This document shows, one piece after another, positions 1-39,222 of a stretch of DNA of 39,222 bases; the first letter of the stretch is position 1, and each line of letters starts with the position of its first letter. Under the pieces are notes generated by a model that ran no database searches, had not been told where the DNA came from, and saw nothing but the letters and a program-made list of their open reading frames with translations. The translations under genes were made by a program, and so were the position numbers. Origin of the DNA: an uncultured Roseburia sp. (lineage in GTDB: Bacteria; Bacillota; Clostridia; Lachnospirales; Lachnospiraceae); assembly GCA_947088345.1 (NCBI GenBank), contig CAMUGE010000032.1, positions 1 through 39,222 of the forward strand. The letters are read 5' to 3'.

Positions 1-190
1 CCACGGCTTTGTCTACCATTTGTCTGTATTCTGCGGTTGCGCTGCCGGGCTTGTAGTCGTAAAAGCTGTTCATATCATTTGCACGGCGGGCAGCCCCCTC
101 ATTGATTGTGTAATAAATGGTCTTGGCTTGTATTCCTGACGCAGGCAAATATCGGTGATTTTTCACTGGCCGGAAATCAGATATTTCCGG
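1..190 (-). CDS. Partial protein resembling a conjugative-element protein, reads off the left edge
   Basis: An open frame on the minus strand runs from a stop at 191-193 off the left end of the window. It contains the stretch AKTIYYTINEGAARRANDMN followed by a run with YKPGSATAEYRQMVD. From memory this resembles the N-terminus of a protein often carried by conjugative or integrative elements of Firmicutes, which continues with an 'ERQKKRVDPMYH'-type segment outside this window. I could not verify the family. No ATG lies in frame between the stop and the conserved part, so the 5' end is probably truncated or starts at a rare codon such as the GTG near 168. A plus-strand frame at 106-261 ends in a hydrophobic segment and overlaps this one. 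One of the two may be the broken end of a neighbouring gene at an insertion boundary. Confidence 0.4.
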
Positions 191-659
191 TTATATTGAC
201 ACTGGTATCTCTTCTGTTTGCAGTATTATCAGTGGAAAATGCAGAGACAAAAGATCTGTTGTGATCAACCTTCTAATCAGATCATTCCGGAAAAAGTCTG
301 TAGTTGATCTATAGTAATGTTATCTCGCGGCAGCGCCAGGCGGCTGACCGGCTTGTTTGCCTGGCTTGCCGTTCGCGCAATATAACAAATCATCTGTCCG
401 GTAAATAAAGTAGGTGGGAAGTAATACTTATGACAAAAATAGCACACGCTACCTATACAGCATTTTGACCGGGCCGCCGCATAGAGCCAGATTGTCGCCG
501 GTTTTGTGTAAAATTTTAACAGAAAGTACTTGAAAAAACCAAACGTATGTGCTAATATAATATCGAACATAAGTTTGCAATTGTGAAATTACAGCCAACA
601 ATTCTGTTTTGAGCTGTTGGCACAAAATGATTTAGCATTGGAAAGGCGAGACCGGATTT
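191..659. other. Gene-poor stretch with two small hairpins
   Basis: No convincing gene lies here. The 97-residue minus-strand frame at 277-570 has no ribosome binding site and no recognisable motif. There are two inverted repeats. One has arms at 335-341 and 359-365 (GCCAGGC/GCCTGGC). The other has arms at 594-600 and 615-621 (GCCAACA/TGTTGGC) and lies in the leader of the radical SAM gene. A TATAAT at 556-561 is the best -10 candidate, although the TTGAAA at 530-535 is spaced 20 bases away, which is too long for a good sigma-A promoter. Confidence 0.35.
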
Positions 660-2003
660 ATGATCCTTCAGCAAAATATGCCGCTAATGGAAAAATTAAA
701 TATTCTGTCCGATTCGGCAAAATATGATGTTGCCTGTACATCAAGCGGCGTTAACCGCAGAGGAAACGGGCATGGCATTGGCAATTCGATTGCAGCCGGA
801 CTTTGTCATGCGTTTGCAGCTGACGGGCGCTGTATTTCTCTGCTCAAAATTCTTTTTACAAATGAATGCATTTTCAACTGCGCGTATTGCCGCAATAATT
901 GCAATTCTGATATTCCACGGGCTTCTTTTACACCGGAAGAGATCTGTACGCTCACAATCGAATTTTACCGGAGAAATTATATCGAAGGACTGTTTTTGAG
1001 TTCCGGTATTATGATCAGTCCGAATTATACCATGGATTTGATCTATCAGACGCTCTATAAGCTGCGCAATGAATACGATTTTAACGGCTATATTCATGTC
1101 AAGGCGATTCCGGGCGCCGACCCTGCGCTGATTGAACGCGCCGGTTTTCTGGCTGACCGTATGAGCATTAATCTGGAACTTCCGACCTCCGAGAGTTTAA
1201 AAAAACTTGCTCCGTACAAATCGCGCGGGACAATCCTAAAACCGATGCGCCAGATTCAGACAGGCATTACCGAAAATAAAAATGAAATCGCCGTTTATCG
1301 AAACGCGCCAAAGTTTGTTCCGGCCGGACAGAGCACACAGCTGATTATCGGCGCCACGCCGGAGAATGATTACCAGATTATGAGTGTAACCGAAGCGCTC
1401 TATCAGAAGTTTCATCTAAAACGTGTTTTTTATTCTGCGTTTGTCAATGTCAACCATAACACAAACCTGCCGATGCCGGCAGCAGGACCGCCGCTGCTGC
1501 GGGAACATCGTCTCTATCAGGCGGATTGGCTGCTTCGCTATTATGGATTTCGTGCAGATGAGTTATTATCGGAGGAGCGTCCTGATTTTAATATTTATCT
1601 TGATCCGAAATGCGACTGGGCGCTGCGCCATTTGGATTTTTTCCCGGTTGAAGTCAACCGCGCCCCATATAAAACGCTTCTGCGTGTCCCGGGTATTGGT
1701 TATAAGTCGGCGGAACGCATTGTAAAAGCGCGAAGAACGTCTAAATTAACCTATGACGATTTAAAAAAAATTGGCGTTGTCTTAAAGAGAGCGCTCTATT
1801 TTATCACCTGTTCCGGCAAAATGATGTACAACACAAGGATGGACGAGAATTATATCTGTTCCAATCTGATTTCCGATAAAACACAGATTCCGCGTGAGAT
1901 CAGGGAGGGAAGCTACCGGCAGATCTCCCTGTTTGATCAAACTACGCTGGGCAGCCTTGCACTGGACCAGCAGACGATGATACGCTCGGAAGCGCCTGTT
2001 TGA
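660..2003 (+). CDS. Putative DNA modification/repair radical SAM protein
   Basis: A radical SAM enzyme with a DNA-binding tail. The cluster motif CxxxCxxC is seen as CIFNCAYC near residue 72, and would hold a [4Fe-4S] cluster that cleaves S-adenosylmethionine. A helix-hairpin-helix (LLRVPGIGYKSAERIVKARR, about residues 340-360) suggests DNA contact. The architecture matches a family known as putative DNA modification/repair radical SAM proteins, normally encoded next to a DUF4130 protein or fused to uracil-DNA glycosylase. The DUF4130 partner follows 88 bases downstream. The substrate is unknown. The ATG at 660 is preceded by a weak GGCGAG site. In-frame ATGs at 678 and 687 are alternatives, and the latter gives the family-like start MEKLNIL. 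Family assignment is confident; exact start is not. Confidence 0.88.
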   Translation: MILQQNMPLMEKLNILSDSAKYDVACTSSGVNRRGNGHGIGNSIAAGLCHAFAADGRCISLLKILFTNECIFNCAYCRNNCNSDIPRASFTPEEICTLTIEFYRRNYIEGLFLSSGIMISPNYTMDLIYQTLYKLRNEYDFNGYIHVKAIPGADPALIERAGFLADRMSINLELPTSESLKKLAPYKSRGTILKPMRQIQTGITENKNEIAVYRNAPKFVPAGQSTQLIIGATPENDYQIMSVTEALYQKFHLKRVFYSAFVNVNHNTNLPMPAAGPPLLREHRLYQADWLLRYYGFRADELLSEERPDFNIYLDPKCDWALRHLDFFPVEVNRAPYKTLLRVPGIGYKSAERIVKARRTSKLTYDDLKKIGVVLKRALYFITCSGKMMYNTRMDENYICSNLISDKTQIPREIREGSYRQISLFDQTTLGSLALDQQTMIRSEAPV

Positions 2004-2091
2004 AAGACAGGTGCAAAAGCTTTTCAGCTGTGAATGTGAGTGGAATGTCAACAGATTCGTATAGGATATGCACAAATGGAGGATTGTTTTT

Positions 2092-2880
2092 ATGTATATA
2101 TTTATCTGTGAAAACAGCCTGGAGGGTATTCTGACAGGTGTTTACGATGCCTGTGCGAGCAGGCTCGGACACCGTAATATAAGACTGATGACAGGGGAGC
2201 CGGCAAACTATGAACTATTTTCAGAGTACAGGACAGTTGTACCGTCTTTTGAAAAAAGCCGGAAAGTAGTCGATACAATTCTGACACGCCTTGACTATAA
2301 TTTTTATGAGACAATCTACCAGGCGGCCATGTCCGCACAGATGCACGATGTAAAAAAAATGGACAAAGCGGATGCTATCTATGAGACAATACTTCTTGCG
2401 CTGTCCTGTGAAAATGGGCAGAAAGTACTTCTTTCACTCGGAGAGCCCTGTGTTTATCGTATTTTTGAGCTGTGCCGCAATACGAACCGGGAGGTAGGTC
2501 ATCATCTGGAATTTCTGCGTTTTCGTGAATTGAAAGACGGCGTGCTGTTTGCAGTGATTCATCCAAAAAATTATGTCCTTCCCTATGTGGCGGAGCATTT
2601 TACGGACAGACTGCCGCAGGAAAATTTTATCATACATGACGCCACACATAAAGTTGCGGCTGTGCACAGAGCTTCAGGGCGCTTTATACTGACTGACGCC
2701 AGTGATTTAAATTTGGAAAAGACAAAAGAGTATTCCCCCGAAGAGGAGGAATACTCTAAACTGTGGATCTCTTTTTTTGATCATATTGCAGTGGAAGCGC
2801 GTATCAATCCGTCTCTCCAAATGCAGCTGATGCCGAAACGCTACTGGGGCGATACGCCGGAACTTTCCCGTTTTGTCTGA
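2092..2880 (+). CDS. DUF4130 putative DNA repair protein, partner of the radical SAM protein
   Basis: A 262-residue protein of the TIGR03915/DUF4130 type. It starts MYIFICENSLEGILTGVYDA and ends in the typical QLMPKRYWGDTPE block. In the family this domain is either fused to a uracil-DNA glycosylase-like domain or, as here, free-standing and paired with the radical SAM gene. No glycosylase domain is present. The start is set at 2092 because TGGAGGA lies at 2077-2083 with 8 bases of spacing; the earlier in-frame ATG at 2068 has no such site. The last 40 bases overlap the convergent tatD gene on the other strand. Biochemical function is unknown, but DNA repair or base modification together with the upstream gene is the reasonable inference. 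Confidence 0.85.
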   Translation: MYIFICENSLEGILTGVYDACASRLGHRNIRLMTGEPANYELFSEYRTVVPSFEKSRKVVDTILTRLDYNFYETIYQAAMSAQMHDVKKMDKADAIYETILLALSCENGQKVLLSLGEPCVYRIFELCRNTNREVGHHLEFLRFRELKDGVLFAVIHPKNYVLPYVAEHFTDRLPQENFIIHDATHKVAAVHRASGRFILTDASDLNLEKTKEYSPEEEEYSKLWISFFDHIAVEARINPSLQMQLMPKRYWGDTPELSRFV

Positions 2881-3641
2881 AAAAACAGGCGCATTGCATT
2901 TTCCCAGGTAATGCGTTCCACTTCCTCTTTGGATATGCCTTTTAGTTCGGCGATCGTTTGGGCAATTAACGGAATTAAAGTGGAATTGTTTCGCATTCCG
3001 CGGTGCGGTTCCGGCGCCATATAAGGGCAGTCTGTTTCCAAAAGAATCCGGTCTGTCGGAATGAGAGAAACGGTTTCTTTCAGTTTCTTTGCATTTTTAA
3101 ACGTAACAACGCCGCCCACACCGATATAAAATCCCATCTCAATCAATTGAACGGCAAGTTTGGGAGAATAGGAGTAACAGTGGATAACGCCCGTGATTTT
3201 GCCGCCGGTTTCTTTTAAGATACGTACGGTATCTGAAGCGGCGTCCCTGGAGTGGATGATAACAGGCATATTGTTCAGAACGGCAAGTTCCAGCTGACGG
3301 CGAAACCAATGCTGCTGCAGTGTGCGTATTTCCTTATCTTTTTCCCAGTAGTAGTCCAGTCCGATTTCTCCGACGGCGACTACTTTTCGGCCGTATGTCT
3401 GTCTTTTGATCCAGTCAAACGATTCGTCGTTCAGGCAGGCGGTTTCGCTGGGGTGTACTCCGACGGAAGCATAGACGAAATCGTATGTTTCAGCCAGTTT
3501 CAGCGTGGCCTCTGAAGACGCGATGGATGCGCCGACATTGATAATGCGGCCGACGCCGTGCTGCGGCATCGCGGAGAGGAGGATATCTCTGTCATCGTCA
3601 TAACGCGCATCATCATAATGGGCATGTGTTTCAAATATCAT
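2841..3641 (-). CDS. tatD: TatD family metal-dependent hydrolase
   Basis: A 266-residue TIM-barrel hydrolase of the TatD family, which has metal-dependent 3'-5' DNase activity in characterised members. The first metal motif is visible as FETHAHYDD at residues 3-11. EIGLDYYWEK, VIHSRDA, VIHCYS and LETDCPY follow in the expected order. AAGGAG sits 8 bases before the ATG and overlaps the end of metG. It is 12 bases downstream of metG, an arrangement common in Firmicutes and consistent with one transcript. Its 3' end overlaps the 3' end of the convergent DUF4130 gene by 40 bases. Confidence 0.93.
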   Translation of the reverse strand: MIFETHAHYDDARYDDDRDILLSAMPQHGVGRIINVGASIASSEATLKLAETYDFVYASVGVHPSETACLNDESFDWIKRQTYGRKVVAVGEIGLDYYWEKDKEIRTLQQHWFRRQLELAVLNNMPVIIHSRDAASDTVRILKETGGKITGVIHCYSYSPKLAVQLIEMGFYIGVGGVVTFKNAKKLKETVSLIPTDRILLETDCPYMAPEPHRGMRNNSTLIPLIAQTIAELKGISKEEVERITWENAMRLFFQTKRESSGVSPQ

Positions 3642-3653
3642 GGTTCAGACTCC

Positions 3654-5669
3654 TTAGCAAATTTCAGCGCCGGAGGGCATTTCTTTTTCCGGCGTCAGCA
3701 ATGCAAGACACCCGTTTTCGTCTTCTGCACACAATAGCATCCCTTCCGATAAAACACCTGCAAGTTTTGCCGGTTTTAAATTGACCAGAACCATAACTTT
3801 TTTGCCGACCATTTCTTCCGGTGTATAATATTTGCGTATGCCGGATACAATCTGCTTTGTCTGACTTCCGATTTTAACCTGGGAGCAGAGAAGTTTTTTC
3901 GATTTTTCTACTGCCTTACATTCGATAATTTCACCCACCTGAAATTGCATCTTCATAAATTCGTCATATGAAATCTCTGCTTTCGGTTCGATGTCAATGC
4001 AGTGATCGGAAGATAAAATGTCAGTCTGTCCTGTTGTAACGGGGATTCCCTCGTTGTCTTCGTACTCCTTTTTCTGGGCTTCCCGAATAGCGTCTACCTT
4101 TTGCAATACCTCTGTTACGTCAAGCCTTGCAAATAAGATTTCCGGTTTGTCCGCAACCTTTGTGCCGCTTTGATACAGTCCGAATTGGTTTAACTGATCA
4201 TAACTGCGGAGACCGGTACAAAGCTGCGCGGCAATTTTTTCGGATGTTTCGGGAAGAAAACTAGAAAGCAGGGAGGCGCCGATTGTGATGGATTCCGCCA
4301 GATTGTAGAGCACCTCGCTTAAACGATCCCTTTTTGCCTCGTCTTTTGCCAGTATCCATGGCGTGGTTTCATCAATATACTTGTTGCATCGTTTGAACAG
4401 AGCAAATACTTCGGAGATCGCGTCAGCCACCCGGAGCGCCTCCATTTTCCCGGCAACGCGATCCCTTGCAGTTGTGGCAGCTGCTTTCAAACCGGCGTCT
4501 GCATCAAACTCGTCTCCCTCCGAAGTAACCCCCGTTCTGGATACAACTCCATCAAAATATTTATTGCTCATTGAGACCGTACGGTTCACCAGATTTCCAA
4601 GTACATTGGCGAGATCAGAGTTAAAGCGTTCAACGACAAGTTCCCATGTAATAATGCCATCGTTTTCAAACGGCATTTCGTGCAGGACAAAGTAGCGCGT
4701 GGCATCCACTCCGAACAGATCGGCCATATCGTCGGCATAGATTACATTACCTTTTGATTTGCTCATCTTATCCCCGCCCTGTAAAAGCCAGGGGTGTCCG
4801 AAGACCTGTTTTGGGAGCGGCAGGTCAAGCGCCATCAGGAAAATAGGCCAGTAGATGGTATGAAATCGAATAATGTCTTTTCCAATTAAATGCAGGTCGG
4901 CAGGCCAGTTTTTTTCAAATAATTCAGAAGAGCTGCCGTCTGCGCTGTATCCGATCTTTGTAATATAGTTTGTCAATGCGTCCAGCCATACGTATACTAC
5001 GTGTTTTGGATCAAAATCAACAGGGACGCCCCAGGAAAATGAAGTTCTTGATACGCACAGATCCTGCAGCCCGGGCAGCAGAAAGTTGTTCATCATCTCG
5101 TTCTTGCGGGAGACAGGCTGAATAAATTCCGGGTGCGTGTTGATGTGATCCATAAGCCGGTCGGCGTATTTACTCATTTTAAAGAAATAAGCTTCTTCCT
5201 TTGCCGCCTTTACTTCTCGCCCGCAGTCGGGGCATTTCCCGTCTACAAGCTGTGAACTGGTCCAGAATGATTCACATGGAGTACAGTAAAGACCTTCATA
5301 GGAACCTTTATAGATATCGCCCTTGTCATAAAGTTTTTTAAAAATCTTAGATACCTGTTTTTCGTGGTCGGCGTCTGTTGTGCGCACGAAACTGCTATAG
5401 GAAGTATTCATCCGATCCCAGATCCGTTTTACTTCTCCGGCTACCTGGTCGACATATTCTTTCGGCGTAATACCGGCTTTTTCCGCTTTTTCCTGAATTT
5501 TTTCTCCGTGCTCGTCCGTGCCGGTCTGGAAATAGACGTCATAGCCTTCCAATCTTTTGTAGCGCGCAATTGCGTCGGCAAGGACGATCTCATAGGTATT
5601 CCCGATATGCGGTTTTCCGGAAGTATACGCGATCGCGGTTGTCATATAAAATTTGCCTTTATCACTCAT
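3654..5669 (-). CDS. metG: Methionyl-tRNA synthetase
   Basis: Charges tRNA-Met with methionine in the cytoplasm. The protein has 671 residues. The HIGH-type motif is PHIGN near residue 18. A four-cysteine zinc site lies around residues 125-145 (CTPC and CPDC), and KMSKS is near residue 304. A C-terminal tRNA-binding OB-fold (FQVGEIIECKAVEKSKK onwards) covers about residues 573-671, so this is the long form with a built-in Trbp111-like domain. The start is placed at 5669 (MSDKGKFY): GGAGG is 6 bases upstream, while the in-frame ATG six codons earlier is not followed by family-like sequence. It heads a metG-tatD transcript. Confidence 0.96.
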   Translation of the reverse strand: MSDKGKFYMTTAIAYTSGKPHIGNTYEIVLADAIARYKRLEGYDVYFQTGTDEHGEKIQEKAEKAGITPKEYVDQVAGEVKRIWDRMNTSYSSFVRTTDADHEKQVSKIFKKLYDKGDIYKGSYEGLYCTPCESFWTSSQLVDGKCPDCGREVKAAKEEAYFFKMSKYADRLMDHINTHPEFIQPVSRKNEMMNNFLLPGLQDLCVSRTSFSWGVPVDFDPKHVVYVWLDALTNYITKIGYSADGSSSELFEKNWPADLHLIGKDIIRFHTIYWPIFLMALDLPLPKQVFGHPWLLQGGDKMSKSKGNVIYADDMADLFGVDATRYFVLHEMPFENDGIITWELVVERFNSDLANVLGNLVNRTVSMSNKYFDGVVSRTGVTSEGDEFDADAGLKAAATTARDRVAGKMEALRVADAISEVFALFKRCNKYIDETTPWILAKDEAKRDRLSEVLYNLAESITIGASLLSSFLPETSEKIAAQLCTGLRSYDQLNQFGLYQSGTKVADKPEILFARLDVTEVLQKVDAIREAQKKEYEDNEGIPVTTGQTDILSSDHCIDIEPKAEISYDEFMKMQFQVGEIIECKAVEKSKKLLCSQVKIGSQTKQIVSGIRKYYTPEEMVGKKVMVLVNLKPAKLAGVLSEGMLLCAEDENGCLALLTPEKEMPSGAEIC

Positions 5670-5718
5670 AAAAGACCTCCATTTCAAAAATTTTTATGTC
5701 CGGTAATGATTGTTTTTT

Positions 5719-5747
5719 AGGTTAGCATGAATAAACAAAGAAGTCAA
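5719..5747 (-). promoter_or_regulatory. Likely sigma-A promoter of metG
   Basis: On the minus strand TTGACT (5747-5742) is followed after 17 bases by TAACCT (5724-5719), with a TG two bases before the -10 (TGcTAACCT). The -35 is strong and the -10 weak but extended. The predicted leader is about 45 bases. Confidence 0.5.
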
Positions 5748-5760
5748 GTGCGCCGTCTGC

Positions 5761-7203
5761 CTAAACCGATAAAAAAAGGAAGCATACATTGACGGTGCAC
5801 AGCAGTGCAAAAAAGGCTGCTGTCAGTTTGACACAGACCGGATTTAACGTATGAAGTATCTGGTGCGCCATCTTCTCTGTACCTGCTATTGCGCTAAGAA
5901 TCAGTATTGTATAAAGCGCCGCATAAACGCGTTCGCCCGAGACATAGATCGTGGCCATAAATCCAAGTACTGCGCCTGCGCCAAAACCGCATCCGAACAT
6001 GATCAGCAGGAAGAAAAAAAGTCGTCTGTCAGAGCCGAATATCTGATACAGTGAGTAAATAACAGCGATAACTGTGATGGCAAGGTAGAACATCGGAAGC
6101 CAGACAGAGAGATCCTGCCATCTCCATTCCAGTATCTGGCCGGGTTTCGGAAACAAACCGCAAAGCGTTGGGTATGCGGTGACGATAGTCGTATGCCCAA
6201 ATAAAATCAGGCCGGGCAGTGCCGCTATGATCGTTTTAAACACATTGCCCGTACTGATAAAAACAAGCAGTATGAGGAGCAGGGAAAATGCAAAAAATAC
6301 GATATCCGCATTTGCAAGAAATACGCGTTCGAGACTTAACAGCCCAAGATAAAGCTTATCCCCAAAGCCGAATGTCCGATATACCGGCAGGTCGGAAAGA
6401 CTAACTGCATTTCTGGCGGCATTTCCGGGACACAGAAAGATTACAAAAAGGGAAAACAGGCAGACAGCGCACAAAATAAAGTAAAGCGGCAGATTTTTTC
6501 GTGCTGTGCAGCGGAGACGCTTTCCTGTATCTGCTACTAGCCGAATTGTCAGAAGTAAAAGCAATACGGCAAGTATAACGGCGTACTGTTCATGGCTGCC
6601 CGCAATAAAACACACCGGAACGCTAGAGAGTGACATCCAGAGCGGAATCTTTTCATTTAACATGATTTTTTTTAATACGACAGATATAAACAGGATACTC
6701 CATAACGGCCAAAAATGTGTTTCTGTCGTAGTGATCCAGCCGGCTGTTCCCATATCGTGAAATGGAAACAGGAGCATTCCGGCTGCGGCGCACCAATGGA
6801 TCAGGCGGCTTTTGCGGACGGTTTCGGGAGGAAAAGCGGTTACTTTATCCCCCAAAATTCTGCCTTTGGCGGAATCGGTAAGACTGGCAAACAGACATGG
6901 CATTGTAGCAAAAATTAGACAGTCCAATATACGCCACAGCCATGGAATGCGGGCAAGCAATACGAGGATTCCTTCCAATATGATACGTGAAGTCCAGTAT
7001 GTATATCGGTTTGACAGGTATTCGGCAAAAGACGTTCCGTTTAGCGCATCGGCAAAAAAGGGGTCGTCTCCGCCCATTGGATGCAGCCGGATATGATAGA
7101 CGACAGAGATGAGCAGCACGACGAAAAAAGGCAGATACAAAAAAATATCTGCCTTTGCCAACCGTTTCTTTCCGGTAGTGTGTCCATGAGAAGAAAGTTT
7201 CAT
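5761..7203 (-). CDS. Polytopic membrane protein, DUF6056-like
   Basis: A 480-residue integral membrane protein with roughly ten hydrophobic segments. An N-terminal extracytoplasmic motif (HPMGGDDPFFADALNG, about residues 46-61) is followed by SNRYTYWTSRIILE. This arrangement, an acidic loop after the first membrane helix followed by a W/R-rich amphipathic segment, is typical of the DUF6056 family. That family is often described as glycosyltransferase-like or surface-polysaccharide related; a sugar-transfer role is only an inference. The ATG follows the stop of the zinc-ribbon gene directly with no gap, so translation is probably coupled. No terminator is visible between its end and the metG promoter. 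Confidence 0.65.
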   Translation of the reverse strand: MKLSSHGHTTGKKRLAKADIFLYLPFFVVLLISVVYHIRLHPMGGDDPFFADALNGTSFAEYLSNRYTYWTSRIILEGILVLLARIPWLWRILDCLIFATMPCLFASLTDSAKGRILGDKVTAFPPETVRKSRLIHWCAAAGMLLFPFHDMGTAGWITTTETHFWPLWSILFISVVLKKIMLNEKIPLWMSLSSVPVCFIAGSHEQYAVILAVLLLLLTIRLVADTGKRLRCTARKNLPLYFILCAVCLFSLFVIFLCPGNAARNAVSLSDLPVYRTFGFGDKLYLGLLSLERVFLANADIVFFAFSLLLILLVFISTGNVFKTIIAALPGLILFGHTTIVTAYPTLCGLFPKPGQILEWRWQDLSVWLPMFYLAITVIAVIYSLYQIFGSDRRLFFFLLIMFGCGFGAGAVLGFMATIYVSGERVYAALYTILILSAIAGTEKMAHQILHTLNPVCVKLTAAFFALLCTVNVCFLFLSV

Positions 7204-7575
7204 TTACTCGTCCTCAAACATATCATGCAGTTTTGCACCGCAGCTGTAGCAAAATGACGCGCCGTCAGGTACGGTTGTCCCACATTTGGGGCACTGGATC
7301 GCGCCTTTTTGCTTTAAGAGTTCTTCTCTCATGCGGTCAATTTCTGCCTGAGCTTCTTTAATCAGAAAAATCTGTTCGTGTTCCTCGCATGTGTCGTCGT
7401 CTTTGTGCTTGGAATAATAGTCCGCGCCAAGCGCGGTATACTGTTTTTGAATATAATCTTCTTTGGAGCGAATATCAAGTTTTAATTTTGCGATACCGGA
7501 TACATCTTTTGCTTTTTGGCTGACATCTTTTCCGGCGCTGACAAGCGCTTCGCCAATCTGTTCAAATAAATCCAT
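7204..7575 (-). CDS. Small zinc-ribbon protein with coiled-coil N-terminus
   Basis: A 123-residue protein starting MDLFEQIGEAL. The first 85 or so residues are charged, heptad-like and predicted to form a coiled coil. The C-terminus is a zinc ribbon with CPKC and CYSC separated by 11 residues, followed by GAKL. Such proteins are common in Clostridia and have no fixed function. The start at 7575 is supported by GGAGG five bases upstream. The open frame continues upstream to 7776, but that part is the repeat-bearing leader, not conserved protein. It is the first gene of a pair with the membrane protein that follows. Confidence 0.75.
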   Translation of the reverse strand: MDLFEQIGEALVSAGKDVSQKAKDVSGIAKLKLDIRSKEDYIQKQYTALGADYYSKHKDDDTCEEHEQIFLIKEAQAEIDRMREELLKQKGAIQCPKCGTTVPDGASFCYSCGAKLHDMFEDE

Positions 7576-7690
7576 CTTAACCTCCATTCTGAGAACGTAT
7601 ACGTGCGAGGAACCGCAAGAGAAACCTGGGAATGCCGTCTCTCCTGACAGATCAGAGCTTATTTGTGACGTTCTCGGCACAAGATAGCCA

Positions 7691-7913
7691 GCGTGAACAA
7701 GTTCACGCGTGATAAAATCAGCTGTCAAGCTGATTTTTTCCACTAACCAACATATCGCGGATTTGCCGCAACTCAAATCCGGATGAGAAATGTCGTGTGT
7801 CAGGCATTTCTCAGTGTGAGACTTAGAACTTCTTCGCGCGCGAACCTGTTTCGCGTTTGCGTCTTTGCTGCGAGTGATTAGAAGTACTTCTCACACGAAC
7901 TCCCATACGCCCG
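7691..7913. repeat. Mosaic hairpin-rich intergenic repeat, copy M1
   Basis: A patch of short palindromes in the leader of the zinc-ribbon gene. Arms are at 7691-7698/7701-7708, 7714-7723/7728-7737, and 7785-7794/7803-7812. Positions 7748-7816, read on the minus strand, match 32881-32946 on the plus strand at about 58 of 67 aligned bases by hand count. Positions 7821-7858 match 33287-33324 with three differences, including an exact 23-base run (7836-7858 = 33302-33324). A copy of the motif written CACRCKAAC on this strand lies at 7892-7904 (CACACGAACTCCC). It is one member of a family also present at 32.7-33.6 kb. Confidence 0.8.
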
Positions 7914-8095
7914 CCTTTTTTGTTCTGCTACTCCAATTTGTACCAGCGCTCTTCTAAACGCCCAAAGAATTACTGCAAATAAAGTCGGCGTTTAAAATTA
8001 TAATGCACGCGAAATGAATTGCGATCATTTTGGCGCATATACGGAGTCCGTAGAAGCGGCGTATTCCTTTCGTAAATAGAAAGACTTTTACAGTA
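7914..8095. other. Leader region between promoter and repeat; no gene seen
   Basis: This lies between the repeat copy and the minus-strand promoter at 8096-8124. The two minus-strand frames here (7954-8169 and 7970-8167) lack ribosome binding sites and conserved features. I read it as untranslated leader or spacer. Confidence 0.4.
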
Positions 8096-8124
8096 ATTAT
8101 AACTGTATTTGATGTCGGATGCAA
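8096..8124 (-). promoter_or_regulatory. Sigma-A promoter reading toward the zinc-ribbon gene
   Basis: On the minus strand TTGCAT (8124-8119), 17 bases, then perfect TATAAT (8101-8096). The -10 sits inside the palindrome CAGTTATAATTACTG. The nearest downstream gene on this strand starts at 7575, so the leader would be about 510 bases and include the M1 repeat. Confidence 0.6.
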
Positions 8125-8175
8125 GGGAAATCTGAAATTTCGTAAAACAGGCAAAGGTTTTGTACACAACCGTGT

Positions 8176-11100
8176 TTATTCCAGAAAAGCAAGGATTTCT
8201 TCTTTTGTAAACGATGTCTGATTCATGCCTTCCCCTTCCAGCACCTGCTGCGCCAGTTTCTTTTTTCGTTCCTGTATCGAAATGATCTTTTCCTCGATTG
8301 TTCCCTCGGAAACCAGTTTATATACGGTTACGACATGATTTTGTCCGATTCGGTGGGCCCTGTCAGTCGCCTGGTCCTGAACAGCGACATTCCACCAGGG
8401 ATCATAGTGGATTACAATGTCGGCGGATGTCAGATTAAGTCCGGTTCCGCCGGCTTTTAGAGAGATGCAGAAGACCGGCACATCATCCTGATTATAATGC
8501 TCCACCATTTCCATGCGTTTTTCTTTGCTGACGGCTCCTGTCAGCATATAATAAGAAATGTCCTCGTTTGCAAGCAGGGCGGCAAGACGATCCAGCATAG
8601 TGGTAAACTGGGAAAACAGCAGTATTTTATGTCCGCCGCTCACCGCATTTTTAATTAATTCAATGCACATTTCCGCTTTTGCGCAGCCGCTTCCGTAGTT
8701 ATCAAACAAAAGTGCAGGATCGCAGCAGATCTGGCGCAGCTTTGTCAGTTCTGCCAGAATCTGAATTTTCTGTGTACGAAATTCTTTATCGGACTGGTCG
8801 GTAAGCTGCCGTTTTAGCTGTTGTACGTGAGCGTTGTATAGAATAAGCTGTTCGCCGGACATTTTTGCATAGAGGTTTTCTTCTATTTTTTCAGGAAGAT
8901 CAGTTAAAACGTCGCCTTTGATACGCCGCAGAACAAAAGGACGAATCATGCGCAAAAGCCATTCCATACGCTCCTCGTCTGCATTGACTGTGATTGGCGT
9001 TTCCAGCTGGCGTTTAAAACGCTGGTAAGAAAAAAGAAAACCGGGCATCACAAAATCAAAAATACTCCACAGTTCACTCAGACGATTCTCGATTGGCGTT
9101 CCGGTCAGAGCAAGCCGAAATGCCGAAGTAATTATTTTTACGCCTTTTGCGGCTTGTGTATTCGGATTTTTAATATACTGCGCTTCGTCGATTACTTCAA
9201 TCGAAAATACAATATCCTGATAGAAATCCGTATCACGTTTTAACAGATCATACGAGGTAATCAAAATATCGTTTTCTCCGCTTGAACGAACAATTTCTTT
9301 GCGCTCAGGCGCCGCGCCCGTTACGGCAGCGACCGGAAGTTCCGGTGCAAATCGTTCGAGTTCCCGCTGCCAGTTGTAGACGAGAGATGCGGGACAGATA
9401 ATCAGCGCGCGCCGCGCCGGTTTTTCTCCTGCAAGAATTTCGTGGTATTCCGACAGGAGAAGACTGATAACCTGAAGGGTTTTTCCAAGACCCATGTCGT
9501 CCGCCAGAATGCCGCCAAAGCCGTTTTCGCGCAGCGTCTTAAGCCAGAGAAATCCGGAAACCTGGTATCCGCGCATCACAGATTTTAAAGATTGTGGAAC
9601 ATCAAAATCGCTGTCTTCAATGGTTTTCATATTGCGGACGATACTTTTTAATTCTTTGCTTTTTTCAACCGTAAGAAACTGGTTGTTTCTTAAAGCTGCG
9701 TCCAGATACATCGCGCGGAATTTCGGTATATGGATCGTTCCCTTTTTTAAACCGGCCTCGGTCAGGTGAAGCGCTTCGCTCACCTCGGCGAGTTGCACAA
9801 GTCCGTTGTGGGACAGATCCAGGAAATCACCGTTTTTTAAGCGGATATATTTTTTGCGGTGGCTGAATTTTGACAGAACGTATGCAAGTTCATCCGGGGG
9901 CATTTCTTCTGAGTGAATCGAAAGCTCCAGCAGATCGCTTTTTAATGAAATGCCAACGGAAACATTCGGGGCCGGAAGCACTTTCATTTTACGAAACGGT
10001 TCTGACGTGTATATCTCCATAAATTCGGAGAGACGCGCCAAGCCGCCCGAGAGAAGCTGATATAGTTTGTCCTCATCGTGCTGAAGCAAAAAAATGGTTT
10101 TATCAGAGGAGAGATCGTTAAAATAAGGATAAACAAGATTGCGGATGCGCGTTTCCTCCGAGACGTCGCGCACTTCACCCTCTTTTATGGTTTCTAAAAC
10201 ATTGTACTTTGTTACTCCGTAGACAGCAACCAGCTTGGCGCCGGTCACATGGAGATCCAGTTTGTCTAGATATAACTGAAATTCAGGTTTTTTAGGGATA
10301 TAAAGTGTCTCGTCAAAACCAGCGGCGGAGATATGAAACGTTTCTCTTAAAAGAGGAAGCAGATCGCGGCAAAAAATTGGCATTTCCTCATCGGAGATAT
10401 AACAGGAGCGGCCTGTCTGCCGTTCCAGAAATTCAAAAACGTCTTCCGCCTGCTGTTTTAAAAGTAAGGGACTCCGATAGAACACATGATCTCTGCAGAA
10501 ATAATAAAAGCGGCTGCCACGGATCACAGTCAGGTCTTCTAATACCAAAAATATGCCCATACTTCCCGGGTTGATGGTCAGAAGAGGTTTCATCTCTTTA
10601 TCCGCCAGATGGCATGGCTGCGTTTCTTTATAATCAGTCTGTGCAAAAAATGTCTGACTTCCGACTGCTTCAAAAAAACGGTCGATACCGACTTCATCCA
10701 AATCCATGACACGTTCGTATCCGCTTCCGTCATGGATATAATAGGCATGACGGCGGCTGCGGCGTTTCAGATCGGCATCCTGAAGTTCCATAAATTCAAT
10801 CAGGCGAAGGCTTTTTTCCGTAAAAGCAGCTTTATTGTGATAGAAGTCCAATTTTTTTCCATACCGCACGCGTTCATTTGAGGCGATGGATTTTAAAAAT
10901 GCGGAAATATTTTTCAGAACATATTTCTGCTCTGTGCCGATTTTAAACGTTACTGTCGCATAACGGTATTCCAGACGAAAACAGGGCTCCAGTTCAATTT
11001 TTCCATACACATTTTCAGGCAGCAGATAAGCGGCGCCTGCCTGCATGGAATGACGCGTCAATATCGTTTTAAAACCGACAGAGGTATGCATGACGGCGGC

Positions 11101-11442
11101 ATTCTGCTGCTTCTCGCGCAGAATCTCAACGGCCTGCCGTTTGTTGACATAAGCGAGCAGCGCTGCAACGCAGTGACTGCAGAGTCCCTCGTCGTTATAA
11201 TAGGCATCGCAATTACAGCAGGAGGAGCAGACCTCAGTATACTCTTCATCCACCAGGACGGTAACGTTAAAAATGTCCTGTGGCGACTCCTGTATTTTTG
11301 CGGTTATCTCGGCTTTTGGCGAATTGTTTTCTATATAAATATCATAAGAAAATTCAGTAGCAGCTCCTGACTCATACAAGGAAAGCCCCCGCCGGTAAGC
11401 AGCCGGATATACTTCATTACGAATATCCGATATAGAAAACAT
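8176..11442 (-). CDS. SWIM zinc-finger SNF2-family DNA helicase/translocase
   Basis: A 1088-residue SWI2/SNF2 ATPase. A SWIM-type zinc finger lies near residues 72-95 (CNCDAYYNDEGLCSH). A long family-specific middle region follows, then the ATPase core: Walker A in DDMGLGKT (near 649), DEAQ box (near 751), TGTPIENRLSELWSIFDF, and motif VI QATDRAHRIGQ (near 1031). These proteins translocate on double-stranded DNA and probably remodel DNA-bound proteins such as RNA polymerase; the substrate here is unknown. GGAGG precedes the ATG. It lies 32 bases downstream of the phosphate cotransporter gene on the same strand and probably shares its transcript. Confidence 0.93.
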   Translation of the reverse strand: MFSISDIRNEVYPAAYRRGLSLYESGAATEFSYDIYIENNSPKAEITAKIQESPQDIFNVTVLVDEEYTEVCSSCCNCDAYYNDEGLCSHCVAALLAYVNKRQAVEILREKQQNAAVMHTSVGFKTILTRHSMQAGAAYLLPENVYGKIELEPCFRLEYRYATVTFKIGTEQKYVLKNISAFLKSIASNERVRYGKKLDFYHNKAAFTEKSLRLIEFMELQDADLKRRSRRHAYYIHDGSGYERVMDLDEVGIDRFFEAVGSQTFFAQTDYKETQPCHLADKEMKPLLTINPGSMGIFLVLEDLTVIRGSRFYYFCRDHVFYRSPLLLKQQAEDVFEFLERQTGRSCYISDEEMPIFCRDLLPLLRETFHISAAGFDETLYIPKKPEFQLYLDKLDLHVTGAKLVAVYGVTKYNVLETIKEGEVRDVSEETRIRNLVYPYFNDLSSDKTIFLLQHDEDKLYQLLSGGLARLSEFMEIYTSEPFRKMKVLPAPNVSVGISLKSDLLELSIHSEEMPPDELAYVLSKFSHRKKYIRLKNGDFLDLSHNGLVQLAEVSEALHLTEAGLKKGTIHIPKFRAMYLDAALRNNQFLTVEKSKELKSIVRNMKTIEDSDFDVPQSLKSVMRGYQVSGFLWLKTLRENGFGGILADDMGLGKTLQVISLLLSEYHEILAGEKPARRALIICPASLVYNWQRELERFAPELPVAAVTGAAPERKEIVRSSGENDILITSYDLLKRDTDFYQDIVFSIEVIDEAQYIKNPNTQAAKGVKIITSAFRLALTGTPIENRLSELWSIFDFVMPGFLFSYQRFKRQLETPITVNADEERMEWLLRMIRPFVLRRIKGDVLTDLPEKIEENLYAKMSGEQLILYNAHVQQLKRQLTDQSDKEFRTQKIQILAELTKLRQICCDPALLFDNYGSGCAKAEMCIELIKNAVSGGHKILLFSQFTTMLDRLAALLANEDISYYMLTGAVSKEKRMEMVEHYNQDDVPVFCISLKAGGTGLNLTSADIVIHYDPWWNVAVQDQATDRAHRIGQNHVVTVYKLVSEGTIEEKIISIQERKKKLAQQVLEGEGMNQTSFTKEEILAFLE

Positions 11443-11474
11443 AGAATTCCTCCGCTGTTTCTAATAATAAGGTT

Positions 11475-13235
11475 TTAGATGGAATATTTTTGCTCAAATT
11501 CTGCAAAAAGGCGCATAAATTCCGCACTTTCGGCCTCATCCATCTGTTCGGTAAAGCTGTGCTCGGCCAGATGTGTATCTTTGAGCTGCATCATGTAGAC
11601 TGCAATATTGGAGCAGTGGTCGGCGACACGCTCATAGTTCATAGCGAGGTCAGAGAGTACAAGACCAAGTTCAATGGTGCATTTCCCCTTTCGGAGACGC
11701 TTTACATGATGTTTTTTTACATTTTTGTTCAGTTCGTCAATAACTTCTTCAAGTGGTTCGACCGTTCTTGCCAGCATCTCGTCATTCTGAATAAACGCAG
11801 TTGTGGTTCGCTCGAGTATTTCCTGAACGGCGCTGCCAAATGTCGTCATCTCTTCCCGGCCTTTCTTGGAAAAACCCGCTTTTTCTTTGTTCATCTGCTG
11901 TGCGTTTTCTACAACATTGATAGCGTGGTCAGAAATACGCTCGAAATCGGTCAGACAGTGCTGAAGCGCCGAAACCTGCAGACTGTCGTGATAGGAGAGA
12001 TTTTCACTGCTTAAACGTGTTAAATAGGCGCTGATTTTATCCTCATATACGTCAATGCGATTCTCCTTTGCAATAACATCTGCAATTTTTTCTTCGGAAA
12101 ATTCCGTCAGTACGGACATTGCCACTAAAAAGCTGTCCCTTGTCATTTCCGCCATCTGTGCGACAAGCGAGCGGCACTGTTCAATCGCGAATGCCGGCGT
12201 GCTGAGGAAACGCTCGTCCAAAATGGTAAATACGTCGATGGAGGCGTTCTTCTCATCCTCCGTTTTCGGGAGCGTAAGGTAGGCCAGTTTTTCAAGTCCC
12301 TTAGTAAAGGGAAGCAGTATAAATGTGGTGAACAGGTTGAAAATCGTGTGCACCAGCGCAATTCCGGGCGCTCCGATCGTTTCGTCTGCAAACTGAAATG
12401 AAAAAACAGCATTTCCTGCAAAAAACAGCGTCATAAAAAGAATGGTGCCAATAAGGTTAAAATACAGGTGAACAAATGCAGTGCGCCGTGCGCTTTTGTT
12501 TGTACCGATAGACGATATCATGGCCGTGACGCAGGTGCCGATGTTCTGGCCCATAATAATCGGTATCGCTGAACCAAAGGTAAATGCGCCTGTTACAGAC
12601 AGCGCCTGTAAGATACCGACAGACGCAGAGGAACTCTGTATCACCGCCGTGAGCAGCGCTCCGGCGATTACGCCGATCAGCGGATTTTTAAACATGGTGA
12701 GAAGGTTTGTAAATTCCGGAACATCGGCAAGCGGTTTTACAGCGCCGCTCATGGTATCCATTCCGAACATTAAAATGGTAAATCCAAGCAGGATCTGGCC
12801 GATATCTTTTTTGCGGTCGCTTTTGCCCGACATGAGAAAGATAATGCCGATCAGGGCAAGGATGGGGGCAAACGACGAAGGTTTTAACATTTTTATGAAA
12901 AAGCTGCCGCTTTCGATTCCGGTCAGACTTAAAAGCCAGGCTGTGATTGTGGTGCCGACATTCGCGCCCATAATAATGCCGACTGCCTGTGACAGCTTCA
13001 TAATGCCGGAATTTACAAAGCCGACTACCATAACAGTAGTTGCAGAAGACGACTGGATTACGGCAGTGACGCCGGCGCCTAAAAGCACCGCCCGGATCGG
13101 GTTTGAGGTCAGTTTTTCCAGGATACGCTCCAATCTTCCGCCCGACATTTTTTCCAGCCCGGCCCCCATGGTATTCATTCCATATAAAAACAGTGCCAGT
13201 CCGCCAATTAAAGTCAAAACTCCAAAAACATCCAT
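11475..13235 (-). CDS. Na/Pi cotransporter family protein with PhoU-like tail
   Basis: A 586-residue membrane transporter of the NptA/YjbB type. Two inverted-topology Na_Pi_cotrans repeats each carry the QSSS signature: AVIQSSSATTVMVVGFVNSG near residue 60 and AVIQSSSASVGILQALSVTG near 200. A cytoplasmic PhoU-like helical domain occupies about residues 350-580. It is predicted to move phosphate with sodium, with the PhoU tail perhaps sensing phosphate status. The start at 13235 (MDVFGVLTL) has GGAGG five bases upstream. The in-frame ATG eight codons earlier would place that site inside the gene. Confidence 0.9.
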   Translation of the reverse strand: MDVFGVLTLIGGLALFLYGMNTMGAGLEKMSGGRLERILEKLTSNPIRAVLLGAGVTAVIQSSSATTVMVVGFVNSGIMKLSQAVGIIMGANVGTTITAWLLSLTGIESGSFFIKMLKPSSFAPILALIGIIFLMSGKSDRKKDIGQILLGFTILMFGMDTMSGAVKPLADVPEFTNLLTMFKNPLIGVIAGALLTAVIQSSSASVGILQALSVTGAFTFGSAIPIIMGQNIGTCVTAMISSIGTNKSARRTAFVHLYFNLIGTILFMTLFFAGNAVFSFQFADETIGAPGIALVHTIFNLFTTFILLPFTKGLEKLAYLTLPKTEDEKNASIDVFTILDERFLSTPAFAIEQCRSLVAQMAEMTRDSFLVAMSVLTEFSEEKIADVIAKENRIDVYEDKISAYLTRLSSENLSYHDSLQVSALQHCLTDFERISDHAINVVENAQQMNKEKAGFSKKGREEMTTFGSAVQEILERTTTAFIQNDEMLARTVEPLEEVIDELNKNVKKHHVKRLRKGKCTIELGLVLSDLAMNYERVADHCSNIAVYMMQLKDTHLAEHSFTEQMDEAESAEFMRLFAEFEQKYSI

Positions 13236-13333
13236 ATTTTCCTCCATATTGCTCGTCATAGCGCTGCTTTCCGCAGTTTTATGGCGAACGCTTTTGTTTG
13301 GGATAAAAAATGATAAGTCCTGTTTCTAATCTC

Positions 13334-13362
13334 TTTATAACGCATTTCCTCTGATTATGCAA
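13334..13362 (-). promoter_or_regulatory. Sigma-A promoter of the Na/Pi cotransporter gene
   Basis: On the minus strand TTGCAT (13362-13357), 17 bases, TATAAA (13339-13334). It is divergent from, and about 20 bases from, the plus-strand promoter at 13382. Confidence 0.6.
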
Positions 13363-13381
13363 ATGAAATTTTTATTTTGGG

Positions 13382-13410
13382 TTGACATACCGGAAATTGC
13401 GTGCTATTGT
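13382..13410 (+). promoter_or_regulatory. Sigma-A promoter of the small membrane protein gene
   Basis: Perfect TTGACA (13382-13387), 17 bases, TATTGT (13405-13410). It lies 33 bases before the ATG at 13444. Confidence 0.65.
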
Positions 13411-13443
13411 ATTAATGTAATAACACAGATGGGAGGGATAACG

Positions 13444-13695
13444 ATGCAGGGAAGTAAAAGCAGTGAGAGTGAACATGAAAAAAAGATGACTGCGCCAGGG
13501 ATCATTACATTCATAATCATCTTGTATTATCTGGCTGTTGCGTTGATCTGTATGCTGGCGCCGGGGATTTTGCCGGCGGTAAAATTATTACTTGCAGCGA
13601 TATCTCTGGCACTGGCGGGCGTAGCGCTTGCTATGTTTTGGGAAAGAATTTGTGAGATAAGGAGTGGTGAGGAAGATGATCTTAGTCAATACTGA
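13444..13695 (+). CDS. Small two-helix membrane protein
   Basis: An 83-residue protein with a charged N-terminus (MQGSKSSESEHEKKMTAPG), two hydrophobic segments at about residues 18-40 and 43-65, and an acidic tail. No family is recognised. GGGAGGG lies six bases before the ATG and a good promoter is close upstream. Its last 20 bases overlap the UPF0145 gene, so the two are translationally linked and may act together. Confidence 0.6.
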   Translation: MQGSKSSESEHEKKMTAPGIITFIIILYYLAVALICMLAPGILPAVKLLLAAISLALAGVALAMFWERICEIRSGEEDDLSQY

Positions 13696-13987
13696 TTATA
13701 TCAGCGGGAAAAATCTGGAGATGCTCGGCCTTGTTAAGGGAAGCACAATCCAAAGCAAAAATATCGGAAGAGATATTACACAGGGCTTTAAAACGCTTGT
13801 CGGCGGCGAGCTGAAAGCCTATAACGAGATGATGAATGAGGCGAGAGCGCTTGCAACAAAACGCATGGTGGAGGAGGCGACACAGATGGGGGCGGATGCC
13901 GTTGTTAATATACGCTACGCATCGTCTGCAATTATGGCGGGAGCCGCGGAGGTCATCGCTTACGGAACGGCCGTGAAATTTGTATAG
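13676..13987 (+). CDS. UPF0145 (YbjQ-like) putative heavy-metal-binding domain protein
   Basis: A 103-residue single-domain protein of the YbjQ/UPF0145 family. Typical features are the early VNTDYISGKNLEMLGLVKGS block, a middle SKNIGRDITQGFKTLVGGEL block, and a C-terminal GADAVVNIRYASS segment. Members are named putative heavy-metal-binding proteins, but their role is unproven. The ATG at 13676 follows GGTGAGGA and gives the family-like start MILVNTDY; the GTG at 13664 is less likely. It overlaps the preceding small membrane protein and is followed by a strong terminator. Confidence 0.85.
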   Translation: MILVNTDYISGKNLEMLGLVKGSTIQSKNIGRDITQGFKTLVGGELKAYNEMMNEARALATKRMVEEATQMGADAVVNIRYASSAIMAGAAEVIAYGTAVKFV

Positions 13988-14038
13988 AACTAATCTGGAG
14001 CCCCAAAATGGCATTCAAAAGATATTTGAAGCGATCAT

Positions 14039-14080
14039 AAGGACAGTGATAAATCGAAAAGATTTATCACTGTCCTTTTT
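14039..14080 (+). terminator. Rho-independent terminator after the UPF0145 gene
   Basis: Perfect 17-base arms at 14039-14055 and 14061-14077 around the loop GAAAA, followed by a T run to 14080. Confidence 0.92.
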
Positions 14081-14117
14081 GAATCCTGGAAAAAAACTGA
14101 ATTTCATTTACGCGGCA

Positions 14118-14146
14118 TTGCAGATTCAGCGCTGACATGATAAAAT
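14118..14146 (+). promoter_or_regulatory. Possible promoter of the ABC exporter operon
   Basis: TTGCAG (14118-14123), 17 bases, TAAAAT (14141-14146), with TG before the -10 (TGaTAAAAT). The leader to the TTG start would be about 120 bases. Confidence 0.45.
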
Positions 14147-14274
14147 AATTTTCAAAATACAAGTATCAGACGCATGAAAAAACGTAATAGTTCACTTCTG
14201 CGTAATTTGACAGGATTAGTTCAAAATAGGGGCTGTCACGAAAAAGCGGAGAAAGAACGTACAGGAGGCAAATT

Positions 14275-16104
14275 TTGGATTCAGGTTATTTTCGAAATAA
14301 TAAGTATATTTTATCCGTACTCTGGAAAATAAAAAAAGGCAGGGTGATTGGTGAATTGTTCTATAGCGCCCTGACTTATATTTATTGGGTGTTTTATGAT
14401 ATTTTGTTTTTAAAATATCTGGTGGAGGCTCTGGAAATAAGGAAAAGTTTTGAGCAGATTATGGCATTTATCCTGATCTCCATGCTCGGATTTGCGATAC
14501 CCCGAATCATAAGTTCCTGGTATCAGAATGTCTATAAACCAAAAGCTGATGCGGATATATTTGAAGCGGTGCATACGCTGTTATTTGAAAAAGCAACTCA
14601 GGTCGAATTGGAATGTTATGAAAATACAGAGTTTTACAATCGTTTTACACTTGCGATGAATAACTGCGGGCAGCGTTTTCTGCAGATTATTGAAAACCAG
14701 TGTACCATTCTTACAAGTACCATTGCCGGTTTGTTCGTACTCTTTTATATGTTTCAGATAGATCACTTTGTTATTCTGTTTATTTCAGGACCGTTGATCG
14801 GGAATTTCGTATTTGGAAAACGGATAAATGAATTGAAATTTCGTATGGACAAAGAATGCGTGCCCTGGCAGCGCAGAATGGACTATGTAAACAGGACAGT
14901 CTATCTGTCCGATTATGCAAAAGAGTTTCGTATGTCAAATATCTTCCGTGTGCTGCACAGGTTGTATGACGAGGGATTTCATGGGGTCCTGGGGAAGATA
15001 GACGAATATAAAAAGAAAAGGGCAGCGCTTTCGTTTGTAAGAAACATTTTTACGTTTGTTGTCATTTTTCAGGGTGTGATTTTTTACTCACTCTTTCGTG
15101 TTCTGGTCACAAAATCTATGGGACTCAGCGGTTTTACAGTTTTCTTTTCCGCCATGAGCGCGGTGGCATGGATGATTATACAGTCTTCTGAATCCATCAT
15201 GAAAAGTTACGAGGACAGCCTTTATATCGCAAACTTAAGAGAATTTCTCAATTATAAACCTAAGATAGACGAGAAGCAGAGGGGTATTTTGCCCAAAGAC
15301 TGTAAAGAAGACGAAGAGGGAAGACAACTTCTGGTTTTTCAAAATATCTCGTTTACTTATTTCGGACAAAAAAATCCGGCGTTATCTGCCATAAACATGG
15401 TAATACGCAGAAATGAGAAAATAGCCATTGTGGGGCATAACGGAGCCAGCAAGACAACGTTTGTAAAGCTGCTGATGCGTCTGTATGACGTATCGGAGGG
15501 CAATATACTCTATTGCGGCAGAGATATCAGGGAACTTGATTTGCCGCAGTACAGAATGTTGTTTGGAACGGCATTTCAGGACTATCAGGTGTTTGCAATG
15601 AGCGTAGCGGAAAACGTTTTAATGCGAAAGCCAAAACAGAAAGAGGATTACGAAAAAGTGGAACAATGCTTAAAAATGGCAGGCGTTTATGACAAAGTAT
15701 GCGGTTTGCCGCATGGCGCGGACACCATATTGACGAGAGAGTTTACGGAAGAAGGCGCAGTCCTCTCCGGTGGAGAGCTGCAGAAAATAGCAGTGGCAAG
15801 AGTTTTTGCAAAGGAGTTTCAGATTGCCGTTTTTGACGAACCGTCCAGTGCGCTCGACCCGGTGGCCGAATACCGCCTCTATGAAAATATTTTGCGGGTA
15901 TGCGCAGATAAAACAGTAATCTTTATTTCGCACAGGCTTTCGGCAGCAATGCTGGCGGATCGGATTTTTCTGTTTGAGTATGGCAGAATTGCAGAGCAGG
16001 GAACGCATCAGACTCTGATGCAGCAAAACGGGAAATATGCCGATATGTTTCGAAAACAGGCGCAAAATTATGTGGGGGCAGGGAATGATGCAAAAGAAGT
16101 ATGA
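14275..16104 (+). CDS. ABC exporter half-transporter A, altered Walker A
   Basis: A 609-residue fused permease/ATPase. Six membrane helices occupy about residues 1-320 and the ATP-binding domain about 350-590. Visible motifs are LSGGELQK (near 498), IAVFDEPSSALDP (near 518) and FISHRLS. The Walker A near residue 386 reads GHNGASKTT: the glycine just before the catalytic lysine is serine (AGC in place of GGC). The start is TTG at 14275, chosen because AGGAGG lies six bases upstream and no ATG is nearby. The next gene encodes a second half-transporter and overlaps by 20 bases, so they probably form a heterodimeric exporter. The substrate is unknown; no precursor peptide or biosynthetic gene is seen. 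Confidence 0.9.
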   Translation: MDSGYFRNNKYILSVLWKIKKGRVIGELFYSALTYIYWVFYDILFLKYLVEALEIRKSFEQIMAFILISMLGFAIPRIISSWYQNVYKPKADADIFEAVHTLLFEKATQVELECYENTEFYNRFTLAMNNCGQRFLQIIENQCTILTSTIAGLFVLFYMFQIDHFVILFISGPLIGNFVFGKRINELKFRMDKECVPWQRRMDYVNRTVYLSDYAKEFRMSNIFRVLHRLYDEGFHGVLGKIDEYKKKRAALSFVRNIFTFVVIFQGVIFYSLFRVLVTKSMGLSGFTVFFSAMSAVAWMIIQSSESIMKSYEDSLYIANLREFLNYKPKIDEKQRGILPKDCKEDEEGRQLLVFQNISFTYFGQKNPALSAINMVIRRNEKIAIVGHNGASKTTFVKLLMRLYDVSEGNILYCGRDIRELDLPQYRMLFGTAFQDYQVFAMSVAENVLMRKPKQKEDYEKVEQCLKMAGVYDKVCGLPHGADTILTREFTEEGAVLSGGELQKIAVARVFAKEFQIAVFDEPSSALDPVAEYRLYENILRVCADKTVIFISHRLSAAMLADRIFLFEYGRIAEQGTHQTLMQQNGKYADMFRKQAQNYVGAGNDAKEV

Positions 16105-17920
16105 AAAGAAACAGAAACTGCAGGCAGAGAAGATCGGATTGGGACAGTGCTGCCGGAATGTATGTTTTATGCTGGGGAAAGCGGCCCGCTATCTGCCGGG
16201 GTATGTAATTATATTTTGTCTGTTCCAGATTTACTGTGCAGTTCAGGTGTTTCTGGAGTTTACATATACCGTGAAAACTCTGTTGGATTTTATTACGGAG
16301 GGGGCTTCCTATCAGCAGGCGGTTGCTTACCTGCTGTTGATGTTTGCGCTGGTTTTAATTAAACTGGTATGGGCGGCATGGATGGAAAATGTTGCCACGC
16401 CCAGGGCGCAGGAAATTCTGCACAGAAATCTGCGAATGGAATTATATCAGAAGGCGGCCGGGTTGGATTTGGAGAGTTATGATGACCCGAAGTATTACAA
16501 TGAATTTGTATGGAGTGTCAATGAGGCGGCGAACCGTATGGATCTGATTCTGAAAGACGTCGGTTTCCTTTTAAACAAAGCGGCCTATATACTGGTCAGC
16601 GGCGCATTTTTTATCGCGTTGGATGCCTTTAGCATCCTGTTTATCTTTCTAAGTCTGATCATTACCCTGTTGACGAACTCTTATATGGGCAGAGTTCAAT
16701 ATATGCGCGATACGGAATTAAAACCCGTGGAGAGAAAGCGGAGTTATTTCAGCAGAATCTTTTATCTGAACGATTATGCCAAAGAGATTCGTTTAAATCC
16801 GGTGGCATGTCGTCTCAAGAAAGAATTTTCGGAGACAAATAAAGAGATTTATCCGATTGTAGACAGGTACGGGAAAAAGAATGCGGCTGCAGATTTTATC
16901 GGTGATTATTTTGCCAACGATATTTTGATCAATACGGTATATCTTGGGTATTTGGTTTATCAGACCGTGGTAAAACAAGCCTTTGGCTATGGCAGTACAA
17001 TGGCATTATTTCAAAATTCGGCGGGACTGAAACATTCTCTCGGCGATCTTGCGGCGGCGCTGCCGCGTTTGGAACAACATGGACTGTATGTCGAGAAAAT
17101 TCGTACTTTTCTGGCGGCGGAAAGTAAAATGCAAAGCGGGGGATACAGCACGGAAGAAGCGTTCGAATCGCTGAAGTTAAACAATGTGTCTTTCGCATAT
17201 GGGAAAGAGCAGGATACGCTGCATCAGGTCAATCTTTCTGTTTCGGCGGGAGAAAAAATCGCTATTGTGGGATATAACGGAGCGGGAAAGTCAACGCTGA
17301 TTAAACTTTTATTGCGGCTTTATGACGTAAAAGAGGGGAGTATCAGGTTAAATGGCCGCGATATCCGCGATTATGATCCGAAATATTACAGATCTCTGTT
17401 TGCAACTATTTTTCAGGATTACAAGATTTTTGCTTCTTCCGTCGCCGACAATGTGAAAATGGATATAGCCGAGGAGAGCGACAGAGGGGAAATCGAAAGA
17501 GCGCTGTTTTTGAGCGGCTTTTCCGAGCGTCTGCATGCGCTTTCGAATGGCATGGATACGAGAATGACGCGCGAATTTGAGGAAGACGGGGTGAATCTTT
17601 CGGGCGGAGAGGCGCAGAAAGTAGCCATTGCGCGAACCTTTTACAGGCGCCATCCGATTATTATTCTTGACGAGCCGTCCAGCGCTCTTGATCCGATCAG
17701 CGAATATCAGCTGAATCAGACTATGCTTCATGCGGCGAAGGATAAAACGGTTCTGTTTATTTCTCACAGACTTTCCAGCACGGTTTTGGCGGACCGCATT
17801 TATATGCTGGAGAAGGGCAGGATTATTGAGTCGGGAAGCCATAAAGAGCTAATGGATTTGGGTGGAAAGTATGCGCAGATGTTTCGGCTGCAGGCGGAGA
17901 GATACCATATGCTAAAATAG
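16085..17920 (+). CDS. ABC exporter half-transporter B
   Basis: A 611-residue fused permease/ATPase that partners the preceding gene. Its nucleotide-binding domain is canonical: Walker A GYNGAGKST near residue 398, signature LSGGEAQK, Walker B IIILDEPSSALDP, and H-loop FISHRLS. The start is the ATG at 16085, with GGGGG six bases upstream, overlapping the end of gene A by 20 bases. An ATG at 16088 and the longer frame from 16037 are less supported. If gene A is impaired in nucleotide binding, this subunit would supply the intact Walker A and B of the pair. Confidence 0.92.
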   Translation: MMQKKYEKKQKLQAEKIGLGQCCRNVCFMLGKAARYLPGYVIIFCLFQIYCAVQVFLEFTYTVKTLLDFITEGASYQQAVAYLLLMFALVLIKLVWAAWMENVATPRAQEILHRNLRMELYQKAAGLDLESYDDPKYYNEFVWSVNEAANRMDLILKDVGFLLNKAAYILVSGAFFIALDAFSILFIFLSLIITLLTNSYMGRVQYMRDTELKPVERKRSYFSRIFYLNDYAKEIRLNPVACRLKKEFSETNKEIYPIVDRYGKKNAAADFIGDYFANDILINTVYLGYLVYQTVVKQAFGYGSTMALFQNSAGLKHSLGDLAAALPRLEQHGLYVEKIRTFLAAESKMQSGGYSTEEAFESLKLNNVSFAYGKEQDTLHQVNLSVSAGEKIAIVGYNGAGKSTLIKLLLRLYDVKEGSIRLNGRDIRDYDPKYYRSLFATIFQDYKIFASSVADNVKMDIAEESDRGEIERALFLSGFSERLHALSNGMDTRMTREFEEDGVNLSGGEAQKVAIARTFYRRHPIIILDEPSSALDPISEYQLNQTMLHAAKDKTVLFISHRLSSTVLADRIYMLEKGRIIESGSHKELMDLGGKYAQMFRLQAERYHMLK

Positions 17921-17950
17921 GACGCTGCCGCAGGGGTGTCTGATCTCGAC

Positions 17951-17979
17951 TTGTATTCATATTTTTTTCGTAGTATACT
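17951..17979 (+). promoter_or_regulatory. Possible sigma-A promoter of rsmA
   Basis: TTGTAT (17951-17956), 17 bases, TATACT (17974-17979). The -35 is weak and the -10 good. The leader would be about 85 bases. Confidence 0.45.
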
Positions 17980-18070
17980 AATAAAACACAAACACCGCAG
18001 CTTCGAAAGACGTAGTAATTCAAGGGATACCGCCAGCGCCTTTTACGGAGAGGCAGTACAGGAGGTAATT

Positions 18071-18946
18071 ATGGCAGCTCTTGGCGTTCCGCAGAATACA
18101 ATCGCAATTTTACAGAAATATCAGTTTCGCTTTCAGAAAAGATTCGGTCAGAATTTCCTGATTGATACACATGTTCTGAATAAGATTATGGAGGCCGCCG
18201 GCATTACAAAAGAAGATTTTGTACTGGAGATCGGTCCGGGGATCGGGACACTGACACAATATCTCTGTGAAAATGCAAGAGAAGTTGCGGCTGTGGAGAT
18301 TGACTCCGGTTTGATTCCTATTTTAAATGAAACGTTGAAAGACTATGAAAATATTACATTATTAAATCAGGATATACTAAAAGTTGATATCGGAAAGATC
18401 GCAGCGGAAAAGAACGGCGGCAGGCCGATTAAGGTAGTCGCGAACCTTCCTTATTATATAACGACACCGATCATTATGGGATTGTTTGAAAGCCATGTTC
18501 CGCTTGATTCTATTACCGTAATGGTGCAGAAAGAAGTCGCCGAACGTATGCAGGCTTCTCCCGGTACAAAAGACTACGGGGCGCTCTCTCTGGCGGTGCA
18601 GTATTATGCGAAGCCGCAGATTGTGGCGAATGTGCCTCCGAATTGTTTTATGCCGCGCCCGAAAGTCGGCAGTACGGTGATCCGCCTTACGGGGCACAAA
18701 AAGCCGCCGGTCGCTGCGGTTGACGAAAAGCTCTTATTTCAGGTGATAAGGGCCTCCTTTCGGCAGCGCCGCAAGACGCTTTCCAACGGGCTTTCTAATG
18801 CGTCTGAAATTATGTTATCCAGAGATGAGATTGCCGGCTGCGTAGAAAAGATGGGGCTGTCTGCCACAGTGCGGGGAGAGACGCTTACCCTGTCGCAATT
18901 TGCGGAACTTTCCAATCTGATACAAGGTAAAATCAAAAGCAAATGA
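18071..18946 (+). CDS. rsmA: 16S rRNA dimethyladenosine transferase
   Basis: A 291-residue KsgA/RsmA methyltransferase that dimethylates the two adjacent adenosines in the 3' terminal helix of 16S rRNA during small-subunit assembly. Visible motifs are KRFGQNFLID, the SAM-binding EIGPGIGTLTQ, the acidic EIDSGLIP, and the catalytic NLPYYITTPI. The start at 18071 has GGAGG five bases upstream; the longer upstream frame is not conserved. It is followed directly by the sporulation-type genes, and a hairpin at 18959-18999 may end or attenuate its transcript. Confidence 0.96.
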   Translation: MAALGVPQNTIAILQKYQFRFQKRFGQNFLIDTHVLNKIMEAAGITKEDFVLEIGPGIGTLTQYLCENAREVAAVEIDSGLIPILNETLKDYENITLLNQDILKVDIGKIAAEKNGGRPIKVVANLPYYITTPIIMGLFESHVPLDSITVMVQKEVAERMQASPGTKDYGALSLAVQYYAKPQIVANVPPNCFMPRPKVGSTVIRLTGHKKPPVAAVDEKLLFQVIRASFRQRRKTLSNGLSNASEIMLSRDEIAGCVEKMGLSATVRGETLTLSQFAELSNLIQGKIKSK

Positions 18947-18953
18947 TTTTGGT

Positions 18954-18981
18954 TCATAAAAATCTCCTTTCCACATATATT
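18954..18981 (+). promoter_or_regulatory. Sigma-E-like promoter of the spoIID-like gene
   Basis: TCATAAA (18954-18960), 13 bases, CATATATT (18974-18981). The sigma-E consensus is roughly KMATAWW and CATACAHT with 13-15 bases between. Transcription would begin near 18988, just before the AAGGAG at 18989. Sigma-E control agrees with what is known for spoIID in Bacillus and Clostridioides. Confidence 0.65.
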
Positions 18982-18999
18982 GTAGGACAAGGAGATTTT
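18959..18999 (+). promoter_or_regulatory. Hairpin covering the spoIID-like ribosome binding site
   Basis: Perfect 11-base arms at 18959-18969 and 18989-18999. The right arm contains the AAGGAG that serves the ATG at 19003. On mRNA reading through from rsmA the site would be base-paired. The T-rich tail could also make this a weak rsmA terminator. Confidence 0.75.
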
Positions 19000-19002
19000 A
19001 TT

Positions 19003-20079
19003 ATGCGCAGAAAATTTCATCGACGAAGATATCGTCCCAATTGTAACTTGATTCTACTGTTCTTTATCTTGTTTTTGTTTTTTCTGATCTTAATCCAGCG
19101 GATACAGATTGAAAATCTCTGTGACGATGACGATGATGACGACGAGTGTCTGGTTCCAATTTCCACAGAACAGACGCCTGTGATGATGCCGGAGCCGGCA
19201 GGCGTATCGGTTGCAGATGATTTGGAAAATGAAGAAAATCAGTCAAAGATGCCGGAGGATACCGCAGCGTCGGAGAGGGGAAATGGGATTGCGGAACCCC
19301 GGGCCGAGGGAGAAGAGGAGGAAGCCCTCTCAGAGTTGGAAAAACAGGTGGCCTTGACTGCGGCTAAACAAATTCGAATTTCAGCGAAAAAGGAGACAAT
19401 TAAGGCACAGTGCGTTCTGGCGCGTACAAGTATCCTCGACGCTCAAAAAAACGGGACAACCGTTCCGTCGTCCCTGACAGAATCAGAGATGCGGCAGCTC
19501 TGGGGGGATGACTGGGAAAAAAATCTCGCGCATTTTAAAGAGTGCGCACTAGAGACCAGGGGGGAAGTGCTGACATATCACGGAAACTATATTTATGCAG
19601 CCTATCATGCCGTTTCCGCGGGCACAACGCGCAGTATGACAGAATTATATCAGGATACCGATATGCCCTACCTGGCGAATGTAACCTGTCCGAAAGACGC
19701 TTCCGCAGACAATTATCTGGCCGTACTGTATTGGGAAAAAGACGAGTTTTTAAAAAAATGCAGTGAACTGGCGCAAAGCGGGGAGATCGCCGGTATGACG
19801 GAAGTTTCGATTACCGGAAGAGACAGTGCGGATTATGTGCTGACCGTACAGATCGGAAGCGCTTCCTGTTCGGGAGAGGAATTTCGCAGCGCCTTTTCGC
19901 TTAATTCATCCTGTTTTACCATTGCAGACCTTGACCAAAAAGTAAGGATTGTCACAAAGGGTATCGGTCATGGATTTGGCATGAGCCAGGCAGCCGCTAA
20001 TGAAATGGCGGCGGACGGCGCGTCCTGTCAGGAATTGCTCGCTGCTTTTTTTCCAAATGCAGTTTTAGAACAGTCATAA
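19003..20079 (+). CDS. spoIID: SpoIID/LytB-domain protein, probable SpoIID
   Basis: A 358-residue membrane-anchored protein. It has an Arg-rich N-terminus, one helix at about residues 14-32, an acidic run DDDDDDDE (about 41-48), a low-complexity linker, and a SpoIID/LytB domain (about 110-358). SpoIID is a lytic transglycosylase of the engulfment complex. Recognisable landmarks are TIKAQCVLARTS, YHAVSAGTTRS and the C-terminal GHGFGMSQAAANEMA. The expected catalytic Glu (AAEMP in canonical members) is not seen; AAKQI occupies that place. A SpoIIQ-like gene follows, the order known in Clostridia. The start at 19003 has AAGGAG eight bases upstream. The assignment to SpoIID itself rests on this context and the sigma-E-like promoter. 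Confidence 0.75.
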   Translation: MRRKFHRRRYRPNCNLILLFFILFLFFLILIQRIQIENLCDDDDDDDECLVPISTEQTPVMMPEPAGVSVADDLENEENQSKMPEDTAASERGNGIAEPRAEGEEEEALSELEKQVALTAAKQIRISAKKETIKAQCVLARTSILDAQKNGTTVPSSLTESEMRQLWGDDWEKNLAHFKECALETRGEVLTYHGNYIYAAYHAVSAGTTRSMTELYQDTDMPYLANVTCPKDASADNYLAVLYWEKDEFLKKCSELAQSGEIAGMTEVSITGRDSADYVLTVQIGSASCSGEEFRSAFSLNSSCFTIADLDQKVRIVTKGIGHGFGMSQAAANEMAADGASCQELLAAFFPNAVLEQS

Positions 20080-20106
20080 AATTTGTAAATAATTTTGTAT
20101 CCTTTT

Positions 20107-20135
20107 GTATAAACCATCCAATCAAGGTAACAATA
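20107..20135 (+). promoter_or_regulatory. Sigma-F/G-type promoter of the spoIIQ-like gene
   Basis: GTATA (20107-20111), 14 bases, GGTAACAATA (20126-20135). The -10 fits every fixed position of the sigma-F pattern GGnnAnAnTR. spoIIQ is a classical sigma-F gene in the forespore. Confidence 0.65.
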
Positions 20136-20178
20136 TAGATAAACGAAGTTTCGTTTGAGGAAAAGAAAAACAGGATGG

Positions 20179-21027
20179 ATGGTGAAGAAAATGAGAAAGA
20201 CAGGTTGGTCTGCGATCTGGAAGCAGAAGCAATATGTGATTGCGGGAACACTGGTGATTATTGCTGCAATCGGGACAACGATTTTCTACGGAACGCGCGA
20301 GGAATCGAAACGGGAGCAGATGGAGGCGGAAATTGCCGAGGAGATGCAGATTCAGGAAGAGCAGGTAGCAGAGGAAGAAGATTCAGAAGAATCGGCGATT
20401 GTATCGGCTGTAATTCCGCCGAGGACCTCGGAGATCAGGGAAATGCCTGATACCCAGATGCAAAATGCAGTGGAGCTTGAGGATCTGCTCGGTGACGCCG
20501 GAGAACAGACGGATGAGGACGAAACGATGCAGCCGGAGACGGAAGAAGCGGTTCAAACAGCTGCCGACAACGTGAAAAAAGAGACTGCAAAGACAACCGC
20601 GTTACATTTTTCGCCGGAGGACGGTATGATCTGGCCAATGCAGGGGAATGTGATCTTAAATTTCAGTATGGATTCCACAACATATTTTCCCACGCTTGAC
20701 CAGTATAAATATAATCCGGCCATAATTATTGCGGGCGAGGTCAACAGCAAAGTCTATTCCGTTGCGAAAGGAAAGATAAGTTCCATTGAAAATACGGCTG
20801 AGACAGGTACGACGATGACCGTGGATCTTGGCGACGGTTATACAGCTGTTTACGGTCAGCTGAAAGAGCTGAATTTTAAAGAGGGCGATTTTGTGGAATC
20901 CGGACATGTCCTTGGATTTATCAGCGAGCCCACAAAATACTATTCCGTTGAGGGAAGCAATCTGTATTTTGAATTGTTAAAAGACGGGGAACCAATCAAT
21001 CCGGTAGAATTTTTTGAAGAGCAGTAG
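20179..21027 (+). CDS. spoIIQ: Degenerate M23/LytM protein, SpoIIQ-like
   Basis: A 282-residue protein with one membrane helix (about residues 16-33), an acidic linker, and a LytM/M23 fold (about 155-280) recognisable from VDLGDGYTAVYGQLKEL, FVESGHVLGFISEP and ELLKDGEPINPVEFF. None of the zinc ligands is present: the HxxxD site reads NPAII, the HLS region reads GQL and HxH reads NLYF. SpoIIQ links the forespore membrane to mother-cell SpoIIIAH during engulfment, and in some species its LytM domain is also inactive. Position after the spoIID-like gene and a sigma-F-like promoter support the call. The start is uncertain: ATG at 20179, ATG at 20191, or TTG at 20155. Confidence 0.78.
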   Translation: MVKKMRKTGWSAIWKQKQYVIAGTLVIIAAIGTTIFYGTREESKREQMEAEIAEEMQIQEEQVAEEEDSEESAIVSAVIPPRTSEIREMPDTQMQNAVELEDLLGDAGEQTDEDETMQPETEEAVQTAADNVKKETAKTTALHFSPEDGMIWPMQGNVILNFSMDSTTYFPTLDQYKYNPAIIIAGEVNSKVYSVAKGKISSIENTAETGTTMTVDLGDGYTAVYGQLKELNFKEGDFVESGHVLGFISEPTKYYSVEGSNLYFELLKDGEPINPVEFFEEQ

Positions 21028-21044
21028 AATAGTGCTGCAGTGAT

Positions 21045-21075
21045 AAACGGCGCGGCGATTGCCATGCCGTTTTTT
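21045..21075 (+). terminator. Rho-independent terminator after the spoIIQ-like gene
   Basis: AACGGC and GCCGTT arms with an inner GGC/GCC pairing, followed by a run of T. Confidence 0.75.
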
Positions 21076-21333
21076 CGTTTGCCGGGAGAGATCGCGTGCG
21101 TGTGCGCCGGGACATACATTTTTATTTTTACGTTTCTGTCACATCATCTGTTGTACCGCATATCTTATCATGTAAGGAAAATTCGCAATCGGTTCCTTTA
21201 CATGGCAGTATTTGTTTTTGATATGTAATGTACATTCTGTGTCGATTGCTTCTATATAGATTATGGTCTGCTCCCGCCAAAAATCAGGAGGGAGCGGGCC
21301 TACATAACATAGTGAGCAGCGAAAATCCTTATA
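21076..21333. other. Intergenic stretch with no gene seen
   Basis: Two short open frames here (21040-21228 plus, 21139-21402 minus) lack ribosome binding sites and family features. I see no further structure before the promoter at 21334. Confidence 0.4.
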
Positions 21334-21362
21334 TTGACAAAAAAAACGGAATGTACTATAAT
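21334..21362 (+). promoter_or_regulatory. Consensus sigma-A promoter of the DEAD-box helicase
   Basis: TTGACA (21334-21339), exactly 17 bases, TATAAT (21357-21362): a perfect match to the sigma-A consensus. Transcription would begin near 21369 and leave a leader of about 150 bases. Confidence 0.88.
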
Positions 21363-21376
21363 CAAATCTGCTGAAA

Positions 21377-21410
21377 TAAGGCTGTTGTACCTTTGTGTGC
21401 AACAGCCTTA
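21377..21410 (+). promoter_or_regulatory. Leader hairpin of the DEAD-box helicase mRNA
   Basis: Perfect 11-base arms at 21377-21387 and 21400-21410 around a 12-base loop, beginning about eight bases after the predicted transcription start. It is followed by A-rich rather than T-rich sequence, so it is not a normal terminator. It may stabilise or regulate the mRNA. Confidence 0.6.
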
Positions 21411-21521
21411 AAAATTCTTAATAACAGGAAGATATCACTGCGTGCTTTTATTGTCCATGACAACAGAAAGTGAACCCATATATTTTCTATTGTTATGTCA
21501 CGACTAGAAATGGAGATTAAA

Positions 21522-23114
21522 ATGGAGACAGTCAGATTTGAAGAGTTGGATTTATATCCGCAGATATTGCGTGCAATCGCAGAAATGGGCTTTGAGGAGG
21601 CAACGCCGATTCAGAGTCAGGCAATTCCGGTTGTAATGTCAGGTGCGGACGTGATAGGACAGGCACAGACAGGAACCGGAAAAACGGCATCTTTTGGTAT
21701 ACCGGTGCTGCAGAAAATTGATCCGAATAATAAGAAAACACAGGCTATTATTCTTTCGCCGACCAGGGAGCTTGCAATCCAGGTGGCGGAAGAAATTCGA
21801 AAACTGGGCAAATATATGCATGGGATCAAAGTTTTGCCGATTTATGGCGGGCAGGAGATTACACGTCAGATCAAGGCGTTAAAAGGAGGCTCCCAGATTA
21901 TTATCGGAACGCCGGGGCGCGTTATGGATCATCTGCGCCGCAAAACGATTCGTCTGGAATCGGTAGATACCATCGTGCTGGACGAGGCGGATGAGATGCT
22001 GAATATGGGATTTCGGGAGGATATCGAGACAATACTTGAATATATTCCGAATGAGGAGCGCCAGACCGTATTGTTTTCGGCGACCATGCCAAAACCGATT
22101 TTAGAGATTACAAAAAAATATCAGCATGACGCCGTGACGATTCGTGTTGTCAAGAAAGAACTGACCGTGCCGAGTATTGAGCAGTATTATTATGATGTCA
22201 AGCGAAAAGATAAAGCGGAAGTGCTCTCGAGACTATTGGACTATTATAACCCGAAACTTTCCCTTGTATTTTGTAATACAAAAAGGATGGTAGACGAGCT
22301 GACCGAAACACTGCAGGGACGGGGCTATTTTGCAGAAGGGCTGCACGGCGATATGAAGCAGACACAGCGTGACCGGGTGATGAAAGGGTTCCGCAACGGC
22401 AAAACAGAAATATTGATTGCCACCGATGTGGCGGCGCGCGGAATCGACGTTGATGATGTGGAAGCCGTTTTTAACTACGATATTCCGCAGGATGATGAAT
22501 ATTATGTGCACCGTATCGGCAGGACAGGCCGTGCCGGCAGAACCGGCCGCGCCTTTACGTTTGTAAAAGGAAAAGAGGTTTACAAGTTAAAAGACATCAT
22601 GCGCTACTGCAAGACAAAGATCGTAGCCATGCCGATCCCGTCGAGTGACGACGTGGCGCAGATCAAAGCCGAGAAAGTCATGGAGGAGATCGCGCATATT
22701 ATCGACGAAGAAAACCTGAAAGATATGATCAATATCATTGAAGAGCAGGTAAACCAGTCGGATTACACCGCAATGGATATAGCGGCCGCGTTTTTAAAAC
22801 AGGCGCTTGGACAGGTAAATCTGGACAATGACAAATCGTCGGAACCGGATTTTGGCGATACCGGTGCGGAAGAAGGCATGGTACGTCTCTTTATCAATAT
22901 AGGAAAGAAAGACCGTGTAAAACCGGGCGATGTCTTAGGCGCGGTTGCCGGTGAGTCGGGGATGCCGGGAAAATTGGTCGGCGCAATTGATATGTACGAT
23001 AAATACACTTTTGTGGAAGTGCCCAGAGAATATGGGCGTGAAGTATTAGAAGCAATGAAAAATGTAAAAATTAAAGGTCATTCCATCAATATGGAACCTG
23101 CGAATCAAAAATAG
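21522..23114 (+). CDS. DEAD-box ATP-dependent RNA helicase with DbpA-type tail
   Basis: A 530-residue helicase. The Q motif FEEATPIQSQAIP is near residue 27, Walker A AQTGTGKT near 47, DEAD near 152 and SATMP near 187. The second RecA-like domain has HRIGRTGRAGR near 328. The C-terminal part (about 450-528) resembles the DbpA RNA-binding fold seen in CsdA/DeaD and CshA-type helicases. The likely role is RNA remodelling in ribosome assembly or RNA decay, often cold-induced. The start at 21522 (METVRFEEL) has GGAG six bases upstream; the in-frame ATG at 21495 has none. It is a single-gene unit with its own promoter and terminator. Confidence 0.94.
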   Translation: METVRFEELDLYPQILRAIAEMGFEEATPIQSQAIPVVMSGADVIGQAQTGTGKTASFGIPVLQKIDPNNKKTQAIILSPTRELAIQVAEEIRKLGKYMHGIKVLPIYGGQEITRQIKALKGGSQIIIGTPGRVMDHLRRKTIRLESVDTIVLDEADEMLNMGFREDIETILEYIPNEERQTVLFSATMPKPILEITKKYQHDAVTIRVVKKELTVPSIEQYYYDVKRKDKAEVLSRLLDYYNPKLSLVFCNTKRMVDELTETLQGRGYFAEGLHGDMKQTQRDRVMKGFRNGKTEILIATDVAARGIDVDDVEAVFNYDIPQDDEYYVHRIGRTGRAGRTGRAFTFVKGKEVYKLKDIMRYCKTKIVAMPIPSSDDVAQIKAEKVMEEIAHIIDEENLKDMINIIEEQVNQSDYTAMDIAAAFLKQALGQVNLDNDKSSEPDFGDTGAEEGMVRLFINIGKKDRVKPGDVLGAVAGESGMPGKLVGAIDMYDKYTFVEVPREYGREVLEAMKNVKIKGHSINMEPANQK

Positions 23115-23140
23115 TCCTGTCGCAGATATCGCGATCAAAG

Positions 23141-23199
23141 ACACAATACTGGAATTATGTATGCAAAATGCATCAATATTCCGGTATTGTGTTTTTTGT
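23141..23199 (+). terminator. Rho-independent terminator after the DEAD-box helicase
   Basis: 15-base arms at 23141-23155 and 23178-23192 with one G-T pair, followed by a T-rich tail. Confidence 0.88.
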
Positions 23200-23253
23200 T
23201 TTTCTAAAGTATTTATAAAAAATGGAAAAATATGTCAAAAATAGTCGATAATG

Positions 23254-23262
23254 TGATACAAT
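23254..23262 (+). promoter_or_regulatory. Possible extended -10 promoter of the ibrAB-like pair
   Basis: TGaTACAAT, an extended -10 element, with only a weak -35 (TGTCAA, 18 bases upstream). Confidence 0.4.
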
Positions 23263-23330
23263 GACAATTGTTCGTTATAGTAAAGCATAAAAATCAGAAA
23301 GAAATACAGGTCTGGGAGGGATGCATTTTG

Positions 23331-24647
23331 ATGACAAAGGGGTATGAGGGGAAGAGCGTATATGATGCGCTTCAGGAGCGTTTTCATTACCTGTTTCATG
23401 AGTTTGAAAACATCTATGTGTCATTCAGCGGCGGCAAAGACAGCGGTGTTTTGCTGAATCTTGTGCTTGATTTTAAGCGCAGGTATTATCCGGAGCGAAA
23501 GATAGGCGTATTTCATCAGGACTTTGAAGCACAGTACAGCGTGACAACCGACTATGTCACAAGAACATTCAAATCTCTGGAAGGAGAATGCGATTTGTAC
23601 TGGGTCTGCCTTCCTATGGCGACCAGAACGGCCCTCAGCAGCTACGAGATGTACTGGTACCCCTGGGACGACAAAAAAGAAGAATTGTGGGTGCGTAAAA
23701 GACCGGATTATCCTTATGTGATTACGATCGACAAGCCATTTTATCATTACCGGTACAGAATGCACCAGGAGGATCTTGCAAAGCAGTTCGGGCGGTTTTA
23801 CAAAGAAACGCACAATTATGACAAGACGGTTTGTCTGCTGGGAATCCGCGCAGACGAGTCGCTGCAGAGGTATAGCGGAATTGTAAATAAAAAGTATGGA
23901 TACAACGGGGAGTGCTGGATTTCAAAACAGTTTAAAGACGTATGGTGCGCTTCGCCGCTCTATGACTGGACCAATCAGGATGTGTGGGTAGCCAATTATC
24001 AATTCAACTATGATTATAACGCTCTGTATGATTTGTACTATAAGGCGGGTTTAAAGATCAACCAGATGCGTGTGGCCTCGCCGTTTAATGATTATTCCAA
24101 AGACGCTCTCAATTTGTATCGTGTGATAGATCCGGAGATATGGACCAAACTTGTGGGCCGCGTCCGCGGCGTAAACTTTGGCTGTATCTATGGAAAGACC
24201 AGGGCGATGGGATACCGCAAAATAAAACTGCCGGAAGGCCATACATGGGAATCATACACAAAGTTTCTGCTTGATACGCTTCCGGCAAGACTGCGCAATA
24301 ACTATGTGAAAAAATTTCGGACGTCAATTGAGTTCTGGCATAAGACAGGAGGAGGACTGGATGAGAATGTGATACAGGAACTGCTCGATCACGGATATAA
24401 TATTCGGCGAAACGGCGTGTCGAATTATACGTTGATGAAACATTCGAGAATCGTTTTTCTCGGCGCAATTCCTGACCATACAGATGATATTAAATCCACA
24501 AAAGACATTCCAAGCTGGAAGCGGATGTGCTATTGCATATTGAAGAATGACCATATCTGCCGTTTTATGGGGTTTGGTCTGACACGGCAGGAACAGATGC
24601 GAATTGATAAAATCAAACGAAAATATGGAGGGATGATCAATGGCTGA
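23331..24647 (+). CDS. IbrA-like phosphoadenosine phosphosulfate reductase-family protein (DUF3440)
   Basis: A 438-residue protein with an N-terminal PP-loop ATP-pyrophosphatase domain; SFSGGKDSG lies near residue 30. Family blocks FHQDFEAQYS, CLLGIRADESLQRY and SPLYDWTNQDVW follow, then a DUF3440-type C-terminal half. It matches the IbrA family: relatives of PAPS reductase that are paired with a ParB-like IbrB and first named as regulators of immunoglobulin-binding proteins in Escherichia coli. The chemistry is unknown; the PP-loop implies adenylation of a substrate. The start at 23331 follows GGGAGGG by ten bases; an upstream TTG-started frame is less likely. The stop overlaps the next gene by eight bases. 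Confidence 0.85.
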   Translation: MTKGYEGKSVYDALQERFHYLFHEFENIYVSFSGGKDSGVLLNLVLDFKRRYYPERKIGVFHQDFEAQYSVTTDYVTRTFKSLEGECDLYWVCLPMATRTALSSYEMYWYPWDDKKEELWVRKRPDYPYVITIDKPFYHYRYRMHQEDLAKQFGRFYKETHNYDKTVCLLGIRADESLQRYSGIVNKKYGYNGECWISKQFKDVWCASPLYDWTNQDVWVANYQFNYDYNALYDLYYKAGLKINQMRVASPFNDYSKDALNLYRVIDPEIWTKLVGRVRGVNFGCIYGKTRAMGYRKIKLPEGHTWESYTKFLLDTLPARLRNNYVKKFRTSIEFWHKTGGGLDENVIQELLDHGYNIRRNGVSNYTLMKHSRIVFLGAIPDHTDDIKSTKDIPSWKRMCYCILKNDHICRFMGFGLTRQEQMRIDKIKRKYGGMING

Positions 24648-25200
24648 AAATATGTTTCAAAGTCCGGTATATAATGTGAGAGCAGTCCCTTTCGAAAAAA
24701 TTGTGCCGAATTCCTATAATCCGAACGGCGTTGCGCCGCCGGAAATGAAACTGCTTTACGACAGCATCAAGGAGGACGGCTATACGATGCCGATCGTATG
24801 CTACTATTCTCACAAAAAGGACTTATACGCAATTGTGGACGGCTTTCACCGCTGGCGCGTGATGAAAGAATATCCCGATATCTATGAGCGCGAGAAAGGG
24901 ATGATGCCGGTCTCTGTTATTAGTAAACCGTTGTCGAATCGGATGGCAAGTACGATCCGGCATAATCGTGCCCGCGGTTCTCATAATGTGGATTTGATGA
25001 GCAATATTGTCAGGGATCTGCATGAGCTGGGCAGAAGCGACGCATGGATCTCGAAACATCTGGGAATGGATAAGGATGAAATCCTGCGGCTCAAGCAGAT
25101 TACAGGTCTTGCCGCATTATTTAAAGATATCAATTTTGGCCAGGCATGGAAGCCGATTGAAGAGTTGGAACAGGAAAAAATACTAAAAGAAGGAAAATAA
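24640..25200 (+). CDS. IbrB-like ParB/Srx-fold protein
   Basis: A 186-residue ParB N-terminal-like protein. VPFEKIVPNSYNPN opens the fold, AIVDGFHRWRV is the conserved G-x-H-R nucleotide-binding box, and TIRHNRARGSH is the second box. A helix-turn-helix-like segment follows (DAWISKHLGMDKDEILRLKQ, about 128-147). IbrB proteins are always found with IbrA, and here the two overlap by eight bases with GGAGG before the ATG. The ParB/sulfiredoxin fold suggests nucleotide binding and perhaps DNA contact; target and reaction are unknown. Confidence 0.85.
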   Translation: MAENMFQSPVYNVRAVPFEKIVPNSYNPNGVAPPEMKLLYDSIKEDGYTMPIVCYYSHKKDLYAIVDGFHRWRVMKEYPDIYEREKGMMPVSVISKPLSNRMASTIRHNRARGSHNVDLMSNIVRDLHELGRSDAWISKHLGMDKDEILRLKQITGLAALFKDINFGQAWKPIEELEQEKILKEGK

Positions 25201-25209
25201 AAGATGCTA

Positions 25210-25238
25210 TTGCACTTTTGGTAAAAATGCGGTATATT
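25210..25238 (+). promoter_or_regulatory. Possible promoter of the small membrane protein at 25356
   Basis: TTGCAC (25210-25215), 17 bases, TATATT (25233-25238). The -35 is weak. The leader would be about 110 bases. Confidence 0.4.
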
Positions 25239-25355
25239 ATATGCATTGACTGGCACAGTAGATGTGGCGCGGTCTCAAACGACTGAATGCACAGATTGTG
25301 TGTTTTGTCAGCAAATCGAAATTTTAAGTACCGGAGAAGATAGAAGGAGAAAATT

Positions 25356-25598
25356 ATGAGTCAGGCAAAAGTTGACCGTTATAAGGAAGAAAAATCACGC
25401 CGCAAAGAAATGATTGCAAAAGAAAAAAGAAAGCATATGTTAGCCGTAATATGCGGCTGGGCGATTGCCATTTTGATTGTGGGCTGGGCAGGATTTTCTG
25501 CATACCGCATTTATGAGAGCAAAAAACCAGTGGAAACAATTTATGCAAATTTGGATGCTGTCAATGATTATCTGGATTCCCTGAGCACGGAAGAGTAA
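25356..25598 (+). CDS. Small basic single-pass membrane protein, unknown
   Basis: An 80-residue protein. A strongly basic, coiled-coil-like N-terminus (about residues 1-26, KVDRYKEEKSRRKEM) is followed by one hydrophobic helix (about 29-48) and a short acidic tail. The charge pattern predicts the N-terminus in the cytoplasm. No family is recognised. AAGGAG lies seven bases before the ATG and a strong terminator follows, so it appears to be a real independent gene. Confidence 0.7.
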   Translation: MSQAKVDRYKEEKSRRKEMIAKEKRKHMLAVICGWAIAILIVGWAGFSAYRIYESKKPVETIYANLDAVNDYLDSLSTEE

Positions 25599-25636
25599 CA
25601 GCTTCCTCTTTTAAATATTTTACTTCCCGGTCAGGG

Positions 25637-25680
25637 AAAAACGCCGTTTTCGTCAGTGATTGGACGAAAACGGCGTTTTT
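25637..25680. terminator. Strong bidirectional terminator
   Basis: Perfect 18-base arms at 25637-25654 and 25663-25680 around an 8-base loop, starting with AAAAA and ending with TTTTT. It can serve both the small membrane protein gene (+) and the convergent gene at 25721-26179 (-). Confidence 0.92.
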
Positions 25681-25720
25681 AAATTATTCTGAGAACAATG
25701 CCCTGCTTGATTTACAGTTC

Positions 25721-26179
25721 TCAATGTGTGGTTTTATTTGTTGTCTCCGTAACTTTTGCTTTTGAAAGCGCCTGTTCAATTGCATTTAAAAGCATCAGCG
25801 CTGTATACTGCTGATCCGAATTATATGTAATTCCTTCCGTAGACTGATTTTTGAGGACCTGGTTTTTGATTGTTTCCATCGCCGGTTCCATCAAAGGATA
25901 CATCGTTGTCACAGTTTCATCCAGATTTACAAGGGAAATGGAATCAATCTTAGTTTCATCCACAATTACCTGCACATCCACTGCATGGCTGCCGCACATA
26001 ATGGATGAGGAGTAAACCCCTGCTACATAATTCATTGTTTCTGTGGAATCGTCCGATTTGTCATCTGGAACAAACATAAACAGCAGCAATACGGTAAGCA
26101 GTATCCCCAATCCTGCAAAAATAGCCGTATAGACGACTTCTTTCATATGAAGGACTACGATCTTTGTCTTTGCGCTCAC
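25721..26179 (-). CDS. FMN-binding-domain-like membrane protein
   Basis: A 152-residue protein with one N-terminal helix (about residues 16-37) and an extracytoplasmic domain. AGVYSSSIMCGSHAVDVQVI, IDSISLVNLDET and the end NAIEQALSKA follow the pattern of the FMN-binding domain, which often carries covalently attached flavin. The usual S/T-G-A-T flavinylation motif is not clear; the region reads STEGITYNSDQQ, so binding is uncertain. The start is GTG at 26179, with GGAGGG six bases upstream. A sigma-E-like promoter lies just before it, suggesting expression in the mother cell during sporulation. Confidence 0.6.
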   Translation of the reverse strand: MSAKTKIVVLHMKEVVYTAIFAGLGILLTVLLLFMFVPDDKSDDSTETMNYVAGVYSSSIMCGSHAVDVQVIVDETKIDSISLVNLDETVTTMYPLMEPAMETIKNQVLKNQSTEGITYNSDQQYTALMLLNAIEQALSKAKVTETTNKTTH

Positions 26180-26207
26180 TGTTTTCCCTCCGGATATTGA
26201 TTATTAC

Positions 26208-26235
26208 ATTGTATGATATTTTTGAGGATTCATGA
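26208..26235 (-). promoter_or_regulatory. Sigma-E-like promoter of the FMN-binding-like gene
   Basis: On the minus strand TCATGAA (26235-26229), 13 bases, CATACAAT (26215-26208). The -10 equals the sigma-E consensus and the spacing equals that of the spoIID-like promoter. The leader would be about 22 bases. Confidence 0.6.
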
Positions 26236-26266
26236 CTGATAATTTTGTGTTTTTAAATGATTAGCG

Positions 26267-26296
26267 TTGCGAGGTGAACAAATACTCTGTTATAAT
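26267..26296 (+). promoter_or_regulatory. Sigma-A promoter of the MoxR operon
   Basis: TTGCGA (26267-26272), 18 bases, perfect TATAAT (26291-26296), 50 bases before the ATG at 26346. Confidence 0.65.
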
Positions 26297-26345
26297 ATAT
26301 GTGCGTTCGTCAATTCAGGGTACAAAATGAAAGGGAAGAGAATAG

Positions 26346-27281
26346 ATGCATAAACTAATACAGGACATAAAAGAAAACATATCCAAAGTTATGATAGGAA
26401 AAGAATCGGTGATCGATATGGTTCTTGCCGCGTTCTTTGCCGGCGGTCATGTGCTGCTCGAGGATATGCCTGGGACAGGGAAAACAGTTTTATCCAGAAC
26501 ACTTGCAAAATCTTTGGATTTAAAATTTGAACGTATTCAGTTTACACCGGATCTTTTGCCGAGTGATGTGACTGGACTGTCCTTTTTTCATCAGAAAGAG
26601 GGAGATTTTGTCTTTCGCGAGGGTCCCGTTTTTACGAATATATTGCTTGCCGATGAGATCAACCGCGCGACGCCGCGGACGCAGTCAAGCCTTTTGGAGT
26701 GTATGGAAGAGCGCCAGGTTACGGTAGATGGGAAGACACGGGCGCTCGCGCCTCCGTTTTTTGTGATTGCAACAGAAAATCCCATTGAGACAATGGGATG
26801 CTATCCGCTGCCGGAGGCGCAGCTTGATCGTTTTATGATAAAAATTCGGATGGGAAGTATGACGGCGGACGAAGAACGCCGCATGTTAGACCGTATGATT
26901 CTTAACGAACCGCTTCGCTCGATAACGCCGGTCTGTGGCAGCGCCGAGGTGAAAAAATTACAGGAATCCTGCAGGCAGGTTTTTGTACATAACGATCTGC
27001 GCGATTATATCGTACGGCTTGTACAGGGTACACGAAAGCAGGGAATGGGAGATATGGCGGGGGTAAGCCCGCGCGGAACTCTGATGTTTGTCCGTGCGGC
27101 GCAAGGGTACGCGCTTGTAAGAGGGAGAGAATTTGTGACCCCGGAGGATATCAAATCAGTTGCGGCCGCAGTACTCTGTCACCGTATGATCGCGCCGATG
27201 GAGAGTGAACGCCAAAAACAGGGATATATAGCCGGGCTGCTGGCACAGGAGCCGCTGCCAACGGAGGAGTGGGACAGATGA
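26346..27281 (+). CDS. MoxR family AAA ATPase
   Basis: A 311-residue AAA+ ATPase. Walker A is DMPGTGKT near residue 45 and Walker B LLADEINRA near 105. The MoxR-typical FTPDLLPSDVTG and ATENPIETMGCYPLPEAQLD are also present. MoxR proteins act as chaperones that assemble or activate partner proteins, usually a von Willebrand or DUF58 protein encoded next to them. Here the DUF58 gene follows with an ATGA overlap, so they are co-translated. Confidence 0.95.
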   Translation: MHKLIQDIKENISKVMIGKESVIDMVLAAFFAGGHVLLEDMPGTGKTVLSRTLAKSLDLKFERIQFTPDLLPSDVTGLSFFHQKEGDFVFREGPVFTNILLADEINRATPRTQSSLLECMEERQVTVDGKTRALAPPFFVIATENPIETMGCYPLPEAQLDRFMIKIRMGSMTADEERRMLDRMILNEPLRSITPVCGSAEVKKLQESCRQVFVHNDLRDYIVRLVQGTRKQGMGDMAGVSPRGTLMFVRAAQGYALVRGREFVTPEDIKSVAAAVLCHRMIAPMESERQKQGYIAGLLAQEPLPTEEWDR

Positions 27282-28372
27282 TATTTATTATGATCGTGGG
27301 TCTTGTCTTTGTTGTGTTCCTCTGGACGCTTGTGTACCGACATTGCTGGGATCAAAGAATTGCTCTTTTTGTAACATTTCCGGTCGAGGCGGTTTTTGCG
27401 GGTGAAACAGCGCAGCTGACAGAGATAATCGAAAACAGAAAAAAGCTGCCTGTTCCTGTCATGGAAGTCCGGCTGTCGCTTCGACAGGGGCTGCGTTTTC
27501 GTGACGAGGAGAATACAAGTGTCAGCGACAACGTTTACAAAAGGGATATTTTTTCCCTGTCCGGAATGCAGAAAATTACCAGACAGATTACATTTACCTG
27601 TGAAAAACGCGGGCTTTATGAAATCAGGGAAGTACAGGTGAGTGCATTTTCTCTGATGTACCAGGAGCAGTATATCCGAATGTTTTCCATGCATCCGGCG
27701 CTGTACGTCTATCCGAAACGTGTAGAAGTGGACGATATTTTGTCGGTCTCCATGCATATGCTGGGCGAAATTGCGCAAAAGAAATATCTGCATGAGGACC
27801 CGTTTGCGTTCCGGGGTATCCGCGAGTATACCACGCTTGACGCGCCAAAAACAATAAACTGGAAAGCAAGTGCAAAGACAGGCGCGCTGATGGTCAATAC
27901 GTTTGATTCCGGCCTGCGCGGAAAGTTTATGCTGTATCTGGATGTGGAGGACGACGGCATTGTTCGCCATGAAAATTTGATTGAGGAGTCAATTTCCGTT
28001 GCGGCGTCGCTTCTTGGACGGCTGCTTTCGGGAGGTATGGAGGCGGGCGTAGCAGTGAATCAAAAAAATGAGGAAAACAGTGTAATATTGCCGGCGGCAG
28101 GAGCTGTCCAGGCTGTGAGGATTGAACGAATGCTTGCCTGTTATAACGGAAACGGCGATGGCCGTGCGTTTGGCTCTCTGTTGGGAAAAAGAGAGGAGGA
28201 TACCGTTTATCTGTTTGTTTCCAAAGAAAAAGAACGGGCGGGTGAGATCGAGTCATTTCTGGGTGAGGACGGTATGGGAATCTGGATTTTTCCGACCGGG
28301 AGCAAAGAGGACGCGCCGTGCGCAGTTAACCGGAAAAATCTGCGGCTGTGCATCAGGGAGGTGTCCCATTGA
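27278..28372 (+). CDS. DUF58 domain protein
   Basis: A 364-residue protein. An N-terminal membrane segment (about residues 2-20) is followed by an immunoglobulin-like region and the DUF58 block (FAFRGIREYTTLDAPKTINW, about 168-187), then a von Willebrand-like part. It is the standard partner of MoxR. The ATG at 27278 overlaps the MoxR stop, with GGAGGAG upstream; the GTG at 27269 is less likely. The operon probably acts at the cell surface, but the process is not known. Confidence 0.9.
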   Translation: MIFIMIVGLVFVVFLWTLVYRHCWDQRIALFVTFPVEAVFAGETAQLTEIIENRKKLPVPVMEVRLSLRQGLRFRDEENTSVSDNVYKRDIFSLSGMQKITRQITFTCEKRGLYEIREVQVSAFSLMYQEQYIRMFSMHPALYVYPKRVEVDDILSVSMHMLGEIAQKKYLHEDPFAFRGIREYTTLDAPKTINWKASAKTGALMVNTFDSGLRGKFMLYLDVEDDGIVRHENLIEESISVAASLLGRLLSGGMEAGVAVNQKNEENSVILPAAGAVQAVRIERMLACYNGNGDGRAFGSLLGKREEDTVYLFVSKEKERAGEIESFLGEDGMGIWIFPTGSKEDAPCAVNRKNLRLCIREVSH

Positions 28373-29634
28373 GAAAAAAGGCGTTAATTTTTATTAGCTG
28401 GCTTCACAGAGCAATATTGACGGCATATCTGATACCGGTTATCTATGCGTTGTTTGTCGATGTTGAGCAGCAGACGGCAAAGATGCTGTATGTGCGCAGC
28501 TTTTTGATTATGATTCCGATCGCAGTATTTGATGTGTTCTCCAGAAAAATAAAAAATAATTATTCCTATTTTTTTGCCGGGCTGCCTGTTTTGATACTTA
28601 TGGCGCTGGCGGCATGGCTGGTCGGGCCATATTCTAATAAAAACGATCTTTATCTGGGCTATACAGTGTTTTTTTCGCTGGAGACAGCCGTGTTTCTGAT
28701 CTTTCATTTTACAAGACGTTTAAAATGGCGGGAGGAATTTGTCACGGAATGGCAGGATCGGCAGGAACATACTGCGTATGCGGCGTTTCTTTTGGAAAGA
28801 CGAGCGTTTGCGGAACAGCCCAATCTTTATCTCCTGGTATTTTTTCCCTGCGTTTATCTGATTGGGCAGATTTTTCTGGAACCAGATTTATGCGGCTGTG
28901 CGGCAGCCGGTTTTTTCTGCTATGTCATACTGTTGGCGTTTTCCATGTATCTGTCGAAAACAGAGCGTTATCTTATGCTGAACAGAAAGCTTTATGGCGT
29001 GCCCAAAAGCCGTATTTACGGGGTTGGACGCGCGATGATCACTGTATTTTTAATTCTTTTGGCTGCAGGGATGCTGCCCGGGATTTTTATGTCGGGATAC
29101 AGGAAGTACGGCGATATCAGGCACTGGTCAGACGAAATGCTGGAAAACTCCCGCATGGAACAGAAAACAGACAGAAAAACATCCCAAAAGGGGCCGGACT
29201 ATGAGAAGTTGGGAAAGTATGTAAAGCGCAACCAGGCTCCAGCCTGGATGGAGTATCTCTTTTATCTGGCGGCAGCTGCGATAGCCTGCTTTCTTGCCGT
29301 TCTGTCGTTTCGGGGAATACGGGAACTGTTTTTACAGATCCGCAGATCTTACGATGATAATGAGGATCTGGTGGAAGATATTATAGAAAAGGAAGAAAAA
29401 AAAGACAGTGATACGGCCCTGCCAATCTCAATAAGACGAAGAGAAAAAGACCGATCGCAGGGGATCAGAAAAGTGTATCGGCGCACGATCAAAAAACATC
29501 GCAAAGACTTACCGGGGGTTTGGGAGTCGCCCCGTGAGATTGAGGAGAACGCCGGTCTTCTTGGCGATCCAAAGATGGAAGAACTGCATGAGCAGTATGA
29601 ACGGGCAAGATATGCAGAAGAAATGTCACGGTGA
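28369..29634 (+). CDS. Membrane protein of the MoxR-DUF58 operon
   Basis: A 421-residue protein with about six hydrophobic segments in the first 235 residues and one near 300. A highly charged cytoplasmic tail (about 325-421) has RELFLQIRRSYDD, resembling the C-terminal part of DUF4129 proteins. In many genomes the third gene of this operon is a transglutaminase with DUF4129. No transglutaminase core (Cys-His-Asp) is visible here, so this may be a reduced form. The start is TTG at 28369: it overlaps the preceding TGA and has GGAGG seven bases upstream. Confidence 0.65.
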   Translation: MRKKALIFISWLHRAILTAYLIPVIYALFVDVEQQTAKMLYVRSFLIMIPIAVFDVFSRKIKNNYSYFFAGLPVLILMALAAWLVGPYSNKNDLYLGYTVFFSLETAVFLIFHFTRRLKWREEFVTEWQDRQEHTAYAAFLLERRAFAEQPNLYLLVFFPCVYLIGQIFLEPDLCGCAAAGFFCYVILLAFSMYLSKTERYLMLNRKLYGVPKSRIYGVGRAMITVFLILLAAGMLPGIFMSGYRKYGDIRHWSDEMLENSRMEQKTDRKTSQKGPDYEKLGKYVKRNQAPAWMEYLFYLAAAAIACFLAVLSFRGIRELFLQIRRSYDDNEDLVEDIIEKEEKKDSDTALPISIRRREKDRSQGIRKVYRRTIKKHRKDLPGVWESPREIEENAGLLGDPKMEELHEQYERARYAEEMSR

Positions 29635-29712
29635 AAGACGGATCTCTCCCTGTGATTAAAAAACGGTTGTAATCAAAAAAAGAAAATAGACTGTGGGACG
29701 AACAAAGATCTG

Positions 29713-30828
29713 CTACTTGTGCGTCAAAAGGACGGCCCCGATTGCCGCCGTGAGAGGCACTGTCATGACGACGCCCATTGTTGCGGAGATACCCTGCATA
29801 ATCTCAATTGCCAGGGAGTACATATTTGCCAGCTGTAAAAACGGATAATCGCAGGCATACAGATAGACCAGGGTATGGAGCGATCCGCCTGCAAATGCAA
29901 GAATCAGCGTATTTGACATGGTGCCGATCATATCTTTTCCCACGTGCATACCGGAAGAGAACAGTTCCTTTGCGTCAAGGTCGGGACGTATGGTATGGAT
30001 TTCATGCTGGGCCGATGCGATCGACATGCCTACATCCATAACGGCTCCAAGTGATGCAATTAGAATTCCGGCAAACAGCAATTCGCCCACGCGTATGCCG
30101 GTCTGTTCTGAGAGATACATCAATTCCTCGATATCGCTGACATTATAACCCGAGATATGCGCGGCGCTGCCAAAGAGCCAGGCATAGGCGCCGGCGACAG
30201 CAGTGCCTCCGATCGTCCCGACGGCCGCCGTAACCGTTTTTGCCGAGCATTTGCCGATCAGCAGAAAGGTTGCCGCAGTTGAGACTGCAATTACGGCGAG
30301 CGCGGCAAGGATCGGAGATATACCGCGGTAAATCATCGGCAGAAATAAAAAAATGATGCATAAGACTGAGCACACAAGTCCGGCGATGGAAGCAAGTCCT
30401 TTTTTACCTCCAACGAGGAAGATGCAGACAAAAAACAGGAGTATCATAGCGCCCGTTTGCAGGGCGCGCTCCGCCGTATAAACCGATACTTCCAGCGTCT
30501 GTTCCGATCTGTTTACAATAGCGATCACATACATGCCTTCTTTGCATGTTGCGCCAAACAGCCAGGAGGAAGAGCTGTATGCTTCTGTTTCCGTTCCTTT
30601 TAACTCCCCGGTTAATAACTTTAAACGTATTTTCTGGTTTCCGATTCGGCTGCCGTTTTCTGTCAGATTGTCTTCTAAGATACGAAGGACTTTTGCCCGT
30701 TCAAATGTCTGTCCTTCCGCGTGGTATATTTCTGCTTTTTCAATAAGATTGAAACGGATCACAAAGGAAAGCAGGAGGATGCCGGCGAACGTCTGGCATA
30801 CTCTTTTGAATATCTGTTTTGCCGTCAT
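29713..30828 (-). CDS. YibE/F family membrane protein
   Basis: A 371-residue protein with an N-terminal anchor (about residues 9-27) and an extracytoplasmic region containing RLKLLTGELKGTETEA. Several transmembrane helices follow with the family blocks GGKKGLASIAGL and SLGAVMDVGMSIASA. YibE/F proteins have no established function. It begins one base after the stop of the phosphoesterase gene, so the two are one transcript and translation may be coupled. Confidence 0.85.
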   Translation of the reverse strand: MTAKQIFKRVCQTFAGILLLSFVIRFNLIEKAEIYHAEGQTFERAKVLRILEDNLTENGSRIGNQKIRLKLLTGELKGTETEAYSSSSWLFGATCKEGMYVIAIVNRSEQTLEVSVYTAERALQTGAMILLFFVCIFLVGGKKGLASIAGLVCSVLCIIFLFLPMIYRGISPILAALAVIAVSTAATFLLIGKCSAKTVTAAVGTIGGTAVAGAYAWLFGSAAHISGYNVSDIEELMYLSEQTGIRVGELLFAGILIASLGAVMDVGMSIASAQHEIHTIRPDLDAKELFSSGMHVGKDMIGTMSNTLILAFAGGSLHTLVYLYACDYPFLQLANMYSLAIEIMQGISATMGVVMTVPLTAAIGAVLLTHK

Positions 30829-30829
30829 G

Positions 30830-32692
30830 TTATTTTTTTACCTTTACTTTATAAATTTTACTGTATTCTCCATAATAGGTACGGCCCGAGACATCTTTAT
30901 AACCTCTGACTTTGATATAGTATGTCTTTCCTTTTTTCAATGATTTCAGTCTGCATGTTGTCTTCTGTGTTTTTTCTTTTTTTGCATCCCAAAATCTGCT
31001 GTTTCTGGCATAGACAATCTGATATCCGCTCAGCGGGATTTGGGCCTGCCGGTATGTAACGGTTATGCTCTTTTTCTTGTTCGATCTTGCAGAGGTAACT
31101 TTAATCTGCGGCGGTACAATAGAGAAAGAGACAGTTTTTGTGCCGGAATATGAGCCGATTCCGGTAATTGTGGCTGTCGCGGCGCCGATCTCTGTGTTAT
31201 CAGAGAAACTTACGGTATAATCAGTCCCCATTTTCAGGGCGGTTCCGTTTAGACGGACGGTAATCGCAGGTGAGATTTCTTTGCCTGTATAAGCCGTCGC
31301 CTCAATTGGGTTTACCGAAGTTTTTGCAATGTTTTTATCGTCAGTATTTTTTAGAATAGTAAGCGGGTCGTCGATCCGTTTTCCATTGTCGGCGCGGTAA
31401 GTAGTAATTCGAAATTTATTTTTTGTGACATTAACGATAGAATAAGTCGGGACTTCTCTCTGCCAGCGTGCCGCTACATATGGCTGCGTCTGCGGCGTCA
31501 GCTCATAATATTTGCTGCCGGATGAGGAGCTTGCAGTCATATATAATATTCCGTCCGGATTTGTTACTTTGCCTGAAACAGGGACATCGTCGGTTTTCCT
31601 GTCACCTTTTAAAAATACGGATCTTGTATAGGAGTGGTCATGACCTGTTAAGACGACGTCAATATCGTTTTCCTCCAGATAAGGCAGCAGCTGGTAGCGA
31701 AGTTCTTTTATTTTTTCCTCAATGGAATGTTTTGCCGAGCCGTAGATGTCCTGATGCAGCGTCACAATGCGCCAGACGCACTCCGGATTTTTGCGGATCG
31801 CATCCTCGATAAATTCCCGATGTTCCGCCGTATTATTGTCCTGTGTATTTAACATTAAAAACAGCGCATTGCCATACGTAAACCAGTAATCGCCGCCGAC
31901 AAATTCATTCTCGCCAAGCTTGCTTTGATTTGGCACATGAAAGTGATAGTCGAAATTGGGATTGTCATCGTCATGACTGCCGACTGTCGGGGCAAGCGGT
32001 ATTGATCCAAGCAGATCGGGGGAGAGAAATCCGGCGTATTCAATTTCGCTGAGTGTTTCGTCTTTTAACTTTTGTGCCTTTGTCTGAATCTGATCTCCGG
32101 CCGAAAGGATAAAATCAGCTTTTCTGTCCGATTTTTGATAGGCGCTTTCCAGGGAGGCGTTCCAGTGAAACGCGTCATTCCTGACAGCATCGTTTTGCGC
32201 GGAAAGGAACTTTTCGGTTATGTCGCCATTTTCGGTTGCGCGAACCGGGTTTGAACTGCCAATCTGCGGGTCGCCCACATAGATAAAAGAAAAGTCGTCG
32301 CCCGATTCATTTGTGCGAAAAGAGCGAATTTCTTTTTTGTCGGCCTGGTAGTAGTAGGTTGAGCCGGGCTTTAGTCCGGTTAAAGTCACCTGATTGCTTC
32401 GATAGCCGCGCTGTGCTTTTGACTGTCTGATTTTTACAGATCTTCCGTCGCTCAGATCCCTTTTTTGGCCGAAGCGAAAACTGACGTCGGCTCCTTTTTT
32501 GCTGTACCATGCAAAATTCATCTGCGATTCGTCACAACCGGGAGTCATAGCTACAAGCGTCCAGTCGCTCTGTATTGTTTTCCATTCCTTTTTCCAGTTT
32601 TCCCACGAATCCGAAGCAAATCCCGGCTCCGACAGCAGGAAGAATATCATGGCGGCCGCGACAGCAGCCGGATATGTTTTGTGTTTTTGCAT
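30830..32692 (-). CDS. Secreted purple-acid-phosphatase-like metallophosphoesterase
   Basis: A 620-residue exported protein. The signal peptide covers about residues 1-26, with probable cleavage after GFA. A fibronectin-like PAP N-terminal domain (about 40-125) is followed by the metallophosphoesterase core: FIYVGDPQIG, LSAGDQIQ, TVGSHDDD, VTLHQDIYG and LTGHDHSYTRS. An Ig-like domain (about 425-515) and a C-terminal fibronectin type III domain complete it. The core hydrolyses phosphate esters outside the cell. The usual GNHD/E block reads GSHD here. The protein ends in a basic tail with no LPXTG motif, so it is probably secreted or loosely wall-bound. It is cotranscribed with the YibE/F gene. 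Confidence 0.88.
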   Translation of the reverse strand: MQKHKTYPAAVAAAMIFFLLSEPGFASDSWENWKKEWKTIQSDWTLVAMTPGCDESQMNFAWYSKKGADVSFRFGQKRDLSDGRSVKIRQSKAQRGYRSNQVTLTGLKPGSTYYYQADKKEIRSFRTNESGDDFSFIYVGDPQIGSSNPVRATENGDITEKFLSAQNDAVRNDAFHWNASLESAYQKSDRKADFILSAGDQIQTKAQKLKDETLSEIEYAGFLSPDLLGSIPLAPTVGSHDDDNPNFDYHFHVPNQSKLGENEFVGGDYWFTYGNALFLMLNTQDNNTAEHREFIEDAIRKNPECVWRIVTLHQDIYGSAKHSIEEKIKELRYQLLPYLEENDIDVVLTGHDHSYTRSVFLKGDRKTDDVPVSGKVTNPDGILYMTASSSSGSKYYELTPQTQPYVAARWQREVPTYSIVNVTKNKFRITTYRADNGKRIDDPLTILKNTDDKNIAKTSVNPIEATAYTGKEISPAITVRLNGTALKMGTDYTVSFSDNTEIGAATATITGIGSYSGTKTVSFSIVPPQIKVTSARSNKKKSITVTYRQAQIPLSGYQIVYARNSRFWDAKKEKTQKTTCRLKSLKKGKTYYIKVRGYKDVSGRTYYGEYSKIYKVKVKK

Positions 32693-32714
32693 AGTGTTAC
32701 CGTTCCTTTCTATA

Positions 32715-32723
32715 AGTATAACA
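32715..32723 (-). promoter_or_regulatory. Extended -10 promoter of the phosphoesterase operon
   Basis: TGtTATACT on the minus strand (32723-32715), with no good -35. The repeat A begins at once upstream of it. Confidence 0.4.
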
Positions 32724-32726
32724 GCG

Positions 32727-32880
32727 GGGTCAAAAGGTTAAAATATCTGATGCAAGCTCGCCCGCAGGAGGATTTATGAGCCCGGAACCCTAAAAACACG
32801 GAAGATGAGCGGATATGAAATTTCGGATTGCGGGAGCATGAAATGCGGTGCAATCTGTGTACCATAGGTGCAAAATCTCT
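32727..32880 (+). repeat. Intergenic repeat, leader-type copy A
   Basis: It begins GGGTCAAAAG, contains GCAGGAGGATTTATGAGC (a strong ribosome-binding-site-like motif before ATG, opening the 5-codon frame MSPEP), and ends in a conserved block. Positions 32824-32848 are identical over 25 bases to 33563-33587 in copy B. The GGGTCAAAAG, AGCTCG and GCAGGAGGA landmarks occur in the same order in both copies. The 65-residue frame at 32828-33025 is generated by the repeat and I do not call it a gene. Confidence 0.75.
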
Positions 32881-33024
32881 CACTGAGAAATGCCTCAAGT
32901 ACGGCATTTCTCATCTGGATTTGAGTTGCGCCAGAGCCGCGATATGTGTCTGCGCGCTAAAGTCGCTTATGCGCATAAAGCGAATGCGAACTGCGTTCGC
33001 AATGCAGAAATGGAGACTAATATG
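32881..33024 (+). repeat. Mosaic hairpin-rich repeat, copy M2
   Basis: Positions 32881-32946 are the plus-strand counterpart of the M1 repeat, with about 58 of 67 aligned bases equal. A perfect 10-base stem (32885-32894/32903-32912) is followed by a CTGGATTTGAGTTGCG linker and a GC-rich part. It closes with ATGGAGACTAATATG at 33010-33024, which looks like a ribosome binding site plus start but opens only a three-codon frame. Confidence 0.78.
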
Positions 33025-33139
33025 AATTTTATCTAAAAGTCGTAGAATATCACGATGTTTTACTGCTGACTGACATTATTATATCATGTCTGGCTCATAA
33101 AGTCTAACAGATTGCGGGATTGGGAGGAAAGTAATTTTA

Positions 33140-33369
33140 CACGCTAACTCCCAAACGCCCGCTTTGGCGGGCATACAAATCAGGATTGTGAAATTTTTAA
33201 TTTCACGCTAACCTCCATGTCGCGGCTCTGCCGCGACTTAAATCTGCGCGGAGAATCCCCTGTTTTTGGGGATTCTCTGGAGTGAAACTTAGTACTTGTT
33301 GGCGCGCGAACCTGTTTCGCGTTTTGCCCTCTGACATGAGCCTTACAAGTCCTTTTCACGCTAATATCG
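33140..33369. repeat. Mosaic hairpin-rich repeat, copy M3
   Basis: A chain of hairpins with arms at 33157-33162/33167-33172, 33188-33195/33199-33206, 33219-33225/33231-33237 and 33251-33260/33268-33277. The motif CACGCTAA occurs three times (33140, 33204, 33357). On the minus strand the first two read as GGAGTTAGCGTG and GGAGGTTAGCGTG. Positions 33287-33324 match M1 (7821-7858). It is inverted relative to M2. Confidence 0.78.
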
Positions 33370-33439
33370 TATGGCTGAACTGCAGCAAAAAGTTCGTTAT
33401 ATCATTCATTCTATGTTATAATGAAATCGTATGATACCA

Positions 33440-33615
33440 GGGTCAAAAGATTAAAAAACCCGATGAAAGCTCGTCTGCAGGAGGAATTTTGAACGTGGCG
33501 CCTGTAAAAATACATAAAATCAGCTGTTTTTCGCAGAAAAATGAGAGGATTTGAGGCGCTTACGGATTGCGGGAGCATGAAATGCGGAGCAATCGGCGTA
33601 TCATAAGTTCAAAAA
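33440..33615 (+). repeat. Intergenic repeat, leader-type copy B
   Basis: The second copy of the leader-type repeat, starting at GGGTCAAAAG (33440). GCAGGAGGAATTTTG follows, then the 25-base block 33563-33587 shared with copy A. It is more diverged in the middle (a longer spacer) and lacks the M-type hairpins after it. It lies upstream of the promoter at 33643. Confidence 0.75.
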
Positions 33616-33642
33616 GTATTGATAACAGGTGCTGCTGTTATA

Positions 33643-33671
33643 TTGACGAACAGACAAAAAGTTGGGATAAT
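33643..33671 (+). promoter_or_regulatory. Sigma-A promoter of the P-loop kinase-like gene
   Basis: TTGACG (33643-33648), 17 bases, GATAAT (33666-33671), each one base from consensus. It lies 37 bases before the ATG at 33709. Confidence 0.65.
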
Positions 33672-33708
33672 GGGCAGCGGCATTATTCTGAAAACGGAAA
33701 GGAGAGTT

Positions 33709-34230
33709 ATGGACGAACACAGGATTGCAATCATCGGCTTCAGCGGAAGCGGAAAATCGACGATGGCGCGGCAGTTGGGAGAAAAATATGGTTGTAAGGT
33801 ACTGCATCTGGATTGTGTGCACTGGATGCCCGGCTGGACGGAGCGCGACAAAGACGACAGGGAGCGTATCGTATCCGGTTTTTTGGATGAAAATGAGAGC
33901 TGGGTCATCGACGGCACTTATCGGTCGGTTTGTCTCAAACGGAGGTTTGACGGCGCCACACATATTATTATATTACATTTTCCGATGCACATCTGTCTGT
34001 TTCGCGTGTTCAGGCGATATTTTATGTATCGCGGAAAGAGCAGAGAGTCTATGACCGCAGGCTGCCGGGAACGGATTTCTGTCGAATTTCTCTGGTGGGT
34101 TCTCTACAGAGGGCGTGATAAGTCGCAGAAAGAGTTTTTTCGGCAGGTTGGCATCGAGTATTGTGATAAGACGATCGTATTAAAAACGCCGTCTGAGGTA
34201 AAAAGATTTTGGGAGAGAGGAGATTTGTAA
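33709..34230 (+). CDS. P-loop NTPase, FlaR/topology-modulation-like kinase family
   Basis: A 173-residue P-loop protein. Walker A IGFSGSGKST lies at residues 9-18, followed by LHLDCVHWMPGW and VIDGTYRS, which are typical of the FlaR/'DNA topology modulation protein' group related to adenylate kinases. Arg-rich RFDGATHIIILHFP follows. The biological substrate is unknown, and the topology name is historical. The start at 33709 has GGAGAG upstream; the longer frame from 33619 is promoter and leader. Confidence 0.82.
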   Translation: MDEHRIAIIGFSGSGKSTMARQLGEKYGCKVLHLDCVHWMPGWTERDKDDRERIVSGFLDENESWVIDGTYRSVCLKRRFDGATHIIILHFPMHICLFRVFRRYFMYRGKSRESMTAGCRERISVEFLWWVLYRGRDKSQKEFFRQVGIEYCDKTIVLKTPSEVKRFWERGDL

Positions 34231-34297
34231 AGACAGCTAAGCCGGCTTTGGAGCTGGTACGGATCTGTTCGGGCTGTTCTTCAGGCGCCTGTGAGCC

Positions 34298-34329
34298 AAA
34301 AAAAGCCTGACAAATAGATATTTGCCAGG
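34298..34329 (-). terminator. Terminator of the XRE regulator gene
   Basis: On the minus strand an 11-base stem (34329-34319/34316-34306, one G-T pair) is followed by CTTTTTTT. Confidence 0.8.
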
Positions 34330-34343
34330 ACTGTCAGTATCAT

Positions 34344-34682
34344 CTAATCGGATTGTATCATTAACTTTTTCATATATAAGAGTACATGTTCTAAAAATTC
34401 ATCTCTTTCTTCTGTACTGCAGTTTGCGAGAAAAGATTCCAGTTGAAACGAACATCTTCGATCGCCGGAGATCAGATAAGCGGGGTCAATTTTATAAGTT
34501 TGATACAGTATTAACATTTTTTCGGGATGCAGGCCGTATGTGCCGCTTTCGATTTTTCGGTAGTGTTCCGTACTTAAATTCAGCGTATCGGCAAACTCGT
34601 CCATAGAATAACCGCCGTTGACTCTGGCATTCTGCAAACGCATACCAATCAGTATATTAATGTCCTTTTTTCCCGCCCTCAT
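34344..34682 (-). CDS. XRE-family helix-turn-helix regulator
   Basis: A 112-residue protein with an N-terminal Cro/C1-type helix-turn-helix (about residues 10-65: IGMRLQNARVNGGYSMDEFA, then LNLSTEHYRKIESGTYG) and a short helical tail. Such proteins are DNA-binding repressors or activators; the target is unknown. The start at 34682 (MRAGKKDINIL) follows GAGGT; the frame upstream to 34769 covers the promoter and is rejected. It is divergent from the YcxB-like gene, which is a possible target. Confidence 0.82.
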   Translation of the reverse strand: MRAGKKDINILIGMRLQNARVNGGYSMDEFADTLNLSTEHYRKIESGTYGLHPEKMLILYQTYKIDPAYLISGDRRCSFQLESFLANCSTEERDEFLEHVLLYMKKLMIQSD

Positions 34683-34709
34683 AGAAATACTACCTCGCTT
34701 TCCAGCTAG

Positions 34710-34718
34710 ATTATAACA
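34710..34718 (-). promoter_or_regulatory. Extended -10 promoter of the XRE regulator
   Basis: TGtTATAAT on the minus strand (34718-34710), a perfect extended -10, with a poor -35. Confidence 0.55.
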
Positions 34719-34842
34719 GGTATGTACTAATTTGGACAGAATGCTGTGCGGCCGCATATTATTCGACATACAATCGGATAAAAATGATGGGGTTTCGGGA
34801 AAAAATTGACATCCAATTTTTGTTTTTTTGTATCAAAATGTT

Positions 34843-34871
34843 TTGACACAATACAATGATATCAGTATAAT
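34843..34871 (+). promoter_or_regulatory. Consensus sigma-A promoter of the YcxB-like gene
   Basis: TTGACA (34843-34848), 17 bases, TATAAT (34866-34871): a perfect consensus match. A second TTGACA lies at 34806-34811. Confidence 0.85.
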
Positions 34872-34919
34872 GTATGAGACGTCAGATTGCAAGATAAATT
34901 TGAAAAAAAGGAGGAACAA

Positions 34920-35405
34920 ATGGAACTTTTGTTTGAATCGGAAACGGAATATACATATGAGATCTATCGGGAATTTTGTAATAAAGTGACGGCCCGTCCG
35001 CGGATCATTGCATCTTTTGTAATGGCGGTTGTGATGGCGCTGTTTTCGCTGTTTTCATGGAAGTTCTTTGACAAGCCTTATTTTCTGGTTTTTTTGGCTG
35101 TTGCAGCACTCTATCCGTTCGCTATTTTTGCCACATGGAAGAAGACAATAAAAAAATCCTGGGAGTCATATAAACTTGGCCAGGGGCTGGTATCTCATTA
35201 CAGGTTTTACAGCGATCATGTAGAACAGGAAAACCAGCTGGGAACTTCCAGCTATGAATATGCCAAACTTTTTCGTGTAATCGAAGGAAAGGATGCTTTT
35301 TATTTGATGCTCGCCGATAATCAGGGAATTATTGTAGAAAAAAGCAAGTCGTCGGACGAACTTTGCGCGTTTTTACAGACGTTGATTACGAAAAAACAGG
35401 CGTAA
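34920..35405 (+). CDS. YcxB-like membrane protein
   Basis: A 161-residue protein. A short cytoplasmic N-terminus is followed by two hydrophobic helices (about residues 30-50 and 55-76) and a C-terminal YcxB-like domain (SHYRFYSDHVEQENQLG, then SYEYAKLFRVIEGKDAFYLM, about 100-150). Function is unknown. AGGAGG lies before the ATG at 34920 and the promoter is perfect, so it is probably well expressed, perhaps under control of the divergent XRE regulator. Confidence 0.8.
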   Translation: MELLFESETEYTYEIYREFCNKVTARPRIIASFVMAVVMALFSLFSWKFFDKPYFLVFLAVAALYPFAIFATWKKTIKKSWESYKLGQGLVSHYRFYSDHVEQENQLGTSSYEYAKLFRVIEGKDAFYLMLADNQGIIVEKSKSSDELCAFLQTLITKKQA

Positions 35406-35469
35406 AAGATATGGTTAATTTTGGTATATTTTTTTGTTATTATATATTGGGAAAAAGTGGGTGAGAAAT

Positions 35470-36813
35470 TTGGATTTATTCGATTATGTTCGGGACAAAA
35501 ACAGAGAAAAAGAATCTCCATTGGCATCGAGGCTTCGTCCGTCCACACTCGACGAGATGGTCGGTCAGCAGCATATCATTGGAAAAGATAAATTACTGTA
35601 CCGTGCAATCAAGGCCGACAAATTAAGTTCCATAATTCTCTACGGCCCGCCCGGAACAGGTAAGACTACATTGGCAAAAGTGATCGCCAGCACGACGAGC
35701 GCGCAATTTTGTCAGATTAACGCGACAAGCGCAGGAAAAAAAGAAATGGAGCAGGTCATTGCGCAGGCGAAAGACAACCAGGGGATGTATGGGAAAAAGA
35801 CGATCCTTTTTATCGATGAGATCCATAGATTTAATAAAGGGCAGCAGGACTATCTGCTTCCGTTTGTCGAGGACGGCACGGTGATACTGGTCGGAGCAAC
35901 AACGGAGAATCCGTATTTTGAGGTAAACGGCGCGCTTCTATCGCGCTCTATTATCTTTGAGCTCAGACATCTCTCGCGTGAGGAGATCAGAACGCTGCTG
36001 CTGCGCGCCGTAAACGACAGGGAAAAAGGGATGGGCGCATACCATGCCGTGATGGAGGAGGAAGCGCTTGCGTTTTTGGCTGATGTGTCAAACGGAGATG
36101 CCCGCACCGCGCTCAATGCGATAGAGCTTGGCATTTTATCGACGAAGCCGGGAGACGACGGAAAAATACACATTACCCTGGAAGTTGCAAGCGAATGTAT
36201 TCAAAAAAGAGTTGTTAAATATGATAAATCCGGCGATAATCACTATGATACAATTTCTGCTTTTATTAAAAGTATGCGCGGATCTGATCCGAATGCTGCC
36301 GTTTATTATCTTGCGCGTATGCTTTATGCCGGTGAAGATATTAAATTTATTGCGCGCAGAATCATGATCTGTGCATCGGAGGATGTCGGCAACGCCGATC
36401 CGATGGCGCTGGTCGTCGCATCAAATGCAGCGCAGGCTGTGGAGCGCGTCGGTATGCCTGAAGCGCAGATTATTCTGTCACAGGCGGCGACTTATGTTGC
36501 ATGCGCTCCCAAAAGCAATGCGGCTGTCTGCGCGATCAGCAGTGCGATGGACGCAGTAAAAGAAACCATGACGATGCCGGTTCCGGCGCATCTTCAGGAC
36601 TCCCATTACAGGTCGTCCGGCAAGCTGGGACATGGCGTCGGTTACAAATATGCACACGATTACCCGAAGCATTATGTAAAACAGCAGTATCTCCCGGACG
36701 GGCTGACAGACAGGGTGTTTTATAAGCCGTCCGAACATGGCTATGAGAAAAAAATCCGGGAATATTTTGACTGGCTCATGGAAGAAGAAAATGGAATGGA
36801 GGAGATGGAATGA
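35470..36813 (+). CDS. rarA: Replication-associated recombination protein A
   Basis: A 447-residue AAA+ ATPase of the RarA/MgsA (WRNIP1) family, which acts at stalled replication forks. Visible are LASRLRPSTLDEMVGQQHII, Walker A GPPGTGKTT near residue 58, Walker B FIDEIHRFNKGQQD near 115, sensor-1 VGATTENPYF and a C-terminal tetramerisation domain with KSNAAVCAI. The start is taken as TTG at 35470, because the family begins MDLFDY and the GGGTGAG just upstream can serve it. A GTG at 35461 is the alternative; no ATG is available. It overlaps the aminotransferase gene by four bases. Confidence 0.93.
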   Translation: MDLFDYVRDKNREKESPLASRLRPSTLDEMVGQQHIIGKDKLLYRAIKADKLSSIILYGPPGTGKTTLAKVIASTTSAQFCQINATSAGKKEMEQVIAQAKDNQGMYGKKTILFIDEIHRFNKGQQDYLLPFVEDGTVILVGATTENPYFEVNGALLSRSIIFELRHLSREEIRTLLLRAVNDREKGMGAYHAVMEEEALAFLADVSNGDARTALNAIELGILSTKPGDDGKIHITLEVASECIQKRVVKYDKSGDNHYDTISAFIKSMRGSDPNAAVYYLARMLYAGEDIKFIARRIMICASEDVGNADPMALVVASNAAQAVERVGMPEAQIILSQAATYVACAPKSNAAVCAISSAMDAVKETMTMPVPAHLQDSHYRSSGKLGHGVGYKYAHDYPKHYVKQQYLPDGLTDRVFYKPSEHGYEKKIREYFDWLMEEENGMEEME

Positions 36814-38099
36814 GATCTTATCAGGAGATGACAAAAGAAGAACTGCAGCAGGAAAAGAAAGCGTTGGAAGCGGAATATAAAAAATTCCAGAACAGGGGCT
36901 TACAGCTCGACATGTCAAGGGGAAAGCCGTCCCAGGAACAGCTTGATTTGTCTATGGGGATGATGGATGTTTTGGGTTCCGGCGTTGACCTGACCTGTGA
37001 CGACGGAACAGACTGCCGTAATTACGGCGTATTGGACGGGATTTATGAGGCAAAAGAGCTGATTGGCGATATGATAGAGTGCAATCCGGCCAATATTATT
37101 ATTTACGGAAATTCCAGCCTGAATATTATGTATGATACGATTTCGCGTTCCATGACGCATGGCGTGATGGGAAATACGCCATGGTGCAAGCTGGACAGCG
37201 TGAAATTCCTTTGTCCGGTTCCGGGATATGACAGGCATTTTGCTATTACCGAATACTTTGGAATTGAAATGATTCCGGTGCCCATGCTTTCTACCGGGCC
37301 GGATATGGAGCTTGTGGAACAGCTTGTCAGTACGGATGAAGCGATCAAGGGAATCTGGTGCGTGCCCAAATATTCCAATCCGCAGGGCATTACCTATTCG
37401 GATGAAACAGTGCGCCGATTCGCCCGCTTAAAACCGGCGGCAAAAGATTTCAGGATATACTGGGATAACGCATATTGCGTGCATCATCTGTATGACCTGG
37501 ACCAGGATCATTTGATTGAGATTCTGGCCGAATGCAAGCGTGCGGGAAATCCCGATCTTGTGTATAAGTTCTGTTCTACAAGCAAAATCAGTTTTCCGGG
37601 ATCGGGCGTCTCTGCAATTGCAACTTCGCTAAATAACCTGGAGGATATCAGAAAGCAGCTAAAGATCCAGACGATCGGGCATGACAAGGTAAATCAGCTG
37701 CGTCATGTGCGTTTCTTTAAAAATGTACACGGCATAACCGAGCATATGCGCAGACATGCGGATAGTATGCGGCCCAAATTTGAGATGATTCTGGACACAT
37801 TTGAGCGTGAACTGGGTGATCTTGCCGTTGGAAGCTGGTATAAACCAAAGGGCGGTTATTTTATTACTTATGAGACGCTGGAGGGATGCGCAAAAAAAGT
37901 TGTGGCGAGAGCAAAGAAAGCAGGCGTTGTCATGACTCCGGCAGGCGCGCCGTTTCCATATGGCAAAGACCCGAAAGATTCTGTGATACGTATTTCGCCG
38001 TCGTATCCGAACATGGAGGAACTGACGCTTGCAACGCAGATTTTTGTAGTGTGCGTCAAATTGGTCAGCATTGAGAAAATGCTGGACGGTGTGTGCTGA
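36810..38099 (+). CDS. PLP-dependent aminotransferase (aspartate-aminotransferase-like, class I fold)
   Basis: A 429-residue fold-type I aminotransferase. Recognisable blocks are LDMSRGKPSQEQLDLS, NYGVLDGIYEAKELIGD and VPKYSNPQGITYSDETVRR. The PLP-binding lysine is in FCSTSKISFPGSG, near residue 257. It resembles the Asp_aminotransf family (PF12897), which in Corynebacterium is an aspartate aminotransferase. Substrate specificity cannot be read from the sequence. The ATG overlaps the rarA stop (ATGA) and GGAGATGG lies upstream, so the two genes form one transcript ending at the terminator at 38247. Confidence 0.9.
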   Translation: MRSYQEMTKEELQQEKKALEAEYKKFQNRGLQLDMSRGKPSQEQLDLSMGMMDVLGSGVDLTCDDGTDCRNYGVLDGIYEAKELIGDMIECNPANIIIYGNSSLNIMYDTISRSMTHGVMGNTPWCKLDSVKFLCPVPGYDRHFAITEYFGIEMIPVPMLSTGPDMELVEQLVSTDEAIKGIWCVPKYSNPQGITYSDETVRRFARLKPAAKDFRIYWDNAYCVHHLYDLDQDHLIEILAECKRAGNPDLVYKFCSTSKISFPGSGVSAIATSLNNLEDIRKQLKIQTIGHDKVNQLRHVRFFKNVHGITEHMRRHADSMRPKFEMILDTFERELGDLAVGSWYKPKGGYFITYETLEGCAKKVVARAKKAGVVMTPAGAPFPYGKDPKDSVIRISPSYPNMEELTLATQIFVVCVKLVSIEKMLDGVC

Positions 38100-38246
38100 T
38101 TTCGCATCGGCGCTGAAAAAATCAGACGCGGGAATCACATTCTTCCCTGCTCATGCAATTCGAAAGGGAATATTTCTTCCCTTTCTCGCCGCGCGGTTCG
38201 TGCGCCGCTTTTGCGGCATACTTCCCCGGCACAAAGCTGTGCATAA

Positions 38247-38275
38247 AAAAGGACCGCTTATCCGGCGGTCCTTTT
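38247..38275. terminator. Bidirectional terminator between convergent genes
   Basis: 11-base arms at 38247-38257 and 38265-38275, flanked by A and T runs. It serves the aminotransferase gene (+) and the gene at 38297-38941 (-). Confidence 0.88.
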
Positions 38276-38296
38276 CGCTGTTTCGTTCAATGGGGA

Positions 38297-38941
38297 TCAG
38301 ATCTGAGATGCTGTAGGATCTGCTACATCCTCGGCGCCGTTTTTCCACTTGTCGAATTTATCGACAACGGCGTCGTAAGTACGCTGTGAAATATCCGGAA
38401 GATTGCTGCCCCAGGTTTTGGTAGCCTGTTTAAAGCCTTTCTTGAAAGCTTCCAGAAGTTCGTCCGCTTTGTCCGGGTCGCTTCCGGATAAAGCTTTTGC
38501 GAAATCTACGATACGATCGGATGTCTGCTCGACACCCCAGTATCCGTCTTCTGCAATATCTTTCTGAGCCTGCGCTTTCGTCTGCGCATCTACTGTGAAA
38601 TTGCCTTTTGCAAGGAAGCTCCACATGGAATCAGCGTTGCCGATTGCCTGCCCCTGTTTTGTCATCATCTTCTCAACGATGCTGCGCAGCTGTTCATTGC
38701 GTTTCTCTGCGTCGGCTTTCAGCTGCTCTAAAACTTTTGCGCGTGAAGTCTGAGATGATGCTTTGTTAACGGTATCCTGATCTTTGCCTTTTTCGTAGAC
38801 AGCGCCGTTTGTCTCAGGTTTTTTTGCGCTTTCCTGTTTGTTTTCGGCCGCGTTTTTTTCGGCCGCTTTTTTCTGGGCTGCAGCGGACGCGGCAGCTGCT
38901 GTGTTTGTAGAAGTTGTGCTGCTGATTGGGTTAAAATCCAT
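38297..38941 (-). CDS. Unknown protein under a sigma-28 promoter, possibly flagellum-associated
   Basis: A 214-residue soluble protein. The first 75 residues are Ala/Lys/Glu/Ser/Thr-rich and probably unstructured (MDFNPISSTTSTNTAAAA). A predicted coiled coil follows (KVLEQLKADAEKRNEQLRSI, about 75-105). The rest contains SFLAKGNFTVDAQTKAQAQK and DGYWGVEQTSDRIVDFAKAL and ends in a helical region. There is no signal peptide and no cysteine. I do not recognise a family with certainty. The start at 38941 has GGAGGAGG five bases upstream. The sigma-28 promoter suggests expression with late flagellar genes. The flexible, signal-less N-terminus would fit flagellar type III export, but that is inference. 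Confidence 0.72.
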   Translation of the reverse strand: MDFNPISSTTSTNTAAAASAAAQKKAAEKNAAENKQESAKKPETNGAVYEKGKDQDTVNKASSQTSRAKVLEQLKADAEKRNEQLRSIVEKMMTKQGQAIGNADSMWSFLAKGNFTVDAQTKAQAQKDIAEDGYWGVEQTSDRIVDFAKALSGSDPDKADELLEAFKKGFKQATKTWGSNLPDISQRTYDAVVDKFDKWKNGAEDVADPTASQI

Positions 38942-38956
38942 TTTATCCTCCTCCAT

Positions 38957-39222
38957 TCTTAAAAACGCAGCAAAATAGGAACTCTATTCTGTCTGCTGGT
39001 TTGCGTAGAATCTATTCTGACTGGGCATATGAAATCCGTTTCCTATGTCCCCGCCATTTGTGTATGAGATTCTCTATCATCTATATCGGCAGATTTCATT
39101 GAATCTTTAGGGAATTGTTACAACATAATGAAAAAAATGGCAGCTGTAAAAATTAATAGGAAACAAGCTTCAATTAGGCTTTTGGAAATTCCTCCAAAAG
39201 CCTGCTATACTTTAGCCAGGAT
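38957..39222. other. Leader and promoter region at the right edge
   Basis: It holds the long (about 135-base) leader of the gene at 38941 and its promoter. At 39176-39186/39193-39203 an 11-base hairpin (AGGCTTTTGGA/TCCAAAAGCCT) has no T run on either strand, so it is unlikely to be a terminator. No gene is seen. Confidence 0.5.
39083..39109 (-). promoter_or_regulatory. Sigma-28 (sigma-D/FliA) promoter
   Basis: On the minus strand TAAA (39109-39106), 15 bases, GCCGATAT (39090-39083). This equals the sigma-D consensus TAAA-N15-GCCGATAT. Transcription would begin near 39076 and read toward 38941. Confidence 0.85.

Follow-up and report, generated by a model that had tools for sequence, protein, structure and literature searches.

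In bacteriophage T4, the long early RNA of gene e (lysozyme), like those of I-TevI, soc and gene 49, hides the Shine-Dalgarno (SD) sequence or the AUG (PMC3014915). According to the available passages of that account, the late promoter of gene e is located within the 5′ strand of this fold, and the late RNA, which lacks that strand, is translated (PMC3014915). For the Bacillus subtilis sporulation gene sigG (spoIIIG), it has been proposed that a leader hairpin of 20 or more bp prevents read-through RNA from being translated (PMC5942855). In the accessible part of that source, this large hairpin cannot form in RNA made from the gene's own promoter, and read-through comes from the upstream spoIIG operon (PMC5942855).

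An arrangement like those of gene e and sigG is predicted upstream of spoIID in a 39,222-nt stretch of DNA from an uncultured Roseburia sp. (hereafter the window). SpoIID of Clostridioides difficile is described, in the portion of the report available, as a lytic transglycosylase expressed under sigma-E (PMC6221140). An earlier note on the window, made from the sequence alone, had proposed that a hairpin hides the spoIID SD sequence only on RNA reading through from rsmA. Our analysis indicates that nucleotides 18954–19005 probably silence spoIID specifically on read-through RNA, acting partly as a terminator and partly as a mask of the translation start, and that they contain the sigma-E-like promoter of the gene. 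A literature search covering titles and the beginnings of abstracts, with subscription journals mostly outside its reach, did not find this element at spoIID described.

Results

The spoIID locus

Three genes lie consecutively on the plus strand of the window: rsmA (ksgA; 18071–18946, with the stop codon TGA at 18944–18946 and a start codon chosen by eye), spoIID (19003–20079; 358 amino acids from the ATG at 19003) and a spoIIQ-like gene encoding an M23 peptidase (20191–21027). The rsmA product exceeded the cutoff of the NCBIfam ksgA equivalog model (E = 2.1e-83), and SpoIID exceeded those of Pfam PF08486 and NCBIfam SpoIID_LytB; the spore_II_D model matched SpoIID with E = 6.7e-47, yet below its own cutoff. 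The product of 20191–21027 was above the cutoff for Pfam Peptidase_M23 and below that of the SpoIIQ model (E = 8.1e-10). Among the best 80 of 132 confirmed relatives, the closest SpoIID in the named contigs was 83% identical and came from an uncultured Roseburia sp. When 12 relatives from the genus were aligned, one SpoIID was 84% identical to that of the window and the other 11 were 37–44% identical. Residue 123 of SpoIID aligns with the Glu of the AKE motif, which we take to be the probable catalytic Glu. This residue is Gln in the window, and the 76 aligned SpoIIDs have E (51), Q (23) or D (2) at this position.

The gap between the rsmA stop codon and the spoIID start codon is 56 nt. An alternative ATG (18943–18945, plus strand) overlaps the rsmA stop codon (ATGA) and is in frame with spoIID, 20 codons upstream of its start, with no good SD sequence; L003 and L032 have the same arrangement. 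Judging from this sequence, coupled ribosomes could open the hairpin and enter spoIID from the upstream ATG, which counts against tight silencing in the window species.

Predicted hairpin over the spoIID SD sequence

The left, anti-SD arm of the hairpin, AAAATCTCCTT (18959–18969, plus strand), was recognized by complementarity, folding and covariation and lies in the −35 and spacer region of the promoter described below. The right arm, AAGGAGATTTT (18989–18999, plus strand), contains the SD sequence AAGGAG (18989–18994), which is 8 nt before the ATG at 19003. As previously noted, the two arms are perfectly complementary over 11 bp, and they are 19 nt apart. The T-rich run that follows the stem, TTTTATT (18996–19002, plus strand), resembles the U-tract of a terminator; it is interrupted in the window and longer in most relatives. 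Both this run and the in-frame ATG at 18943 had been overlooked in the earlier description of 18954–19005.

RNA corresponding to 18930–19040 was predicted to fold with −28.7 kcal/mol (z −4.55), and none of 200 dinucleotide shuffles folded as well. As background we used 291 gene leaders, with starts chosen by script, that were drawn from 400 kb of the window's genome. An SD helix of equal or greater strength was found in 2 of these leaders, and 3 had an SD sequence that was paired equally or more. The cost of opening the start region in the window was 15.6 kcal/mol on read-through RNA vs 2.9 kcal/mol on RNA from the predicted start, with a median of 4.8 and a 99th percentile of 12.8 for full-length background leaders. 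The predicted structure, in which the SD sequence of the longer RNA is paired with an arm that precedes it, is what read-through-specific start-site masking requires. When nucleotides 18000–21600 were searched with the covariance models of Rfam 15 up to E = 5, two weak matches were obtained, neither of them over the element. Because the arms form a palindrome, an AAGGAG with an ATG (18957) behind it is present on the minus strand as well; the resulting 72-codon ORF (18957–18739), antisense to the end of rsmA, is probably meaningless.

Sigma-E-like promoter within the hairpin

Sigma-E-like elements occupy the left arm and loop of the hairpin (18954–18981). Motif matching identified a −35 element, TCATAAA (18954–18960, plus strand), and a −10 element, CATATATT (18974–18981, plus strand), the latter in the loop; with a spacing of N13 they fit what we take to be the sigma-E promoter consensus. 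The match agrees with the overlap of promoter and left arm that had been claimed before. Transcription is predicted to start at 18988 (plus strand), 7 nt after the −10 element, with an uncertainty of a few bases. With the promoter placed in this way, a transcript beginning near 18988 would not include the left arm. Among 20 Roseburia-type leaders, CATATA and the last T of the −10 element were invariant, and in the scored relatives of this type the −35 element was mostly GAATGNN and sometimes TCATANN.

A comparative set was assembled from the best 80 of the 132 confirmed relatives plus the window, L010 and L013. Seven of these 83 rows were dropped, leaving 76 non-redundant spoIID leaders: in L036 an insertion separates the SD sequence from the start, L045 and L047 are truncated, the frame of L085 is broken near the start, and L032, L038 and L079 are near-duplicates. 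Other genus loci of the first draw, most of them on the same contigs as the named set, were left out, and L017, L018 and L020–L029, from other families of the order, were inspected by eye only. By title, 59 of the 76 loci are from Lachnospiraceae and 8 from Eubacteriaceae. Start codons were set by hand or motif for L040, L048, L064, L067, L069, L071, L072, L077, L083 and L101 and by script for the rest. In L064, L067, L069, L071, L072 and L083, spoIID seems to start with CTG (TTG or GTG in relatives), preceded by a strong G-rich SD sequence that is AGGGGGTG in most of them. The hairpin is kept in L036 (1500–1740), where an insertion-like stretch separates its SD sequence from the conserved spoIID start.

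Promoters were scored against the sigma-E consensus with weights that we set ourselves. On this scale, 62 of the 76 spoIID leaders reached at least 9, compared with 9 of the 291 background leaders, and 6 of the 76 had no promoter call. The predicted start was 13–19 nt before the start codon in 43 of the 70 loci with a call. At 12 loci with scores of at least 9 (L077, L087, L089, L090, L096, L098, L099, L101, L104, L105, L110 and L111), it coincided with the ATG or missed it by a single base, and leaderless messages are therefore predicted. L078 and L095 also have a predicted start at or next to the ATG, with weak promoter scores. The leaderless-type −10 element is mostly CATAAAGT, about 6 nt before the ATG (L087, L089, L090, L096, L098, L104, L105, L110, L111 and L077).

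Covariation and recurrence of the pairing

The hairpin was seen with changed arms in genus relatives, including those in which SpoIID is only 37–44% identical. Alignment of the rsmA–spoIID junction in relatives, which the earlier note had suggested as a check on the pairing, gave evidence of covariation. In the 20 Roseburia-type leaders, 92.5% of the cells of a 12-bp helix were paired, vs 43–65% in slid helices. Both sides had changed in 7 of the 12 pairs (20 cells), and 0 of 500 shuffles were as high in the share of paired cells or in either of these counts; the number of extra pair types in this helix was not above that of shuffles (151/500 as high). In the predicted leaderless clade (10 loci), the −10 region and codons 5–10 form a helix of 20 pairs. 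Here 91.5% of cells were paired, vs 36–51% in slid helices, 6 pairs had changed on both sides (3/500 shuffles as high), and the covariation score was matched by 0 of 500 shuffles. Thus, pairing is kept by compensatory change in both sets, as start-site masking would have it.

The geometry of the pairing varies between groups. The SD sequence is paired in the Roseburia-type loci, in the Lachnoclostridium-type loci (L103, L107 and L109) and in some loci of the Eubacterium 14-2 kind. In a second geometry, the AUG is paired with the −10 region, and there is covariation at codon 3 (L082, L094, L099, L100 and L101). Support from these five leaders was modest, with 9/500 shuffles as high for the covariation score and 105/500 for changes on both sides. 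Codons 3–9 are paired with an arm that precedes the −10 element in L053, L055, L076 and L080, where an inner stem covers the AUG. The four leaders of the UroD clade kept their pairs, but with 1 of 26 changed on both sides (418/500 shuffles as high) they are too conserved for support by covariation. Each of these aligned sets has one arm that precedes the predicted start. The central proposal, that the left arm is not transcribed from the gene's own promoter and the start is hidden only on read-through RNA, was thereby strengthened by covariation and extended to other geometries of unequal strength, and the masking was associated with the orientation of the neighbouring gene (see below).

We also compared the duplex energy of the upstream and start regions with that of dinucleotide shuffles. 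At p ≤ 0.05, 36 of the 76 spoIID leaders were positive vs 15 of the 291 background leaders, and at p ≤ 0.01 the numbers were 28 and 2, respectively. In a separate test of 30 Clostridia loci outside the order, 6 reached p ≤ 0.05 (L132, L135, L136, L138, L146 and L152) and 24 did not; this test used the best-scoring matches of a class-wide draw, mononucleotide shuffles and script-chosen starts (probably wrong in L156), with neighbour orientation unclassified. A search of the window's own genome for a sigma-E-like −10 element near an SD sequence and ATG gave 16 matches, compared with 7 for a reversed control pattern. Besides spoIID, only L168, a 27-codon ORF that is probably spurious, had a high opening cost on read-through RNA. 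The pattern was narrow, so other genes perhaps share the element, although the 16 matches held no convincing second case.

Terminator-like features

Terminator-like hairpins were scored over a span ending at +35 for spoIID loci and at +4 for background leaders. Scores above 0 were obtained for 33 of the 59 loci with a co-directional neighbour (see below), 0 of the 17 with a divergent neighbour and, over the narrower span, 13 of the 291 background leaders. The element itself scored above 0 at 31 of the 59 co-directional loci, the scores of L072 and L107 being from other hairpins. The window, with its interrupted T-run, had a modest score of +10, and the 18 relatives with a memQN gene upstream ranged from 0 to 46. 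A separate terminator scan that allowed only loops of 3–8 did not report the element site. As expected of an intrinsic terminator, positive scores occurred where the upstream gene is co-directional and at no divergent locus, in a comparison that is confounded by clade.

The spacer between SD and start had at least 6 T residues of 8 in 16 of the 18 memQN-type leaders vs 6 of the 291 background leaders. Its mean T fraction was about the same with co-directional (0.58) and divergent (0.54) neighbours, against 0.27 in the background, which indicates that a T-rich spacer by itself does not follow orientation. In contrast, the bases just before the T-run paired with the untranscribed promoter at 40 of the 59 co-directional loci vs 2 of the 17 divergent loci. 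In those 40 loci, the T-run started after −8 to −6 (22), +7 (4), +17 to +20 (6), +30 (6) or +36 (2). Hydrophobic codons may account for the T-runs that lie in coding sequence, and the non-coding ones therefore weigh most. Five loci (L074, L078, L091, L097 and L102) mask the start with no terminator-like score. The earlier proposal of translational silencing is partly supported, in that the start is predicted to be masked on read-through RNA. However, the hairpin usually runs into a U-tract, and for this reason termination may be no less important than silencing at the level of translation.

Orientation of the upstream neighbour

The nearest recognized neighbour, identified by tblastn, was co-directional with spoIID at 59 loci and divergent at 17, the weakest calls being L054 (the Roseburia inulinivorans type strain; rsmA 626 nt away) and L088 (nearest recognized neighbour 1194 nt away). 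The co-directional neighbours were rsmA (25 loci), a Q/N-rich membrane gene (memQN; 18 loci) and others (16 loci); the labels memQN, rSAM, UroD, flagellin, cl14 and cl16 were assigned by eye, with only rsmA otherwise based. Read-through would come from rsmA, as had been proposed, at 25 of the 59 loci, the window among them, but from memQN or another gene elsewhere.

For each locus, we made 60 shuffles of the sequence that precedes the predicted start and recomputed the cost of opening the start region. Occlusion of the start was significant (p ≤ 0.05) at 51 of the 59 co-directional loci compared with 2 of the 17 divergent loci. The median z was 4.38 vs 0.49 (Mann-Whitney p = 2e-7), among loci that are related, so that the comparison is confounded by clade. 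Eight co-directional loci lacked significant occlusion (L053, L072, L081, L084, L093, L095, L106 and L108). Three of them (L053, L093 and L095) passed the U-tract test and two (L072 and L084) have separate terminators, leaving L081, L106 and L108. The divergent loci that were positive were L067 and L069 in the occlusion test and L059 and L064 in the U-tract pairing test. A separate terminator before the promoter was found at 2 of the 51 loci with the element (L052 and L010) and at 2 of the 8 others, the scanned space being very short in many cases.

On a quick SpoIID tree, orientation required 6 changes and the element 10, and both were clustered. An independent-pairs test had 4 pairs on supported branches, of which 2.2 went the same way and 0.3 the other way (median p 0.5), and was underpowered. 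With both traits clustered and only 4 independent pairs, the association with orientation is not phylogenetically secured. Within a mostly divergent clade of 22 rows, 4 of the 6 co-directional members have the element (L052, L058, L062 and L086), whereas in the remaining two (L072 and L084) an ordinary terminator precedes the promoter.

Complementarity in the spoIIQ leader

A weaker complementarity was found in the leader of the spoIIQ-like gene. By motif match, this leader has GTATA at 20107–20111 and GGTAACAAT at 20126–20134 (plus strand), which resemble a sigma-F promoter. In the minimum free energy fold, a left arm beginning with CCATCCAA (20113–20123, plus strand) lies in the promoter spacer and a right arm (20174–20183, plus strand) lies over the SD region GGATGGATGGT; within 20107–20193, ACCATCC of the spacer is complementary to GGATGGT of the SD region. 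The 131-nt leader of the window had a fold z of −1.15, with 27 of 200 shuffles as good, and an occlusion p of 0.04. A spoIIQ match was obtained at 69 of the 76 loci, and 47 leaders remained when 6 short leaders and near-duplicates were left out. Occlusion was significant (p ≤ 0.05) in 17 of the 47, with p values of 0.06–0.24 in several Roseburia-type loci; the spoIIQ start of L094 looks wrong. The complementarity of spacer and SD recurs in relatives, and in L054 the arms have changed together (ACCGTC/GACGGT). These sequences are suggestive of a device that could keep a forespore gene silent on mother-cell read-through RNA from spoIID. Further downstream, within 21334–21421, a sigma-70 promoter matching at 12 of 12 positions (TTGACA-17-TATAAT) precedes an ORF that by eye resembles a DEAD-box helicase. 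Just downstream of this promoter is an inverted repeat, AAGGCTGTTG...CAACAGCCTT, perhaps a structured leader.

Discussion

We infer the following mechanism for the element upstream of spoIID. RNA polymerase arriving from rsmA would transcribe both arms. The hairpin would then fold and end a fraction of the transcripts at the U-rich run, as an intrinsic terminator does, and would hide the SD sequence on transcripts that escape termination. In the mother cell, sigma-E polymerase would bind the elements inside the left arm and loop and start near 18988, producing RNA with a free SD sequence in a leader of about 15 nt. As the left arm is absent from it, this RNA would be neither terminated nor masked. 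The purpose of such an arrangement would be to keep a wall-cutting enzyme out of cells without sigma-E, including vegetative cells.

It is considerably less likely that the hairpin is a switch of translation only, which merely hides the SD sequence on read-through RNA, the T-run being incidental. The start was costlier to open on read-through RNA in every locus computed (those with a predicted start at −13 or further), a result to be read against background genes, which also differ between read-through and native RNA, by 2.5 on average. Moreover, the five loci named above occlude the start with no terminator-like score, and L136 and L138, outside the order, mask the SD sequence with no T-run after the stem. 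An incidental T-run is difficult to reconcile with T-rich spacers far above background in memQN-type leaders, or with T-runs that follow the pairing bases at several positions (mostly −8 to −6, +7, +20 and +30), the coding ones possibly reflecting hydrophobic codons. Somewhat more doubtful still is a plain intrinsic terminator of the upstream gene that overlaps the spoIID promoter and SD sequence by chance, with no selection for masking. Such a terminator would explain the U-tract, the association with co-directional neighbours and the finding that no separate terminator was detected at 49 of the 51 loci with the element. However, several loci mask the start with no U-tract, and in the aligned clades the right arm is on the SD sequence, the AUG or early codons, which is not needed for termination as such. 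We therefore favour a combined terminator and mask, in which either part may weigh more.

SpoIIID regulates some sigma-E genes in B. subtilis, and the perfect palindrome around the promoter could be a DNA site for this or another protein. We consider this very improbable, since the arms shift relative to the promoter between clades, the reverse of what a fixed site would show, and we rejected it because the arm sequences vary between relatives while their complementarity is kept. A chance palindrome or compositional artefact might be suspected given that the SD sequence constrains one arm and AT-rich leaders fold easily, but the recurrence of the hairpin at 37–44% SpoIID identity argues against it, and the background, shuffle and slide controls leave it a negligible probability.

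The combined terminator and mask may belong to a family-wide insulator in which promoter and terminator coincide, a tentative generalization to which we give slightly less than even weight. The spoIID sigma-E promoter of Lachnospiraceae and their kin would have evolved as the complement of the gene's own translation start (SD, AUG or codons 5–10), usually with a U-tract, where a neighbour transcribes in, and a weaker version would be present at spoIIQ. If this is true, a single sequence terminates or silences RNA entering from the neighbour and also initiates the developmental transcript, and the version at spoIIQ would bar a forespore protein from being made on mother-cell spoIID read-through. 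Complementarity between promoter and gene would be a general way of enforcing the cell-type identity of tightly packed sporulation genes, and selection would even shape protein N-termini. Such an element would also mean that what a developmental promoter achieves depends on sequence left untranscribed by it, the promoter being an antisense lock on its own gene. The idea offers a comparative test, in that neighbour orientation should predict the lock, and it predicts, for RNA start-site maps of gut Lachnospiraceae, spoIID messages that either have leaders of about 15 nt or are leaderless. Reporter fusions with the promoter alone would miss part of the control of such genes.

Masking that is specific to read-through RNA is already known, and on our comparison T4 gene e and B. 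subtilis sigG are its direct precedents. As with spoIID, the product of gene e cuts the cell wall; gene e differs in being a phage gene with a T4 late promoter, and the available passages describe no terminator U-tract, dependence on neighbour orientation or pairing with internal codons (PMC3014915). Unlike spoIID, sigG is a forespore gene with a sigma-F/sigma-G promoter, and its large hairpin is called predicted or proposed in the accessible passages, which mention neither covariation nor a U-tract (PMC5942855). The element also resembles intrinsic (Rho-independent) terminators in having a stable stem and, just after the upstream gene, a T-run, which is interrupted in the window; it differs in that its left arm and loop hold the predicted promoter, while its right arm is formed by the SD sequence or by codons of the gene that follows. 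In riboswitch or attenuator terminators and in SD-sequestering hairpins, one 3′ arm is used for termination or for masking of the SD sequence. In contrast to these, the spoIID element has neither ligand nor leader peptide, and its switch would be the choice of transcription start, an arrangement that would link T4 lysozyme, sigG and spoIID.
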